Translations under genes and position numbers: made by a program
Notes under the pieces: generated by a model
The model's input: only the letters and a program-made list of their open reading frames with translations
Told to the model about the DNA's origin: nothing
Databases searched by the model: none
Shown here: positions 1 through 64,000 of the stretch, one piece after another
Numbering within the stretch: position 1 is the stretch's first letter
Layout of the letters: each line of letters opens with the position of its first letter
Assembly (NCBI RefSeq): GCF_011082725.1
Contig: NZ_CP049715.1
Location: 372,001 to 436,000 of the forward strand
Length of the DNA: 64,000 nt
Direction: 5' to 3'
DNA from: Apibacter sp. B3706
GTDB lineage: Bacteria; Bacteroidota; Bacteroidia; Flavobacteriales; Weeksellaceae

Positions 1-128
1 AAATTTTGATTTTTGCCTATCTCTTTATATTGTCTGCCGTATTCTTTATTCATTTCTTTTCTTCCGGATTGAGCAAAGGCAGAAGTAGACAGCATTACTA
101 GAAATGCTAAGGTTAAAAACTTGTTCAT
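1..128 (-). CDS. N-terminus of a secreted protein (cut by window edge)
   Basis: Only the first 42 codons lie in the window. The protein begins MNKFLTLAFLVMLSTSAFAQ, a typical Sec signal peptide with a hydrophobic core and an SAFA-Q cleavage site. The mature part starts SGRKEMNKEYGRQYKEIGK, which is short and highly charged. The function cannot be judged from this fragment. The ATG at 126-128 is preceded by an A/T-rich leader that holds an 11-bp inverted repeat (136-170). Confidence 0.7.
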   Translation of the reverse strand, partial: MNKFLTLAFLVMLSTSAFAQSGRKEMNKEYGRQYKEIGKNQN

Positions 129-135
129 TATTATT

Positions 136-170
136 TTGGTTTTATTAAATTAATTAACAAATAAAACCAA
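136..170 (-). promoter_or_regulatory. 11-bp inverted repeat before a secreted-protein start
   Basis: TTGGTTTTATT (136-146) and AATAAAACCAA (160-170) are perfect complements separated by 13 nt. On the minus strand the repeat ends 7 nt before the ATG of the secreted protein. It could be a leader hairpin or an operator. It could also act as a weak end signal for hisS transcription, but it is not followed by a clean T-run. Confidence 0.35.
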
Positions 171-265
171 TCAAAAAATATGCCAGTTTTAAAAGCTTTT
201 ATGTGTTTAATTACTAGCTACATAACTGTAATTTCGTAAATCATTTGAGGTAAAATTAATTAAAA

Positions 266-1630
266 TTAAGATAAAAATTCTTCAATTTCATCAATAGATA
301 AATTTTTCTGATCGCCCGTTTTTATATTTTTAAGTGTTACTGTATTCGTATTAATTTCATCTTCTCCATAAAAGGCTACAAAAGATATTTCCTTTTTTTC
401 TGCGTAGCTGAATTGTTTTTGAAGTTTAGATTTTTCAGGATATAAATCACAAGCAATGTTTTTACTTCTAAGTTCTTTAATTAGTTTCAATGCTTGAAGA
501 CATTCATTTTCACCGAAATTGAAAAAGAGAATTTGTTTTTGATGTAATGTAGCCTCAGGGAAAAGATTAAGTTCTTCCATAACCAAATATATTCGGTCTA
601 ATCCGAAAGAAATACCTACTCCCGGCATGTTTTTAACGCCGAATATTTCGGTGAGGTTGTCATATCGTCCACCTCCGCCAATTGATCCCATGGAGATATT
701 TTTAGCTTTCACTTCATAAATAGTTCCGGTATAATAATCCAAACCTCGCGCTAGGGTCAAGTTGAAAACCAATTCCGCAGAGGTAAGACCAATTTCTTTT
801 ACCCGATTGTAAATAAATTCCATCTCTTGAATACCTTCTTGCCCTATTTCAATATCTGTGAGTATATCTTTTAGTTGCGAAATTTTTTCTTCAAAAGTTC
901 CTGAAAGTTCAATAATCGGAATAAGTTTTTGTAAAGAATCTTGTCCAATACCTTTAGTTGACATTTCTTCTAAAACTTTATCTAAACCAATTTTGTCCAA
1001 TTTATCCAAAGCAACGGTAAAATCGATTAATTGATTTTCGATAGATGCATATTGAGCAATAGCTGCCAATAACTTTCGGTTGTTTACATGAATTTCAATA
1101 GGGATATGTAAATCCGAAAAAGCCGAATCGTATAATAAAGTAAGATTTACTTCATGCCATAAACTGGCTGAACCAACGATATCGGCATCGCATTGATAAA
1201 ATTCACGATATCGTCCTTTTTGAGGTCGATCTGCTCTCCACACCGGTTGAATTTGATATCGTTTGAAAGGTAGGGGAAGTTGCCCGTGATTCATAGCGAC
1301 GTAACGCGCAAAAGGTACGGTAAGATCATACCGCAAAGCTTTTTCCGAAATGGAACCGATTATATTTTTGGAACTCCATTGAGACATATCCGGATTCTTT
1401 TTTTTCGCTTCAGCTAGAAAATCACCGCTGTTTAATATTTTAAAAATTAAACGATCTCCTTCTTCTCCATATTTACCGGTTAATGTATCTAAATTTTCAA
1501 AAGAAGGAGTTTCCAACGGTTGAAAGCAAAATTTTTCAAAATTGGATTGTAACTTAGTAATTATGTATCTTCTCTTTTGTAATTCTTTAGCGGTAAAATC
1601 TCTGGTGCCTTTAGGAATTCCGGGTTTCAT
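266..1630 (-). CDS. hisS: Histidyl-tRNA synthetase
   Basis: This cytoplasmic class II synthetase charges tRNA-His. The 454-residue product starts [12 protein letters not shown], the usual N-terminus of the family. Motif 2 ([19 protein letters not shown]) lies near residues 125-145 and the histidine-binding segment [11 protein letters not shown] near residue 290. The last ~110 residues form the anticodon-binding domain. The open frame runs 69 codons further upstream to 1837, but that extension resembles nothing in the family and crosses the terminator of the preceding gene, so the ATG at 1628-1630 is preferred. Confidence 0.97.
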
Positions 1631-1696
1631 TTCTTTATGTCTTATTTTTAAAACAAAGGTATAGAAATGTTTTGATTTTTTTTTAGGTAAATAAGG

Positions 1697-1723
1697 CAAA
1701 AAAAAGAGCATAAAAATATGCTC
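1697..1723 (-). terminator. Rho-independent terminator after the YagU-like gene
   Basis: The arms GAGCATA (1706-1712) and TATGCTC (1717-1723) enclose a 4-nt loop. On the minus strand the hairpin is followed by a run of T (complement of 1697-1705). It lies between the YagU-like stop at 1755 and the hisS start at 1630, so hisS probably has its own promoter. Confidence 0.7.
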
Positions 1724-1754
1724 CTTTTTACATGTATATTGAAATATAAAATTT

Positions 1755-2294
1755 TTACCTGAAAGGAGAGGTAAGAGGGATTTCAGAATCCGGTTGTTTC
1801 GTAATTCGGTTTCGTAAATCTCTACGCGTAATTTCAATTATCCAGGTCCAGAACGCATGTCCGAAAAATTCAGAGAAATGTTCTGCAAAAGGCTGATTCC
1901 ACGGGGCAGGTACTGTTCCCAGTATTGGCATTATAATAATATGGAACATTATGAAAATAAGTATTCCATAGGCAGTTCCCTGCCATAATTTAATTTTAGG
2001 ATAATATTCCGCAACTAAGCAATAGATTATTGCACAGATAATTGAGAAGGAAAAATGAATAATAAAGCTCATGATCGGTCGTGGATTATCATTAAAATAA
2101 TACATGAGATGGGAGAGGTCATGAGACATTCCCAGTTGTTCCAGGAGGTGTTGTGGTGGATTGGTCATATCTCTTTCAGGAGTACGGGGAGGAAATGGAA
2201 CTTCCCAACCGAATTTGATAAAACCTGAAATGATTCCTGAAATGATTCCTACCCATACGGCAACATTTTTCTTAGGATGTAAAGCATTTTTCAT
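1755..2294 (-). CDS. YagU-like (DUF1440) inner-membrane protein
   Basis: The 179-residue protein has about four hydrophobic segments (near 12-28, 72-94, 104-128 and 140-152). A long loop after the first segment carries [20 protein letters not shown], which fits the YagU/DUF1440 family. E. coli YagU has been linked to acid tolerance; the molecular activity is unknown. It is monocistronic on the minus strand, with a terminator behind it. The family call rests on the GWE-P-PPR region and overall topology. Confidence 0.75.
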
Positions 2295-2652
2295 AAACAG
2301 AATTATATAAATGATTAATTAATTGAAATAATAACACAATTTTTTGATACTAATGTATGCTATCTAAATACATATGTTTAAAGTTATTTTCAAAAAAAAT
2401 GCCTAAAATTTTACATTTATTCAGTATAATACTAATTTTATTGCAATTTTATTTATGAAATTGATAGAATGGTTAAGCAATATTTACTTATTTCTTTATT
2501 AACAAAAATTATATCAATTATTCAAATATTCAAAGAACTATAATTTTAGCTTAAATATATATGGTGTGTATATATAACCTGTTCACAGGGTTATATATTA
2601 AAGTATTGATAATATTAAATTTATTAAATTCGCATTCAAAATTGATTGTATA
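2295..2652. other. Divergent intergenic region with a palindrome
   Basis: This 358-nt, very AT-rich gap separates the divergent YagU-like and hemJ genes. It has no credible ORF. It contains the palindrome at 2571-2597 and a near-consensus -7 box TAAATTCG at 2625-2632, 21 nt before the hemJ start. Confidence 0.6.
2571..2597. promoter_or_regulatory. Palindrome upstream of the hemJ-gldFG promoter
   Basis: The arms TATATAACC (2571-2579) and GGTTATATA (2589-2597) pair perfectly around a 9-nt centre. The site lies about 8 nt upstream of the expected -33 region of the hemJ promoter, where a transcription factor could bind. No T-run follows, so it is not a typical terminator. Confidence 0.4.
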
Positions 2653-3225
2653 ATGCATATTCCTGATATTCCCAGTTATTTTGCCTTAAAAGCGATTCAC
2701 ATTATTTTTATGGTAAGCTATTTTGCGGGGATTTTTTACTTAATACGTTTATTTGTTTATTTTATAGATACCAATGAAAAACCGGAGCTTGAGCGTGAGA
2801 TTCTTAGAAAGCAATACATATATATGATTTCTCGTTTATGGGATATCATAACGGTTCCGGCAGGAATTATAATGCTTATTACCGGAACATTAATGATGAT
2901 TAATACTCGCGGGGATATTACTTTTTACATTTTAAGAGAACCTTGGTTCCATATTAAGCTGGTATTTGTTGGAGCGTTGGCTCTATATCATTACTGGAGT
3001 TGGAGGTGTATTAGGAGAATAAAGGCCGGAAAATTCAATACAACTTCTATTAAGCTCCGTATGATGAATGAAGTTGCTACTATTATTTTATTTGCCGTAA
3101 TATTTATAGTTATTTTCAAACAATATTTTATGGGAATGTGGCTAAGCTTATTGATCAGTTTTATTGTTCTAGTTCTTGTAATTATGTTGGTTGTAAAATT
3201 AGTTAACAGAAAAAAGAAAAAGTAA
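2653..3225 (+). CDS. hemJ: HemJ-type protoporphyrinogen IX oxidase (CopD/UPF0093 family)
   Basis: A 190-residue membrane protein with about five hydrophobic segments. The N-terminal signature KAIHIIFMVSYFAGIFYLIR carries the conserved His and Arg of the HemJ family, and a conserved Lys follows in the PWFHIKL segment. HemJ oxidises protoporphyrinogen IX to protoporphyrin IX in haem synthesis. The C-terminus has an extra hydrophobic helix and a basic tail ending in NRKKKK. It is first in a tight operon, 7 nt before gldF. A haem enzyme sharing a transcript with gliding-type ABC genes is unexpected but may only reflect shared membrane expression. Confidence 0.8.
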   Translation: MHIPDIPSYFALKAIHIIFMVSYFAGIFYLIRLFVYFIDTNEKPELEREILRKQYIYMISRLWDIITVPAGIIMLITGTLMMINTRGDITFYILREPWFHIKLVFVGALALYHYWSWRCIRRIKAGKFNTTSIKLRMMNEVATIILFAVIFIVIFKQYFMGMWLSLLISFIVLVLVIMLVVKLVNRKKKK

Positions 3226-3232
3226 GAATCGT

Positions 3233-3961
3233 ATGTTTTCAATTTTTAAAAAAGAACTTTGGGCATATTTTGGAACATTAGGCGCATATATTGTTTCGGC
3301 TGCTTTCTTGTTAATCTGTTCTTTATTTTTATGGTTTTTCGATAATGATTTTAATGTTTTCAATGTAGGATTGGCTACATTAAATAACTTTTTTATACTT
3401 GCTCCCTGGGTATTGATGTTCCTATTACCTGCCTTGACAATGAAAAGCATTGCGGAAGAAGAGCAAAACGGTACTTTGGTCTGGTTATTTTCTCAACCAT
3501 TGTCTGTTTCATCTATTGTTTTAGGAAAATATTGGGCAATTTTAATTCTAGTCTTATTTTCTTTACTTCCTACTTTTACCTTTGTTTATACGATTAATAA
3601 TTTAAGTTTACCGAAAGGAAATATAGATTCAGGAATCATTGTTAGCGGGTATATCGGATTACTCTTTTTGTCCATGACCTTTGCTTCAATTGGTATTTTT
3701 TGTTCTTCCTTAGTAAAAAATCAGGTATTAGCGTTTGTCACAGGTGTCTTTTTTTGTTTTATTTGTTTTTATGGATTTGAAAATTTGGCATCGTATAATC
3801 TGTTAGGAAATTTAGATTATACCCTGCAAAAAATAGGATTTTTTCAACATTATACCAGTTTTACCAAAGGGATCGTAGATACAAGAGATATAGGTTATTT
3901 TATCTTTGTAATAGTTGGATTTCTTTTATTATCGATTCGAATAATCAACAGCAAAAAGTAA
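3233..3961 (+). CDS. gldF: GldF-type ABC transporter permease
   Basis: The 242-residue integral membrane protein has six predicted segments. The ABC-2 permease motif KSIAEEEQNGTLVWLFSQP lies near residues 70-88, and it starts MFSIFKKELWAYFGTLGAYI as GldF proteins do. GldF pairs with GldG, and with a GldA ATPase encoded elsewhere, in a transporter needed for gliding in some Flavobacteria but also kept in non-gliding relatives. Its stop overlaps the gldG start (TAATG), indicating translational coupling. Confidence 0.92.
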   Translation: MFSIFKKELWAYFGTLGAYIVSAAFLLICSLFLWFFDNDFNVFNVGLATLNNFFILAPWVLMFLLPALTMKSIAEEEQNGTLVWLFSQPLSVSSIVLGKYWAILILVLFSLLPTFTFVYTINNLSLPKGNIDSGIIVSGYIGLLFLSMTFASIGIFCSSLVKNQVLAFVTGVFFCFICFYGFENLASYNLLGNLDYTLQKIGFFQHYTSFTKGIVDTRDIGYFIFVIVGFLLLSIRIINSKK

Positions 3962-5637
3962 TGATATATTTAAAAAAGATAAATATTAGCTTAGTATTCC
4001 TACTTATTGCAGGTCTTATATTGGCTAGTGGTTTTTTTTATAAAAGGTTTGACTTAACTTCGGATAAACGATATACGTTAACTGAAAGTACTCGTCAAGT
4101 ATTAAAAAAAATTGATGAGCCGATGCAGATTGATGTATATTTAGAAGGAGATTTTCCTGCAGATTTTAAACAACTGCAGTCTGAAACTCTCAGTCTGCTG
4201 GATGAATTTAAAAGGTTAAATTCCAATATTAATTTTCAATTAATAGATCCAATAAAGGAAAAATTATCACAAGAGACATTAGAAGCTATGGGAATGGCTC
4301 CTTCGGCTTTGCGGGTTGAAAAAGATGGAGCATCATCTCAACTAATTTTATTTCCTTATGCAACTATAAAATATAAAGGCAATGGGCAAACAGTACCGTT
4401 AATAATTTCTCAGGCAGGAATAACAGGAGATGAGCAAATGGCTAAATCTATCGAAAATCTGGAATACGGTTTTATCAGTGCTATTGATAAGTTATCCAAT
4501 AAACGTTTGAAAAGTGTAGGCATTTTAGTAAATCAAAAAGAACTGAATCGATTGGAAATGTTCAGCCTGGCTAACAGGATTCATCAAAGTTATAATTTCG
4601 GACCTATTTTTCCTAAAGATAGTCAGACCTTGTCACTTCAGGATTTACCAATACTTAAGAAATTTGACGCCATACTGATTGCCAAACCAAGAAAGGCTTT
4701 TACTGATAAAGAAAAATTAACGATTGACCAATATATCATGAGTGGAGGTAAAACACTATGGGCAATTGATCAAGTTAATGCCGAAATGGATACTTTGCTT
4801 AAGTCCAGTAAAATATTGGCTTATCCGTATGATCTTAATTTAACTGATTTATTATTTTCTTACGGAGTAAGGATAAATTCCGGAATTGTTAAGGATATAA
4901 AAAATCCTACTTATATAAATTTACAGGTTGGAGAAATACAAGGAAATGCACAAAATGCAAGAGTACCTTGGGTATATTTTCCTATGGGATTTTCCTTGAA
5001 TAATCATCCGATAACCAAAAATATTAATCCAGTATCCTTTCAGTTTCCTACTTCAATAGATACCTTAGATACTCCCGGAGTTAAAAAAACAATTCTCTAT
5101 CAAACTTCTTCCTATACTTCGCTTCAAGGAGTACCCTCTTATATATCACTTGAAGAAGCAAAGTTATTTGAAAGAGAAAATGTAAATTGGAACGAATACA
5201 ATAAAGGGCCTAAAATATTGGCAGTTTTGCTTGAAGGGAAATTTACCTCTGCATACAAGGATAGGATAGAGTCTAGTGGAATTAAAAATTTTGTGGACCG
5301 GTCAAACAATAATAAGATGATCGTTATATCCGATGGTGACATAGCAAGAAATCAGGTGATAAAAGGTCAACCTTTGCCTTTAGGTTTTGATTATTCAACA
5401 GGTATTACTTATGGAAATGAAGAATTTTTAATAAACGCCCTGGACTATTTATTAGATGATCACGGTTTAATGCTTTTAAGAAACAGGACGGTACAAATGA
5501 GAATGTTGAATAAGCCTCTAATTGTTCAGGAAAAAACGTATTGGCAATGGTTAAATTTAGGCGTTCCTATCGTTTTAGTCAGTATCGTAGGAGGTTCTTT
5601 TATATTTGTAAGAAGAAAAAAGTTTAGTAAAAAATAA
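3961..5637 (+). CDS. gldG: GldG, gliding-associated ABC transporter accessory protein
   Basis: The 558-residue protein has one N-terminal membrane helix (about 9-27), a large extracytoplasmic region of the GldG/DUF4350-like type (LDEFKRLNSNINFQLIDP near 85-102; GGKTLWAIDQV near 262-272) and a C-terminal helix (about 528-549) ending in RRKKFSKK. Length and topology match the family. It is coupled to gldF and followed after 2 nt by the methyltransferase gene. Confidence 0.92.
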   Translation: MIYLKKINISLVFLLIAGLILASGFFYKRFDLTSDKRYTLTESTRQVLKKIDEPMQIDVYLEGDFPADFKQLQSETLSLLDEFKRLNSNINFQLIDPIKEKLSQETLEAMGMAPSALRVEKDGASSQLILFPYATIKYKGNGQTVPLIISQAGITGDEQMAKSIENLEYGFISAIDKLSNKRLKSVGILVNQKELNRLEMFSLANRIHQSYNFGPIFPKDSQTLSLQDLPILKKFDAILIAKPRKAFTDKEKLTIDQYIMSGGKTLWAIDQVNAEMDTLLKSSKILAYPYDLNLTDLLFSYGVRINSGIVKDIKNPTYINLQVGEIQGNAQNARVPWVYFPMGFSLNNHPITKNINPVSFQFPTSIDTLDTPGVKKTILYQTSSYTSLQGVPSYISLEEAKLFERENVNWNEYNKGPKILAVLLEGKFTSAYKDRIESSGIKNFVDRSNNNKMIVISDGDIARNQVIKGQPLPLGFDYSTGITYGNEEFLINALDYLLDDHGLMLLRNRTVQMRMLNKPLIVQEKTYWQWLNLGVPIVLVSIVGGSFIFVRRKKFSKK

Positions 5638-5639
5638 TT

Positions 5640-6341
5640 ATGGCTGTATTATATTTACTTCCTGCCTATTTAGGTGAAACCTCACCCAAAGATATATTTT
5701 CTCCGAGAGAAATCGAATTATTACATACGTTAAAATTTTTTGTTGCTGAAAATCAGAAATCGGCCAGAAAATTTATTAAATTTTTATGTCCGGATACAAC
5801 TCAAAGCGAATTAAGTATTTCAATATTAGATAAAAGAACCACGGAAGAGGAATTGGAATATCTTTCACAGCCTTTGAAAAACGGGGAGGATGTTGGATTA
5901 ATTTCAGAAGCGGGATTACCTTGCATAGCAGATCCGGGTAATATTTTAGTTTCTTGGTGTCACAGACACGATATTCGAGTAGTTCCTATTACAGGTCCTT
6001 CTTCCATCATATTAGCCTTAATAGCCAGTGGCTTAAATGGTCAAAATTTTGCTTTTAACGGTTATCTTCCCATAGATTCTAATGAAAGGAAAAAGACAAT
6101 AGTAAATCTTGAAAAGATTAGCAGAAATCAAGGATCAGCGCAAATATTTATGGAAACTCCGTATCGAAATCAAGCGTTATTTGATGACTTGATTAAATAC
6201 TTAAATCCAAAAACTTCTTTATGTATTGCAACGAATGTTACTCTTCCCAACGAATCTATTAAAACTTTATATTGCAAAGATTGGAAAGCTAAAAAACCAA
6301 ATTTTCACAAAGAACCCACTATTTTTATAGTGCAAGCCTAA
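5640..6341 (+). CDS. Short RsmI-like SAM-dependent methyltransferase
   Basis: A tetrapyrrole-methylase-fold enzyme of 233 residues. SEAGLPCIADPGN (about 90-102) matches the SEAGxPxxxDPG motif, and PITGPSSIILALIASG follows near 118-133, as in RsmI, which methylates 16S rRNA C1402. It lacks the C-terminal extension of full RsmI and begins AVLYLLPAYLGET, the form of the shorter Bacteroidota paralogue. The substrate is therefore uncertain. It is last in the hemJ-gldF-gldG operon. Confidence 0.85.
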   Translation: MAVLYLLPAYLGETSPKDIFSPREIELLHTLKFFVAENQKSARKFIKFLCPDTTQSELSISILDKRTTEEELEYLSQPLKNGEDVGLISEAGLPCIADPGNILVSWCHRHDIRVVPITGPSSIILALIASGLNGQNFAFNGYLPIDSNERKKTIVNLEKISRNQGSAQIFMETPYRNQALFDDLIKYLNPKTSLCIATNVTLPNESIKTLYCKDWKAKKPNFHKEPTIFIVQA

Positions 6342-6459
6342 ATTTTATTTTACACTTTAGCGTGTTTATCTATCTAAAATTGAGGGGTAATAAAAAACGT
6401 ACTATTTACACTATAAAATAATTTTATTGATAAAACCCTTTATAGAACCATAATTAGAT

Positions 6460-6467
6460 TATTTTTG
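6460..6467 (+). promoter_or_regulatory. -7 promoter box of a candidate small RNA
   Basis: TATTTTTG matches TAnnTTTG exactly. A TTTA at 6439-6442 sits 17 nt upstream, near the -33 position. The predicted transcript would start near 6474 and contains no ORF. Confidence 0.45.
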
Positions 6468-6473
6468 CATCAA

Positions 6474-6596
6474 GAAAGTAAGAGATATCTTTAAAAAGAT
6501 TTTTAATGATCTTTCAAGACATGATTACTTAAATGTAATCGCTTTCTCATTTTTTTGTGGTTTTAGTTTGAGGTCGCTTATGCGACCTTTTTTTTT
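6474..6596 (+). ncRNA. Candidate small RNA of about 120 nt
   Basis: This orphan transcription unit lies between an exact -7 box (6460-6467) and a strong terminator (6571-6596). The interior can fold: AGAAAG (6473-6478) pairs with CTTTCT (6542-6547), enclosing ATCTT/AAGAT (6487-6491 with 6496-6500) and GATTAC/GTAATC (6523-6528 with 6535-6540). A second ATCTTT at 6509-6514 competes for the AAAGAT strand. I do not recognise a known family. The terminator could instead serve the operon ending at 6341, although 230 nt is far. Confidence 0.35.
6571..6596 (+). terminator. Strong Rho-independent terminator
   Basis: AGGTCGC (6571-6577) and GCGACCT (6582-6588) form a GC-rich stem with a TTAT loop. A run of eleven T from 6587 follows on the plus strand only, so it ends a plus-strand transcript. 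Confidence 0.85.
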
Positions 6597-6626
6597 TAAA
6601 CAAAAACAGATGTTTTGAGTTACCAA

Positions 6627-7436
6627 CTATTCGAAAGAATAACCGATAAACTTTTTTGTCAATAAACGAGTTTGATCTTTTTTAAAAACTTTTTTTCTCA
6701 ACCGGGTAACGGGCAGTAATCCATTTTCATCACTAAGTATAAAAAATTCATCTGCAGATTGAGCTTCGAAAGGAGATATTGGTGCTTCTTTAAAGATGTA
6801 ATTTGTTTTTTCTCGTAGAAAAAGGATGTAATTTTTCTTTAAAACAGATTGGATGGCACCTTCCGTAGTGGGAGGGGAAACTATCATATTATCTTGAATT
6901 AAAAATATATTACCTAATACAGATCTAGCTATTCTTTTTTCACTATTCAGTAAAATAACGTCCTGTAACTCATTTTCTCTTGCATATTGTTCTGCTATGC
7001 TATTAAGAGGCTGATAAATTAATAAATCAGACAATAAATTGGGATATATAAGAACTTCTTTATAAACATCAACTTCATTTTCAGTAGTTACAAAGAAATT
7101 TTTATGGGGTACAATTTGTATTATAAATGAAGGGGGATGATTTTGGATATTTCTATAGATTGTTATTTTTACTCTACCTTCTGTGGTGTTTAATTTTTCA
7201 GAGAGTATTTTAATTTGATTTTCAAATAATTCAGGAGTAAAAGCTAGAGGTATATCTATCCTCATTTTTCTCATGGATGCCATCAATTGGAAATATACAT
7301 TTTCCCAATAAAGGAGTTTATTTTGAAATAGCCAACAGAAACCATTTACAAAATCCCCGGAAAAATAATTGTTTTCAGTGTAATTGATTACTAATTGATT
7401 TTCTTCAATACATTTTTGATTGAAAATAATTTTCAT
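6627..7436 (-). CDS. Class IV aminotransferase homologue lacking the PLP lysine
   Basis: The 269-residue protein has the fold-type IV layout: an N-terminal domain with GDFVNGFCWLFQNKLLYWENVYFQLMAS and a C-terminal domain with DVILLNSEKRIARSVLGNIFLIQDNMIVSPPTTEGAIQ. Active enzymes of this class (BCAT, D-amino-acid transaminase, ADC lyase) have K-x-x-N where this protein has QPLN, so position 142 is Gln instead of the Schiff-base Lys. The Glu normally before the NIF strand is also missing. It may be a non-catalytic relative. The gene follows the START-like gene on the minus strand, a pairing I recall from other Flavobacteria. Confidence 0.75.
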   Translation of the reverse strand: MKIIFNQKCIEENQLVINYTENNYFSGDFVNGFCWLFQNKLLYWENVYFQLMASMRKMRIDIPLAFTPELFENQIKILSEKLNTTEGRVKITIYRNIQNHPPSFIIQIVPHKNFFVTTENEVDVYKEVLIYPNLLSDLLIYQPLNSIAEQYARENELQDVILLNSEKRIARSVLGNIFLIQDNMIVSPPTTEGAIQSVLKKNYILFLREKTNYIFKEAPISPFEAQSADEFFILSDENGLLPVTRLRKKVFKKDQTRLLTKKFIGYSFE

Positions 7437-7505
7437 ACTAAATAATTAGTATTTTTTTGTGTTAGTAGTTTTTTTGTTGGCCCTAATACGGGGATTAATT
7501 ATTAT

Positions 7506-7886
7506 TTAAGAACCTATAATCTTTTTTAGGTCTTCAATTAAATTTTCCCAATATAATTTAGAGTGTTCTAAGTCGCTTTCTTCGGCAAAATCAGTAATTA
7601 CAAGAGCTACGTCACTGGTTACATCATCAACATGTATGGCAAGTTCCCAAAAATATTTGGTTCCTTCATCTTCTTCCCATCTAAAACGCACAAAAGACTC
7701 TTCTTTATATCGTATTAAGTTAGCTGATTCTTCTTGATCTCCCCATACAAAAGTAAATTTATCTCCTCTTTCAATTACGTCATCTGCTAACCACTCACTC
7801 ATACCTGAAGAAGTTCCAATATATTCAAACAAAAGAGTAGTGGAACATTTCATAGCAAATTCTAATTGGTATTTTATCTTATTCAT
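7506..7886 (-). CDS. START-like (SRPBCC) domain protein
   Basis: A 126-residue cytoplasmic protein consisting of a single SRPBCC/START-like fold. Recognisable features are KYQLEFAMKCSTTLLFEYIGTSSGMSEWLADDV at the start, a central FVRFRWEEDEGTKYFWEL strand pair and a C-terminal helix SKLYWENLIEDLKKIIG. The family binds hydrophobic ligands in many settings; no ligand is known for this Bacteroidota clade. It precedes the aminotransferase-like gene by 69 nt and probably shares its transcript. Confidence 0.8.
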   Translation of the reverse strand: MNKIKYQLEFAMKCSTTLLFEYIGTSSGMSEWLADDVIERGDKFTFVWGDQEESANLIRYKEESFVRFRWEEDEGTKYFWELAIHVDDVTSDVALVITDFAEESDLEHSKLYWENLIEDLKKIIGS

Positions 7887-8207
7887 ATTAATATTTAGAT
7901 TTCAAGTTGCAATATATAAATTTGTTCTATATTTTAAAAATTATATTGCTTAATGAAAAAGTTTTGATTTTACTTCATGATATTTAAGTTTTGATAGTAA
8001 TAGTAGGATTTTGCAATATAAATAAGAAAAAAATAAATCAATTTTATGTTGCATGAATAAAATATTATAATTTCATTAACATTTTTTAGGTTTTTTTAAA
8101 ATTTTATATATACATTTGTTCCCTAAGAAGTTGTCTTGGTTGAAAATTGAAATTATTAGATATATAGAATAAAATTTTACTCTATTAACTAACAAATATC
8201 ATAAGTG
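7887..8207. other. Divergent intergenic region before the sigma gene
   Basis: About 320 nt of AT-rich DNA between the START-like gene and the ECF sigma gene. I see the sigma-gene promoter at 8111-8118, leaving a leader of about 85 nt. No ORF or strong hairpin is visible. Confidence 0.6.
8111..8118 (+). promoter_or_regulatory. -7 box of the ECF sigma gene
   Basis: TACATTTG is an exact TAnnTTTG match about 90 nt before the start codon. This is the primary-sigma promoter type, so the ECF gene need not be autoregulated from this site. Confidence 0.55.
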
Positions 8208-8810
8208 ATGATAAAAAGAACTGACTGTGAATTAGTTCATTCTTATATTAATGGAAATGAAAATGCTCTTAAAACATTGTTGAATAGGCATAAGTTAAAG
8301 ATATATAATTATATCAATCGAAAGGTTAATAACCCGGAGTTAGCTGAAGATCTATTTCAAGATGTTTTTATAAAAGTTATATTAACTCTTAAGGAGAAAA
8401 AATATAACGAAGAAGGGAAGTTTCTACCATGGGTTTTGAGAATTTCACATAATTTAATTATCGATCATTTTAGGGTTTCGAATAAAACGAAAATAATTAA
8501 CGAATCCAGTGGACAGAATGAGGATTATAATATATTTGATTTTGTAAAAGTATCCGAACTATCCATAGAGGATTTAATAATAAATGAGCAAATTAACCTG
8601 GATCTTAAAAGACTTATAAATGAGCTGTCTCAAGATCAAAAAGAAGTTTTAGAATTACGCTTTTATAAAGGTTTAAGCTTCAAAGAAATTGCAGAAGAAA
8701 CAAATGTCGGGATTAATACGGCATTAGGAAGAATGAGATATGCAATTTTAAATCTAAGAAAACTAATTGAGACCAAAAATTTAACATTCATTTACAATAA
8801 TAAAATTTAA
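8208..8810 (+). CDS. ECF-type RNA polymerase sigma factor
   Basis: The 200-residue protein has a sigma70 region 2 (residues ~25-95, with PELAEDLFQDVFIKV and FLPWVLRISHNLIIDHFR) and a region 4 (about 138-190, with LELRFYKGLSFKEIAEETNVGINTALGRMRYAI). It should direct RNA polymerase to a specific promoter set. No anti-sigma gene is adjacent; instead a 46-residue ORF follows after 48 nt. A GTG sits just before the chosen ATG at 8208. Similar sigma factors with GRMRYA motifs are common in Flavobacteria. Confidence 0.9.
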   Translation: MIKRTDCELVHSYINGNENALKTLLNRHKLKIYNYINRKVNNPELAEDLFQDVFIKVILTLKEKKYNEEGKFLPWVLRISHNLIIDHFRVSNKTKIINESSGQNEDYNIFDFVKVSELSIEDLIINEQINLDLKRLINELSQDQKEVLELRFYKGLSFKEIAEETNVGINTALGRMRYAILNLRKLIETKNLTFIYNNKI

Positions 8811-8858
8811 TTTAATATCGTTATCTATACTATAACAACTAGTAAAGAACAATATTCA

Positions 8859-8999
8859 ATGTACAAAAAATCTATTAATTTGTCAAATGAAAGGAGAGGT
8901 CCTTCCGATTATACTATAAATTTAATATTAAACTTTTCAAAAAGTATAAAAATTATTGAATTAAGTAAAATTAAACAGTCAGTAATTTATTGCAATTAA
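8859..8999 (+). CDS. 46-residue ORF behind the ECF sigma factor
   Basis: The frame ATG 8859 to TAA 8997-8999 encodes a basic product with ERRGPSDYTINLILNFSKS followed by IKIIELSKIKQSVIYCN. The P-S-x-x-T-I-x-x-I-L-N-(F/Y)-S-K-S pattern is one I recall from tiny proteins next to ECF sigma genes in other Flavobacteria. That memory and the position argue that it is real. It has no membrane segment or cysteine cluster, so it is not a usual anti-sigma factor. The function is unknown. Confidence 0.6.
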   Translation: MYKKSINLSNERRGPSDYTINLILNFSKSIKIIELSKIKQSVIYCN

Positions 9000-9009
9000 A
9001 AGCAGCCGG

Positions 9010-9044
9010 TAGATATATATAATTTTATAAATTATATATATCTA
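9010..9044. terminator. AT-rich hairpin between convergent genes
   Basis: TAGATATATATAAT (9010-9023) and ATTATATATATCTA (9031-9044) form a perfect 14-bp stem with a 7-nt loop. It lies between the sigma-linked small ORF and the convergent dedA gene. TTAGTTTTT follows on the plus strand. It probably ends the sigma transcript, although the stem has little GC. Confidence 0.5.
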
Positions 9045-9057
9045 TTAGTTTTTAACA

Positions 9058-9729
9058 TCAATTTTCTGAAATATCATTATTTTTTTGGAAAAATAACTTA
9101 ACTACTACAGGGGCGGTGGTTACTATTACCATTACTAATACAATAGTTTCAATATGACGTTTCAAATCGAAATTAAATTCCTTAAGGAATATTTGGTAAA
9201 GATAATGTCCCGAAAATAATAAGGAAAAAGACCAAGCCGTTGATCCTAAAACATTATACAATAAGTATTTACCCTTATTCATCTGAACAATTCCGGCAAT
9301 TATGGGTGCAAATGTTCTTAAAATAGGTAAAAACCGAGCAAGAATAATTGCTCTTCCCCCATGTTTTTCATAAAATTCTTTTGCTTGGAAAAGATATTTT
9401 TTTTTGAATAAAAAGGTATCTTTTTTATTATAAAGATAAGATCCGCTTTTTTTTCCAAACCAATAACCTATTTCGTTACCAATTATACCGGCAATTGAAA
9501 TTAAGCATGATAATAAAAAAACACTTAAAAAATCTGATTCAATATAAAAAATTTCTCTTATTAATTCCTTACTGTATATACCTGAGAGGAATAATAAACT
9601 ATCTCCGGGAAGGAAAAATCCGGCAAAGAGACCCGTTTCAGCAAAAACTATAAATAAAACTAAATAAATACCGCCTAACTTTATATAAAACTCCGGATTA
9701 ACTAATTGGCCCCAACTAAAATCATTCAT
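9058..9729 (-). CDS. DedA family membrane protein
   Basis: The 223-residue protein has the VTT/DedA signatures: ETGLFAGFFLPGDSLLFLSG (about 31-50) and FYEKHGGRAIILARFLPILRTFAPIIAGI (about 120-148), with the paired re-entrant and transmembrane segments. DedA proteins act in the inner membrane and are linked to lipid-carrier (undecaprenyl phosphate) or phospholipid flipping and to membrane potential. The gene is monocistronic on the minus strand. Confidence 0.9.
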   Translation of the reverse strand: MNDFSWGQLVNPEFYIKLGGIYLVLFIVFAETGLFAGFFLPGDSLLFLSGIYSKELIREIFYIESDFLSVFLLSCLISIAGIIGNEIGYWFGKKSGSYLYNKKDTFLFKKKYLFQAKEFYEKHGGRAIILARFLPILRTFAPIIAGIVQMNKGKYLLYNVLGSTAWSFSLLFSGHYLYQIFLKEFNFDLKRHIETIVLVMVIVTTAPVVVKLFFQKNNDISEN

Positions 9730-9847
9730 AGGAACAAAGAAAAATTAAATATTAACAGGTGCAAAGATATTAATATTTAATTAAGAAAAATATTGTTATA
9801 GGAGTTCGATGATGTGTTAAAAAAATTAACATATTTATAGTTAATGT

Positions 9848-11266
9848 CTACCCAAAGAAAAAATAGGTAATAAAAATGGCTGTGATTACGCCTAATAAAT
9901 CGGTCAGCAAACCTGCAGTAAGAGAATATCTAATTCTTTTAATACCGACACTTCCAAAATAAAGAGCAACTATATAGAAAGTAGTATCTGCACTTCCCTG
10001 AAATATACAGGTAAGTCTTCCTACAAAAGAATCAGCACCATAATTTTGCATGGCCTCAATCATTAATGCACGGCTACCACTCCCACTAAGGGGCTTCATT
10101 AAAGCAGTAGGTAGTGCAGGTAAAAAATCGGTATTGATATGTAACGAGGATAAGCAATAAGAAATAGAATTAATTAGATAATCCATTATCCCGCTGGTTC
10201 TCAATAAACTGATAGCAGCCAACATGGCAACTAAATAAGGAATTATTTTTACAGATACTCCGAAACCTTCTTTAGCACCATCAATAAAACTATCAAAAAC
10301 ATTTATTTTTTTTATAAAAGCGCCTGTAATAAATACAACGGGAATTAGTAATAAAAGTACGTTGCTAATCACTCGAGAGGCTGTACCACGCTCAAAATTT
10401 ATATATTCTTGGTTAGTTTTACAGATCAACTCAGGAGTAATTTTTTTATCTTTTACGTTAATCTCTTTCTGAAATGAATCAGGATATAATTTAATAAAAT
10501 CTTCTACAGTTACATTTTCAACCGATACAGTTTGAGGGGTGATATGAGATACATACTCGACAGCATATTTTGTCCGAGAATCTGTGGAATATTTTATGAA
10601 ATAGGAAAGCCCAAAAATCAGTACTAGAGCCCCTAGTAGACCGATCAATATTTGGCGACTAAATAGGTTTAAGCGTTGTTTAATTCCTACTATAATTATA
10701 CCAAATAAAGTAGTGCAAAAAGTTCCAACAATACACGGTACGAATATATCGGTAGGATCTTGTGCACCATTTAAATAGCGGTAGAGCATAATGGAAGTCG
10801 GGATTAATGTTAGTCCCGAGGTATGCAAAACTAAAAACATAATCTGTGCATCCGTTGCAATATCTTTTTTAGTATTCAGTGTTTGCAAACTGTCCATTGC
10901 TTTTAATCCTAAAGGAGTGGCGGCATTATCCAGCCCAAGAAGATTGGCACTAAAATTCATCATCATATTTCCTATTGCAGGATGACCTTTGGGAATGGAA
11001 GGAAATAATTTGGAAAAAAAAGGAGATACCAGTTTAGAGAGAAAACGTATAGCACCTGCATTTTCACCAATTTTCATTATTCCTAACCAGAAAGTCATCA
11101 TTCCTGCCAAAGGCAAAGCTATATCCATTACTGCAACTTTGGTAGTACTAAACAACCCGTCAACCATATGTTTAAAGATTACCGTATCTCCTAAAAACAG
11201 GAACTTAAGAATTCCTACAAAAAAAGATAAGATAATAAAGGCAATCCAAATATAATTAAGGGTCAT
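9848..11266 (-). CDS. SpmA-SpmB-like nucleoside-recognition membrane protein
   Basis: The 472-residue protein carries two Gate/nucleoside-recognition domains. The first (about 40-200) holds ALPLAGMMTFWLGIMKIGENAG and NLLGLDNAATPLGLKAM; the second (about 300-470) holds DGAKEGFGVSVKIIPYLVAMLAA and LMKPLSGSGSRALMIEA. It corresponds to spore maturation proteins SpmA and SpmB fused, as found in non-sporulating Bacteroidota. A soluble loop of ~70 residues (about 225-295) separates them. The transported substrate is unknown. Confidence 0.85.
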   Translation of the reverse strand: MTLNYIWIAFIILSFFVGILKFLFLGDTVIFKHMVDGLFSTTKVAVMDIALPLAGMMTFWLGIMKIGENAGAIRFLSKLVSPFFSKLFPSIPKGHPAIGNMMMNFSANLLGLDNAATPLGLKAMDSLQTLNTKKDIATDAQIMFLVLHTSGLTLIPTSIMLYRYLNGAQDPTDIFVPCIVGTFCTTLFGIIIVGIKQRLNLFSRQILIGLLGALVLIFGLSYFIKYSTDSRTKYAVEYVSHITPQTVSVENVTVEDFIKLYPDSFQKEINVKDKKITPELICKTNQEYINFERGTASRVISNVLLLLIPVVFITGAFIKKINVFDSFIDGAKEGFGVSVKIIPYLVAMLAAISLLRTSGIMDYLINSISYCLSSLHINTDFLPALPTALMKPLSGSGSRALMIEAMQNYGADSFVGRLTCIFQGSADTTFYIVALYFGSVGIKRIRYSLTAGLLTDLLGVITAIFITYFFFG

Positions 11267-11311
11267 TTATTTGAGGAGATTATAAATTTTTAGGTAATGG
11301 ATTAAAAAAAG

Positions 11312-11335
11312 AAAAGCTAATAATTATTAGCTTTT
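11312..11335 (-). terminator. Terminator downstream of accD
   Basis: AAAAGCTAATAA and TTATTAGCTTTT (11312-11335) form a continuous palindrome. On the minus strand it is followed by TCTTTTTTT. It separates accD from the SpmAB-like gene. Confidence 0.7.
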
Positions 11336-11352
11336 TCTTTGTTTTTTATATT

Positions 11353-12207
11353 TTATTTAACTTCTTTATTCATTAACATGTCAACACAATGTGAAATGGT
11401 ATTTTTTAAATCTTTTCTGTGTGCGATAATGTCTATAAAGCCTTTTTCTAATAGAAATTCAGAAGATTGGAAACCTGGAGGCAAATCTTTTCCGATAGTT
11501 TCTTTAATTACTCTTGGTCCTGCAAATCCGATTAATGCGCCGGGTTCAGCAATTATAATATCACCGGTAGAACCATATGAAGCGGTTATTCCTCCAAAGG
11601 TTGGATCTGTTAGTACAGATATATAAGGAAGTCCGGCATCACTTAATTGAGCTAATTTAGCTTCAACCTTTGCCAATTGCATCAAAGATAGCCCTGCTTC
11701 TTGCATTCTAGCACCTCCGGATTGACTTATAATTACATATGGTAATTTATTTTTAATACAGTAATCGATGGCTCTTCTAATTTTTTCTCCAACCGCTGAT
11801 CCCACAGACCCTCCGATGAAACTAAAGTCCATACAAGAAATATATATTTCTTTTCCATTTACTTTACCTACCGCATTTCTTATGGCTTCAGTTAAATTAG
11901 TTTTAGATTGTGCTTCCTTTAATCGATCTTTATACGGTTTGGAATCGACGAAATTTAATGAATCTTTGCTGTGAACTTTTACGTCAAGTTCTTTAAATTT
12001 ACCATTATCAAATAAAATTTGGAAATATTGGGAACTACCAATTCTAACATGAAAATCATCTTCCGGACTTACATAGAAATTAGCTGTTAATTGATCAGTT
12101 TCAATAATTTTCCCGGATGGAGTTTTATAGTATAATCCTTCAGGAACCTCCCTCTTTTCGCTAATGTCAGTACTGATGTTTTTTTTCTGTCTAGTAAACC
12201 ATCTCAT
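11353..12207 (-). CDS. accD: Acetyl-CoA carboxylase carboxyltransferase subunit beta
   Basis: With AccA it transfers the carboxyl group from biotin to acetyl-CoA in fatty acid synthesis. The 284-residue product has [18 protein letters not shown] (near 150) and the crotonase-like core [20 protein letters not shown]. The N-terminus [10 protein letters not shown]...[13 protein letters not shown] lacks the four zinc-finger cysteines of E. coli AccD, which I recall as normal in Flavobacteria. The frame extends 16 codons upstream, but MRWFTR is the family start. No accA is in the window. Confidence 0.95.
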
Positions 12208-12288
12208 ATATTCTGTTTTACATTTAGATTGTAAATATAGGAAAAAATTGTACAAACGGAATTTTATGTTAAAAAATCCTTAATAGGA

Positions 12289-12645
12289 TTAATCAATCGT
12301 GTTTATGACTACCGTGTCTTTGCATTTAGTAAATGTAACTTTTAAGCTTTCATAATGAAGGACATAATGAGGACAAGGCAATGCTTGAGCATTACTCATC
12401 TTAAAATTTATTTTACCTTTACTAAGAACTGTATCTTTTATAAAATTGAGAGATATTTTTTTTAGTTTAAGACTTTCCAGACTTTGATTTGAAAATTTTA
12501 AAGGTTTGGTTTGTATTTCAGCTAAAACCCTGTCATTGGGCAAATATGACCAAGAAAATACCTTATTACCAAATACAAATAATATAAATACAAGACCCAT
12601 AAAAAAACCCGTAAGATAGAGTCTTAATCTTTTAGAAAATGACAT
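12289..12645 (-). CDS. Small membrane-anchored protein next to alanine dehydrogenase
   Basis: The 118-residue product has one N-terminal membrane helix (about 8-28; LRLYLTGFFMGLVFILFVFG) and then a soluble domain with SWSYLPNDRVLAEI and QALPCPHYVLH, similar to a DUF4258-like family of Flavobacteria. The function is unknown. Its ATG at 12643-12645 lies 2 nt after the alanine dehydrogenase stop, so the two are probably cotranslated. A longer frame starting inside that gene is less likely. Confidence 0.75.
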   Translation of the reverse strand: MSFSKRLRLYLTGFFMGLVFILFVFGNKVFSWSYLPNDRVLAEIQTKPLKFSNQSLESLKLKKISLNFIKDTVLSKGKINFKMSNAQALPCPHYVLHYESLKVTFTKCKDTVVINTID

Positions 12646-12647
12646 GC

Positions 12648-13841
12648 TTAAATAATTAGTAAATGAATGTCTTGATACGGCAGGTTGTACCAAGAAGCTA
12701 TCTGTCTATTAGTAATTCTGCCTTTGTACATATAAATGCCCTGACAAATTCCACGGTTTTTTCTAAACATAGCTTCAAATCCTCCTTGATTGTTCAGATT
12801 AAGAAAATAACTTAAAAAGAAATTACTTAAAGCTTTTGAAGCGGTTCTTGCAAATTTAGAAGTGATGTTGGGAACACAATAATGTAGGACTTCATGTTTA
12901 ATAAAAGCTTCATTTTTAGCATTTATTTCTGAGGTTTCAAAAACTCCTCCGTTATCAATGCTTATATCAATGACAACAGATCCCGGTTTCATTCTTTTAA
13001 CAGTATTTTCAGGTACAATAATCGGAGCCCTAAGTTCTCCCTTTAAGCAACCAATGGCAACATCGCAGCGAATTAACGCTTTGCTGAGCTCTTTCGGGTC
13101 TATCGTAGATGTATATAACCGTCGTCCCAGTAATTCTTGAAATCTTCTAAGTCGAGTAATAGAATTGTCAAACACTTTTACGGTGGCTCCTAACCCTAAA
13201 GCCGAACGTGCGGCGCTTTCTCCCACATTTCCTGCTCCTATAATTACTACGTTGGATGGTCTAACACCGGTTATTCCTCCTAGTAAAAGACCATTTCCCC
13301 CATGAGTTGAAGACAGTAATTCAGCGGCAATAAGTATGCTGGAAACACCGGCTATTTCACCAATAAGTCGTACAATGGATAATTCATTATGGCTGTCTCG
13401 TATATATTCAAATCCTAAAGCCGTAATCTTTTTTTTAGAAAGTTCTTCGAAATATTCTTTGCATTGAGTATTTATTTGTACAGCAGAAATCAAATAGGAA
13501 TTTGGCTGCAAGTGCTTTATTTGATCTATGGATAAAGGTTCAACTTTTAAAATGATGGGTTGAGACAGAACCTCTTTAGGGTCGTATGAAATTGTTGCCC
13601 CTGCCTCGGAATATAAAGCATCGGAATAATGAGCCCCTAAACCGGCTCCACTTTCCATTATGATATCAATACCATTAGAGCTTAGAACAGAAACAGCATC
13701 GGGAGTGAGAGCAATCCTGCTTTCAATCAAATGATCTTCTTTAGGAATACCAATACTGCATTTTCCTCCTTTTTTTATCACTTCAATTCGTTCCTCCAGG
13801 GGAATCAGCTCTTCTTCGGAAAAAGGTGTATAAATACCCAT
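12648..13841 (-). CDS. ald: Alanine dehydrogenase / PNT-like family protein
   Basis: The 397-residue cytoplasmic protein has the AlaDH/PNT N-terminal domain (KEDHLIESRIALTPDAV near 34-50) and a Rossmann NAD domain with VVIIGAGNVGESAAR (about 198-212) and DISIDNGGVFETS (about 312-324). Classical AlaDH has Lys-x-Lys-Glu-Pro and a catalytic His in a YLHLA strand. Here the corresponding segments read LKVEPLS and LISAVQINTQ, so the His is Gln. The reaction may therefore differ. The gene lies between tsaE (1 nt upstream) and the membrane protein gene, an order I recall from Flavobacteria. Confidence 0.8.
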   Translation of the reverse strand: MGIYTPFSEEELIPLEERIEVIKKGGKCSIGIPKEDHLIESRIALTPDAVSVLSSNGIDIIMESGAGLGAHYSDALYSEAGATISYDPKEVLSQPIILKVEPLSIDQIKHLQPNSYLISAVQINTQCKEYFEELSKKKITALGFEYIRDSHNELSIVRLIGEIAGVSSILIAAELLSSTHGGNGLLLGGITGVRPSNVVIIGAGNVGESAARSALGLGATVKVFDNSITRLRRFQELLGRRLYTSTIDPKELSKALIRCDVAIGCLKGELRAPIIVPENTVKRMKPGSVVIDISIDNGGVFETSEINAKNEAFIKHEVLHYCVPNITSKFARTASKALSNFFLSYFLNLNNQGGFEAMFRKNRGICQGIYMYKGRITNRQIASWYNLPYQDIHLLII

Positions 13842-13842
13842 A

Positions 13843-14244
13843 TTAGTTAAATGTTAAGTGCCTGGTTTGATCCATCAAATTTAATAAAATTTTATGATGT
13901 TCAGGTAATTCATTTTCACATATATCCGGCCATTCTATAAAACAATAATTATCGGAATCTATGTATTCATAAAAACCAATATTTATTAATTCTTCCATAT
14001 ATTTAATTCGATATAAATCAAAGTGATAAATTCTACCTGCAGGACACAGGTATTCATTTACTAATGAAAAAGTTGGACTGGTTATGGTATCGGGGCATTC
14101 AAGTGTTTTGCATAAATATTTTACTAAAGTGGTTTTTCCGGCACCTAGATTTCCCTTAAGTGTAAAAATTTTATATTTTGAATTTGAAATTATTTCTTTA
14201 GCAACATCTTCTAAGTCTGAAAATGTATTGATAACATAATCCAT
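13843..14244 (-). CDS. tsaE: TsaE, tRNA t6A biosynthesis ATPase
   Basis: The 133-residue P-loop protein has the Walker A sequence LKGNLGAGKTTLVKYL (about 29-44), SPTFSLVNEY (about 57-66) and HFDLYRIKYMEELINIGFYEY, all TsaE signatures. It works with TsaB and TsaD in forming N6-threonylcarbamoyladenosine in tRNAs that read ANN codons. It is first in the tsaE-ald-membrane protein operon, with its own promoter at 14284-14291. Confidence 0.95.
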   Translation of the reverse strand: MDYVINTFSDLEDVAKEIISNSKYKIFTLKGNLGAGKTTLVKYLCKTLECPDTITSPTFSLVNEYLCPAGRIYHFDLYRIKYMEELINIGFYEYIDSDNYCFIEWPDICENELPEHHKILLNLMDQTRHLTFN

Positions 14245-14283
14245 AAAATTTATTTTTTAAAAAGATTATAAGAATAGTAACTG

Positions 14284-14291
14284 CAAAAATA
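14284..14291 (-). promoter_or_regulatory. -7 box of tsaE
   Basis: On the minus strand this reads TATTTTTG, an exact consensus, 40 nt before the tsaE ATG. It is back to back with the plus-strand box at 14308-14315. Confidence 0.6.
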
Positions 14292-14307
14292 AGTAAATAA
14301 ATATTTT

Positions 14308-14315
14308 TATATTTG
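14308..14315 (+). promoter_or_regulatory. -7 box of the small membrane protein-PstS-like operon
   Basis: TATATTTG is an exact TAnnTTTG match 29 nt before the ATG at 14344. Confidence 0.6.
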
Positions 14316-14343
14316 TTATTTAGAATTCTTCAAAAAAAGAAGT

Positions 14344-14541
14344 ATGAAGCTAAGTTATAAATCACTTTCCATATTTATTGGAATTGGGTATTTTATAATA
14401 GGAATATTAATTATTGTTTATAAAAAGTTTTTTATTGAATTAGAACCTGAATATTCTTGGATTTTAGGGGGATTATTAATAGTTTACGGATTTTTTAGAG
14501 CTTACCGAGCGACTAAATATATTAGACAAAATGAACAATAG
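14344..14541 (+). CDS. Small two-helix membrane protein
   Basis: The 65-residue protein has two hydrophobic segments (about 8-25 and 37-50) and a basic tail (RAYRATKYIRQNEQ). It overlaps the following PstS-like gene by 11 nt, so the two are translationally coupled. In Flavobacteria I recall a similar protein between ExbD/TonB-type genes and the PstS-like gene. The function is unknown. Confidence 0.7.
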   Translation: MKLSYKSLSIFIGIGYFIIGILIIVYKKFFIELEPEYSWILGGLLIVYGFFRAYRATKYIRQNEQ

Positions 14542-15424
14542 ATTAATAATCAGACCCATAGTATTTTTAGCTTTTTTAATTATATGTATTTCGTGCCAAG
14601 AAGATATAAAAAAGAAACAAGCGTATAGGCAAGGGAATATAACTTTAGCTATTGATCCGTCACTTATGAATTTAGGCTCTGCTTTAGTTGAAGTTTTTCA
14701 ATCCTCTTATCCCGAAACAAAAATTTTATTCAAGCCGGAAGTTGAAGATTTAGTGATCGCTGATCTTTTGAACGGTAAGGTTTCCTTAGCAATGACTACC
14801 AGGGATTTATCTTCAGAAGAAGCCGGGATTTTATATAATCATACCAACGTTACTTATATTTCAACACAAATAGCATGTGATGCAACCATTTTTGTTGTGT
14901 CAAAAGAAAGTTCCATTAAAGAAATTGACCAAACTTCTTTAAAATCAAATATTATTTCAAATGATAGTAAATTTGTATTTGATGGAGGAAATTCAAGTAA
15001 TTTTAATAATTTAAAAAAAAAATTAGGGTTTAAACTTACTAAAAATCAAAAAATTAACTCATTTTCAAATGGAAAAGAGGTGATCCAATTTATTAGTAAA
15101 AATAGCTCTCATATAGGAATTATTGGTTTGGATGTATTAAGTGAAGAAAATAGTAATGAAGTTAAGGAGTTCCTTTCAAAAGTGAGAATATTGCCTATAA
15201 GAAGAGCGGATGGTAATTTAATAAATCCGACGGTGCCTAATTTGCGTGAAGGTATATACCCTTTCACCAAAAGAGTTTTTCTATTAAATGCTGAAAACAG
15301 TTTTAAAATAGGGAGCAGTTTTTCAAGATTTTGTGGCTCTCAGAGAGGACAGCTTATTGTTAAAAGGGCAGGACTTCAACCCTATTATTTGTATGAAAGA
15401 AGGATTGAACTTCATGGAAGATAA
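14531..15424 (+). CDS. PstS-like substrate-binding lipoprotein
   Basis: The 297-residue lipoprotein has a signal sequence ending IICISC-QED (lipidated Cys22) and a periplasmic-binding fold resembling phosphate-binding PstS (NITLAIDPSLMNLGSALVEVFQ; TTRDLSSEEAGIL; FVFDGGNSSNF). No PstCAB transporter genes are adjacent. The acidic residues after the Cys (QED) resemble the lipoprotein export signal of Bacteroidota, so surface exposure is possible. It overlaps the small membrane protein gene and precedes the TPR gene by 87 nt. Confidence 0.8.
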   Translation: MNNRLIIRPIVFLAFLIICISCQEDIKKKQAYRQGNITLAIDPSLMNLGSALVEVFQSSYPETKILFKPEVEDLVIADLLNGKVSLAMTTRDLSSEEAGILYNHTNVTYISTQIACDATIFVVSKESSIKEIDQTSLKSNIISNDSKFVFDGGNSSNFNNLKKKLGFKLTKNQKINSFSNGKEVIQFISKNSSHIGIIGLDVLSEENSNEVKEFLSKVRILPIRRADGNLINPTVPNLREGIYPFTKRVFLLNAENSFKIGSSFSRFCGSQRGQLIVKRAGLQPYYLYERRIELHGR

Positions 15425-15511
15425 ATTTTAAAAAATAAATAATTTTAATACTATTAGAATACAAATAATAGTTAAAAATAAAATAAAAAGAAAAATAAAT
15501 AAAAATTTAGA

Positions 15512-17170
15512 ATGAATTACGCGAAAAAAGAAATAGGTGCAACATTTGTAATCTCTGCTTTGATGTTATCAGGATTTATGAATGCACAAAGTATTCAAGA
15601 AGGTATTAAGTATTTAGGAAATGATCAATATAGCAAGGCTAAAAATACTTTTGAAAAATTAGCAGCTCAATCACCATCAGCAGACAATTATTATTATTTA
15701 GGGGCATATTATTTATCAATTTCTAAACCTGATCTAGAAATGGCTTCACAATATTTTAATAAAGGTTTGGCTTTAGATCCAAAATCTGATTTAAACAAAA
15801 TCGGATTGGCGACAATAAAATTATATCAAGGAAAAAAATCGGAAGCAAATGCAGAATTTGAATCCATCGCCAAAGGATCTAAGTACAAAAATGCGGATGT
15901 ATTATTTCAAATATCAAATGCCTATCAATTATTTACTAATAAGCCGGAAAGTACAGATTATGATAAAAGTATCGAATATGGCCAAAAGTTATTAGACTTG
16001 GTTAAGAATAAAGATAAGTCCGAATACTATATAGTTTTAGGAAATGCCTATTTTGAAAAAAAAGATCCGGGTAAGGCGGTTTCCAATTATACCAAAGCCT
16101 TAGGAATTGCCGAAGATAAATCCATACCTTATGCATTAATAGGAAACATATGGGGGCGAACCAACGGACAAGGAAAATTAGCTTCAGAAAATTTTGACAA
16201 GGCCATAGCAGCTAATCCTAATTATCCATTAACATACAAATATTTGTCAGACTTTAATGTGAGAAGCGGTAATTATAATGAAGCTTTTAAAAACTTACAA
16301 AAATATATTTCTTTGTCAGGGAACAACGATGCCGAAACACAATTTGAATTAGCTAAAGTTTCCTATTTTATTAAAGATTATGCAAAGTCTTTAGATTTAC
16401 TGACTAAAAATTGGAATGATATATCCGATCCGTTAAAATTTAAGTTAAAAGCATTGGATTTAATTGAAAATTCTGATTTTTCCGAAGCCTATAAAAATAT
16501 AAATCAATATTTACAAACCATTCCAGAATCAAAAAGAGAAGGTTCGGATTATGGAGTTTTAGGAAAAATACAATCCTCATTAATTAAAACTGCGAGCGGT
16601 CAAGAAAAAGAGGAATTAACTAAAACCGCGATATTAAATCTAACCAAAGCCATCGGTCAAGGAGATAAAACTTACGATTACCAATCAATTCTTTTATCCT
16701 TACAACCGGGAGCTAAAACAGAAGCATCTATAACTAATTCCAAAATCGAGGCTTTGAAAAAATCGGTTGCGGCTGATGCCAACGATACAACTTCATGGTA
16801 TAATTTAGCTTTAGAACAATACGAAGCTAAAGATTACTTAGGCTCTGTTGCTTCATGGGATCAATTGATTTCTCTAATTCCTACCTGGGAAGTAGCTTAT
16901 GCCGGAAAAGGTATGGCATTATACGCGTATGATTCGAGTGATAAAAGCGGTCTTACAGCTCAAGCCTTCCAAAAATATATTGATATGGTTGAACCGAAGA
17001 AAGAATATTCAGCCAATGAAAAAGCATATTTAGCTATTGCCTATACATTTTTCGCTTACAAAGAATATCATGAAGGAAATAAAGATAAAGCAGAAACTTA
17101 TTTGAACAAAACATTATCTGTGGATCCTCAAAATGCAGATGCTTTAAATCTTCAAAAACTTTTACAATAA
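15512..17170 (+). CDS. Secreted tetratricopeptide-repeat protein
   Basis: The 552-residue protein has a signal peptide (about 1-25, cleavage after GFMNA) followed by TPR-type helix pairs along its whole length. Clear examples are YYYLGAYYLSISKPDLEMASQ, YIVLGNAYFEKKDPGKAVSN and WYNLALEQYEAKDYLGSV. It probably scaffolds envelope proteins. Its place behind the PstS-like lipoprotein matches a Flavobacterial cluster that normally also includes ExbB/ExbD/TonB-like genes, which are not here. A strong terminator follows. Confidence 0.9.
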   Translation: MNYAKKEIGATFVISALMLSGFMNAQSIQEGIKYLGNDQYSKAKNTFEKLAAQSPSADNYYYLGAYYLSISKPDLEMASQYFNKGLALDPKSDLNKIGLATIKLYQGKKSEANAEFESIAKGSKYKNADVLFQISNAYQLFTNKPESTDYDKSIEYGQKLLDLVKNKDKSEYYIVLGNAYFEKKDPGKAVSNYTKALGIAEDKSIPYALIGNIWGRTNGQGKLASENFDKAIAANPNYPLTYKYLSDFNVRSGNYNEAFKNLQKYISLSGNNDAETQFELAKVSYFIKDYAKSLDLLTKNWNDISDPLKFKLKALDLIENSDFSEAYKNINQYLQTIPESKREGSDYGVLGKIQSSLIKTASGQEKEELTKTAILNLTKAIGQGDKTYDYQSILLSLQPGAKTEASITNSKIEALKKSVAADANDTTSWYNLALEQYEAKDYLGSVASWDQLISLIPTWEVAYAGKGMALYAYDSSDKSGLTAQAFQKYIDMVEPKKEYSANEKAYLAIAYTFFAYKEYHEGNKDKAETYLNKTLSVDPQNADALNLQKLLQ

Positions 17171-17195
17171 TTTTTACAATTAACAAGATTAAAAG

Positions 17196-17227
17196 GCTAT
17201 TTCATTTAAATGAAATAGCTTTTTTTA
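17196..17227 (+). terminator. Terminator after the TPR gene
   Basis: GCTATTTCA (17196-17204) and TGAAATAGC (17211-17219) form a stem that can extend through the TTTAAA loop. It is followed by eight T. Confidence 0.85.
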
Positions 17228-17354
17228 TTGTTAAACTTTATAAGTTGTAAAGTTCAAAAAAATTAGAAAATATAAGTTTGGATTTAATATCTGAAAAGGT
17301 AGAGATTGAATTCTTGGTTGGGCTTTAAAATTGACGGATATGAATTAATATCTA

Positions 17355-17387
17355 ATTAAAAAATTCTAACTCATATTGAGTTAGAAT
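17355..17387 (-). terminator. Terminator after the cysteine dioxygenase gene
   Basis: ATTCTAACTCA (17363-17373) and TGAGTTAGAAT (17377-17387) pair around a 3-nt loop. On the minus strand TTTTTTAATT follows. Confidence 0.8.
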
Positions 17388-17421
17388 TTAAATATTTTAA
17401 AATTATACTAGATTATACTAG

Positions 17422-18012
17422 TTATAATTGAGTGATTTTCTCGTAATTATCTTCAGGTAAATTCCATGAACAAGATGTAGCCTTATCATTTAAGATGGCT
17501 ATTTTTCTATTTTCATAATCAAAAATTCTAACACCTTTTAAAGAAGTTTGAGGAGTATGATAGATATGTAAACTAACAGATATTTCCGAAGAATTATTAA
17601 CTACCGAATGAATACCCCCTAAATCTTCAGGAAAAATAGCACCTTCAGGAGCTACGCCTTCCCCTTCGTATACTATGAAATTTTTATCTTCCAAGTAACT
17701 AACTTCTGTAAGATTTCCTTTTAAAACTTTTATTAATCCGTCGTAGTTTAAATGGTCATGAATGGCCGTTTTATTATTTACCCCCCAAAGCATTAAAATC
17801 GCACAGCATTTATTAGCATAAATAGGTAATCGAACATAACTGCCTTCCGGAACATTTACTTTATTAATAGAAAAAGCTGCATCGTAATCATTAAAATTAT
17901 ATTTAAATAATTCTGATGCAACTTGCTCATAATCAGAGTTACTTAATTTTAGATTTTCTATACAGCTAAGTAATTCTTGACTTTTATTTTTAAATATCGT
18001 TTCCATAATCAT
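17422..18012 (-). CDS. Cysteine dioxygenase family cupin
   Basis: The 196-residue single-domain cupin has the metal-binding motif AIHDHLNYDGLIKVLKGNLTE (about 82-102) and a second motif GGIHSVVNNSSEISVSLHIYH (about 131-151), as in type I cysteine dioxygenases, which oxidise cysteine to cysteine sulfinate with Fe(II) and O2. Other thiol dioxygenases share this fold, so the substrate is inferred. ATG codons at 18010-18012 and 18004-18006 are both possible starts. The gene is monocistronic. Confidence 0.85.
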   Translation of the reverse strand: MIMETIFKNKSQELLSCIENLKLSNSDYEQVASELFKYNFNDYDAAFSINKVNVPEGSYVRLPIYANKCCAILMLWGVNNKTAIHDHLNYDGLIKVLKGNLTEVSYLEDKNFIVYEGEGVAPEGAIFPEDLGGIHSVVNNSSEISVSLHIYHTPQTSLKGVRIFDYENRKIAILNDKATSCSWNLPEDNYEKITQL

Positions 18013-18166
18013 TTATTTATTTTGATTTTAAACAAAGATAATAAATATGAATTTAATATCATCTAATTCCTATAGATTTAGTGGTAAATAAAAACATTTT
18101 TTTTAGTTCATTTTTTCAAATTGACTTGTAATAGAATGTATGGGTTCTAAATTCAATATATTTTAA

Positions 18167-18196
18167 TTTAAAAAGGCTATCTAAAAAGATAGCCTT
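18167..18196 (-). terminator. Terminator after lysS
   Basis: AAGGCTATCT (18173-18182) and AGATAGCCTT (18187-18196) pair around an AAAA loop. On the minus strand a TTT-rich tract follows. Confidence 0.8.
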
Positions 18197-18219
18197 ATAA
18201 ATGTTATTTCAAAATATTT

Positions 18220-19920
18220 TTATGAAATTAATTCAACTGTTTTATTTTCATTAGTAACAGTAACAGTAATCAATGAATGTTTAGAAAGCGATTTCATGGC
18301 TTTGTCCCATTTTTTTCCACTTAGTCCGGCCAAAGATTTTAATTCATTTAATTCCATAGAAGAATTATTATTTTGTAATAATTTGATAATAATTTTTTCT
18401 TCCTCAGAATGTTCGATGGAAGAAACTTTTTGTTCGGGTTTCATTTGCGGGAAAAATAATACTTCTTGTATAGACGGATTATTAGTAAGGAACATAATTA
18501 ATCGATCCATTCCTATACCTAAACCTGCAGTCGGAGGCATACCGAATTCCAATGCACGTAAAAAATCTTGATCAATAAACATTGCTTCATCATCTCCTTT
18601 TTCAGACAATTTTAATTGTTCTTCAAAACGTTCTCTTTGATCTATGGGATCATTTAATTCTGAATAAGAATTGGCGATTTCTTTTCCGCAAACCATTAAT
18701 TCAAAACGTTCGGTTAATTCAGGATTATCGCGGTGTTGTTTGGTTAATGGAGACATTTCTTTGGGATAATCAGTAATAAAGGTTGGTTGTATAAAATTAC
18801 CTTCACATTTTTCTCCAAATATTTCATCTATGATTTTTCCTTTACCCATAGTTTCATCCACCTCAACACCCATTTCTTTTGCTGCATTTCTCAATTCCTC
18901 CTCAGATTTTCCTGTTATATCAAAACCCGTAAATTTTTTAATGGCGTCAGTCATGGAAATTCGGGCATATGGAGCTTTAAAATCAATTTCATGCTCGCCA
19001 AATGTTGCTCGGGTTGTTCCATTAACTGCTATGGCGCAATGTTCCAATAATTGTTCAGTAAACTTCATCATCCAATTATAATCCTTATAAGCAACGTAAA
19101 TTTCCATTGCAGTAAATTCAGGATTATGCGTTCTGTCCATTCCTTCATTTCTGAAGTTTTTAGAGAATTCGTAAACACCTTCAAAACCGGCAACAATAAG
19201 ACGTTTTAAATATAACTCATTTGCAATTCGTAAATATAATGGAATATTTAAGGCGTTATGATGGGTTATAAACGGTCGAGCCGCAGCTCCACCGGGAATG
19301 GATTGAAGTATAGGGGTTTCAACCTCAAAATATCCTTTATCATTAAAAAAGGATCTCATAGCATTAAACAGACGAGTCCGTTTAATAAAAATATCTTTAA
19401 TATGGGGATTGACTACTAAGTCAACATATCTCATTCTATATCTTAATTCAGGATCATTAAATGCATCATGGACTTTTCCTTCTTCATCAACTTTAGGTAG
19501 AGGAAGCGGTCGCAATACCTTTGAAAGAAGTTTAAAATCGTTAACCATTACGGTTTTTTCGCCCATTTTAGTAACAAATAATTCTCCTTCAACTCCTATA
19601 AAATCACCTAAATCGAGCAATTTTTTATAAAAATCGTTATATTTAAATTTATCATCGTCGGGACAAATTACATCTCTGTTAAAATACAGCTGAATACGCC
19701 CGCTGGTATCTTGCAGCTCAGAAAAACCCGCTTTTCCCTGAATACGATTAGACATAAGTCTTCCGGCAATCACAACCTTCTCTCCTTCTTTAAATTGATC
19801 TTTTATTTCTTGGGCAGTATGCGTAACTTTATATTCTGCAGCGGGATATGGATCGATACCCGCATCCTTAAGTTTTTGTAATTTTTCTCTTCGAATTAGT
19901 TCTTGTTCTGAAAGTTGCAT
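18220..19920 (-). CDS. lysS: Lysyl-tRNA synthetase (class II)
   Basis: Charges tRNA-Lys. The 566-residue product has an N-terminal OB-fold anticodon domain (about 50-150), motif 2 FRNEGMDRTHNPEFTAMEIY (about 256-275) and motif 3 GLGIGMDRLIMFL near 470. After the catalytic core, about 70 extra residues (EEKIIIKLLQNNNSSMELNE, then SGKKWDKAMKSL) look like a winged-helix module, an extension I recall from other Bacteroidota. The frame extends to a TTG at 19941, but that codon sits in the promoter box, so the ATG at 19918-19920 is chosen. Confidence 0.97.
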   Translation of the reverse strand: MQLSEQELIRREKLQKLKDAGIDPYPAAEYKVTHTAQEIKDQFKEGEKVVIAGRLMSNRIQGKAGFSELQDTSGRIQLYFNRDVICPDDDKFKYNDFYKKLLDLGDFIGVEGELFVTKMGEKTVMVNDFKLLSKVLRPLPLPKVDEEGKVHDAFNDPELRYRMRYVDLVVNPHIKDIFIKRTRLFNAMRSFFNDKGYFEVETPILQSIPGGAAARPFITHHNALNIPLYLRIANELYLKRLIVAGFEGVYEFSKNFRNEGMDRTHNPEFTAMEIYVAYKDYNWMMKFTEQLLEHCAIAVNGTTRATFGEHEIDFKAPYARISMTDAIKKFTGFDITGKSEEELRNAAKEMGVEVDETMGKGKIIDEIFGEKCEGNFIQPTFITDYPKEMSPLTKQHRDNPELTERFELMVCGKEIANSYSELNDPIDQRERFEEQLKLSEKGDDEAMFIDQDFLRALEFGMPPTAGLGIGMDRLIMFLTNNPSIQEVLFFPQMKPEQKVSSIEHSEEEKIIIKLLQNNNSSMELNELKSLAGLSGKKWDKAMKSLSKHSLITVTVTNENKTVELIS

Positions 19921-19938
19921 AATAACAATTTTATCGTG

Positions 19939-19946
19939 CAAATTTA
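19939..19946 (-). promoter_or_regulatory. -7 box of lysS
   Basis: On the minus strand this reads TAAATTTG, an exact match, 18 nt before the lysS ATG. It overlaps the stop codon of the gene-like frame at 19944-20093. Confidence 0.6.
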
Positions 19947-20093
19947 GTAATAATCTGTAAGTCCTTTAAAATGTTTACCGTATTTATTTGCTATTCTTTT
20001 TAAAAATTCTTCATGATAACTTATATTTCTTAAGAAAAATTTAAATATTGATAATTTTTTAATATTATACGTTTTGATTTTTTTGAGGAAATA
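19944..20093 (-). pseudogene. Possible 3' remnant of a lost gene upstream of lysS
   Basis: A 49-codon minus-strand frame without any ATG ends with ISYHEEFLKRIANKYGKHF and then KGLTDYY. The last 30 residues are hydrophilic and less repetitive than random frames in this AT-rich DNA. It begins right after the terminator of the neighbouring lipoprotein gene. It could be a truncated gene end or chance. Confidence 0.2.
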
Positions 20094-20105
20094 TTATATT
20101 TATAA

Positions 20106-20134
20106 AAAAAGGTAGACAATGAGCGTCTACCTTT
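20106..20134 (-). terminator. Terminator after the large lipoprotein gene
   Basis: AAAGGTAGAC and GTCTACCTTT (20108-20134) pair around a 7-nt loop. On the minus strand a run of T follows. Confidence 0.8.
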
Positions 20135-20156
20135 ACTAATATATTACTAAGAAAAA

Positions 20157-21821
20157 TTACCTTACAAAAGCAATTTCAGTAACCGGGCTTCCGGTCAATG
20201 GGTCTAATATTCCATTTGCTATATATCCGTTAGCATCTTTAATAGTTATATTTTTAACATAACTAATTTTAGATATATTGAAGAAATTGATTTTTCTGAA
20301 AGGAATACACATATTGAATTTAAATGAGTTAGAAGTTACATTATATGGCAGCACTTTAACTGTTTTATTAGACTCAAGAAGAGTACCATTATCAGCATAT
20401 ACATCATAAGTTATTTCTAAATCACCGGAAATAGTTTTTCCTGGTAAGCTGTATTTATAATCTAACAAAACATCATATCCAAAAGAGGTCAAACCGCTAC
20501 ATGGTACAATGGTTGCTTTACCCGCTTTAAAATTTGAAAAAGAAACAGAATTAACATAGTCTCCTTTTTTCCATATATTTATAGATTTTTTGAAAATATC
20601 GGTGCTATAGGCAGGTAAACCTAAACTTGAAAAAGTGAATGCCGCAGAGGTATAAACGGTTCCTTGTGAAAAACTTTTAGAGTCATCTGAAGAAGTTCCG
20701 TTACCGATATTAGAAGTTTTAAGTCCTACAGTTATTTTACCTTTAACATCAATTAATTTAGATTGGAAAACTTGAACTTGAGGTATGATGATGAATTTCA
20801 TATCGGTTAAAACTTCTCCGTATAAATTGTTATTAAATCCGTATATTTTTTGAATTCCATTTTCATAAATATAATCCGGATTATTATTAAGTGTGAATTT
20901 AACTCCTAATTTTACATTACCTTCTGCTTTAAAGCTCACGCTAGATCCTCTATAAACGTTTGCTTCAATTTCAGTTGGAAAATTAATTTGGTTTACACTA
21001 ATTTTAACCGGAACGTCTCCTAAATATTTGCCGGTAGGAATTTTAATAGTTACACTATATTTTTTTAAATAATCGATCAGGATTTGTGGAACATTATCGA
21101 TAAAATCATGAGAAAATTTACCTTTAAAGTCTTTATCTAAAGTTAAAGTTGGATTATATTCTGTATGGCTGTTATAATACATTTCAATTACGCTAGGTAT
21201 AACGCGTGATTTATCAAAACCTAATTTTACAGCTATAGAAGGGGTTAATTTACTGTCCGGATTAAAAATTAGCCCTTTTACACGAAATTCTTTATTAAAA
21301 ATCAAAGGATGAAAAACGTATTCTTTATCGTATGCATTTTTAAGTGCAAGTAAAGAACTATTCTTATTAGTATCATCAATATTTAAAGATAAGCTTAACG
21401 TACCGTTTTCAAAAACATCGCCTATATTGGCATCCGTTGTTTCTAAATTATATATATCATTTTTCTGATTAATTGAGGTGATATTTCTTATATACGTCGA
21501 ATCTTGGGTAATTAAATAAACGGTATTACCCGGGATTAATTCTTTACCGATTTTTTCAGATATGTTTTGTAAACTAATAAATCCTCTTGATAACTCCTCT
21601 TTAGTACTAAGAATAGAACTATTTTCTGTATTCAAGGTTACTAAATTAGGGTTTACTTCTACATTATCAAATGAATAGGTAACTCCTTGTATAGAGCCGG
21701 ACTGATTGATAATTTTCTTATCATTCAAAGAATGAGAAGGTGATGATCCATCATGTAAGTCTTCATTATTACATGAATATAGCGCTAAAATAGTGCTAAG
21801 TGTTAAAAGAATTTTTTTCAT
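20157..21821 (-). CDS. Large unknown lipoprotein, probably surface exposed
   Basis: The 554-residue protein has a lipoprotein signal ending LALYSC-NNEDLHDG (Cys17). The acidic residues at +3/+4 resemble the Bacteroidota lipoprotein export signal. The rest is rich in Ser, Asn, Thr and alternating hydrophobic residues, suggesting beta-sandwich domains. I recognise no family. The central part (about 270-400) has strands like GDVPVKISVNQINFPTEIEA and FKAEGNVKLGVKFTLNN. The gene stands alone between terminators and a 670-nt AT-rich gap, which suggests an accessory gene. Confidence 0.7.
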   Translation of the reverse strand: MKKILLTLSTILALYSCNNEDLHDGSSPSHSLNDKKIINQSGSIQGVTYSFDNVEVNPNLVTLNTENSSILSTKEELSRGFISLQNISEKIGKELIPGNTVYLITQDSTYIRNITSINQKNDIYNLETTDANIGDVFENGTLSLSLNIDDTNKNSSLLALKNAYDKEYVFHPLIFNKEFRVKGLIFNPDSKLTPSIAVKLGFDKSRVIPSVIEMYYNSHTEYNPTLTLDKDFKGKFSHDFIDNVPQILIDYLKKYSVTIKIPTGKYLGDVPVKISVNQINFPTEIEANVYRGSSVSFKAEGNVKLGVKFTLNNNPDYIYENGIQKIYGFNNNLYGEVLTDMKFIIIPQVQVFQSKLIDVKGKITVGLKTSNIGNGTSSDDSKSFSQGTVYTSAAFTFSSLGLPAYSTDIFKKSINIWKKGDYVNSVSFSNFKAGKATIVPCSGLTSFGYDVLLDYKYSLPGKTISGDLEITYDVYADNGTLLESNKTVKVLPYNVTSNSFKFNMCIPFRKINFFNISKISYVKNITIKDANGYIANGILDPLTGSPVTEIAFVR

Positions 21822-22492
21822 AAAAATTGTTATTAAAAAATTAGTAATTCATTTAAAATCAGTTGTTTATAACTTTCATTAATATAGTTTTTAATTTCAG
21901 ATAAATATATATTATTTTTTAATATATAGAAATAAAATATATTAATATTTATCTAAATATTTTTAATATATAATTATATGGTAGTTTATATGTAATAATT
22001 TTTATAGAATTGGTGTTTGCGGGAGAAATGTTTAATACTAAATACATTTTTAAAAGAATTTTGCAAGTCTAGTTTGAAAAGAACTTTTGGGTTTTATTTT
22101 TAAAATATTATTGAATGAATCGCAAATATTATAAAAATTTTTAAAAAAAATTATATAAAATAAATTTAATTTTAGTGGTTGCAGCTGTTTATTGATATAA
22201 TTTTATAGTTTTTTAAATTGTATGAATTTATAGGGTAAAAAATTTTTTAAATAAAATATACGAATAGTTCTTTGAATAAGAGATAAATATATTAAACGAT
22301 TTAAATAATCAAATGTTTAGATTAAATTTTTATCCAATATAATATATAAATGCAATAAAAATAAATTGTGGCATTAAAAATAGGGGTTTATCTTATAATT
22401 TATTAAGATTTATAATTTATACCCATTAAAAAACATATGTTTATTTTGTTTTTAATTAAAAAATTATATTTTTGCTGTATAAAATATTGGGT
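21822..22492. other. Long AT-rich intergenic region
   Basis: About 670 nt between the divergent lipoprotein and ammonium transporter genes. It is extremely AT-rich, with many stops in all frames, and I see no RNA fold or strong repeat. The only clear element is the amt promoter at its right end. Confidence 0.6.
22445..22474 (+). promoter_or_regulatory. Promoter of the ammonium transporter gene
   Basis: A -33 TTTG (22445-22448) and a -7 TATTTTTG (22467-22474) are separated by 18 nt, matching the Bacteroidota primary promoter. Transcription would start near 22481, leaving a leader of about 12 nt. Confidence 0.7.
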
Positions 22493-23815
22493 ATGCGTAA
22501 ATATATTTTAATTCTAATTTTAATATTTGTAGGTTTAGTAAGCCTTTTTTCAAATACATTATTTTCAGCAGAGTCTTCAAAAGCAGTTGCAGAAGGCATA
22601 AATTTTAATTCTGCTGATGTAGCTTGGATGTTAGTAGCTTCAGTGCTTGTTTTTTTAATGACTCCCGGAGTAGGTTTTTTTTATGGAGGAATGGTTAACA
22701 GTAAAAATATAATAAGCACTATATTTCAGAGCTTTATAGCTATGGTGACAATAACCGTTTTATGGTTTATCTTTGAGTTTGGATTGGCATTCGGACCGGA
22801 TATAGGGGGTATCATAGGAAATCCATTACCTCATATGTTTATGCAAGGAATTGGAACAACTTCTGCCTGGGTAGGAGCGCCTACGATCCCCATACTTTTA
22901 TTTGCCCTCTTTCAATTAAAATTTGCCATTATAACTCCGGCATTAATTTCGGGAGGTGTTGCAGAGCGTATAAAATTCTGGGGTTATTTATTATTTATAG
23001 TTATGTTTTCAATTTTTATTTACTCCCCCCTGGCACATGCTACATGGCATCCGGAAGGAATATTGGCAAAGGCAGGAATATTGGATTTTGCCGGAGGCAC
23101 GGTGGTTCATATGAGTTCCGGTTGGGCGGCCTTAGCAGGAGCCATTTTTTTGAAAAAAAGAAGAGATACAACTCTAGCATCTGCACAAATACCTTATGTA
23201 ATTTTAGGGGCCAGTTTGCTTTGGATTGGTTGGTTTGGATTTAATGCGGGATCATCGTTTGCAGCTAATGAGTTAGGTGTACTAGCTTTTGCAAATACAA
23301 CGGCAGCCTCTGCTTTAAGTGCTCTAACCTGGGGATTTTTAGAAAAAATAAATGGAAAAAAATTATCTTCAGTAGGAGTTTGTGTAGGAGCTGTAGTGGG
23401 TTTAGTAGCTATAACCCCGGGTGCAGGATTTGTTTCTTTAGGACATTCATTGTTTATCGGATTAATTGCCAGCGTGATTAGTTTTTACATGGTTAAATTT
23501 TTCCATACTAACGGTGTAGATGATACCTTAGACGTTTTTCCTTGTCATGGAGTGGGAGGTATGGTAGGAATGCTCTTAACCGGAGTTTTCGCGGATAAGT
23601 CTATAAATGAAGATATTCCTTCAAACGGATTGTTTTTTGGAGAGACCACATTGTTTGTTAATCACTTTATAGCAATGATTGCCGTTTCCATATTTGTTTT
23701 TTTTGGAACGTTGTTATTATTATTTATTGTAAATAAAATTATTCCATTAAGAGTTGACCCTGATAAAGAAGAATTAGGTTTAGATATATCACAACACGGT
23801 GAAAAAGTTTTTTAA
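22493..23815 (+). CDS. amt: Ammonium transporter
   Basis: The 440-residue Amt/Rh channel has a signal-like N-terminus and 11 further membrane helices. Signatures are WMLVASVLVFLMTPGVGFFYGG (near 48), GGTVVHMSSGWAALAGA with the first twin-pore His, and DVFPCHGVGGMVG with the second. It conducts ammonium across the inner membrane. No glnK/glnB gene follows, although they are often paired. The open frame begins at a TTG (22472) inside the promoter box, so the ATG at 22493 is the start. Confidence 0.95.
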   Translation: MRKYILILILIFVGLVSLFSNTLFSAESSKAVAEGINFNSADVAWMLVASVLVFLMTPGVGFFYGGMVNSKNIISTIFQSFIAMVTITVLWFIFEFGLAFGPDIGGIIGNPLPHMFMQGIGTTSAWVGAPTIPILLFALFQLKFAIITPALISGGVAERIKFWGYLLFIVMFSIFIYSPLAHATWHPEGILAKAGILDFAGGTVVHMSSGWAALAGAIFLKKRRDTTLASAQIPYVILGASLLWIGWFGFNAGSSFAANELGVLAFANTTAASALSALTWGFLEKINGKKLSSVGVCVGAVVGLVAITPGAGFVSLGHSLFIGLIASVISFYMVKFFHTNGVDDTLDVFPCHGVGGMVGMLLTGVFADKSINEDIPSNGLFFGETTLFVNHFIAMIAVSIFVFFGTLLLLFIVNKIIPLRVDPDKEELGLDISQHGEKVF

Positions 23816-23865
23816 TAGTTATTAGAATATTTATTCAATGTTTATTTTAAAAGGTGCTTAATAGG

Positions 23866-23897
23866 AAAAGGATTTCGTAAGAAATCCTTTTTCTTTT
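23866..23897 (+). terminator. Terminator after amt
   Basis: AAAAGGATTTC (23866-23876) and GAAATCCTTTT (23881-23891) pair around a GTAA loop and are followed by TTCTTTT. Confidence 0.8.
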
Positions 23898-23898
23898 A

Positions 23899-23906
23899 TA
23901 ATTTTG
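23899..23906 (+). promoter_or_regulatory. -7 box of the glycan-type operon
   Basis: TAATTTTG matches the consensus 14 nt before the ATG at 23920. It directly follows the amt terminator. Confidence 0.55.
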
Positions 23907-23919
23907 TATAATAAATAGT

Positions 23920-24498
23920 ATGAAGAAAAATAAAATTATAGCAGATTATTTATTAGCATTAATATGCTTTATTATTTTTCTTGTCCCCATGATAATTATA
24001 TTTATTGCGGTTACATTTGACACAGGTATGATTGGAATCTTTACTCAAAATAGAATAGGTAAAAATGGTAAACATTTCAATTTGTTCAAATTTAGAACGA
24101 TGAAAGGGGTATATACATCAACGGTCACTACAGATAAAATGCAAATCACCCAATTAGGTAAATTTTTAAGAAAATATAAATTGGATGAATTACCCCAAAT
24201 TTTAAATATTCTTATGGGTGATATGTCTTGGGTGGGTCCCAGGCCCGATGTTCCGGGTTATGCGGACAAATTAGAAGGGGAAGATAAAATTATTCTTTCC
24301 GTAAAGCCTGGGATTACAGGTCCGGCTCAACTAAAATACAGAAATGAAGAGGAAATTTTATCTAAAGTTGAAAATCCACAATTATACAATGATACGATCA
24401 TTTGGAAGGATAAAATTAATATAAATAAAGATTATGTGAAAAATTGGTCTTTAAAGGAAGATTTTAACTATATGTTTAAAACTATATTTGTAAAATAA
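23920..24498 (+). CDS. Small phosphoglycosyl transferase (PglC/WcaJ-type)
   Basis: The 192-residue protein is a minimal bacterial sugar transferase: an N-terminal re-entrant hydrophobic segment (about 8-32), QNRIGKNGKHFNLFKFRTMK (about 43-62) and LDELPQILNILMGDMSWVGPRP (about 87-108). Such enzymes transfer a sugar phosphate from UDP-sugar to undecaprenyl phosphate, starting glycan or glycoprotein oligosaccharide synthesis at the inner membrane. No flippase or further glycosyltransferases are adjacent, only a HAD phosphatase and an acyltransferase. Confidence 0.9.
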   Translation: MKKNKIIADYLLALICFIIFLVPMIIIFIAVTFDTGMIGIFTQNRIGKNGKHFNLFKFRTMKGVYTSTVTTDKMQITQLGKFLRKYKLDELPQILNILMGDMSWVGPRPDVPGYADKLEGEDKIILSVKPGITGPAQLKYRNEEEILSKVENPQLYNDTIIWKDKININKDYVKNWSLKEDFNYMFKTIFVK

Positions 24499-24512
24499 AA
24501 AAAAATAAAATT

Positions 24513-25175
24513 ATGACTAAGTTGGCTATTTTTGATTTAGACGGAACTTTACTTAACACGCTAAATGATTTAGCTGATTCATGTAATTATATTTTAGAAA
24601 AAAATCATTTACCGGTACATGCTTTAGATTCATACAAAAATTTTGTTGGTAATGGAATGACTCAATTGATTGAAAGAGCTTTGCCATCCGAATTAAAAAG
24701 TGATCTCGAGGTAATTGAAAAAATTAAAGATGAATTCATTAAATACTATACTAAGCATTCAGATATAAAGACAGCACCCTATGACGGAGTAATTGAAATG
24801 TTAAAATCACTGAGTTCCATGAATATAAAACTGGCAGTAGCATCCAATAAATTTATGGAAGGTGCTCAAGCATTAGTAAAAAAATATTTTAGTGAAATAA
24901 AATTTTCATCTGTTTTTGGACAAAGAACTAACGTTCCCATGAAGCCGAATCCACAGATTGTTTACGATATTATGAATGAATTAGGTATAACAAATAAAGA
25001 AGAAATAATTTATGTTGGAGATACCGGAACAGATATGCAAACAGCTGTAAATGCAGGCATAACAAGTATAGGGGTTCTATGGGGATTTAGATATGAAGAA
25101 GAACTTAAAAAATATGGAGCCGAATACATAGTAAAAAGACCTGAAGAAATTTTAAGGTTGGTAAAAAATAATTAA
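24513..25175 (+). CDS. HAD-superfamily phosphatase (Gph-like)
   Basis: The 220-residue cytoplasmic protein has all HAD motifs: FDLDGTLLNTL (about 7-17, nucleophile Asp), ASNK (about 111-114), KPNP (about 148-151) and YVGDTGTDMQTAVNAG (about 169-184). It resembles phosphoglycolate phosphatase or pyrophosphatase PpaX. In this position it may act on a sugar phosphate, but that is only inferred from neighbours. It lies 14 nt after the sugar transferase gene. Confidence 0.88.
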   Translation: MTKLAIFDLDGTLLNTLNDLADSCNYILEKNHLPVHALDSYKNFVGNGMTQLIERALPSELKSDLEVIEKIKDEFIKYYTKHSDIKTAPYDGVIEMLKSLSSMNIKLAVASNKFMEGAQALVKKYFSEIKFSSVFGQRTNVPMKPNPQIVYDIMNELGITNKEEIIYVGDTGTDMQTAVNAGITSIGVLWGFRYEEELKKYGAEYIVKRPEEILRLVKNN

Positions 25176-25203
25176 AATCTAACTGCCATAAGTAAATTAA
25201 ATT

Positions 25204-26274
25204 ATGAAAAATTCAAGAGTGCCTATATTAGATGGACTTAGAGTGTTAGCTATAGGAATGGTTGTTTTAGGACATTATTATAATTTTTCAAAAAATGAAA
25301 TAGTTAAATTTTTAGCTTATCAAGGATATTTAGGGGTTCAAATCTTTTTCATTATATCCGGTTTTGTTATTTCTATCTCATTGGAAAATTCTAAAAATTA
25401 TCTACAATTCTTAAAAAAAAGATATATTCGGTTAGCTCCGGGGATGTTTATTTGTTCAACATGTACTTTCTTATTTTTTAGTTATATATACAAAGGCGAA
25501 GGATATTACAGTTCTAAAAATATAATTAATTATTACATAGCTAATACATTTATAGATCCAAATTTCGTAGATATATTCGTCGGTTATACCAAATATTACT
25601 ATATAGATAATGCATATTGGAGCTTATGGGTTGAGGTGAATTTTTATTTTTTAATAGGATTTTTATATTTTCTGTCGCCTAAAAAAATGATAAGAAATTA
25701 TATATTGACTTGTATAATAGGCATACCGATTTTTCTTTTATTTTCAAGTGAAATGGGACATGAAATTTTGAAAAATTTTATATCCCCGGAAAAAATTAAA
25801 TACTATAAATTTGTCAGTAGAGGATTTATTTTTTTTCATGAATGTTTATGGTTTCTTGTGGGGCTTTTTTTATATAAATTATACAACAATAAAAAAGAAT
25901 ATAAGAACTTAAGCATAATGATTATATTGATAGTTATTTTAACAATTTGGGGGAAAGATATAAAGCTATTGTTTATTTACCTTTCCATTTTGTTATTGTT
26001 TTTAATTTTCGTTTATTTTCCAAAATATCTTTCTTTTTTAAATAATAAATGGGTTTGTAGATTGGGCGTTGCCTCATATTCTTTATATTTAATTCACTAT
26101 CATATTGGAGTTGCTGCCATAAATAGTATCTATAATTTTTTAGGAAAGGAAATACTTCTCATACCTTTACTTATTGCTTCATTAGCTTGCATTTTTTCAT
26201 TACTAAGCTATAAGTATTTAGAAACCCCTATATCCAGAGTTTTAAAAAAAGTATTATTAAATAAAAAGACTTGA
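25204..26274 (+). CDS. Acyltransferase 3 (OafA/YrhL) family membrane protein
   Basis: The 356-residue protein has about ten membrane helices and the family signatures VPILDGLRVLAIGMVVLGHYY (about 6-26, with the conserved His) and GYLGVQIFFIISGF (about 41-54). These enzymes O-acylate sugars of polysaccharides or peptidoglycan in the inner membrane. It ends the three-gene unit with the sugar transferase and the phosphatase, which supports a glycan-decorating role. Confidence 0.88.
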   Translation: MKNSRVPILDGLRVLAIGMVVLGHYYNFSKNEIVKFLAYQGYLGVQIFFIISGFVISISLENSKNYLQFLKKRYIRLAPGMFICSTCTFLFFSYIYKGEGYYSSKNIINYYIANTFIDPNFVDIFVGYTKYYYIDNAYWSLWVEVNFYFLIGFLYFLSPKKMIRNYILTCIIGIPIFLLFSSEMGHEILKNFISPEKIKYYKFVSRGFIFFHECLWFLVGLFLYKLYNNKKEYKNLSIMIILIVILTIWGKDIKLLFIYLSILLLFLIFVYFPKYLSFLNNKWVCRLGVASYSLYLIHYHIGVAAINSIYNFLGKEILLIPLLIASLACIFSLLSYKYLETPISRVLKKVLLNKKT

Positions 26275-26334
26275 AAGAATAATGAAAATTCATTGAAAAA
26301 TTCAAAAAGATTTTAATAGAAAAAAAAATTTTAT

Positions 26335-26342
26335 TAGCTTTG
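26335..26342 (+). promoter_or_regulatory. -7 box of tRNA-Arg
   Basis: TAGCTTTG is an exact match 14 nt before the tRNA 5' end. Confidence 0.6.
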
Positions 26343-26356
26343 CACGCAAAATAAAT

Positions 26357-26430
26357 GGCCGCGTAGCTCAATTGGATAGAGCGTCAGATTACGGCTCTGA
26401 AGGTTGAGGGTTCGACTCCTTCCGCGGTCA
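26357..26430 (+). tRNA. tRNA-Arg (anticodon ACG)
   Basis: A 74-nt cloverleaf. The acceptor arms GGCCGCG and CGCGGTC pair (one G-T), the anticodon stem is TCAGA/TCTGA with loop TTACGGC, and anticodon ACG is at 26391-26393. The T arm contains GGTTCGACTCC. The discriminator base is A and CCA is not encoded. A34 would be deaminated to inosine to read CGN codons. Confidence 0.97.
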
Positions 26431-26767
26431 CTAAAGTAAGTCATTTTAAACGAGTCAAATAGCTTGTTTTTAATGACTTTTTTATTTAATGTACAATGCT
26501 TAATCAAATTTCATCAAAATAGTTTGTCAGGATTTACTAAATGAATTTAACTACCTAATAAGTAATTTGACTTCAAATGTGAAATACGTTTAAATTAAAG
26601 TATTGTTCATTATTGTCTAAAATTTTTTAAACCAATAGGTATTATAAGCTTTCCATTGTTCTAAAATTATTTTTACAATAATTAAAGCAAAGTACAAGAT
26701 ACTTACATCCTATACGTTCTTTTATATAATTAGTTTAGCAAATAGATCCATCGTTAAAGTATTCTTT
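26431..26767. other. Intergenic region after tRNA-Arg
   Basis: About 337 nt. An imperfect hairpin (AAGTCATT at 26435-26442 with AATGACTT near 26472-26480, followed by TTTTT) probably ends the tRNA transcript. The rest holds no credible gene. No attachment-site duplication of the tRNA 3' end is visible. Confidence 0.55.
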
Positions 26768-28399
26768 ATGAAATCTCTTAAATTTCAATACGTTATATTT
26801 TTATTCTTCCCTCTAATTTTTGTTGCTCAAGAAAGAGCCTTATTTATATTTAAAGATTCGATAGAAAGTAATAAAAATAAGTATATAGATCATTGGGATG
26901 TAAAACATTATGACCTAATCATTGAACCGGACTTTAAAGCAAAATTTCTAAAAGGTTCAAACAAAATTAAATTCCAAAATAAAGGATCTGAAATAATTCA
27001 AATAGACCTTCAAAATCCAATGAATATTGATAGTATTTTGACTGTAAAAAATAACCGTGTACCCTATATAAAAAAAGGAAATTATTACTATTTAGACTTA
27101 AGTAGCGATGCAGAAAAAGAAAATGTCGATCAGGAACTTATTATTTATTTTAGCGGAAAGCCTAAAGTTGCAGAAAATGCTCCCTGGGATGGAGGTTGGA
27201 TATTTTCTAAAGATAGAAATGGTAAAGATTGGATGACCGTTGCTTGTGAAGGCATTGGAGCTAGTGTGTGGTTTCCATGCAAGGGCTATTTGGGAGATGA
27301 GCCGGATGAAGGAATGACCTTAACTATTGTTACCAATAACCATTTAAAAGGTATAGGCAATGGGAAACTTAAAGATAACTGGAATGAATCACAAAAAAAT
27401 TATTTTAAATGGCAGGTGATTAATCCCATAAATTCATACAATATAATTCCCTATATAGGAGATTACGTAAATTTTAAAAATGAATATAAGGGAGAAAAAG
27501 GAAATTTAGAATTAAGTTATTGGGTTATGCCTGAAAATTTAAATAAAGCAAAATTCCAGTTTTCACAAGTAAAAAAGATGCTTGAAGCATTTGAATATTG
27601 GTTCGGTCCGTATCCTTTTTATGAGGATGGTTATAAGATTGTTGAAGCGCCTTATTTGGGCATGGAACATCAAAGTGCAATTGCTTATGGCAATAATTAT
27701 AAAAATGGCTATTTAGGTCAAGACAGAAGCGGCACGGGTATAGGATTAGAATGGGATTTTATTATAGTTCACGAATCCGGACACGAATGGTTTGGCAACA
27801 ATATTTCTAATGCGGATATTGCAGACATGTGGATACATGAAGCATTCACTACCTATTCGGAAACGTTATTTGTTGAATATTTTTATGGAAAGGAAAAAGC
27901 AAATAGGTATATAATAGGACAAAGAAAGAATATTAAAAATGATATTCCCATTATAGGAACGTATTCTAAAAATAAAAAAGGAAGTACAGATATGTATGAT
28001 AAAGGAGCCAATATGATACATACCATAAGACAAATTATCGGAAATGATGAACTATTCAGAAATATACTCAGAGGTTTAAACCAAAATTTTTATCATCAAA
28101 CTGTTACTTCGAGCCAAATAGAAAATTACATATCAGAAAAATCAGGAATTAATTTTTCTAAAATTTTTGACCAATATTTAAGAACTGTAGATATACCCGT
28201 ATTAAATTATTATATAAAAGATAATACCTTATTTTATAAATGGTCAAACGTTGTTAAAGGCTTTTCAATGGAAATAAACACGTCTATAGGTGAAATTAAA
28301 CCTACAGAAAATTGGAAATCCGTCAAACCTAAGAATTTAACCAATAAATTTTATGTTGATGAAAATTTTTATGTTAAAGTCTATAAATCAAATGAATAA
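26768..28399 (+). CDS. Secreted M1-family metallopeptidase
   Basis: The 543-residue protein has a signal peptide (about 1-20, FLFFPLIFVAQ). It has an M1 N-terminal beta-domain and a gluzincin catalytic domain with H335-E-S-G-H339 and E358 (WIHEAF) as zinc ligands. GMEHQSAIAYG (near 298) stands in for the GxMEN exopeptidase motif. It is shorter than the ~850-residue aminopeptidase N type because it lacks the long C-terminal helical domain, so it is probably a periplasmic or secreted aminopeptidase. The stop lies 1 nt from the convergent neighbouring gene. Confidence 0.9.
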   Translation: MKSLKFQYVIFLFFPLIFVAQERALFIFKDSIESNKNKYIDHWDVKHYDLIIEPDFKAKFLKGSNKIKFQNKGSEIIQIDLQNPMNIDSILTVKNNRVPYIKKGNYYYLDLSSDAEKENVDQELIIYFSGKPKVAENAPWDGGWIFSKDRNGKDWMTVACEGIGASVWFPCKGYLGDEPDEGMTLTIVTNNHLKGIGNGKLKDNWNESQKNYFKWQVINPINSYNIIPYIGDYVNFKNEYKGEKGNLELSYWVMPENLNKAKFQFSQVKKMLEAFEYWFGPYPFYEDGYKIVEAPYLGMEHQSAIAYGNNYKNGYLGQDRSGTGIGLEWDFIIVHESGHEWFGNNISNADIADMWIHEAFTTYSETLFVEYFYGKEKANRYIIGQRKNIKNDIPIIGTYSKNKKGSTDMYDKGANMIHTIRQIIGNDELFRNILRGLNQNFYHQTVTSSQIENYISEKSGINFSKIFDQYLRTVDIPVLNYYIKDNTLFYKWSNVVKGFSMEINTSIGEIKPTENWKSVKPKNLTNKFYVDENFYVKVYKSNE

Positions 28400-28400
28400 C

Positions 28401-28691
28401 TTATTTCTTTTTTAACTTTTTAATGGTAATAATTGAAATACTTATAAATCCTATAATTGTAGCAAAAAGATAGGTTAAGAACATAAAATTTAAATACTTA
28501 GAAGGTATGGGATCATACCAATAGATAATAATCATTTCTGCTGCCTGAAAAAATAGTAATATACCGACTATGTATAAAATAATGAAAAACATATACTTCA
28601 TTATATCGGTAGTTTTTAGTAAAAACCGATAAAGCATAAATGAAATAATAATAAATCCAATAAAGAGCAAACTATAAATAAAGTAAATCAT
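28401..28691 (-). CDS. Small four-helix membrane protein of unknown function
   Basis: The 96-residue protein is almost entirely hydrophobic, with segments near 3-23, 32-52, 68-88 and a basic tail IKKLKKK. A cytoplasmic or periplasmic loop carries YWYDPIPSKYLNF. I recognise no family. It follows the CNNM-domain gene by 11 nt and is probably cotranscribed with it. Confidence 0.65.
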   Translation of the reverse strand: MIYFIYSLLFIGFIIISFMLYRFLLKTTDIMKYMFFIILYIVGILLFFQAAEMIIIYWYDPIPSKYLNFMFLTYLFATIIGFISISIITIKKLKKK

Positions 28692-28702
28692 AAAAAATAG
28701 TA

Positions 28703-30028
28703 TTAATCAGTAATTTCATCTTCAGCGGAACTCTCCTCGTTTTCCTCCGTAGAATTAAGTTTTTCCATTAATACTTTATCTATTCTATTTGCATCTTTAT
28801 CTACAATTTCAAATGAAAATCCGTTATAATTGAATTTTTCGGCAACTTCAGGAATATACTCCATGTGATAAATAATAAATCCGGCTAATGTAACATATTC
28901 ATCATCGTCTAATTCTATAATGGTATCATCAAAAAAAGAATTTAAATCTCTAATTCCTATATTACCGTTAACTAAATATGAACCATCTTCACGTTGCACA
29001 ATTTCTGTCTCCTCTTCATCGCTCTCAGGCATGTCACCTACAATACCTTCAATAAGGTCTTGCAAAGTGATAATACCTTGAAAAGTACCATATTCATCTA
29101 CAACAAAACCCATATGCTGTTTATTTTTACGGAATTCCTGTAAAATATCAACAGAATGCATATTTTCATGAATGAAGATCGGAGTTTTTAAAATGGATTT
29201 GATATCAAAATTTGGTGTATTTATATTTTCATAAAATTCTTTTATTGCCAAATAGGCATTAGCTTCATCTAAATTACCGTCACAAACTGGAAATTTGGTA
29301 AAATTGCTGTCTTTAATTTGCTTTTCAATTTCTTCGAAACTATCTTTTAGATTAATCCATTCAACTCTTTTGCGGTATGTCATTAAACTTTTTGCTTTTT
29401 GTTCTGAAAAAGCAAAAACATTCTGATGCAATTCACTTTCCTCTTTTTCTAAAACCCCTTGTAAACTTGCTGTCTTAAGCATATAAATTAGTTCGTCCTC
29501 AGAAATTTTTTCACCTTCCACATTTGAAATTTTAAATATCTTGTTAAATATATGGGTTGAAAATGAAAGGATTTTAACAAACGGATACAAAGCCATTGAA
29601 AAAACTTTGATAATTGGAGCAACAGTCAAAGCTATTTTTTCAGGATTTCTCATGCCGAAAGTCTTAGGAATTAACTCTCCCAAAACTATGGACACATAAG
29701 TAATCAATGCTATAATTACCATATAAGACAGTTCATTAGCATGGGTTGCTGTCAATGAGAAATGCTCAAAAAATGGAGTAACGTATTTTACTAAGGTAGC
29801 GCCTCCATAAGCACCCGATACAATACCGATCAAAGTTATACCCACTTGAATAGAAGATAAAAAATCTTCCGGTTTTTCTAAAAGATTGAGTACTATTTGA
29901 GCCTTTTTATTTCCTTTTTTAACTTTGTTTTCAATTTTTTGCCTCTTTACAGATACTAAGGCAATCTCAGATATAGCGAAAAAGGCATTTAAAAGAGTTA
30001 ATAATAAAAGAATTCCTATTTCTAACAT
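28703..30028 (-). CDS. CNNM/CorC-type haemolysin-family membrane protein
   Basis: The 441-residue protein has an N-terminal CNNM (DUF21) membrane domain (about 1-190, with FFAISEIALVSVKRQKIE and VLGELIPKTFGMRNPEKIA), two CBS domains (about 210-335, with HMGFVVDEYGTFQGIITLQDLIEGIVGD) and a C-terminal CorC/HlyC domain ending in an acidic tail. The family is linked to Mg2+/Co2+ export. It sits after gldD, whereas gldE, another CNNM protein, normally precedes gldD. This is the generic YfjD/HlyC type, not recognisably GldE. Confidence 0.88.
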   Translation of the reverse strand: MLEIGILLLLTLLNAFFAISEIALVSVKRQKIENKVKKGNKKAQIVLNLLEKPEDFLSSIQVGITLIGIVSGAYGGATLVKYVTPFFEHFSLTATHANELSYMVIIALITYVSIVLGELIPKTFGMRNPEKIALTVAPIIKVFSMALYPFVKILSFSTHIFNKIFKISNVEGEKISEDELIYMLKTASLQGVLEKEESELHQNVFAFSEQKAKSLMTYRKRVEWINLKDSFEEIEKQIKDSNFTKFPVCDGNLDEANAYLAIKEFYENINTPNFDIKSILKTPIFIHENMHSVDILQEFRKNKQHMGFVVDEYGTFQGIITLQDLIEGIVGDMPESDEEETEIVQREDGSYLVNGNIGIRDLNSFFDDTIIELDDDEYVTLAGFIIYHMEYIPEVAEKFNYNGFSFEIVDKDANRIDKVLMEKLNSTEENEESSAEDEITD

Positions 30029-30049
30029 TTTAATATAAAAAAATTAAGT

Positions 30050-30631
30050 TTATTCCCAGGTAGTTGTTTCAATCATTTTAATAATATCTTTTTCAATATA
30101 TTCAACAGCAGGTTGTAAAGAATCAGGCCGAGGCTGAACTTTAAAATATAAATTTCCTGAAAGGAAATGTTTAATACTGTCTGTTACATAAAATTGAATA
30201 TTTGAAGCAGATTCGCCTCCCAATCGATAAAGATTCCCAAATACCTTTTTTTCCGGATAAGAAAATGATTTGGTTTTTATAGAATTGGCTTTTATGGTAT
30301 GTTCATATACAAGTCTCTGAGCTTCTTTTAATAGCGAATTTAAATTTCCGTTTACCTCAGAATAAGTTAAATATAGAGTTGCTTTCATGAATGGATAACT
30401 AAAATTGTACCAACAATTTTTGTGTTTATCCTCTACTTTAGTGAGGTTCGAATACTGAAATTCAAAAGGACATTTTTCTTTTTTAAAAAGTATGTAATTG
30501 GGTGCAGGGTATTCTAATCTTACCTGGCCGATTGGCTTAGGTAAATATTCTTCTTTCTTACAACTAAGTAATAAAAAAGAAAATAGAATAATAAAATATA
30601 AAATATATAATTTTTTTAATGATTTATTCAT
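30050..30631 (-). CDS. gldD: GldD, gliding motility lipoprotein
   Basis: The 193-residue lipoprotein has a signal sequence ending FLLLSC-KKEEY (Cys24) and the GldD signature PKPIGQVRLEYPAPNYILF (about 32-50). KKEE after the Cys resembles a lipoprotein export signal. GldD is required for gliding in F. johnsoniae and is associated with type IX secretion; its exact role is unknown. It lies in the conserved mutY-ssb-gldD order, but gldE between ssb and gldD is broken here. Confidence 0.92.
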   Translation of the reverse strand: MNKSLKKLYILYFIILFSFLLLSCKKEEYLPKPIGQVRLEYPAPNYILFKKEKCPFEFQYSNLTKVEDKHKNCWYNFSYPFMKATLYLTYSEVNGNLNSLLKEAQRLVYEHTIKANSIKTKSFSYPEKKVFGNLYRLGGESASNIQFYVTDSIKHFLSGNLYFKVQPRPDSLQPAVEYIEKDIIKMIETTTWE

Positions 30632-30652
30632 CTAAATAAATAAATTTAGTAT

Positions 30653-30928
30653 TTAATTAAATAATATATATAACGAATTTTTAGATACAATACGTATATT
30701 ATCCCATCTATTACCAATAAATAGAAACTTTTTATATAAATATTTTATCTTGTAATAAAAATATTTTTGAGGGGATAAAGTATATGCAAAAGCAGTCAAT
30801 GCACATACCTGTAGAATTTTACTAAATAACTTAAAGAAAGTTTTTCTCTTAAAACAACAGGAGAAGAAAAAAATATAAAATAAGAGGATATAAATTAATG
30901 AAATACTCGTGGGCCCGGGCTCGTCCAT
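30653..30928 (-). pseudogene. gldE: Probable remnant of gldE
   Basis: The frame starts MDEPGPTSISLIYILLFYIF, like the N-terminus of GldE proteins as I recall them (MD-x-x-P-x-S followed by a membrane helix). It then departs into low-quality sequence (FFKLFSKILQ...). A +1 shift after the first helix reads REKLSLSYL, reminiscent of the GAEVAFFSLS segment of CNNM proteins. Only ~280 bp remain of a gene normally ~1.3 kb long. The position between ssb and gldD is exactly that of gldE. Confidence 0.5.
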
Positions 30929-30963
30929 ATAAATTGAAATTTTATTATAAGTATTTTTGAAGT

Positions 30964-31344
30964 TTAAAAATCATGCTGAATTATGTCTTCATTTTCAGGT
31001 TGTTTACCCAATAAGTTGGATAAAAATAAAATATTATCTGCAATAACTTCGGTAATATGTTTAGTAATACCGTTATCATCAAATTTACGGGTTTTAAGTT
31101 TTCCTTCAATGTAAACTTTACTTCCTTTTTTCAAAAATTTTTCACAAAGTTCTGCCAGTTTATTTCTTGCAGTTATATTATGCCAATCAGTTACATCTAC
31201 TTTTTCTCCGGTTTCTTTATTCATATAACTTTCAGATGTGGCAACCGGAAAGTTAACAACAATATTTCCATCACTAAACCTATAAGATTTTACGTCAGTA
31301 CCTAAATTCCCAACTAAAATTACTTTATTAATAGATGTACTCAT
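30964..31344 (-). CDS. ssb: Single-stranded DNA-binding protein
   Basis: The 126-residue product has the SSB OB-fold (SINKVILVGNLGTDVKSYRF; NFPVATSESY; DWHNITARNKLAELCEKFLKKGSKVYIEGKL) and a short acidic tail ending EDIIQHDF. The last residues differ slightly from the usual DDIPF tip that contacts partner proteins, and there is hardly any Gly-rich linker. The ATG at 31342-31344 (MSTSINK) is chosen because the longer frame crosses the promoter. Confidence 0.93.
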   Translation of the reverse strand: MSTSINKVILVGNLGTDVKSYRFSDGNIVVNFPVATSESYMNKETGEKVDVTDWHNITARNKLAELCEKFLKKGSKVYIEGKLKTRKFDDNGITKHITEVIADNILFLSNLLGKQPENEDIIQHDF

Positions 31345-31374
31345 TTTTATATATAAATTGATCGCATTGATGAG

Positions 31375-31382
31375 CAAAAATA
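31375..31382 (-). promoter_or_regulatory. -7 box of ssb
   Basis: On the minus strand it reads TATTTTTG, an exact match, 30 nt before the ssb ATG and just behind the mutY stop. Confidence 0.55.
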
Positions 31383-31391
31383 ATAAAAAAT

Positions 31392-32384
31392 TTAATTATA
31401 AAATAAAAAATTTTCCATGGGTTTTGGAAAAGCGTAGCTTTTTAAGTTGTTTTTATTCAAAATTATAGCATTTATTTTATGGGCGACTTGATAAAAATCA
31501 TTTTCATCAATTTCAATTTCTGAAATGGTAATAGTTAACAATCTATGACTAAGCTTATGTTTGATCTGATGGTTATGGATAATTTGGTAATTTTTAAAAT
31601 TTTGGTCAAATAAGGGGAATTCATATAACCCTTTCCAAATCGAATTGTTATTTCTTTTTTTTATTAATGTTAAGTCTTTACAAAAAAGATAAGCATAATG
31701 TATACTTTCTTCTTTAATTTTAACCGAGGAAGATTTAATAGGAAGAACGTTTTGTAAATTATTAGTATAGGCCAAACATTCCTCCTGAATAATACATTGA
31801 TCGCATTTTGGATGTAACGGTGTGCAGACCATCGAACCGAAGTCCATGATCGCTTGATTGAAATCTCCCGGATTTTCTGGCATTAAAGGTTTAATTAAAT
31901 CAAAAAAGTAGGTAAAAGTGCTACTTTTACTTATATCTTTTTCTGAGCCAAAAACTCTGGAATATACCCGAAATGCATTACCGTCCAGCGCGGGTACTTT
32001 TTCATTAAAAGATATTGAAGCTATGGCAGCTGCTGTATATTTTCCGATTCCTTTAAGTTTAATTATTTCATGATAAGAATTAGGGAAAATACCATTTAAT
32101 TCATTTACAATGTATTTTGCGGTAAAGTGTAAATTGTGCGCTCTAGAATAATACCCCAATCCCTGCCAGGAATTTAATACTTCATCTTCGGAGGCATTTG
32201 CCAGAACTTTAACATTAGGAAACCGTTGAATAAAATTTAAATAATATTCATATCCTTGATTAATACGAGTTTGCTGAAAAATAATTTCCGAAATCCAAAT
32301 GTTATAAGGAGAAAGAGTTTCCCTCCATGGCAGTAAGCGTTTATTAATTTTATACCATTTCTGTAAAAGACTAATAAAATTCAC
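31392..32384 (-). CDS. mutY: A/G-specific adenine glycosylase
   Basis: Removes adenine mispaired with 8-oxoguanine. The 330-residue protein has SEIIFQQTRINQGYEYY with the catalytic Glu (about 33), the helix-hairpin-helix LKGIGKYTAAAI and VPALDGN with the catalytic Asp. Its [4Fe-4S] cluster is C-x6-C-x2-C-x5-C (CTPLHPKCDQCIIQEEC, about 187-203), and it has a C-terminal NUDIX-like domain. The start is GTG at 32382-32384; no in-frame ATG exists before an upstream stop. Confidence 0.95.
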   Translation of the reverse strand: MNFISLLQKWYKINKRLLPWRETLSPYNIWISEIIFQQTRINQGYEYYLNFIQRFPNVKVLANASEDEVLNSWQGLGYYSRAHNLHFTAKYIVNELNGIFPNSYHEIIKLKGIGKYTAAAIASISFNEKVPALDGNAFRVYSRVFGSEKDISKSSTFTYFFDLIKPLMPENPGDFNQAIMDFGSMVCTPLHPKCDQCIIQEECLAYTNNLQNVLPIKSSSVKIKEESIHYAYLFCKDLTLIKKRNNNSIWKGLYEFPLFDQNFKNYQIIHNHQIKHKLSHRLLTITISEIEIDENDFYQVAHKINAIILNKNNLKSYAFPKPMENFLFYN

Positions 32385-32425
32385 ACTTTTAAATGTTTAT
32401 AAGTTTTACTTTCCAAAAATAATAT

Positions 32426-32433
32426 TATATTTG
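32426..32433 (+). promoter_or_regulatory. -7 box of the HU gene
   Basis: TATATTTG is an exact match 46 nt before the ATG of the HU gene. It is followed by an A-rich leader. Confidence 0.6.
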
Positions 32434-32479
32434 CAAACTCAAAATTTAATTAGAAGTATAATAATATAATATTAAAAGT

Positions 32480-32773
32480 ATGACAAAAGCAGATATCGTA
32501 AATTCGATTTCAAGTAAACTGGGTCTTGAAAAAGTTGAAACTCAAAAAGTCGTGGAAGTTTTTATGGATGAGATTAAAACTGCTATGGCTAAGGGTGATA
32601 ATGTTTATTTAAGAGGTTTTGGAACTTTTTTAATTAAAAAAAGAGCAGCTAAAACAGGAAGAAACATTTCTAAAAATACAACTATTAAGATTCCGGCTCA
32701 CAATGTACCTGCTTTTAAACCAGCTAAGTCTTTTGTTGAAGACGTAAAAACAAATGTTAAAGTCAAAAATTAG
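32480..32773 (+). CDS. HU-family DNA-binding protein
   Basis: The 97-residue protein has the HU fold: MTKADIVNSISSKLGLEKVETQ helices, then GDNVYLRGFGTFLIKKRAAKTGRN and the arm segment, with IPAHNVPAFKPAKSFVEDV at the end. It binds and bends DNA as a nucleoid protein. It is followed by the basic 31-residue protein gene and RNase G, an order typical of Bacteroidota. Confidence 0.95.
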   Translation: MTKADIVNSISSKLGLEKVETQKVVEVFMDEIKTAMAKGDNVYLRGFGTFLIKKRAAKTGRNISKNTTIKIPAHNVPAFKPAKSFVEDVKTNVKVKN

Positions 32774-32799
32774 TAATAATTAATAAATAAAAGAACACT

Positions 32800-32895
32800 A
32801 TGCCAAGCGGAAAAAAAAGAAAACGTCATAAGGTAGCGACCCATAAACGTAAAAAAAGAAGAAGATTAAACCGTCATAAAAAGAAAAATAAATAA
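32800..32895 (+). CDS. 31-residue very basic protein between HU and RNase G genes
   Basis: ATG 32800 to TAA 32893-32895 encodes MPSGKKRKRHKVATHKRKKR followed by RRLNRHKKKNK. More than half the residues are Lys, Arg or His, with no acidic residue. This PSGKKRKRHK...THKRKKR sequence is conserved, to my recollection, throughout Bacteroidota at the same locus. The composition is that of a ribosomal or RNA-binding peptide. I recall a small Bacteroidota-specific ribosomal protein (bL38) described in the F. johnsoniae ribosome and cannot confirm identity with it. Confidence 0.8.
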   Translation: MPSGKKRKRHKVATHKRKKRRRLNRHKKKNK

Positions 32896-33036
32896 TTTTC
32901 TTCTAACATAAAACTAAGGTTTTTTTACTTAAGATATTTGTACATTCTTTACCAAAGTTTAAACTCAAAAACAATAGGTAAAGAATGTTTTTGTTCAAAA
33001 ATGAATGTGTATAAGGGTGGATAATTAATGTAAAAG

Positions 33037-34596
33037 ATGAGTAAAGAATTAATAGTATCATACGAACATTCAAAGGTTAGAATTATAATATTAGAAGGAG
33101 GAAGGATTCAAGAACTTCATGAAGAAGAAATAGGAAATAATTTTACGGTTGGAGATATTATTATGGGCAAAGTAAAAAAACTTGCCCCAAGTCTTAATGC
33201 TTGTTTCGTAAACATCGGATACGAAAAAGATGCTTTTTTACATTATCTTGATTTAGGTCCACAAATTAAATCTTCATTAAAATACTGTAAAGGAGTATCT
33301 TCCGGTAAAATAAATTCACCCAAATTAACTTCGTTCCCTTTTGAAGAAGATATAAACAAGGATGGAGTTATACAAGATGTTCTAACTCCTAATCAGGATA
33401 TACTCGTACAAATTACCAAAGAGCCTATTTCAACCAAAGGTCCTCGATTATCTTCCGAAATTTCTTTAGCTGGAAGGTATCTTGTATTGATTCCTTTTGC
33501 ATCCAAGACATCAGTTTCAAGAAATGTCTCTACTGCTGAAGAAAAAGACAGGTTGAAACAAATCGGAGAACAAATACGCCCTAATGGTTTCGGACTTATT
33601 ATTAGAACGGTAGCAGAAGGTAAATCCGCTCAAGAATTACAATCGGAATTAACTAATCTTTTAAATAAATGGAACAATGTGTGCTTTCGTAATATAAAAA
33701 AAAGCAAAGCACCTGCCAAAATTTTGGGAGAGTTAGATAAAGCTTCATCAATTCTTAGGGATAATTTAAATGAAGATTTTGTTAGTATCGTTTGTGATAA
33801 TGAGGAATTGGCCGGAGAGATGAAAGAATACCTCAATATTATTGCTCCCGAAAAATCTAAGTTAGTTAAATATTACGATTCCCATATTCCCATCTTTGAA
33901 TATTACAATATAGATAAGCAAATAAAACAATTGTTTGGTAAGCATGTTAATATTTATCAATCGAAAGGCGCGTATTTGATAATTGAACATACTGAAGCCA
34001 TGCATGTTATAGATGTTAATTCAGGGAACGTTACAGCCAATCAAAAATCTCAAGAAGATGCAGCCTTACATATCAACAAATTAGCTGCAGCAGAAATTGC
34101 TCGTCAATTGCGTTTACGGGATATCGGAGGAATCATCGTTATAGATTTTATTGATCTAACTTCATCTCAGCACAAAAAAGATCTTTATGAGTATCTAAAA
34201 AAGGTAATGAAAGATGATAAAGCAAAACATAAAATCTTACCTCCAAGTAAATTTGGAATAGTTCAAATCACCAGACAAAGAGTACGCCCTCAAAAACAGT
34301 TGAATACAACAGAGGAAAATCCTAATATTAATGGAAAAGTAGAATCTCCTATTGTATTAGTTGATAAAATTCAACAACAAATTTTAAATGCCATAGTTTC
34401 TAATAAAGGCAAATTGTATTTGCATACACATCCATTTGTTGCGGCATATCTAACTAAAGGCATTAAAAGCATACGTAATGAATGGTTTCTAAATTACAAA
34501 CGATGGATTAGGGTAATTCCTAGAGACAGCTTTAAATATCTTGAATTTCAAATACAAAACGAAGAGAAGGAAGTCATTTATAAATTTTCAAATTAA
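33037..34596 (+). CDS. rng: Ribonuclease G/E family protein
   Basis: The 519-residue endoribonuclease has an S1 domain (about 35-130, GDIIMGKVKKLAPSLNACFVNIGYEKDAFLH). In the DNase I-like catalytic domain, VIDVNSGN and GGIIVIDFIDL carry the two metal-binding Asp residues. It matures or degrades RNA in the cytoplasm. The zinc-link Cys-x-x-Cys that follows the TRxRVRP segment in RNase E/G is absent; the stretch reads RPQKQLNTTEENPNINGK. I recall the same loss in other Flavobacteria. It lacks the long RNase E C-terminal scaffold. Confidence 0.95.
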   Translation: MSKELIVSYEHSKVRIIILEGGRIQELHEEEIGNNFTVGDIIMGKVKKLAPSLNACFVNIGYEKDAFLHYLDLGPQIKSSLKYCKGVSSGKINSPKLTSFPFEEDINKDGVIQDVLTPNQDILVQITKEPISTKGPRLSSEISLAGRYLVLIPFASKTSVSRNVSTAEEKDRLKQIGEQIRPNGFGLIIRTVAEGKSAQELQSELTNLLNKWNNVCFRNIKKSKAPAKILGELDKASSILRDNLNEDFVSIVCDNEELAGEMKEYLNIIAPEKSKLVKYYDSHIPIFEYYNIDKQIKQLFGKHVNIYQSKGAYLIIEHTEAMHVIDVNSGNVTANQKSQEDAALHINKLAAAEIARQLRLRDIGGIIVIDFIDLTSSQHKKDLYEYLKKVMKDDKAKHKILPPSKFGIVQITRQRVRPQKQLNTTEENPNINGKVESPIVLVDKIQQQILNAIVSNKGKLYLHTHPFVAAYLTKGIKSIRNEWFLNYKRWIRVIPRDSFKYLEFQIQNEEKEVIYKFSN

Positions 34597-34755
34597 ACTC
34601 TATGCTTTTTTTTCTTTCATTACACACTCTTCCTATCCTTCTTTTTGAGGAGAGAAATTTAATTGAATAGTAGATCTGAGCTTAAAGATCCGATTTCTTA
34701 ACATTCTTAGAAACAATAATCATAGTTCGACTTTTATTCTAAAATTTAATGGTAT

Positions 34756-35130
34756 TCAAATTTTAGAAATAAAATTTCCTATCCAAACACCCAAAATTCC
34801 TACAAAGATGCTGATACCTATATATAAAGCTAAAGTGAAGAATTGATGATTTTGATATAATTGCAAATTTTCAGCTGAAAAAGTTGAAAAAGTAGTATAT
34901 CCACCACAAAAACCGGTTATTAATAGTAATTTTATTTCATTGTTTATAAAATTAAATCGTTCAGATAAACCCAAAAATAATCCGATGACAATACATCCGC
35001 TACAATTTATAAGAAAGGTAGCTAAAGGAAATATTCCTCCATAATATTTTTGGATATAAAGAGATAATAGATAACGAATGATTGAACCTAAAGATCCACC
35101 TAATCCAACTAAAAATATATTATAAATCAT
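34756..35130 (-). CDS. crcB: CrcB/Fluc fluoride ion channel
   Basis: The 124-residue protein has four membrane helices and the Fluc signatures GLGGSLGSIIRYLLSLYI (about 9-26) and GFCGGYTTFSTFSAENLQL (about 74-92), with the Phe-box and the conserved Asn of the pore (FLINCSG). It exports fluoride. No fluoride riboswitch is recognisable upstream, although that switch often precedes crcB in other phyla. Confidence 0.95.
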   Translation of the reverse strand: MIYNIFLVGLGGSLGSIIRYLLSLYIQKYYGGIFPLATFLINCSGCIVIGLFLGLSERFNFINNEIKLLLITGFCGGYTTFSTFSAENLQLYQNHQFFTLALYIGISIFVGILGVWIGNFISKI

Positions 35131-35209
35131 AAAATAAAATTATCTTTATCTAAATCTTTACTATTAACAAAAAGTGTAATCAAGTTAATAAATTTCTTGC
35201 ATCGAATCC

Positions 35210-35752
35210 TTAAATGCCGTTGTCATCATCATCTTCTTCATTACTATACCATTTGCTGTATTTAATATAATTGGAAGCCGTCTGGTGTATTTTATTTTTC
35301 ATTAAATCTTCTGAAACCATACCTATTTTTTTTGCCGGAATTCCTGCCCAAATTTCACCACGTGATATAAACGTACCTTGAGTGACTACAGCTCCGGCAG
35401 CAATAATTGCATTACTTTCTACGGTTACCTCATCCATGACTATAGCTCCCATACCAACCAGAACATCATCGTGAATGGAACATCCATGGACAATTGCATT
35501 ATGACCTATAGATACGTTATTTCCAATAAGGGTAGGATGTTTCATATAGGTACAATGAATGACTGCATTGTCTTGAATATTAACTCTGCTGCCAATTTTT
35601 ATAAAATTAACATCACCACGGATTACAGCATTAAACCAAACAGAACTTTGGCTTCCTATAGTCACATTTCCGATGATTACGCATGTTTCTGATAAATAAC
35701 AATCATTTTCAATTGAGGGAAATTTATCTAATACTTTTTTAAGTAGCGCCAT
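35210..35752 (-). CDS. Gamma-carbonic anhydrase family left-handed beta-helix protein
   Basis: The 180-residue protein is a hexapeptide-repeat trimer-type protein with VWFNAVIRGDVNFIKIGSRVNIQDNAVIHC (about 37-66) and GHNAIVHGC, which contain the Arg/Asp and three His ligands of the gamma-CA/YrdA/PaaY group. It probably binds zinc; many members show no measurable anhydrase activity. It ends in an acidic tail (SNEEDDDDNGI) and lies alone between crcB and nfu. Confidence 0.9.
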   Translation of the reverse strand: MALLKKVLDKFPSIENDCYLSETCVIIGNVTIGSQSSVWFNAVIRGDVNFIKIGSRVNIQDNAVIHCTYMKHPTLIGNNVSIGHNAIVHGCSIHDDVLVGMGAIVMDEVTVESNAIIAAGAVVTQGTFISRGEIWAGIPAKKIGMVSEDLMKNKIHQTASNYIKYSKWYSNEEDDDDNGI

Positions 35753-35829
35753 ATTTTTAAATAATATTATAAGAATCTGTTTATAGATACTAGCAAGTTA
35801 TGTAATTTTGAAGAATTAAACTAAATGAC

Positions 35830-36699
35830 ATGAAATTAAAAATTGAAAAAACTCCCAATAAAAATATAATTAAATTCGTTGCCCCCTCAACATTAGTAGA
35901 AGGCAGTTATGAAATATCGGATATAAAAAAAGCAGTTGATATTCCTATAGCACAAGAATTACTTCAATTGCCATTTGTTACTCATATTTTTATTACAGCA
36001 AATTTTATTGCTGTTCAAAAAAATGATATGGTAGAATGGGATATGGTCTTAGATGAAGTAAAAGAACTAATTGAAGACGAATTACTGGCGAATCCTTCAG
36101 TTGTTTTACAGCCGCGAAATACTCCCATATCTGTGTATGTAGAAATGACGCCTAATGCCTCTGTAATGAAATTTGTTACCAACAAAATTTTAGTTGAAGG
36201 AATAATTGAATTAAAAAATGAGAGCGAAGCTAAAGAAGTCCCTTTAGCACAATATTTATTTAATTTTCCTTATGTAAAAGAAGTGTTTATATCGGATAAT
36301 TTCGTGTCCATAACTAAAGCAGATGATTATCAATGGGAAGATATCTCTATGGAACTAAGGTATACTATTTCTGAATATTTAAGAGAAGAAAAAGAGATCA
36401 GCAATATAAAAAATTTTTCCACCTATAAAACTACAGATCATACGGAAAGAGAATTTTCAGAAATTGAAATTAAAATTAAAAATATTTTGGATGAATATGT
36501 GTTACCTGCAATTGCCGGAGATGGAGGTAATATAGAACTTATTTCTTTCGATGAAGAAACGAAGGTAGCTAAAATGCTTTTACAAGGCGCATGCAATGGT
36601 TGTCCATCCTCAACATTTACTTTAAAAAATGGAATTGAGGAACTTTTAAAACAAATGTTACCTAATGAAATTGAAGCAGTAGAAGCGATTAATGGGTAA
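35830..36699 (+). CDS. NifU-like iron-sulfur scaffold with duplicated N domain
   Basis: The 289-residue protein has two Nfu N-terminal-type domains in tandem (about 1-90, TPNKNIIKFVAPSTLVEG; and about 105-190, TPNASVMKFVTNKILVEG). A NifU C-terminal domain (about 205-289) follows, with C255-N-G-C258 in LLQGACNGCPSSTFTL, which holds a transferable [4Fe-4S] cluster. It delivers clusters to apoproteins. The duplication is visible as two TPN-x-x-(I/V)-x-KFV segments. The stop codon lies inside a hairpin shared with the convergent gene. Confidence 0.92.
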   Translation: MKLKIEKTPNKNIIKFVAPSTLVEGSYEISDIKKAVDIPIAQELLQLPFVTHIFITANFIAVQKNDMVEWDMVLDEVKELIEDELLANPSVVLQPRNTPISVYVEMTPNASVMKFVTNKILVEGIIELKNESEAKEVPLAQYLFNFPYVKEVFISDNFVSITKADDYQWEDISMELRYTISEYLREEKEISNIKNFSTYKTTDHTEREFSEIEIKIKNILDEYVLPAIAGDGGNIELISFDEETKVAKMLLQGACNGCPSSTFTLKNGIEELLKQMLPNEIEAVEAING

Positions 36700-36717
36700 G
36701 TAACTTATCCATTAATC
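36687..36717. terminator. Hairpin across the two convergent stop codons
   Basis: GATTAATGGGTAAG (36687-36700) and CTTATCCATTAATC (36704-36717) pair over 14 positions with one G-T. The nfu TAA and the phosphatase stop both lie within it. It probably protects or ends both transcripts, though T-runs are weak. Confidence 0.45.
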
Positions 36718-37164
36718 CTTTGAAAGTTTTTCAGCAATACAAGTACAAGCTTCATTCAATAGGTTGAAAACATTTTCAAAATCTTCTATATCACCGTAAT
36801 AAGGGTCTGGAACACTTTGTTTAACAGCAGTAGGAGATTCAGACATAATTAGCTTAACCTTTTTCTTATCTGCTTCTTTTTTTGCTTTGAAGATTATATC
36901 ACTGTAGTTGGCATGATCCATAACATATATGGCATCAAACTCGTCGAAATCAGAAGTAATAAATTTTCTGCCTCTTAGCTGAGAAATATCAATATTGTTT
37001 TTTTTACAAACCTGAATTGCACGTTTATCAGGTTTTTCATTTACATGATAATCGGTTATCCCGGCACTATCTACAGTAAAACTATCAGGAAGTTTTGAAC
37101 GTAAAATTCCTTCTGCCATAGGGGAACGACAAACATTACCTAAACAAACCATTAATATTTTCAT
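36712..37164 (-). CDS. Low-molecular-weight protein tyrosine phosphatase
   Basis: The 150-residue enzyme has the P-loop VCLGNVCRSPMAEG (about 6-19; nucleophile Cys7 and Arg13) and the general-acid loop PDPYYG (about 121-126). It dephosphorylates phosphotyrosine or acts on small phosphates; the target is unknown. Its ATG overlaps the dnaA stop (ATGA), so it is translated from the dnaA message. Confidence 0.93.
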   Translation of the reverse strand: MKILMVCLGNVCRSPMAEGILRSKLPDSFTVDSAGITDYHVNEKPDKRAIQVCKKNNIDISQLRGRKFITSDFDEFDAIYVMDHANYSDIIFKAKKEADKKKVKLIMSESPTAVKQSVPDPYYGDIEDFENVFNLLNEACTCIAEKLSKD

Positions 37165-38591
37165 ATATCAGAAGTCAATTTTTTATTTAAATCGTCAACA
37201 TAAGATTTGAATAACTTATCTGTTTCAAATAAGTTGTCAACCGTTTTACAAGCATGTAATACAGTTGCGTGATCTCTTTTACCAATTTGAATACCAATAG
37301 AAGAAAGAGAGGCATTGGTATATTTTTTAGCGAAATACATAGCTAATTGTCTCGCCTGAACAATATCTCTTTTTCTGGTTTTTGATTGTAAAGCATCAAT
37401 TGATACTTTAAAATAATCGCAAACCAAGTTTTGAATATAATCTATGGTAATATCTTTTTTTGAATTAGTAATAAGATTTGATAGTGTTTTTTCAACAAGA
37501 TCTAAGGTTATTTCCTTTTTATTGAAAGTTGCCTGAGCAATTATGGAATTTAGAGATCCTTCCAGTTCTCTAATATTGGTTTTTATATTTTTAGCAATAT
37601 ATCCTAAAACTTCATCAGAAAGCGCAATACCATCAAATTCCATTTTTTGTTGGAGAATTGCTAACCTCGTAGTATAATCAGGGGATTGTATTTCAGTTGA
37701 AAGTCCCCATTTGAATCGAGAGATTAATCGTTGCTCAACATCTTGAATGTCTACCGGCGATTTATCCGAGGTTAATATAATCTGTTTTCCGTTTTGATGT
37801 AAATGATTAAAAATATGGAAAAATACTTCTTGTGTACCTTTTTTACCCGATATGAAATGAATATCATCGACGATCAACACATCAATCATTTGATAAAAAT
37901 GAATAAAATCATTTCTATTGTTTGATTTAGTAGCTTCCTGGAATTGTTGACAAAATTTTTCCATGGAAACATACAAGACGGTTTTTTCAGATTGAATTCT
38001 TTTAACTTCTAAGCCGATAGCATGAGCCAAATGGGTTTTTCCTAAACCTACACTACTATAAATAAATAAAGGATTAAAAGAAGTACCGCCGGGTCTTTTA
38101 GCAATTTGTTTTCCCGCAGAACGGGCAAGACGATTAGAATCTCCTTCAATAAAATTATCAAATGTATAATTTGTATTGAGTTGACTATCAATCTTTAATT
38201 TTTGTAATCCGGGAATAATAAATGGATTTTTAACTCCTCTTTCAATAAATAGGGGAGCTTCCACTTCCTGAACCTTTATTTGTGCTTTTTGGGAACTTGG
38301 AATGTTAACGGTATAGGAATTTTCAGATTGTTGGTTTTTTTCCATCATAATGGAATAAACCAATTTGGCATCTTTTCCCAAATTTTTGGTTAAGGCACTT
38401 TTTATTATCTTTATGTAATTTTCTTCAAGATATTCATAGTAAAACTTACTGGGTACCTGTATGGTTAATATTTTATCTTGAAGCTTTACGGCCTTGATAG
38501 GTTGGAACCATGTAAAATAGGATTTCTCAGAGATATTATCTTTGATATATTGTAGACAGGCTTCCCATATTGAAATCGCAGAATTTAACAT
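37161..38591 (-). CDS. dnaA: Chromosomal replication initiator DnaA
   Basis: The 476-residue protein has domain I (about 1-90, WEACLQYIKDNISEKSYFTWFQPIKA), a linker and an AAA+ core with IYSSVGLGKTHLAHAIG (near 180) and VLIVDDIHFISGKKGTQEVFF. Domain IV carries the DnaA-box helix-turn-helix (IGKRDHATVLHACKTV, about 440-455). It unwinds oriC. The phosphatase gene is translationally coupled downstream. The 519-nt upstream gap shows no clear DnaA boxes. Confidence 0.98.
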   Translation of the reverse strand: MLNSAISIWEACLQYIKDNISEKSYFTWFQPIKAVKLQDKILTIQVPSKFYYEYLEENYIKIIKSALTKNLGKDAKLVYSIMMEKNQQSENSYTVNIPSSQKAQIKVQEVEAPLFIERGVKNPFIIPGLQKLKIDSQLNTNYTFDNFIEGDSNRLARSAGKQIAKRPGGTSFNPLFIYSSVGLGKTHLAHAIGLEVKRIQSEKTVLYVSMEKFCQQFQEATKSNNRNDFIHFYQMIDVLIVDDIHFISGKKGTQEVFFHIFNHLHQNGKQIILTSDKSPVDIQDVEQRLISRFKWGLSTEIQSPDYTTRLAILQQKMEFDGIALSDEVLGYIAKNIKTNIRELEGSLNSIIAQATFNKKEITLDLVEKTLSNLITNSKKDITIDYIQNLVCDYFKVSIDALQSKTRKRDIVQARQLAMYFAKKYTNASLSSIGIQIGKRDHATVLHACKTVDNLFETDKLFKSYVDDLNKKLTSDI

Positions 38592-39110
38592 TTTTTTAAA
38601 TTTGTATAAAAAATAAAGGATAAAATTTTACCCACCTTTTAGATCACAAAATTGTTAATTTATTTTAGAAAAAAAAAGAGGATTACCTGTTGTATTTTTA
38701 GAAATTTATTAGTAAGTAAATATATATTCTATCTTGGATGAAATAAAGCGTAAAAATAAGAATAAGATAGGATAAATTGGATAAAAAACAACTGTTTAAA
38801 AATATTGATTATTAATAATAATTTGGATTGTATAAATTCGATCTATATAAGGCCAATAAAGGGATTGCAGAATATGAGCCAATAGTTGTGAAAAACAATT
38901 TATTCATCAAATAGGCAAAAATAGAATTGAAATGTTGTTGAACAAATTATTTATTTTAATATCCATCATTTTTCTAAAGAAATAGGTATATTTTTGGTCT
39001 TTGAAATCAAAAAAACAAGATGATTTTTTATGGCTTTTAAAGAAGGAAAATTAGTGTTATTTTGGATTAATAAATCGGTAGAAAATTTGTTGCTCAGTAC
39101 GATAAGTGAG
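38592..39110. other. Gap between dnaA and the yigZ-like gene
   Basis: This 519-nt AT-rich region precedes dnaA on the minus strand. No TTATCCACA-type DnaA box cluster is visible, so it is not evidently oriC. On the plus strand, a -7 box TATTTTTG (38989-38996) precedes a 28-codon ORF (ATG 39030, TAA 39114-39116; MAFKEGKLVLFWINKSVENL, then LLSTISEL). That ORF overlaps the convergent yigZ-like gene end and may be chance. Confidence 0.5.
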
Positions 39111-39731
39111 CTATAAAATTTTTTTTATGGCAATAAAATTTTGAGCCAAATAAGAATCGAATTTTTCAAAAAATAATTCTTTATTTTTCATGGGAACTTC
39201 AACTACAAGATAACATTTATCGGAAAAAGTGCTTGATACTATTTCAATCGATAATTTTTTTAAAAGAGTCATAACAGAAGATTGATACGCATAATCAAAT
39301 AAGAGCTCATAGTTCTCACTTAATTCCTTAGAAATGATTTTTGCGCATTCAATAGTATATTGAGCACTTTCTTTATAAGCTTTTATCAATCCCCCAACCC
39401 CAAGTTTAGTTCCTCCAAAATATCGTACTATAATTAAAAGTACATTGGTTAGTCCTGAAGAAAGCAATTGATTATAGATTGGTAATCCGGCAGTACCCGA
39501 AGGTTCTCCATCATCATTGGCTCTGTATAGCTCTCCCGAAATGCCCATTCGAAAAGCATAACAATAATGCGTTGCATTGGGATATAGTGTTTCACTAAAT
39601 TTTAGATAATCTTTTACTTCTTGTTCATTATTGACATTAAATATTAGCCCGTAAAATTTACTTCCTTTAATTTTTAAAAGAGCATCCGTTATATCAGTAT
39701 CAACAGTTTTATAAATAAATTTATCATCCAT
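39111..39731 (-). CDS. YigZ/IMPACT family protein
   Basis: The 206-residue protein has the UPF0029/IMPACT N-terminal domain (about 15-120) with the signature ANDDGEPSGTAGLPIYNQLLSSGLTNVLLIIVRYFGGTKLGVGGLIKAY, and a C-terminal DUF1949 domain of ferredoxin-like fold. Eukaryotic IMPACT affects translation control through GCN2; the bacterial role is unclear. It is last in the DUF349-ribD-yigZ-like operon. Confidence 0.93.
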   Translation of the reverse strand: MDDKFIYKTVDTDITDALLKIKGSKFYGLIFNVNNEQEVKDYLKFSETLYPNATHYCYAFRMGISGELYRANDDGEPSGTAGLPIYNQLLSSGLTNVLLIIVRYFGGTKLGVGGLIKAYKESAQYTIECAKIISKELSENYELLFDYAYQSSVMTLLKKLSIEIVSSTFSDKCYLVVEVPMKNKELFFEKFDSYLAQNFIAIKKIL

Positions 39732-39764
39732 GTAAATTTAAGATAATGATTTGTAAATAATTGA

Positions 39765-40817
39765 TTAATATAACGTTGATGGATTCTTAAGATATGAAAT
39801 AAGGTTGTCTCCCACTAATTCTTGATAACTAATATCTCCGAAAAGAATAGGGGCATTGGTACCATTTTTTAATATATTTGGAGACGTGATGATCATTGCT
39901 TCATCCCACATTCCTTTATCAATAAAATGTTGTAAGGTTTGTTTACCGCCTTCGATGATTACCGATTGAATATTTTTGTCGTATAAAACATTTATAATTT
40001 GGGGAACTAAATCCTTGTCAAAATCTAATTGAAAATAGTTTAAATGAGTAGTTGATTGAGATTTTTTTTCCGTAAAGATAAAAGTCTCAGCTTGGTCATC
40101 GAAAATAGAATGACTGAGGGGAATTTCTAAATTTTTATCGATGAGTAATCTTATTGGGTTATTACCATAAACAGATCGGGTAGTTAAACTAGGATTGTCT
40201 ATTAAAGCAGTATTTTTTCCGACTAATATAGATTGTTCTTCATTTCTTAACACATGTGTTTTTTGTATTGAAAACGGATTGCTGATCCAGAACGGATGGT
40301 TTCTATCTCTGCCGTTATCTATTTTCTTATTTAAAGTTTCTGCCCATTTTAAAATAATATACGGTCGTTTTTTCAAATGATAAGTAAAAAATCTTTTATT
40401 TAATCTTTTACATTCTTTTTCCATAACACCGGTAACTACTTCTATACCTGAATTGCGAATTATTTCAATTCCTTTACCGTTAACTTTACTCGTTGGATCC
40501 TGAGTACCGATCACCACTTTTTTAAACATTAAATCCTTTATTTTTAAAGCGCAAGGAGGAGTTTTTCCGTAATGAGCGCAAGGCTCTAAGGAAACATAAA
40601 TGGTACTTTCTTTAAGTAAACTTTGATCTTTAACCGAAGAAATGGCATTAATTTCAGCATGAGCTTCACCGGATTTTCTATGCCAGCCTTCTCCAATTAT
40701 TGTATTGTTGTAAACTATAACAGAACCTACTAAAGGATTAGGATAAGTGGTTCCCAAACCATTTTGAGCAAGATCTATACAACGCCGCATGTAGATTTCA
40801 TCGACAGTATTACCCAT
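39765..40817 (-). CDS. ribD: Riboflavin biosynthesis deaminase/reductase
   Basis: A bifunctional 350-residue enzyme of riboflavin synthesis. The N-terminal deaminase domain (about 1-145) has GEAHAEINAI and SLEPCAHYGKTPPCALKI as zinc ligands and catalytic Glu. The C-terminal reductase domain (about 148-350) begins PYIILKWAETLNKKIDNGRD and includes SVIIEGGKQTLQHFIDKGMWDE. It lies 28 nt after the DUF349 gene on the minus strand; other rib genes are not in the window. Confidence 0.95.
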   Translation of the reverse strand: MGNTVDEIYMRRCIDLAQNGLGTTYPNPLVGSVIVYNNTIIGEGWHRKSGEAHAEINAISSVKDQSLLKESTIYVSLEPCAHYGKTPPCALKIKDLMFKKVVIGTQDPTSKVNGKGIEIIRNSGIEVVTGVMEKECKRLNKRFFTYHLKKRPYIILKWAETLNKKIDNGRDRNHPFWISNPFSIQKTHVLRNEEQSILVGKNTALIDNPSLTTRSVYGNNPIRLLIDKNLEIPLSHSIFDDQAETFIFTEKKSQSTTHLNYFQLDFDKDLVPQIINVLYDKNIQSVIIEGGKQTLQHFIDKGMWDEAMIITSPNILKNGTNAPILFGDISYQELVGDNLISYLKNPSTLY

Positions 40818-40845
40818 AAATACTTTTTATAAGCGGTGAAATAGA

Positions 40846-42795
40846 TTATTCTTCCTCAGTTTCTTCAGAAATATCTTCACCATCTTCATAATTTGAATCG
40901 CTTTCAGACAAATTTAAATTAACCAGTTTTGAATAAGTTTGTTTTAATTCATCCAATTTAGTTTTTTTAGATTCAATATTGTTTAATGTATTCTGTAATA
41001 GAGGATTGTCTTGATTGGCATTTGAAAAGTATGATAAATTATTCTCCAATTGAACAATTTCATGTCCCAAATCTTGGATTTGCTTTCTCATTTTTCGTAG
41101 ATCTTCATCCAGCTTTTTATCATCTTTAGATTGCTTATAATTTTCTACTTTAATATTTAATTGAATTTCATCAATGATGTTTTTATCAATATCGAATTTT
41201 TTAATAAGATTTTTAATAGCTGAATTAAATTCTTTATTGATGTTCATATTCTCTCTGGGAACTTTTCCTATAGAATTCCATTGAATGCTGTAATCATTGA
41301 TTTTAGCAAGGGCATCTTCTTTATCAGTAGCAGAAATGGAGGATATTTCTTCCAAAAGACTTTGCTTTCTTTTTAAATTTTCGATCCATTCTTCATTAAC
41401 TTTATTATTTCTTAATTTATATCGGTTAAAGAAATAATTGCAATTTTCTCTAAATTCATCCCAAAGTTTATCAGAATATTTTCTTGGAACATGACCAATA
41501 TTTTTCCATTCATTCTGAATCTTTTTATAAAGATTTAAAGCAACTTCCCAATCTTCGCTGTCTTTATTTGCTTTAGCGATTTCCAATAAGTCGTTTTTCT
41601 TTTTAAGATTTTCTTGTTGGATCTTTTTTAAATCTTTATAAAATGTATTTTTCTTATTGTTGATTTCATGAAGCAAACTTTTAAATTTACTCCAAGTGTC
41701 ACTACTGGTTTCTTTAGGAATTCTTCCTGTAGTAAAGAAAGCTTCTCTTAAATTTTCTATTTTCTTAACATTATTTTGCCAGAAGGAATGATCGGGATTT
41801 TCAGCGGATGCTATAGTTTCAAGTTGAGAAATAATGGCTTGTTTTTTCTCCAAATTCGCTTGTTGTTCTTCTTTAATTTTTTCAAATAATTCAGATTTGC
41901 GTTCGTGAATTTTTTGGGTTATAGCTTTAAATTCTTGCCAAGTACTTTCTCTAAACTCTTCCGCCACAGGTTCTGCTTGTTCTTTCCATAGCTTGTGCAA
42001 ATATTGCAGTTCATTTAATGCTTTTTGCACACTAGGCTCAGTTGTCAATTCTTCGGCTCTGCTAATAATAGCCCTTCTTTGTTCCAAATTATGAGCATAG
42101 TCCAATTCTTCAAGTTCCTTATTTAATTTGATGAATTCATGTGTATTATCTAAATGATGAAAATAGGTTCTGAAAACATCACCGGCTCTTGATTTAGGAA
42201 TTTTACCTGCATTATGCCATCTTTCTTTTATATCTCTGAATTTTTTAAAAAAAGAACTGATCGATTCCATAGGGGTTGTATACAGCTCTTTTAATTCTTC
42301 AATTATCTGAAGTCTTTTATTGAGATTATTTTGCTCGTTTTGTTCTTGTTCTTTATAATATGAGTTTAGTTTTGTTTTATAGTCGTGGTAGGCTGAATTG
42401 AATTTGTTTTTTAAGAATTGATCGGGTTGATAACTTAGCTCGTCTCCACCTTCATTAAGGAACTTTTGTTTTCGTTCCGTTTCATGTTCATCAAATTTTT
42501 TTAAAAATATATCCCTTATGGAATTAATATTTTCTCCAATTAATTGAACTGGATAATGATTGTGAAGATATTTAAGCTCATCAATGAGTTTTTCTAATGA
42601 AAAAGATTCATAATCTTTTTCAGGAATGGTTGTTTCTTCAACGGATTGATCCTCCTTGTTGTTTTCAGAATTTAGCTCATCAATAGAATCTTCCTTAGAA
42701 GAATTTTTATTATATGTTGATTCTAAATTTTGAGTTGATTCAACCTTTTTTTCATTTCCTTCTGCATTATGCAGGTTATCCGATTCAGTACCCAT
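40846..42795 (-). CDS. DUF349 repeat protein
   Basis: The 649-residue protein has an acidic, low-complexity N-terminus (about 1-60) and then at least five helical DUF349 repeats, each with a W-x-x-I/A-G-(K/R)-(I/V)-P-(K/R) core: ERWHNAGKIPKSRAG, REAFFTTGRIPKETSS, NEWKNIGHVPRKYSD and IQWNSIGKVPREN. The C-terminal ~110 residues form a coiled coil and an acidic tail ending EDGEDISEETEEE. The function is unknown; it is abundant and conserved in Bacteroidota. It begins the operon with ribD. Confidence 0.9.
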   Translation of the reverse strand: MGTESDNLHNAEGNEKKVESTQNLESTYNKNSSKEDSIDELNSENNKEDQSVEETTIPEKDYESFSLEKLIDELKYLHNHYPVQLIGENINSIRDIFLKKFDEHETERKQKFLNEGGDELSYQPDQFLKNKFNSAYHDYKTKLNSYYKEQEQNEQNNLNKRLQIIEELKELYTTPMESISSFFKKFRDIKERWHNAGKIPKSRAGDVFRTYFHHLDNTHEFIKLNKELEELDYAHNLEQRRAIISRAEELTTEPSVQKALNELQYLHKLWKEQAEPVAEEFRESTWQEFKAITQKIHERKSELFEKIKEEQQANLEKKQAIISQLETIASAENPDHSFWQNNVKKIENLREAFFTTGRIPKETSSDTWSKFKSLLHEINNKKNTFYKDLKKIQQENLKKKNDLLEIAKANKDSEDWEVALNLYKKIQNEWKNIGHVPRKYSDKLWDEFRENCNYFFNRYKLRNNKVNEEWIENLKRKQSLLEEISSISATDKEDALAKINDYSIQWNSIGKVPRENMNINKEFNSAIKNLIKKFDIDKNIIDEIQLNIKVENYKQSKDDKKLDEDLRKMRKQIQDLGHEIVQLENNLSYFSNANQDNPLLQNTLNNIESKKTKLDELKQTYSKLVNLNLSESDSNYEDGEDISEETEEE

Positions 42796-43183
42796 ATTTT
42801 TGATATTTTTCCAAACAAAAATATAAAAAATATTGCAAATGTGCTATATAAGTGATAATAAAATGTAAATGGATTAAATATTCAAAAAAACATGATTTTT
42901 ATGTTGTTAAATAAATAAATCAAAAAAAAATATTAGAGTTAAATAAATCACAAAAAGTGTTAAATAAAGTAGAAATTAAATTTTTTTAGTTTTTAAATAT
43001 TTAAAATCTAAAAATTATATTAACAAATTCTTAAAGATATAAAGCACAATGTAAAAATTAATAATAAAAATTTTTATCTTTTTTTACTATATCGAATTTT
43101 AAGATGAAGAATTAAATTGGTGAAGAATTTAATTTATGGAAGATGAAATAGTAATTATAATTAAAAATTATAGAATATAAATA
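42796..43183. other. Intergenic region between the DUF349 gene and lipB
   Basis: About 390 nt of very AT-rich DNA. On the minus strand a -7 box TATTTTTG (complement of 42816-42823) sits 20 nt before the DUF349 ATG. No ORF or clear terminator for lipB is visible. Confidence 0.55.
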
Positions 43184-43897
43184 TTAAATCCATTCAAGAT
43201 CAAATATTTCGGAAAAGTATTTTTTAATAACTTTTTTCACCTCATCCGGGTTTACGGATATACCTAATTCTTTTTCTAAAGAAGTAACATATTTGTTTTG
43301 TATACCGCAAGGAACGATATAGTCAAAATAGGAAAGGTTGGGGGATAGATTAAGGGCAAAACCGTGCATAGTGACCCATTGAGAGGCCTTTACGCCAATA
43401 GCACATATTTTTCTGGCCATAGGTTTATTTACATCAATCCATACGCCTGTTTCCCCGTTAGATCTTTCTCCTTTAATTCCATAAAAATTTATGGTTTTTA
43501 TAATTACTTCTTCCAACAAGCGCATGTATTTATGGATGTCATTGAAAAAATTATCAAGATCAAATATAGGATATCCAACAATTTGTCCGGGACCATGATA
43601 CGTAATATCTCCGCCTCGATTGGTTTTAATGAACTGAGCATTAATTTCTTGAAGTTTGATATTGCTGATAAGAAGATGGTCTAAATTACCATTTTTACCT
43701 AAGGTAAATATATGCGGATGAGAAACAAATAAAAAATAATTGGGAGTAAGATTTATTTCGTTAGTTATTGATTTTTTGTTTTTTAATTTGATTGAAACAA
43801 TATATTGGAGTAATTTTTCTTGCAACTTCCAAGTTTTAAGATAATCAGCATGAAGTAAATCTTTATATATTACTTTTTTATTTTGGATTTTATTCAT
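43184..43897 (-). CDS. lipB: Octanoyl-ACP:protein octanoyltransferase
   Basis: Transfers octanoyl groups from ACP to lipoyl domains in lipoate synthesis. The 237-residue protein has TNRGGDITYHGPGQIVGYPIFDL (about 92-114), the catalytic Lys in CAIGVKASQWVTMHGFALN (about 161-179) and the catalytic Cys in YIVPCGIQNKYVTSL (about 192-206). lipA is not in the window. The gene is monocistronic, with an unusually long divergent upstream region. Confidence 0.95.
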   Translation of the reverse strand: MNKIQNKKVIYKDLLHADYLKTWKLQEKLLQYIVSIKLKNKKSITNEINLTPNYFLFVSHPHIFTLGKNGNLDHLLISNIKLQEINAQFIKTNRGGDITYHGPGQIVGYPIFDLDNFFNDIHKYMRLLEEVIIKTINFYGIKGERSNGETGVWIDVNKPMARKICAIGVKASQWVTMHGFALNLSPNLSYFDYIVPCGIQNKYVTSLEKELGISVNPDEVKKVIKKYFSEIFDLEWI

Positions 43898-44037
43898 TAA
43901 GCTAAAATAATTGTATAAATATAAAAAAGATAATATTTATATATGTTATAAATGAAATATTAAGATTAATAACTTGTTAAAATATAGCAGGGGATTGGTA
44001 TAAGAAAAAAAAATTTTAACATTAATGTAACATTATT

Positions 44038-44114
44038 ATATGTAAAACCCTTTCAATAGAAACTATGAAAGGGTTCATTAACACTAAAAAACTTTATTAA
44101 AGAACAACTAATTA
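44038..44114 (-). ncRNA. Candidate short RNA or attenuated lipB leader
   Basis: A minus-strand transcript from the promoter at 44121-44150 would begin near 44114. It soon meets a 10-bp hairpin (AACCCTTTCA at 44046-44055, TGAAAGGGTT at 44066-44075) followed by TTTTA. This gives a ~75-nt RNA without an ORF, or a leader with an attenuator ~140 nt before lipB. No known family is recognised. Confidence 0.3.
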
Positions 44115-44120
44115 TTGATG

Positions 44121-44150
44121 CAAATATACATCATTTTTCTTAAATACAAA
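44121..44150 (-). promoter_or_regulatory. Complete minus-strand promoter upstream of lipB
   Basis: On the minus strand a TTTG (complement of 44147-44150) and TATATTTG (complement of 44121-44128) are 18 nt apart, the ideal Bacteroidota arrangement. The nearest minus-strand gene is lipB, 217 nt downstream of the expected start. Confidence 0.6.
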
Positions 44151-44344
44151 ATTATTTAATAGATTTAAGTAAAAATTGTTAATAAAACGTTTAAACTTGT
44201 TACTATAATGTTAAGGCTAAAGTTTGAGGTAAAAAAATAATTTGCGCTCATTTTATTTTCAAGAATTAATATATATTAATTTTTTATTCACATAAATCAT
44301 TAAAAATGCAATTTCTTTACTAGTGCAAAATGAAATTTTTAAAT

Positions 44345-44352
44345 TAATTTTG
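44345..44352 (+). promoter_or_regulatory. -7 box of trxA
   Basis: TAATTTTG is an exact consensus match 41 nt before the trxA ATG. Confidence 0.55.
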
Positions 44353-44393
44353 CTTTAAAAATTAGTGAAGATATAGATATAAATAATACAAAT

Positions 44394-44714
44394 ATGAGTT
44401 TAGAAATTAGTGATCAAACATTCAAAGATGAGGTATTAAGTTCGAAAGAACCGGTTTTGGTTGATTTTTGGGCTGAATGGTGTGGACCATGCAGAAGTTT
44501 AAAACCTATAGTTGATGAATTGTCTGAAGAATTTAAAGGAAAAGTAAAAGTTGCTAAAATTGATATTGATGCCAATCAAGAAGTTTCAGTAGAATATGGA
44601 ATCAGAAATATTCCTACACTTTTATTCTTTAAAAACGGACAAGTTGTTGACAAAGTAGTAGGGGTTCAGCCAAAAGAAAAGCTAGCAGAAAAAATGAATG
44701 CATTATTGGATTAA
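44394..44714 (+). CDS. trxA: Thioredoxin
   Basis: The 106-residue protein is a complete thioredoxin with the active site WAEWCGPCRSLKP (about 26-38) and the cis-Pro loop RNIPTLLFF (about 72-80). It reduces disulfides in the cytoplasm. The gene is monocistronic and shares a bidirectional terminator with typA. Confidence 0.97.
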   Translation: MSLEISDQTFKDEVLSSKEPVLVDFWAEWCGPCRSLKPIVDELSEEFKGKVKVAKIDIDANQEVSVEYGIRNIPTLLFFKNGQVVDKVVGVQPKEKLAEKMNALLD

Positions 44715-44734
44715 TCCAATTAAATGATGAAAAT

Positions 44735-44765
44735 AAAAATATCCTGAAATATTCAGGATATTTTT
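44735..44765. terminator. Bidirectional terminator between trxA and typA
   Basis: AAAAATATCCTGAA (44735-44748) and TTCAGGATATTTTT (44752-44765) form a perfect 14-bp stem with a 3-nt loop and A/T flanks on both sides. Confidence 0.85.
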
Positions 44766-44793
44766 ATTTATATAAATGCTATTTAAAAGTATA

Positions 44794-46548
44794 TTAAATT
44801 TTACGCATACGTAAGCTCTTAGGAGTTATTTCAAGATATTCATCATCTTTAATATATTCCATAGCTTCTTCTAATGAAAATTCAACTTTAGGGAAAATTT
44901 TAGCAGCTTGGTCAGATCCGGAAGCTCTCACGTTAGTTAACTTTTTACCTTTAATAAGATTAACTTCCAAATCATTATCACGGCTATGTTCTCCGACTAC
45001 TTGACCTTTATATATTTGATCTCCCGGTTCAACAAAAAATTTACCTCTATCCTGAAGTCGGTCGATTGCATAAGCCAAAGCCTGTCCCGTTTCAGATGAA
45101 ATCATAGATCCGTTTTGTCTTTGTGGAATAATGTCTTTTACAGGTTCAAAATCTTTAAAACGATGATTAATAATAGCTTCTCCGGAAGTTGCTGTTAGAA
45201 GAAGGTTACGTAATCCGATAAGACCTCGAGAAGAAATATCAAATTCTAAATGTTGTAAATCACCTTTAGGTTCCATCACTTTTAATTCTCCTTTTCTTTG
45301 AGTAACCAATTCTATAGCTTTGCCGGATACAGCATCGGGAACATCAATTACTAAATGCTCATAGGGCTCATGCTTAACACCGTCAATCTCTTTAATAGTT
45401 ACTTTTGGTCTACCAACTTGCAATTCATATCCTTCACGTCTCATAGTTTCGATAAGGACAGATAAGTGAAGAATACCTCTACCAAAAACATTGAACTTAT
45501 CTTCGGAATCAGTTTCTTCCACACGAAGGGCTAAGTTGATTTCAGTTTCCTTCATTAATCGATCTCTAAGGTGTCTTGATGTAACGTATTTTCCTTCTTT
45601 ACCGAAAAACGGTGAAGTATTGATAGTAAACAACATACTCATCGTAGGCTCATCAACCGCAATACGAGGCAAAGCTTCCGGTTCGTTCAAGTCAGCAATG
45701 GTATCACCGATTTCAAAATCATCGATACCGATTACAGCACATAAATCACCGCTTCTAACAGATTCAACAGGTTTTCTTCCTAAACCTTCAAAAACTTGTA
45801 ATTCTTTTATGCGTATTTTTTTATTTTTACCGTCTTCCTGGCAAAGAGTATAATCTTTTCCGGAAATTAAATCTCCACGATACACACGACCTATGGCAAT
45901 TTTTCCAACAAAACTTGAGAAATCAAGAGAGGTAATTTGCATTTGAGGCGTTCCTTCTACATAAGGTGCTTCCGGTATTAATTCAATAATTTTATCTAAT
46001 AAATATGTAATGTTATCAGTAGGTTGTTTATAATCTCCGGACATCCAACCTTGTTTAGAAGAACCGTATACCGTTTCAAAATCCAATTGTTCTTCAGTAG
46101 CGTCTAAATTAAACATCAATTCAAATACCTGATCATGTACATGTTCCGGTTGGCAGTTTTCTTTATCAACTTTATTGATTACTACGATGGGCTTCAATCC
46201 CAATTCAATCGCTTTACTAAGAACAAAGCGAGTTTGAGGCATTGGTCCCTCAAACGCATCCACAAGCAATAATACACCGTCAGCCATTTTAAGAACACGT
46301 TCAACCTCTCCACCAAAATCCGCGTGTCCGGGAGTGTCAATGATATTAATTTTGACACCTTTATAGTTAACCGATACATTCTTGGATAAAATGGTTATTC
46401 CTCGTTCACGTTCCAGATCATTATTATCCAGAATCAAATCCCCGTCATTTTTTTCAACAACATTACAAGACTGAATAATTTTATCTACTAATGTTGTTTT
46501 TCCATGATCGACATGAGCAATAATTGCTATATTTCTAATTGATTGCAT
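44794..46548 (-). CDS. typA: Ribosome-associated GTPase TypA/BipA
   Basis: The 584-residue translational GTPase has G1 [14 protein letters not shown] (about 11-24), [12 protein letters not shown]3 DTPGHADF and G4 NKVDKEN, followed by EF-G-like domains and the BipA C-terminal domain ([17 protein letters not shown]). It binds the 30S/70S ribosome and supports assembly at low temperature or stress. It is slightly shorter than the usual ~600 residues but complete. Confidence 0.96.
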
Positions 46549-46695
46549 ATATGATATTAAAATTCAGGTGCAAATGTAAGATATTATTGCTAAATATATG
46601 GTTTTGTGTTAGTAAATAAAAGCATACTATTATTCATAATTTAAGGCTTTATTAATAGAAACTTAAAAACACTATTAAAATGAATAATTTAATTG

Positions 46696-46703
46696 TACTT
46701 TTG
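46696..46703 (+). promoter_or_regulatory. -7 box of a small lipoprotein gene
   Basis: TACTTTTG is an exact match 22 nt before the ATG at 46726. Confidence 0.55.
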
Positions 46704-46725
46704 ATTAGTATTTAAAAATAAGAAA

Positions 46726-47127
46726 ATGAAAATATCTTATATCGTATTTTTTTTAGGTATTGCTTTAAGCATAAGTTCATGTATCAATTCTAAAAAATCT
46801 GAGAAGGCCCCAAATACGACCCAATCTAAAAATAGTACTCCGGTGGTACAATCTACGTCATTAGATACGATAAGTTTATCTCCAATTAAAAAAGTACCGA
46901 AATTTGAAAATAAAGAGGTGGACAACTTTGTTCAGAAAACTAAATTATATTTTGAGCAAATAGCAGAAGCTACCCAAGCAGGTAATGATAGTAAAATTTT
47001 AGAATTGCAACTTAAAGCCAATGATATAGATGAAAATTACAAAAGGGTTTTAAAAAAATTAGATACCGAACAACAAAAAATTCTTAGAAATTGGTATATG
47101 CAATTAGTCGATGCCGCATCTAAATAA
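46726..47127 (+). CDS. Small lipoprotein of unknown function
   Basis: The 133-residue protein has a lipoprotein signal ending LSISSC-INSKK (Cys19) and a Ser/Thr/Lys-rich linker (about 20-60). A helical C-terminal half follows (DNFVQKTKLYFEQIAEATQA and LKKLDTEQQKILRNWYMQL) that looks coiled-coil-like. There is no acidic export signal after the Cys, so it is probably periplasmic. No family is recognised. Confidence 0.75.
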   Translation: MKISYIVFFLGIALSISSCINSKKSEKAPNTTQSKNSTPVVQSTSLDTISLSPIKKVPKFENKEVDNFVQKTKLYFEQIAEATQAGNDSKILELQLKANDIDENYKRVLKKLDTEQQKILRNWYMQLVDAASK

Positions 47128-47231
47128 TACCTTCTATTTTTTTATCGTCTTTAAACGTATTAAAAAATAATGTAAGTATTATTTTAAGTATAAAACAGAT
47201 ATTCATTATTATACATTATCTAAAATAAACT

Positions 47232-47269
47232 AAAATAGTTTTATCTTTATACGGATAAAACTATTTTTT
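47232..47269 (+). terminator. Hairpin ending two bases before the comM start codon
   Basis: AAAATAGTTTTATC (47232-47245) and GATAAAACTATTTT (47254-47267) form a perfect 14-bp stem followed by T-rich sequence and the comM ATG at 47270. As a terminator it would serve the upstream lipoprotein gene. The loop region also contains TATCTTTA (47242-47249), one base off the -7 consensus, so the comM promoter may lie within the hairpin. Confidence 0.6.
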
Positions 47270-48805
47270 ATGCTAATTAAAACATATGGAAGTTCTGTCT
47301 ATGGAGTCAATGCTCAATTAATAACCGTTGAAGTAAATGTAGATAAAGGAGTAGGGTATCAGTTAGTAGGTATGCCGGATATGGCAATAAAAGAAAGCGC
47401 ACATCGAATTTCGGCAGCCTTAAAAAACTGTGGATATAAAATGCCGGGTAAAAAAATCACAGTAAACATGGCACCTGCAGATCTAAGGAAAGAAGGATCA
47501 GCTTATGATTTAACTATTGCTATGGGAATATTGGCGGCATCCGAGCAAATAAAAGGAGATCATCTCGATCAATATTTAATTATGGGCGAATTATCTTTAG
47601 ATGGTTCTTTACAACCCATAAAAGGGGTTTTACCTATTGCAATACAAGCAAGAGAAGATGGTTTTAAAGGCTTTTTTCTTCCTAAACAAAACGCTAAAGA
47701 AGCCGCTATAGTCAATGATCTCGAAGTTTATGGAGTTGATAATATTAAAGAAGTCATTAATTTTTTTGATAAAAACATTCAATTAAATCCAACCATAGTA
47801 AATACAAGAGAAGAGTTTTTTGAGAATAATAATAAATTTCAATTTGATTTTTCAGAAGTCAAAGGTCAGGAAAATGTAAAAAGAGCTTTGGAAATTGCTG
47901 CTGCCGGAGGTCACAATGTACTTTTAATCGGTCCGCCGGGAAGTGGAAAAACCATGTTGGCAAAAAGAATTCCTTCCATCTTACCTCCATTGACCTTATC
48001 GGAAGCACTAGAGACAACCAAAATACATTCCGTTGCCGGAAAATTAGGATCAGAATCTTCTTTAATGACAGTAAGGCCTTACCGCAATCCTCACCATACC
48101 ATATCGGGAGTAGCTTTAGTTGGAGGAGGAAGCTATCCGCAACCCGGAGAAATTTCTCTTTCTCATAACGGCGTACTTTTTCTGGATGAACTGCCTGAAT
48201 TTAATCGGCAAGTATTGGAAGTCATGAGACAACCTTTAGAAGACAGGATTGTAACTATCTCAAGAGCAAAATTTACGATCACCTATCCGGCCAGTTTTAT
48301 GTTGATTGCTTCCATGAATCCTTCTCCTTCCGGATATTTTCCAAATGATCCTAAAAATACGAGCACTATACAAGAAATGCAAAGATATATGAATAAAATA
48401 TCCGGGCCGTTACTCGATCGAATCGATATTCATGTGGAAGTTTCACCCGTTCCTTTTGATGATTTATCGGATAAAAGGAAAGGAGAGTCAAGTTCAGAAA
48501 TAAGGGCAAGAGTGGTAGAAGCAAGGAAAATTCAAACTCAAAGATATAAAACAGCGGAAGGAATCCATTATAATGCTCAAATAGGTCCTAAACAATTAGA
48601 TGAATTTTGTTTGTTGGATGACATCTCTAAAAATTTACTAAAGTCTGCCATTGAAAAATTGGGTTTATCTGCCCGAGCCTATGATCGAATCTTAAGAGTG
48701 GGCAGAACGATAGCAGATTTAGATAAATCTGAAGTTATCCAAGCTCACCATATTGGAGAAGCTATACAATATCGTAGTCTTGATCGGGAAGGATGGTGTA
48801 AATAA
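47270..48805 (+). CDS. comM: YifB/ComM family Mg-chelatase-like AAA+ ATPase
   Basis: The 511-residue protein starts MLIKTYGSSVYGVNA, the family N-terminus. It has a ChlI-like N-terminal domain (about 1-165), Walker A LLIGPPGSGKTMLAKRI (about 218-234), Walker B GVLFLDELPEF and a C-terminal lid with LSARAYDRILRVGRTIADLD. In Haemophilus and Vibrio, ComM is a hexameric branch-migration helicase promoting integration of transformed DNA. It is found in many non-competent bacteria too. It leads an operon with the GNAT and Dabb genes. Confidence 0.94.
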   Translation: MLIKTYGSSVYGVNAQLITVEVNVDKGVGYQLVGMPDMAIKESAHRISAALKNCGYKMPGKKITVNMAPADLRKEGSAYDLTIAMGILAASEQIKGDHLDQYLIMGELSLDGSLQPIKGVLPIAIQAREDGFKGFFLPKQNAKEAAIVNDLEVYGVDNIKEVINFFDKNIQLNPTIVNTREEFFENNNKFQFDFSEVKGQENVKRALEIAAAGGHNVLLIGPPGSGKTMLAKRIPSILPPLTLSEALETTKIHSVAGKLGSESSLMTVRPYRNPHHTISGVALVGGGSYPQPGEISLSHNGVLFLDELPEFNRQVLEVMRQPLEDRIVTISRAKFTITYPASFMLIASMNPSPSGYFPNDPKNTSTIQEMQRYMNKISGPLLDRIDIHVEVSPVPFDDLSDKRKGESSSEIRARVVEARKIQTQRYKTAEGIHYNAQIGPKQLDEFCLLDDISKNLLKSAIEKLGLSARAYDRILRVGRTIADLDKSEVIQAHHIGEAIQYRSLDREGWCK

Positions 48806-48860
48806 ATGTAATTTTTTGAAAAATTATTATTAATTTGAACAAAGAAAATAATAATAAATT

Positions 48861-49349
48861 ATGATAAGAAATGTTCAACTATCCGATGCATTAAGAATAG
48901 CTGAAATTTATAATTATTATATAGAAAATACGGTCATTACCTTTGAAGAAAAAAAAGTTAGTGCTCGGGAGATAGAAAACAGAATTCAAAAAATATCGGC
49001 AAAAGGTTATCCTTATATAGTATATGAAAAAGAAGGAATCATACTAGGATATGCATATTTGAATACTTGGCGAGAACGTTCGGCTTATGATATAACATTA
49101 GAAAACAGTATTTACCTGGATTATAATCAAACCCATCAAGGAATAGGTAATGAATTGCTTACAGCCCTGATTGAAGAATCAAAAAAGATAGATATACATT
49201 CCATTATAGGAGTAATATCTTTACCGAATGAGCCCAGTAGAAAATTGCATCGGAAAACAGGATTTAATCTGATAGGAAATTTTAAAGAATCAGGAAAAAA
49301 ATTTAATCAATTGATAGATGTTGAATTTTGGCAATTACTATTGGATTGA
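48861..49349 (+). CDS. GNAT acetyltransferase (phosphinothricin/MnaT-like)
   Basis: The 162-residue protein starts MIRNVQLSDALRIAEIYNYYIENTVITFEE, matching the Pat/MnaT branch that N-acetylates L-phosphinothricin or methionine sulfoximine. The acetyl-CoA loop is NQTHQGIGNELLTALIEE (about 93-110), and NEPSRKLHRKTGF is also typical. The native substrate is unknown; resistance is not implied. It is 55 nt after comM. Confidence 0.88.
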   Translation: MIRNVQLSDALRIAEIYNYYIENTVITFEEKKVSAREIENRIQKISAKGYPYIVYEKEGIILGYAYLNTWRERSAYDITLENSIYLDYNQTHQGIGNELLTALIEESKKIDIHSIIGVISLPNEPSRKLHRKTGFNLIGNFKESGKKFNQLIDVEFWQLLLD

Positions 49350-49400
49350 ATAAATTAAAATCTATATTAAAAATTCAAAATAATTTAAAAAATAATAAAA

Positions 49401-49694
49401 ATGATACATCATATTGTAATGTGGAAGCTTAAAGAAAGCGATAAAAAAAATAATGCTTTAAAAATAAAAAATGATTTAGAAGCCTTAAAAGATCGAATTA
49501 AGGAGTTACAATATATCCAAGTAAATACCAATATGGAGATTGCTCCACAGTCAAATTTTGATATACTGTTAGATTCCCGATTTAAAAATTTTGAAGATTT
49601 AACTCTATATGCAAATCATCCGGAACATCTTAAAGTGGTGGAGTTTATAAAAACAGTGGTTGAACAAAGAGTAGCTATCGATTACGAAATATAA
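49401..49694 (+). CDS. Dabb (stress-responsive A/B barrel) domain protein
   Basis: The 97-residue protein is a single Dabb domain: MIHHIVMWKLKESDKKNNA at the start, then IKELQYIQVNTNM and FEDLTLYANHPEHLKVVEFIK. These small ferredoxin-like dimers occur in stress proteins and in polyketide-cyclase-like enzymes; no function is assigned here. It is followed by a terminator. Confidence 0.9.
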   Translation: MIHHIVMWKLKESDKKNNALKIKNDLEALKDRIKELQYIQVNTNMEIAPQSNFDILLDSRFKNFEDLTLYANHPEHLKVVEFIKTVVEQRVAIDYEI

Positions 49695-49716
49695 TTAAAT
49701 AGTAATCGTTTAGTAT

Positions 49717-49752
49717 AAAGGATGTTTACTTACACTATATATCCTTTTTTTA
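49717..49752 (+). terminator. Terminator after the Dabb gene
   Basis: AAAGGAT and ATCCTTT pair across a ~15-nt loop and are followed by a T-run ending near 49752. Confidence 0.6.
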
Positions 49753-50001
49753 TTCTTGCTTTATGGATAATATAAATTTTAATGCCAATTTAACTTCAAC
49801 AACTAAATAAAATATCCGATTATTCTTTCCCCTAATACGATCAATTTATGGGTAAAATGATGGATGGTGAAATGCGAATAATGTAATTTTTTAGAATATT
49901 TATATATAAAAATTACAAATTATTTATTAAATGACTCTTTTTTTTAGAATTTAAACAAAGATGATTAAATTTGCATCCACTATTTAACAAATTAATTATT
50001 C
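49753..50001. other. Gap upstream of the EamA gene
   Basis: About 250 nt with no ORF. The -7 box TAAATTTG (49966-49973) lies 28 nt before the EamA-family start and is the only recognised element. Confidence 0.55.
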
Positions 50002-50883
50002 ATGAAATTACCGGCAATAGTTCAATTGCATATTATCGTATTTATTTGGGGATTTACCGGTGTAATAGGTAAGCTTATCTCTCTTAATGCTATACCTCTG
50101 GTATGGGGTAGGACCTTGGTTGCAGCTTTTATTTTATTTTGTTATTTATATTTTTCAAAAGGAAAAAATTTTAAAATTTCCAAAAAGCTGATGTTCCAAC
50201 TTTTGGGGTGTGGAGTAATTGTAGGTACTCATTGGTCATTGTTTTATGGATCCATTAAAATATCCAACATTTCTATTGCCACTTCAACCCTATCAACAGG
50301 TACTTTATTTGTGGCTTTTTTAGAGCCCTTTTTTTTCAAACGAAAAATCAAAATTTCTGAAATAATTTTAAGCTTAGTTATTATAATTTGTATACTTTTT
50401 ATCTTTAATACAGAAATGAGTTATTGGAAAGGTATACTACTCGGTATCGGATGTGCATTCTTGTCGGCCTTGTTTTCAGTAGTAAACGGAATAATGCATT
50501 CAAAAGAAAGTCCCGAAATAATAACTTTCTTTGAAATGGCAGGAGCTTTTGTAACCTTGACGGTTTTTATGTTTTTGTTCAATGATTGGGAAGCCATAGC
50601 TACCATAAAAGCTTGGGATATCCTATGGCTTTTAGTGTTGGGCGGACTTTTAACCAGTTTTCCTTTAGTTATGACCATGAAGCTGATGAAACACATTACG
50701 CCTTTTACACTTATGCTTTCCATAAACTTAGAGCCTGTATATGCTATTTTAATAGCCTTTTTAATTTGGAAAGATTCGGAAAAAATGAGTCCAGTATTTT
50801 ATATTTCAACAGCTGTCATGATTGCTGCCATCTGTTTTAACGGTTATTTAAAATCTAAAAATAAAAAGATCCAAAATCAATAA
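50002..50883 (+). CDS. EamA/DMT-family transporter
   Basis: The 293-residue protein has ten membrane helices in two EamA repeats. Landmarks are HIIVFIWGFTGVIGKLISLNA (about 10-30) and LLGIGCAFLSALFSVVNGI (about 146-164), with LSINLEPVYAILIAFLIW in the second repeat. The family exports metabolites or amino acids; the substrate is unknown. The CDP-alcohol gene begins 50 nt later with its own promoter. Confidence 0.9.
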   Translation: MKLPAIVQLHIIVFIWGFTGVIGKLISLNAIPLVWGRTLVAAFILFCYLYFSKGKNFKISKKLMFQLLGCGVIVGTHWSLFYGSIKISNISIATSTLSTGTLFVAFLEPFFFKRKIKISEIILSLVIIICILFIFNTEMSYWKGILLGIGCAFLSALFSVVNGIMHSKESPEIITFFEMAGAFVTLTVFMFLFNDWEAIATIKAWDILWLLVLGGLLTSFPLVMTMKLMKHITPFTLMLSINLEPVYAILIAFLIWKDSEKMSPVFYISTAVMIAAICFNGYLKSKNKKIQNQ

Positions 50884-50898
50884 AGTTAGCATTTGCAT

Positions 50899-50906
50899 TA
50901 TTTTTG
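50899..50906 (+). promoter_or_regulatory. -7 box of the CDP-alcohol phosphotransferase gene
   Basis: TATTTTTG is an exact match 27 nt before the chosen ATG. A TTG inside it begins a longer open frame and is not a true start. Confidence 0.6.
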
Positions 50907-50933
50907 AGTTTACATAAGATTAATATTAGACAT

Positions 50934-51509
50934 ATGCGTACTGTCCCTAAAATTCTTATGATATTCAGACTCTTACTAGCTCCCCTAAGCATTATTTTAT
51001 CTTATCACTATGGAGAAAGATGTGTTCCTATGCTTGTTTTAATACTATGCCTGGGGTTGACTTCCGATATATTGGATGGAATTATTGCAAGAAAGTATCA
51101 GGTAGCAACTGAAAATTTAAGAAGAATGGATAGTTTTATAGATATTATATTTTGGCTGTCTCTTGCAACTTCAACAGGAATAGTTCGACCCGGGATCATA
51201 GAAGCCAATTTGATATTTATTGTAGGTTTAGTAATATTAGAAGGAATAAGTGCGCTAATTAGTTTCTTGCGATTCAGAAAAGAAGCAAGTACCCATGCGT
51301 ATTCTTCAAAATTTTGGGGAATAACGTTATTTTTAGCACTTATATCAATACTGGGTTTTAATTACGGTGGATTCTTTTTATATCTGACTATAATTGTGGG
51401 ATATATTTCCTATGTTGATGTTTTACTTATACTTATACTATTACCTCATTGGATGCATGATATACCGAGTTTTTTTCATGCTTATTTAATTAGAAAAAAA
51501 ATTATTTAA
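50934..51509 (+). CDS. CDP-alcohol phosphatidyltransferase family protein
   Basis: The 191-residue membrane protein starts MRTVPKILMIFRLLLAPLSI and has about six helices. The family active site D-x2-D-G-x2-A-R-x8-G-x3-D-x3-D appears as DILDGIIARK...LRRMDSFID: all Asp residues are kept, but the central Gly is Leu. It may make a phospholipid head group such as phosphatidylglycerol phosphate or a related lipid, but the alcohol substrate cannot be told from the sequence. Confidence 0.85.
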   Translation: MRTVPKILMIFRLLLAPLSIILSYHYGERCVPMLVLILCLGLTSDILDGIIARKYQVATENLRRMDSFIDIIFWLSLATSTGIVRPGIIEANLIFIVGLVILEGISALISFLRFRKEASTHAYSSKFWGITLFLALISILGFNYGGFFLYLTIIVGYISYVDVLLILILLPHWMHDIPSFFHAYLIRKKII

Positions 51510-51633
51510 AGAAGAGTACATTGGGTTCAGTTACTAATTAAATATTTTAGAAAGTTTAAATAAAATATTAAATAAAATAGATCATAACAATCGGAAACAA
51601 CTTATTTTAAAAAATTTAAAATTTTAATTTTAA

Positions 51634-52644
51634 ATGTTGAAAGATTACAAAAAAGACTTAATTATAGCGCTATATTCCTTACCGGGTATATTAATAATCT
51701 ATTGTTTCGGATTTATCTTCAATAATATCATTTTTGCAAGTATAGCTGCAGGAGGTGCTGTGACGGCGGGATATGGAGCAAATAAAAAAATATTAAAATA
51801 TCCTTTTGCGCCCATGATCATAGCCGTTCTAGGAATGAGTATATGTGCTGCATTGGGTTCATTAATAGGACATTTCTATTTTTGGTATATAGTCTGTTGT
51901 GTATTATTAGCCTGTTTAGCAACCTGTGTGGGAACTATCGATCAAAATGCTTGGTGGATTGTTTTACAATGGTCTATTGCATTTTTTGTAGGAGGCTATT
52001 ATGTGGGAGATATCTATGCCGCTCTGCATAGAGGTGTTTTAATTCTTGCAGGAGGTTTATTTCAATCAATTTGTATTATTTTTCTCATTGAGAAATCATC
52101 ATTTGAAAGAAATATCAGTAACCCTGAGGAGCTTCTGATCATTTTTAAAAACATATATGAAGATATTGATAAAAAAATACGCTTTCATATGACCATCATC
52201 TATACCGCATTAACCATATTAGTTTGCTTTTTCTTCATTACTATTTTCGATATCAAATATTATTACTGGGCTGTTATGACTGCCTTAGTTATTTTGAAAC
52301 CTGATTTTATTGATACCCTGAAAAAGGCAAGTATAAGGTTGATGGGAACACTTCTGGGTATTGTCATAGCTACTTTTTTAATATGGTGGTTTCCATCAAG
52401 ATATATCATGGCATTGGAAATTCTGATTTCTTTATATGTTTGCTATGTATTTGCTAACCACAGATATGCAATTTTGTCAACCTTTTTAACCATTACAACC
52501 GTATTAATGTTTGCAATTAATGGGTCATCGGGTAATGAAATAGCTATGGACAGATTAATTGCCACCTCGATTGGAGGAGTATCTGCCATATTAATTATGA
52601 GTTTAAGTTTATTGCATATTCGATTTTTAAAAAGTAAAAACTAA
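51634..52644 (+). CDS. FUSC-family (aromatic acid exporter-like) membrane protein
   Basis: The 336-residue protein has two blocks of membrane helices (about 8-150 and 185-330) separated by a cytoplasmic segment (FKNIYEDIDKKIRFH). The second block holds YYWAVMTALVILKPDFIDTLKKASIRLMGTLLG, the FUSC signature with the conserved (A/P)-x-x-x-x-x-R-x-x-G-T. Homologues export aromatic acids or are of unknown role. It is convergent with the HxlR gene. Confidence 0.85.
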   Translation: MLKDYKKDLIIALYSLPGILIIYCFGFIFNNIIFASIAAGGAVTAGYGANKKILKYPFAPMIIAVLGMSICAALGSLIGHFYFWYIVCCVLLACLATCVGTIDQNAWWIVLQWSIAFFVGGYYVGDIYAALHRGVLILAGGLFQSICIIFLIEKSSFERNISNPEELLIIFKNIYEDIDKKIRFHMTIIYTALTILVCFFFITIFDIKYYYWAVMTALVILKPDFIDTLKKASIRLMGTLLGIVIATFLIWWFPSRYIMALEILISLYVCYVFANHRYAILSTFLTITTVLMFAINGSSGNEIAMDRLIATSIGGVSAILIMSLSLLHIRFLKSKN

Positions 52645-52660
52645 TAATGATCTTTTAGAA

Positions 52661-53017
52661 TTAGTAATTTTTATTATTTTTTAAAACTTCTTCAAAATGA
52701 TTTTCAGCCCAAGTGATCATCATCTGAATGGATGGCATTAAACTTATACCTGTTTCCGTAAGACTATATTCAACCCTAGGCGGGATTTCAGCATAGGCTT
52801 TTCTTTTAATTAAGTTATATTTTTCCAAATTTTTAAGGGTGTTGGTAAGCATCTTTTGAGAAATATCAGGAAGTTCATTTTTTATTTCTCCATAACGCAT
52901 CGTTTTGCCGGTATACAAAACAGCTAATAATAATAAAGACCATTTATCGCTAAATCGGCTTAATATATTTCTTATAGGACAGATGGGATATTTTAAATCG
53001 AGTTTATGAGCTTTCAT
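52661..53017 (-). CDS. HxlR-family winged-helix regulator
   Basis: The 118-residue protein has the HxlR signature CPIRNILSRFSDKWSLLLLAVL (about 13-34), with Cys13 at the position that in redox-sensing relatives such as YodB/HypR can react with electrophiles. The winged helix continues RYGEIKNELPDISQKMLTNTLKNLE and GISLMP. It probably regulates the divergent oxidoreductase gene. Two inverted repeats (53039-53088) lie just upstream of its start. Confidence 0.93.
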   Translation of the reverse strand: MKAHKLDLKYPICPIRNILSRFSDKWSLLLLAVLYTGKTMRYGEIKNELPDISQKMLTNTLKNLEKYNLIKRKAYAEIPPRVEYSLTETGISLMPSIQMMITWAENHFEEVLKNNKNY

Positions 53018-53038
53018 TTTTCTATCAAATATACATAT

Positions 53039-53055
53039 TACTCTCCAATAGAGTA
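53039..53055. promoter_or_regulatory. Candidate HxlR operator (TACTCT-N5-AGAGTA)
   Basis: A 17-bp palindrome 22 nt before the hxlR-type start. The TACT...AGTA ends resemble sites described for HxlR-family repressors such as YodB. Confidence 0.5.
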
Positions 53056-53056
53056 C

Positions 53057-53088
53057 AACTATAAATAATAAAGTAATAATTTATAGTT
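53057..53088. promoter_or_regulatory. Second inverted repeat upstream of the HxlR gene
   Basis: AACTATAAAT (53057-53066) and ATTTATAGTT (53079-53088) are perfect complements with a 12-nt spacer, directly beside the first palindrome. Confidence 0.4.
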
Positions 53089-53225
53089 AAACAAATGTTA
53101 AAATTAAACATATAATTAGCTGGTAATCAATAATTCTAACTTTAGCGGTTCGTTACGATCCTGTTTGTGAACATAAGTTGTTTGGGCTAAATTCGAATCA
53201 TAAACTTATTTAAATATATATAAAA

Positions 53226-53873
53226 ATGAAAATATCAATACTAGGAACAGGAAATGTTGCACAAGCGTTAATTAACGGATTAATTAATGAAAAGTATAAT
53301 GTGGTAGTTGGTTCAAGAAATTTCGAAAAAGGAAGTGAAAATATAGAAAAACTAAAACAAGTTAATAAAACCCTATCCATTGTTTCCTACCAAGAGGCTG
53401 TAGCATTAAGTGAAATTATACTTCTTTCAATTCCCGGATTTGCGCTTATAGAAACCATAAAGGATATTGGAATTAAAAATTTTGAAGGTAAAATACTTTG
53501 GGATATTACAAATGCATTTTCATCGGAAGCTCCGACTAATGGAGTAATAAAATTAATTTCATCTCCGGAAGAATCTCTGTCAGAAAGTGTACAAAAGCTT
53601 TTGCCATTATCGCATGTTGTTAAAGGAATGAATACCATAGGTGCGCATCTAATGTATCAACCTTCACTGAAAGAAAACGGTACCGCATTTATTGCCGGAA
53701 ATAATGAAGAGGTTAAAAATACAATTTCTACAATAATTAAATCTTTAGGTTGGAATACCTATGATGCAGGTAAACTAGAATCTTCACGAGCATTAGAGTA
53801 TATGGGACAATTATATGTAGCTCAAGGTATTTTATATAATAAATGGAATTCAACTTTTAAGTATATAGATTAA
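53226..53873 (+). CDS. NADP-binding oxidoreductase of the F420-dependent reductase family
   Basis: The 215-residue Rossmann protein starts MKISILGTGNVAQALINGLI (GxGNVAxAL dinucleotide motif) and continues VVVGSRNFEKGSENIEKL and LWDITNAF, as in NADPH-dependent F420 reductase-like proteins of Bacteroidota. These do not use F420 here; the substrate is unknown. It is divergent from the HxlR regulator, the usual arrangement for an HxlR-controlled stress reductase. Confidence 0.85.
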   Translation: MKISILGTGNVAQALINGLINEKYNVVVGSRNFEKGSENIEKLKQVNKTLSIVSYQEAVALSEIILLSIPGFALIETIKDIGIKNFEGKILWDITNAFSSEAPTNGVIKLISSPEESLSESVQKLLPLSHVVKGMNTIGAHLMYQPSLKENGTAFIAGNNEEVKNTISTIIKSLGWNTYDAGKLESSRALEYMGQLYVAQGILYNKWNSTFKYID

Positions 53874-53922
53874 ATTTTATCATGTAATAAAACATATTAT
53901 AAATCAAGTAATTTGAAAATCG

Positions 53923-54612
53923 ATGAAAATAAATATTATAAAAAATGCATATTTTCTACTTTTTGTTGTGATTATAAACATTTCTGAAATAAAAGCACAA
54001 AAAGTTATAGATTTAACGGAGACTCATTTGAAAGCGATAAATACATTTATGACATTTGAAAAAATGGATGGCGATAAAGTAGTAAGAGTCATTAAGGATC
54101 CATCAATCAAGAAATTTGATGAACCTACTTATGTACGGATCAATAATGTAAATTTTGCCAATGGGATCATAGAAGTAAAAGTGTTAAGTCGAATTTTGGA
54201 TGATGCTCCGAATTTTGCCCGAGGTTTTATTGGTATAGCCTTTCATATAAATGATTCAAACTCTAAGTTTGAAAGTATATATGTTCGCCCTTTAAACGGA
54301 AGATCCGAGAATCAGGAACACAGAAACAGGACCATACAATATTTTTCTTATCCGAATTATAAGTATCAACGATTGAGAAATCAATCTCAAAATAAATACG
54401 AGTCCTATGCAGATATGGCACTAAACGAATGGATACAGTTAAGAATTGAAGTTCAAGGGCAAAAAGCTCAATTGTATATAAATGATAATAAACAACCCTC
54501 ACTCATCGTAAATGATTTAAAATTAGGAGGAAATGCGACAGGGGCTATCGGACTCTTTGTTGATGTAGGCACTGAAGGATATTTTAAAGATTTGAAGGTT
54601 TATCTACAATAA
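53923..54612 (+). CDS. Secreted concanavalin-like (LamG/DUF1080-type) protein
   Basis: The 229-residue protein has a signal peptide (about 1-25, ISEIKA-QKV) and one jelly-roll domain with alternating strands: FANGIIEVKVLSRI, RGFIGIAFHINDSNSKFESIYVRP, NEWIQLRIEVQGQKAQLYIND and ATGAIGLFVDVGTEGYFKDLKV. That pattern matches LamG/3-keto-disaccharide-hydrolase-like domains. It may bind or hydrolyse sugars outside the membrane. It starts 49 nt after the oxidoreductase gene. Confidence 0.8.
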   Translation: MKINIIKNAYFLLFVVIINISEIKAQKVIDLTETHLKAINTFMTFEKMDGDKVVRVIKDPSIKKFDEPTYVRINNVNFANGIIEVKVLSRILDDAPNFARGFIGIAFHINDSNSKFESIYVRPLNGRSENQEHRNRTIQYFSYPNYKYQRLRNQSQNKYESYADMALNEWIQLRIEVQGQKAQLYINDNKQPSLIVNDLKLGGNATGAIGLFVDVGTEGYFKDLKVYLQ

Positions 54613-54625
54613 TAAAACCTAAAAT

Positions 54626-54658
54626 AAAATTCCGACTCTATTTTAAAGTCGGAATTTT
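54626..54658. terminator. Bidirectional terminator before the dnaE 3' end
   Basis: AAAATTCCGACT (54626-54637) and AGTCGGAATTTT (54647-54658) form a 12-bp stem with A/T flanks on both sides. It serves the secreted-protein gene and dnaE. Confidence 0.85.
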
Positions 54659-54660
54659 TA

Positions 54661-57600
54661 TTAATTCAACCTGAAATCTAAATACAGATCGTTTCTTAAT
54701 ACATCTAAAATTTGTTTATTTATATTTACTCTTCGGTTCATTGATTGAGATTCTAAATACACATTGTTCTTTTTATCGATAATTTCAAAGTGTATATCTT
54801 TTGAACCTGCATTTTCATCACATACTTTATTTAAAGTAGTAATGGTATTTTCATCTAAATTTTCCAAGTTTATCTTAATGGTTAATTTTTTGGCATGTTT
54901 TCCGATTACATCGCTAAGTTCTTCGATATTCAGCACGTTTATATATACAAAGCCGTTATCTTTAATCATACCTACCGTGATTTTTACTAAAACAAATAAA
55001 TTAGGAATAAGATATTTTTGCAAATCCAGATAATTCTTTTTAAGCTTAAGAGAAATAGTACCTGTTTTATCTTCCAAATCAAAATAGGCGATTCTTGTTC
55101 TGCCGTCGTTTATTTCCTTATGCTCAAAACGAGAGATCATACCGGCAATATACACTTCCTTATTAATATAATTTTCTTTATTTTCATTAATTTCGGAAAT
55201 ATCAATAGGTTTAATCAACGCAATTTCGTATTTGTAATTATCCATTGGATGAGCAGATATATAGATACCTACTACTTCTTTTTCTCTACCCAATTTATAC
55301 ATGGTACTCCATTCTTCCGTTTCAGGAATTACCGGTTTCATAACATCAAATCCTTCATCCCCCAAGTCTCCAAATAAAGAATTTTGAGCAGAATTCTTAT
55401 TATCCTGATAGGCAATCCCGTATCTTACCAGCTTTTCAATAGTGCTGGTACCATTTTCTTCTTTAAAAAATTGAGCACGATTATTATTGGCTAATCCATC
55501 AAAAGCCCCTGCCAATACTAAATTTTCCAGAACTTTTTTATTTATATTTTTTAAATCTGTCCTTTCAAAAAATTCAAACAGATTTTTATATTTTCCCTTA
55601 GTTTGTCTTTCACTTACTACAGCTTCAACAGCATTTTCACCGATTCCCTTAATAGCTCCCATTCCAAAACGGATAGCACCTTTTTCATTTACGGTGAATT
55701 CATAATCACTTTCATTAACATCAGGTCCAAGCACTTCCAATCCCATATTTTTACATTCTTCCATAAAGAAACTCAAAGTGGTAAGATTGTTAAGGTTATT
55801 GCTGAGCAATGCGGCCATAAATTCTGCAGGAAAATGAGCTTTTAAATAAGCGGTTTGAAAGGCAATAAATGCATAACAAGTGGAGTGAGATTTGTTAAAA
55901 GCATACTGTGCAAAAGCTTTCCAGTCTTCCCATATTTTTTTTAATTTATCTTCAGGATGACCTCTTTCGATAGCTCCCTCAAGAAAACGAGCTTCCATTT
56001 TATTTAAGACTTGTATTTGCTTCTTACCCATAGCTTTTCTTAGCACGTCCGCATCACCTTTGCTAAATCCGGCTAATTTTTGAGAAAGTAGCATTACTTG
56101 TTCTTGATAAACAGTAATTCCGTAAGTATCCGCAAGATACTCTTCCATATCCTCTAAATCGTAAGAAATTTCTTCCTTTCCATGTTTACGATTGATAAAG
56201 TTGGGAATATATTGTAAAGGTCCGGGACGATACAAGGCATTCATGGCAATCAAGTCTTCAAACTTATCGGGTTGCAATGCTTTGAGGTGCTTTTGCATTC
56301 CGGGGGACTCGTATTGGAAGATCCCTACTGTATTTCCATTTTTGAATATCTCATAGGTTTTATCATCATCCAAAGGAAAATCATCAGGATTTAAAACTTC
56401 ACCCGTCCTTTTTCTAATAATTTCAATGGTATCGGCAATAATCGTCAAAGTACGTAAACCTAGAAAATCCATTTTTAACAATCCGGCACTTTCTACCACG
56501 GAGTTATCAAATTGGGATACCAACAAAGAGGAATCTTTAGCAACGGCAACCGGTATTAAATTAGTAATATCTTCCGGAGTAATAATTACTCCACACGCAT
56601 GAACTCCCGTGTTCCGTAAGCTACCTTCCAGTTGGTAAGCATTTTGTATTACCCGCCCTTCCAGGTCATATTGATTAAATTTTTGTTTGAGTTGAAGTAC
56701 AGGAACAGACTCCTCTTTACCGAAATCTTTAATTAACTCACTTTCTGTTTTATTTTTTAGCTTGGTTAAATTTAAGGTAGAGGGTAGGTTTTTTGATAAG
56801 CGGTCTGTATCGCTTAAGGGCAATTCAAGCACTCTTCCTGCATCCCTTATTGCGGAACGTCCGGCTAATGTACCGTAAGTAATTATTTGAGCAACCTGAT
56901 TTTCTCCGTATTTATCTACCACCCATTGAATGATTTTTTCACGTCCTCTATCGTCAAAATCGATGTCTATGTCGGGTAAGGATACCCGATCCGGATTTAA
57001 GAAACGCTCAAAAAGTAAATCGTATTTAATAGGATCTATATTAGTAATCCCTATGCAATAAGCAACGGCTGATCCGGCTGCAGAACCTCGACCCGGACCA
57101 ACAGATACGCCCATTTTACGCGCTTGTGAGGTGAAATCCTGTACAATGAGAAAATATCCGGGATATCCCGTTTTGGCTATGGTTTCCAACTCAAATTGTA
57201 AACGATCTTTAGTATCTTCGGATAATTGGTCGCCATATCTTTTTTTAGCACCTTCCCAGGTAAGATATGCTAAGTAGGCATTTTCTCCTCGCTTTCCTCC
57301 GTCCACTTCATCTTGAGGGTCTTTAAATTCATCAGGTATATCAAATTTAGGAAGTAAAACATCTCGGGTTAATTGATAAGGTTCAAATTTTTTGATAAAG
57401 TCTTCAAAATTTTCAATTGCTTCCGGTATATCTGCAAACAATTGAGCCATTTCTGTTTGAGATTTAAAATTATATTCATCATTAGGAAGACCGTATCTTC
57501 TTCCAAAACCTCTGCCCTTAGGGGTAGATTGTTTTTCTCCGTCTTTTATACATAAAAGGATATCCTGGGTTTCTGCTTCTTTTTTACTAATATAAAATGT

Positions 57601-59031
57601 ATCGTTTTGAGCTAAAACTTTGACTCCGTATTTTTTGGCAAATTTTATTAAAACTTTGTTGAGGTGTTCCTCTTCATCTAAATGGTGTCTTAATAACTCT
57701 ACATAAAAATCATCACCAAATAATCCATGCCAATAGATAAAGGCCTCTTCTGCCTGCTTTTCTCCCACATTTAAAATTAGACTGGGAATTTCTGAAGATA
57801 AACTTCCGGTAGTTGCAATTAAATTTTCTTTATATTGTTCAATAAGTTCTTTTCCAATTCTGGGATAGCCTGCATATAAACCTAGTTTATATCCTAATGT
57901 TGATAATTTAGAAAGATTTTTAAATCCTTCATGATTTTTAGCAAGTAATATCTGAGTATATCTACGATCCGGATTATCTTTTGTAAACTTATTTTGTAAA
58001 TATGTTTCAGATATATACAGTTCACAACCGATAATTGGTAAAATCTCATTTTTTAAAGGTTCAGAACCATTGCCTTCTAAAATTTTAGTATTATGATCTT
58101 TAATAGATCCATTAGCTTTTTTTATTTCATTGAGAAAAGCAAATGCACCCATCAAGTTGCCCGTATCCGTTACACCTAAAGCGGGCATGTTATATTCTAA
58201 GGTTTTTTTTATTAAATCAGAATGTTTACTGGTAGAAGTAAGTATTGAATAAACCGAATGATTGTGAAAGTGGAAAAAAGATGAATAATTTATTTCATCT
58301 ACAGATTTTTTAGTACTTTCTGATTTCCCTTTTAGTTGCTTATTAAAATCTTTGACCTGTTCACGAATAACAATATCAAAAGGTTGAAAAGGTTCAGGAT
58401 GAGTTTCAATAAAAGCACTTAATTCTTCTTCTGTAAAATTCAGCTTATTTGCACTTATTTGGTTTCGTCTAACCAACTCCCAAAATGCCTGAGCAGTAGC
58501 ATTAACGTCTGCCGCAGCATTGTGTGCCTCATCAAAACCATGCCCAAATAATTTTTCATATAATTCGGAAAGTTTAGGAAATTTAAATCCACCTCCCATA
58601 CCTCCGGGCAAAGCACAAAAATTAGTTCCCTCACGGGCTGTATCTATTAACGGAAGATCCGCAATATGGTTTTCAATTGATTTTCGATAAAATTCAGCTC
58701 CAACAATCGGGATGTCGAATGCTATATTTTGTCCGACTAAAATCGGATTATCTGCAAGCACCGCATTAAATTGATCCAATACGGTTTTAAGATCATGACC
58801 TTCCGCTAATGCTTTTTCGGTACTTATACCGTGAATTTTTTGAGCATTGAAAGGTATGTCGTATCCTTCGGGTTTAATTATATAGTCATAGTTTTCAATT
58901 AAATCACCATTTTCATCATGTAACTGCCAGGCAATTTGAACCATTCTAGGCCAATTGTCTGAATCGGAAACAGGTGCATTTGCATTGGCAGGAAGACCTG
59001 TGGTTTCAGTATCAAAAACTAGGAATTTCAT
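54661..59031 (-). CDS. dnaE: DNA polymerase III alpha subunit with fused exonuclease
   Basis: The 1456-residue replicative polymerase has an N-terminal DnaQ-type DEDDh exonuclease (about 1-190: FDTETTGLP, GQNIAFDIPIVGAEF, DEAHNAAAD). It continues with a PHP domain (about 250-470), palm with PDIDIDFDDRG (about 685-695), thumb/fingers (NALYRPGPLQYIPNFINRKHG; FNKSHSTCYAF) and an OB domain (about 1270-1350). Several PHP metal ligands are replaced (VTDTGN, YTQILLAKN, NDTFYIS), so proofreading presumably rests on the fused exonuclease. The gene stands alone on the minus strand. Confidence 0.96.
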   Translation of the reverse strand: MKFLVFDTETTGLPANANAPVSDSDNWPRMVQIAWQLHDENGDLIENYDYIIKPEGYDIPFNAQKIHGISTEKALAEGHDLKTVLDQFNAVLADNPILVGQNIAFDIPIVGAEFYRKSIENHIADLPLIDTAREGTNFCALPGGMGGGFKFPKLSELYEKLFGHGFDEAHNAAADVNATAQAFWELVRRNQISANKLNFTEEELSAFIETHPEPFQPFDIVIREQVKDFNKQLKGKSESTKKSVDEINYSSFFHFHNHSVYSILTSTSKHSDLIKKTLEYNMPALGVTDTGNLMGAFAFLNEIKKANGSIKDHNTKILEGNGSEPLKNEILPIIGCELYISETYLQNKFTKDNPDRRYTQILLAKNHEGFKNLSKLSTLGYKLGLYAGYPRIGKELIEQYKENLIATTGSLSSEIPSLILNVGEKQAEEAFIYWHGLFGDDFYVELLRHHLDEEEHLNKVLIKFAKKYGVKVLAQNDTFYISKKEAETQDILLCIKDGEKQSTPKGRGFGRRYGLPNDEYNFKSQTEMAQLFADIPEAIENFEDFIKKFEPYQLTRDVLLPKFDIPDEFKDPQDEVDGGKRGENAYLAYLTWEGAKKRYGDQLSEDTKDRLQFELETIAKTGYPGYFLIVQDFTSQARKMGVSVGPGRGSAAGSAVAYCIGITNIDPIKYDLLFERFLNPDRVSLPDIDIDFDDRGREKIIQWVVDKYGENQVAQIITYGTLAGRSAIRDAGRVLELPLSDTDRLSKNLPSTLNLTKLKNKTESELIKDFGKEESVPVLQLKQKFNQYDLEGRVIQNAYQLEGSLRNTGVHACGVIITPEDITNLIPVAVAKDSSLLVSQFDNSVVESAGLLKMDFLGLRTLTIIADTIEIIRKRTGEVLNPDDFPLDDDKTYEIFKNGNTVGIFQYESPGMQKHLKALQPDKFEDLIAMNALYRPGPLQYIPNFINRKHGKEEISYDLEDMEEYLADTYGITVYQEQVMLLSQKLAGFSKGDADVLRKAMGKKQIQVLNKMEARFLEGAIERGHPEDKLKKIWEDWKAFAQYAFNKSHSTCYAFIAFQTAYLKAHFPAEFMAALLSNNLNNLTTLSFFMEECKNMGLEVLGPDVNESDYEFTVNEKGAIRFGMGAIKGIGENAVEAVVSERQTKGKYKNLFEFFERTDLKNINKKVLENLVLAGAFDGLANNNRAQFFKEENGTSTIEKLVRYGIAYQDNKNSAQNSLFGDLGDEGFDVMKPVIPETEEWSTMYKLGREKEVVGIYISAHPMDNYKYEIALIKPIDISEINENKENYINKEVYIAGMISRFEHKEINDGRTRIAYFDLEDKTGTISLKLKKNYLDLQKYLIPNLFVLVKITVGMIKDNGFVYINVLNIEELSDVIGKHAKKLTIKINLENLDENTITTLNKVCDENAGSKDIHFEIIDKKNNVYLESQSMNRRVNINKQILDVLRNDLYLDFRLN

Positions 59032-59327
59032 AATACAAAGTTAGGGATTTCTTTATGAATCTAACTTTTAAATCTTAAGTTCCTTCAATATTTCATTTCT
59101 TAAAAATAACTTTGAAAGATATTGGAATTGAATAAAATAGAGTGAAATTTTACATTAAAAAAATTACAGGGTAAAGAAAGATTAGTTTCTATTTAAACTG
59201 AATGTAAAATATAATTTAACAGCCTGAAATTTTACATGTATTACATATAAAATATTTATAAGCAAATCATTTATTAGGTCTAATTTTTGATTTTTTATTT
59301 TACTAAAACAATAAAAAAACATAGTGT
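59032..59327. other. Gap between dnaE and a small gene, with a repeated motif
   Basis: About 300 nt, AT-rich. TGAAATTTTACAT occurs at 59143-59155 and again at 59225-59237, and its partial inverse ATGTAAAAT is at 59202-59210. No ORF is visible. Confidence 0.5.
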
Positions 59328-59612
59328 ATGGAAAATATTATTGAAAAACTTCAAAAAGAAGTAGGTCTCAGTGAAGATCAAGCGGTGAAATCTTTAAATG
59401 TAATAAAAGAATATATGGATAAAGAAGATTTACATGTTGATTGGGAAAAATTCTTTAAAGGGAAATACGAACATTTTAAAGATTCAGTATCTAATTTTTT
59501 TAGTAAAATATCCAATAAGGCAGAAGATTGGGGTGATAAAATAGGAGATAAGGTAGAGGATTTAACCACAGATGCGAAACGAAAAATTAGAGATGCATCT
59601 AAAAAAGAATAG
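59328..59612 (+). CDS. Small charged helical protein of unknown function
   Basis: The 94-residue cytoplasmic protein has an N-terminal helical part (IIEKLQKEVGLSEDQAVKSL and NVIKEYM) resembling the start of DUF937/DUF2780-like proteins. An amphipathic helix with repeated D/K pairs follows (NKAEDWGDKIGDKVEDLTTD), as in stress or CsbD/YtxH-like proteins. I assign no function. It has its own terminator and possibly operator repeats upstream. Confidence 0.7.
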   Translation: MENIIEKLQKEVGLSEDQAVKSLNVIKEYMDKEDLHVDWEKFFKGKYEHFKDSVSNFFSKISNKAEDWGDKIGDKVEDLTTDAKRKIRDASKKE

Positions 59613-59643
59613 ATTAAGTTTTTTAACTTATATAAATTTGTGC

Positions 59644-59675
59644 AAGAAGCTTATCAATTAAGCTTCTTTTTTTAT
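59644..59675 (+). terminator. Terminator after the 94-residue gene
   Basis: AAGAAGCTTA (59644-59653) and TAAGCTTCTT (59659-59668) pair around a 5-nt loop and are followed by TTTTTTATTT. Confidence 0.85.
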
Positions 59676-59863
59676 TTAAAAAAATCATTTTTTGATTTAA
59701 AAATTAGTATTTCGGCTATGAAAATAAGATAGATTTTAAATGAATTAATTTAATTAGGACTGAAATTGAAATCTAGTTTAAAAACCTATTATTTGTTTTA
59801 AATTCATGATAAAAAATTACTAATGTTTTTAATATAAAAATAGTTGATAAACCATAAAATATG

Positions 59864-59871
59864 TATTTTTG
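59864..59871 (+). promoter_or_regulatory. -7 box of lysC
   Basis: TATTTTTG is an exact match with GTTG 17 nt upstream (59843-59846). The start near 59878 leaves a leader of about 18 nt, so there is no room for a lysine riboswitch. Confidence 0.6.
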
Positions 59872-59895
59872 TATCTCTTCTATAATAGGATAAAA

Positions 59896-61215
59896 ATGTT
59901 AGTATTAAAATTTGGAGGCACCAGCGTAGGAAGTGCAGAACGTATAAAAAATTTAGCTGAATTAACTAAAGGTCAAAAACCGAAGATTGTTGTTTTGTCT
60001 GCTATGAGTGGAACAACTAATGCCTTAGTAGAAATATCTCAAGCTCTTTATGAAAAAAATACTTCTAAGGCGAAAGAATTAATACAATCTCTAGAAGATA
60101 AATACAGAAAGGAAATAAAAGATCTGTACAAGAATGAAACCATTGCCAAGAAAGGGAACGAACTTTTGGATGATTATTTCAATTATATAACTTCATTCCT
60201 GGATTTTCCTATATTTACTTCCAAAGAAGAAAAAATAATTTTGGCTCAAGGTGAACTTTTGAGTACTCATATGTTCCATTTTTACATGAGTGAAATCGGA
60301 GAAAAAACGATATTGCTTCCGGCGTTAGAATTTATGAGAATAAACAAAGACGGTGAACCGGATTTTCCTTATATAGAAGAACGTATTAAAGAAGAAATTA
60401 AAAAGTATCCTGATATAGATTTTTTTATTACTCAAGGATATATTTGTAAAAATGCTCAAGGAGACATAGACAATTTGCAAAGAGGGGGAAGTGATTATAC
60501 AGCTTGTATAATTGGCGCCGTAATTGATGCTGAAGAAATACAAATATGGACCGATATCGACGGGATGCATAATAACGATCCTAGATTTGTTAATAAAACT
60601 CATCCCATAAATGAATTAAGTTTTGATGAAGCTGCAGAATTAGCCTATTTCGGAGCAAAGATTTTACATCCAACCTGTATTCTTCCTGCACAGAAAAGAG
60701 GAATACCCGTAGCTTTGAAAAATACAATGCAACCTGAAGCTAAAGGTACTTTAATAGGTAATATTAATACTCCGGAAGGAATTCGTGCCGTAGCAGCAAA
60801 GGATGGTATTTACGCCATAACCATAAAAAGTGGTAGAATGCTATTGGCGTATGGATTTTTAAAGACAATTTTTGAAATTTTCGATAAATATAAAACCTCT
60901 ATAGATATGATTACCACTTCAGAGGTTGCTGTATCATTAACCATTGACAATCCTTCTAATTTAGAATATATATTAAAGGAATTAAGAGAAATAGCCAATG
61001 TAGAATATGAAAAAGATCAAACCATTATTGCCATAGTTGGAAATATTGCAAAAAATGAATCAGGTTATGCTGTTAAAATTTTGGAAGCTCTTAAAAATAT
61101 TCCTCTGCATATGATATCTTATGGAGGAAGTGAGCATAATATATCAGTAGTAATTGACAGCAAAAGTAAAAAAGAAGCTTTACAAGCTTTAAATACAACT
61201 CTTTTTGGATATTAA
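59896..61215 (+). CDS. lysC: Aspartate kinase (monofunctional)
   Basis: Phosphorylates aspartate at the head of lysine, threonine and methionine synthesis. The 439-residue product begins MLVLKFGGTSVGSAERI (KFGGTSV motif) and has GRGGSDYT-equivalent LQRGGSDYTACIIGA (about 194-208). WTDIDGMHNNDPR precedes two ACT domains (about 295-439). The open frame starts at a TTG (59869) inside the promoter box; the ATG at 59896 is correct. The ACT domains suggest feedback inhibition, probably by lysine or threonine. Confidence 0.95.
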   Translation: MLVLKFGGTSVGSAERIKNLAELTKGQKPKIVVLSAMSGTTNALVEISQALYEKNTSKAKELIQSLEDKYRKEIKDLYKNETIAKKGNELLDDYFNYITSFLDFPIFTSKEEKIILAQGELLSTHMFHFYMSEIGEKTILLPALEFMRINKDGEPDFPYIEERIKEEIKKYPDIDFFITQGYICKNAQGDIDNLQRGGSDYTACIIGAVIDAEEIQIWTDIDGMHNNDPRFVNKTHPINELSFDEAAELAYFGAKILHPTCILPAQKRGIPVALKNTMQPEAKGTLIGNINTPEGIRAVAAKDGIYAITIKSGRMLLAYGFLKTIFEIFDKYKTSIDMITTSEVAVSLTIDNPSNLEYILKELREIANVEYEKDQTIIAIVGNIAKNESGYAVKILEALKNIPLHMISYGGSEHNISVVIDSKSKKEALQALNTTLFGY

Positions 61216-61687
61216 AGATATAAGATAATTTAGTTAAATTTTAATAATAAATATATCATTAATCAAAATACCTTTAAGTTAATTACTTAAAGGTATTTTT
61301 TATATCGTAATTATACTATATAATCTAAATTGTAAATGCAATTTTATCGATGTAATGATTCTAATTGATTTTAGAAAATAGATAACATGTAACATAATTA
61401 TATTTTTTCAATATTAGAATCTATCACTACTAATTGTTACTTTAAAAATACCAACTAAAAATAAGTGCAAGTAATATAAAATTTATCCTAAAAAAACATT
61501 AAATAAACTTGAAAAGATGAAATAAAATAAAGGGAATGAATTTTACCGTTACGGTACTGTAAGAAAAATACAATGCTATGAATATTAATTATTTATATCT
61601 GGATAAATTTGTTTATTAGAAAATAAAAAATCAAAGTTGAACTATAATATTGATAAAAAATTTCTAATTTCGCAAAAAAATCTTAGC
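61216..61687. other. Gap between lysC and topA
   Basis: About 470 nt. It contains the lysC terminator (61265-61303), an isolated 13-bp palindrome TACCGTTACGGTA (61544-61556) and a near-consensus -7 box TAATTTCG (61665-61672) shortly before topA. No ORF is visible. Confidence 0.6.
61265..61303 (+). terminator. Terminator after lysC
   Basis: AAAATACCTTTAAGT (61265-61279) and ACTTAAAGGTATTTT (61285-61299) form a 15-bp stem followed by T-rich sequence. Confidence 0.85.
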
Positions 61688-64000
61688 ATGAATTTGGTAA
61701 TTGTTGAATCGCCCGCAAAGGCCAAAACAATAAAAAAATTTTTAGGAAATGACTTTGAAGTTGAATCTAGTTATGGTCATATAACTGATTTGGCAAAAAA
61801 AGACATGGGTATAGATATGAAAACTCTAGAGCCCATATATCAAGTCTCCTCAGATAAAAAAGAAGTCGTTAAAAAACTAAAATCATTAGCAAAAAAAGCT
61901 GATACTGTATGGTTGGCTTCCGATGAAGATCGTGAAGGGGAAGCCATTGCTTGGCATTTATTTAATGAATTACAACTTAAATCAGAAAATACTAAAAGAA
62001 TTGTTTTTCATGAAATAACCAAAAATGCCATACAAAAAGCCATTCAAAACCCCAGAAATATAGATATTAATCTGGTTAATGCACAACAGGCCCGAAGAGT
62101 GTTGGACCGATTGGTAGGATTTGAAATGTCACCTATTCTTTGGTCTAAAATAAAAGCCGGATTATCTGCAGGAAGAGTACAATCTGTGGCTGTACGTTTG
62201 ATCTGTGAAAGAGAAAAGGAAATTGAAAAATTTATTCCGGTTCCTACGTATAAAGTTGAAGCAGATTTTTACAATAAATCTCATAATTTATTAAAAAGTA
62301 AATTAAATACTGATTTTCAAGACTATTCTAAGGCATTAGATTTTATACAAAGAGCCCAAGGGAAAACATTTACCATATCCAATGTTGAGACTCGTCCAAG
62401 TAAAAGAAGTCCATCAGCCCCTTTCACTACATCTACTTTACAACAAGAAGCTGCCAAATTAGGATTTTCAGTTAGTAGAACAATGATGTTAGCTCAACAG
62501 CTCTACGAATCGGGGTACATTACCTACATGAGAACCGATAGCGTCAATTTATCAGAAGAAGCTTTGAATTCTGCAAAAGATGTAATTATTGGACAATATG
62601 GAAAAGAATATTTAAATACACGTCAATATACCACAAAAAATAAGTCGGCTCAAGAAGCTCACGAAGCTATTCGTCCAACCAATTTATCCGTACAAGAAGC
62701 AGGGGCAGATGATTCACAAAAGAAACTATATCATTTAATTTGGAGAAGAACTTTGGCTTCACAAATGGCCGATGCTAAATTAGAAAGAACAATTGTCGAT
62801 ATATCAAATCCGGAATTAAAAGAGAAGTTCGTAACAAAAGGAGAAGTTATTGTCTTTGATGGATTTTTAAAAGTATACCAAATTCAAAAAGAAGAAGATT
62901 CAGCCGATGAAGACAATAATGAAGGACTCTTACCTGTCGTAGAAAAAGGAGAAGAAGTACAACTATCTCAAATTATTGGCGAAGAAAAATTCAGTAGGCC
63001 GGCAGCTAGATATAATGAAGCCTCTTTAGTAAGGAAATTAGAAGAATTAGGTATCGGGCGTCCTTCCACATATGCTCCTACTATTTCTACAATTCAAAAA
63101 AGACAATATGTGGAAATCAGAGATTTAGATCCCAAACAAAGGGAGGTTAAGAAAATTCTTTTAAAAGATGATACTATAAAAGAAAGTGTTGAAATTGAAA
63201 ATTATGGAGCGGATCGAAGGAAATTAATGCCGACAGATATAGGATTAGTTGTAAATGAATTTTTGACGGAACATTTTCCAACCATATTAGATTATGGCTT
63301 CACAGCAAAGGTTGAAGAAGACTTTGACAATATAGCCGGAGGAAATGAAAACTGGAAAGAAATGCTGACAGGTTTTTATGATGATTTTCACCCCCATGTA
63401 GAAGAAGTAAAAGAAACGGCAGAAAGAGCTACAGGAGAAAGATTATTAGGTCAAGATCCTATAAGCGGTAAAAATATTTATGCTCGCATAGGCAGATTCG
63501 GTCCAATGATTCAAATGGGTGAAACCGAAGATGAAGAAAAGCCTAAATTCGCCGGTTTAATGAAAGGGCAACACATAAATTCAATCACTTTAGAAGAATC
63601 GCTTAAATTATTTGAATTGCCTAAGTATTTAGGAGATTATGAAGATAAAAAAGTTGAAGTAAATACGGGAAGATTTGGTCCTTATGTTAAACATAACAGC
63701 AAGTTTTTTTCCTTAAAACCTAAAGAAGGAGATGAAATTTCAACCATTACTTTAGAAAGAGCTATCGAATTAATAGAAGCGAAAAGGGAAGCAGACAGAA
63801 ATAAATTTATTAAAGCATTTGAATCAGAAGATCCAATTATTGAAATTTTAAATGGAAGATGGGGGCCTTATATTAAACAAGGAAAAGAAAATTATAAAAT
63901 CCCTAAAGACACGGAAGCCGATAAAATAACTCTTGAAGATGTCAAAAAATTAATCTCGGAATCAGGTAGTAAAACCAAGCCTAAATCCAAAACCAAATCA
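61688..64000 (+). CDS. topA: DNA topoisomerase I (3' end beyond window)
   Basis: Relaxes negative supercoils. 771 codons are in the window without a stop. A Toprim domain starts MNLVIVESPAKAKTIKKFLG and holds the acidic WLASDEDREGEAIAWHL. The catalytic Tyr is in GYITYMRTDSVNLS (near 285). Three C-terminal repeats carry GRFGP/GRWGP cores (GRFGPMIQ, GRFGPYVK, GRWGPYIK), the non-cysteine repeat type common in Bacteroidota. A basic Lys-rich tail begins at the window end. Confidence 0.97.
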   Translation, partial: MNLVIVESPAKAKTIKKFLGNDFEVESSYGHITDLAKKDMGIDMKTLEPIYQVSSDKKEVVKKLKSLAKKADTVWLASDEDREGEAIAWHLFNELQLKSENTKRIVFHEITKNAIQKAIQNPRNIDINLVNAQQARRVLDRLVGFEMSPILWSKIKAGLSAGRVQSVAVRLICEREKEIEKFIPVPTYKVEADFYNKSHNLLKSKLNTDFQDYSKALDFIQRAQGKTFTISNVETRPSKRSPSAPFTTSTLQQEAAKLGFSVSRTMMLAQQLYESGYITYMRTDSVNLSEEALNSAKDVIIGQYGKEYLNTRQYTTKNKSAQEAHEAIRPTNLSVQEAGADDSQKKLYHLIWRRTLASQMADAKLERTIVDISNPELKEKFVTKGEVIVFDGFLKVYQIQKEEDSADEDNNEGLLPVVEKGEEVQLSQIIGEEKFSRPAARYNEASLVRKLEELGIGRPSTYAPTISTIQKRQYVEIRDLDPKQREVKKILLKDDTIKESVEIENYGADRRKLMPTDIGLVVNEFLTEHFPTILDYGFTAKVEEDFDNIAGGNENWKEMLTGFYDDFHPHVEEVKETAERATGERLLGQDPISGKNIYARIGRFGPMIQMGETEDEEKPKFAGLMKGQHINSITLEESLKLFELPKYLGDYEDKKVEVNTGRFGPYVKHNSKFFSLKPKEGDEISTITLERAIELIEAKREADRNKFIKAFESEDPIIEILNGRWGPYIKQGKENYKIPKDTEADKITLEDVKKLISESGSKTKPKSKTKS

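Follow-up and report, generated by a model that had tools for sequence, protein, structure and literature searches.

A stop-free remnant of gldE in front of gldD in Apibacter and its possible role as a translated spacer

In the genome of the bee-gut Apibacter examined here (G000, complete, 2.30 Mb), a single short frame lies between ssb and gldD, the place that gldE takes in the order mutY-ssb-gldE-gldD, which raises the question of whether gldE has been lost and, if so, why a fragment of it remains open. The window, namely the whole 64-kb stretch of DNA that was analysed, is a part of this genome, and its features are listed in Table 1. A first-pass annotation had seen in this frame the only one between ssb and gldD, a product of the reduction of gldE to a fragment, with gldD, gldF and gldG remaining intact. 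The frame was confirmed at that place, and the three gliding genes are all full length, though the GldF score lies below the curated cut-off. An intrinsic terminator was sought in the region and none was found, and a search for the locus on plasmids returned mutY as the sole match.

Table 1. Features of the 64-kb window (positions are those of the window)
Feature	Position	Strand	Remarks
gldF, full length	3233..3961	+	265 bits; curated cut-off 288.5
gldG, intact	3961..5637	+	581 bits; cut-off 390
96-aa ORF	28401..28691	-	conserved in Apibacter with the mutY-ssb-gldD cluster; no family match
CNNM/CBS/CorC_HlyC membrane protein behind gldD, not GldE	28703..30028	-	206.5 bits with the GldE profile; cut-off 376
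gldD, intact lipoprotein gene	30050..30631	-	TIGR03512, 234 bits; cut-off 120
gldE remnant	30653..30928	-	276 nt, 91 codons (91 aa), ATG; stop 21 nt before gldD
gldE start element, ATGGACGAGCCCGGGCCCACGAGT	30905..30928	-	part demonstrably homologous to gldE
ssb, upstream of the gldE remnant	30964..31344	-	
Promoter-type box TATTTTTG, ~38 nt before ssb	31375..31382	-	match to the TAnnTTTG box
mutY, first gene of the cluster	31392..32384	-	
Promoter-type box TATTTTTG, before mutY	32414..32421	-	
DnaE (DNA polymerase III alpha)	54661-59031		N-terminal DnaQ-like exonuclease region, residues ~1-193

Loss of gldE and identity of the fragment

GldE proteins (family TIGR03520, curated cut-off 376 bits) carry CNNM, CBS and CorC_HlyC domains. 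A profile search of the whole complete genome revealed no GldE above this cut-off, and hence no second gldE, a check that the first-pass annotation had proposed; the CNNM gene behind gldD was the only match to the profile (~206 bits). The 91-aa remnant is related to GldE by its position in the gldE slot of the mutY-ssb-gldD cluster, by its start codon region and by its first ~9 residues, of the MDDPxPTS type, which together with ~24 nt match the intact gldE start of A. adventoris and of G007 (ATGGACGAGCCCGGGCCCACGAGT here and ATGGATGACCCTGGGCCCACGAGT in A. adventoris, 21 of 24 nt being identical). It differs from GldE in that the CNNM, CBS and CorC_HlyC domains are absent, no match to NCBIfam GldE or to Pfam was obtained, and the score with our own GldE profile is -0.4 bits. 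Outside Apibacter, the 91-aa ORF has weak matches only. We conclude that gldE is lost in this genome and that only its start region is left, in agreement with the first-pass annotation as regards both the fragment and its GldE-like first residues.

The gldE body has been deleted or has diverged past recognition, while the remnant frame itself is uninterrupted. The sequence following the start had been described as losing family resemblance, which holds past residue ~12, and as seemingly frameshifted, which is unsupported because no frame on either strand of the G000 region matches the GldE profile beyond that residue, whereas a stretch of equal size from the intact G007 gldE scores 105.7 bits. 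A frameshifted full gldE is thus ruled out. An internal deletion keeping the GldE C-terminus too appeared plausible by eye and found no support in profile scores compared with those of shuffled sequences.

With regard to the CNNM/CorC protein behind gldD, the possibility that it may substitute for GldE had also been raised. Its best NCBIfam match is PaeA (NF052568), with 292 bits for an equivalog cut-off of 500, and its score with the GldE profile is likewise below the cut-off of that family. Since the gene stands alongside an intact gldE in two congeners, A. adventoris and G007, it is a separate paralogue that predates the loss of gldE, and a newly acquired substitute is ruled out. In G005, the CNNM gene has been shortened in frame to a small ORF with both ends kept, located between gldD and the next gene (L040:6339-6552), possibly a second case of the same kind as the gldE remnant.

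Distribution of gldE and fate of the gliding system

Named species among the congeners include A. mensalis, A. adventoris and A. muscae; several others are MAGs that carry the label Flavobacteriaceae. A GldE over the cut-off is present in A. adventoris (G002), G007 and G005 only, always encoded between ssb and gldD, and gldE is absent from the present genome, A. mensalis (G008), G004, G006, G001 and A. muscae (G003). Five of the nine Apibacter species (G000, G008, G004, G006 and G001) have kept the remnant, with the same start, always open and ending near or running into gldD. These five group together in the tree as a clade (bootstrap support 83 from eight genes and 61 from four), which fits a single loss, so that the gldE body was most simply lost in one event in their ancestor. 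A. muscae represents a separate, clean loss, where gldD lies close behind ssb with no fragment in between and the start element has gone without a trace. The A. muscae cluster (L039, G003:C16) is devoid of both gldE and the CNNM gene, a CNNM-type gene being found elsewhere in the genome.

At a larger scale, GldE was detected in 9 of 197 genomes of the sampled family, in 218 of 296 genomes of the sampled order and in 118 of 150 sampled Flavobacterium; gldE is dispensable and has been lost many times in Flavobacteriales. In family f16, a GldE above the cut-off is retained in strongly reduced genomes of 0.3-0.6 Mb (among them G051 and G222), whose size is endosymbiont-like, an indication that GldE serves some function other than gliding.

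Apibacter reportedly possess the genes for gliding together with a type IX secretion system, and one strain was observed to glide (PMC5913662). Moreover, F. columnare, F. psychrophilum and F. indicum, three gliding Flavobacterium, reportedly lack gldE and, like the present genome, have kept gldD and the other gliding genes (PMC5395568, PMC5714932). The view of a decayed gliding locus caught midway must therefore be abandoned, as GldF, GldG, GldJ and SprA are all present in this genome and published gliding species do without gldE. However, the resemblance to gldE-less Flavobacterium does not extend to the remnant: in the 17 such genomes whose ssb–gldD spacer was read, gldD follows ssb by 13-234 nt, with no remnant frame.

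Selection on the remnant frame

The open frames of the five species span 91 (G000), 89 (G008), 84 (G004), 85 (G006) and ~91 codons (G001). Relative to the gldD start, the remnant stop is found at -4 nt in G006, +15 nt in G004, +21 nt in G000 and +27 nt in G008. In G001 (L036:5503-6357), no stop separates the frame from gldD, into which it continues in frame, and the codon homologous to the ATG start of gldD in the other species is ATT; G001 being a MAG, a sequence error may lie behind this fusion.

Among sequences of the same composition, 0.06% have a stop-free frame of 89 codons. When the 61 changes observed between G000 and G008 (codons 13-89) were placed at random, the frame stayed open in 1.8% of cases and acquired a stop in 98%. 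In neutral tree simulations with the five sequences, three of which are close, none of 1500 runs kept all five frames open, and lowering the rate to a quarter of the estimate made no difference. By contrast, the mutY remnant of G006 (L035:7149-7584), which lies ahead of an intact ssb and of the promoter box belonging to that gene, contains stops in all frames. Random placement, neutral simulations and this contrast together establish that the gldE remnant frame is held open by selection, beyond chance, at variance with the decay that had been assumed. A dead gldE pseudogene that stayed open by chance in five species, after independent or recent losses, would account for the high dN/dS of the whole frame (0.62, against 0.03-0.13 in the neighbouring genes) and would suit the recurrence of gldE loss in the order, but we regard it as very improbable, given the outcome of the simulations and the fate of a truly dead gene in the same cluster; nor can the loss be recent, since the body no longer resembles GldE.

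Beyond codon 12, dN/dS in the G000-G008 pair is 0.70, compared with a mean of 0.68 (P=0.62) under a null in which the observed changes were placed at random with the avoidance of stops as the sole rule, a comparison that involves one species pair and is compatible with weak constraint. For the G000-G004 pair, dN reaches 0.40 and dS 0.53. The amino acids beyond codon 12 thus evolve, between G000 and G008, as if selected only against stop codons. The first-pass annotation had held that the same small ORF, if conserved as an intact gene in relatives, would speak against its reading; the frame is indeed open in five species, but the protein sequence is not kept. This bears directly on the explanation by which the remnant, as a descendant of the GldE N-terminus, specifies a small membrane protein that is functional and evolves fast. 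The open frames, the conservation of residues 1-12 and a hydrophobic N-terminal stretch in the three members of the bee clade (1.5-2.3 on the Kyte-Doolittle scale, 19 residues) are what such a protein would predict, yet the amino-acid change past codon 12 is not below that of the stop-avoidance null, the hydrophobic stretch occupies another place in G006 and is weakly developed in G001, and no convincing protein-family match was found. We therefore consider a functional small protein rather unlikely.

The part of the frame that is conserved, at its very start, is remarkable at the nucleotide level. Three remnant-bearing Apibacter share 25 identical nt at this element, and CCCACGAGT is found unchanged in seven Apibacter as well as in a further genus. 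Across the order, gldE starts follow a pattern that usually reads TTG GAY CCN GAN CCC ... AGT, the TTG start being nearly universal outside Apibacter (L148, L209, L211, L228 and others). The N-terminal Ser is encoded by AGT in 45 of 50 gldE genes, against 16% of the other Ser codons of those genes, and the Pro before it by CCC in 20 of 26, so that no other of the 69 conserved four-fold columns has a codon as uniform, although such counts overstate the independent evidence because gldE genes are related. The element also looks like a piece of a common sequencing adapter; this likeness is a coincidence, contamination being ruled out by the occurrence of the element in frame within intact gldE genes of Apibacter (two cases) and of a further genus. 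It is found at one locus per genome, G005 having one further match with one mismatch elsewhere than at its gldE start, and a regulon site is thereby ruled out. Our guess is that the element acts as a special initiation signal for the TTG start usual in gldE. From there, one could propose that only the first ~30 nt matter, as a binding site or initiation signal acting at the nucleic-acid level, the rest being free to change. The identity of the element across genera and its codon bias are in favour of this proposal, which nevertheless seems quite unlikely to be the whole explanation: it leaves the open frame beyond the element unexplained, the single locus per genome leaves no regulon to serve, no conserved RNA fold was found at the element, and A. 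muscae has lost it altogether.

A possible translated spacer in front of gldD

The TAnnTTTG motif is the Bacteroidetes promoter box, and transcription of gldD from the mutY and ssb promoters has been proposed in F. psychrophilum (PMC5682007). In all nine Apibacter, TAnnTTTG boxes precede mutY and, between mutY and ssb, ssb itself. Between ssb and gldD, no box is present in this genome and none at a position shared across the nine; isolated matches lie inside the remnant of G008, G004 and G006, at differing places. A TAnnTTTG within 90 nt of gldD is present in 13 of 23 other genomes of the family or order in which gldE does not adjoin gldD, against 7% of shuffled sequences. Where gldE is intact, its overlap with gldD amounts to 8-14 nt in nine of nine Weeksellaceae copies examined, and in 33 of 39 genes the two either overlap or are separated by no more than 10 nt.

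On the strength of these sequence features, we propose that the remnant may be a translated spacer, kept because its being translated aids gldD and not for the sake of its protein, a reading in which our confidence is evenly balanced. Ribosomes loading at the former gldE start would travel through the stretch without a promoter that separates ssb from gldD, and would terminate at the gldD start or close to it. Expression of gldD and of the CNNM gene would be maintained by avoiding the loss of transcription over untranslated RNA (polarity), and/or the remnant would hand ribosomes over to gldD. Before the loss of gldE, the overlapping gldE-gldD pair probably did likewise. The model would also cover the two remnants of the cluster: that of mutY in G006, lying before the ssb box, would need no translation and has decayed, whereas that of gldE, lying after this box, has stayed open.

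Between the two modes of action, gaps of 15-27 nt exceed what termination-reinitiation can bridge efficiently in E. coli and Haloferax (PMC10666635), which makes a strict ribosome hand-over doubtful in three of the species. Of the two, avoidance of polarity is the one that would suit all five species, and reinitiation may operate in G006. No RNA structure that translation would have to open was detected at the gldD start, and no hairpin at the gldE or gldD start was conserved. A spacer of this kind is not required in general, since in A. muscae and in the 17 gldE-less Flavobacterium gldD lies close behind ssb with no fragment.

The arrangement recalls translationally coupled pairs, both in the overlap of intact gldE with gldD and in the 4-nt overlap of the G006 remnant with gldD, which is the commonest coupled arrangement (PMC10666635). 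It differs from them in the gaps of 15-27 nt in three species, a coupled frame having its stop in overlap with the next start or no more than ~10 nt away, and in the seeming irrelevance of the upstream product. Leader ORFs of bacterial operons offer another parallel, as short frames in front of a gene, translated in leaders and putatively so here, and the remnant shares with leader and coupled frames the selection for an open frame; in contrast to leaders, it derives from a degraded gene, and nothing in it points to a conserved peptide or to an RNA switch.

For the gliding system, these results correct the reading of the locus, in that the absence of gldE is no marker of a decaying gliding system. 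They also separate selection on the protein from selection on the act of translation, which are usually lumped together. Somewhat more tentatively than for the translated spacer itself, we suggest that the remnant may be a gutted gene whose sole selected property is freedom from stops, the loss of a gene within an operon leaving behind a frame that evolves and is never interrupted. If this is true, some of the short 'hypothetical proteins' of operons would be relics kept open only for the passage of ribosomes, and could be detected as frames whose amino-acid change matches a null of stop avoidance only.
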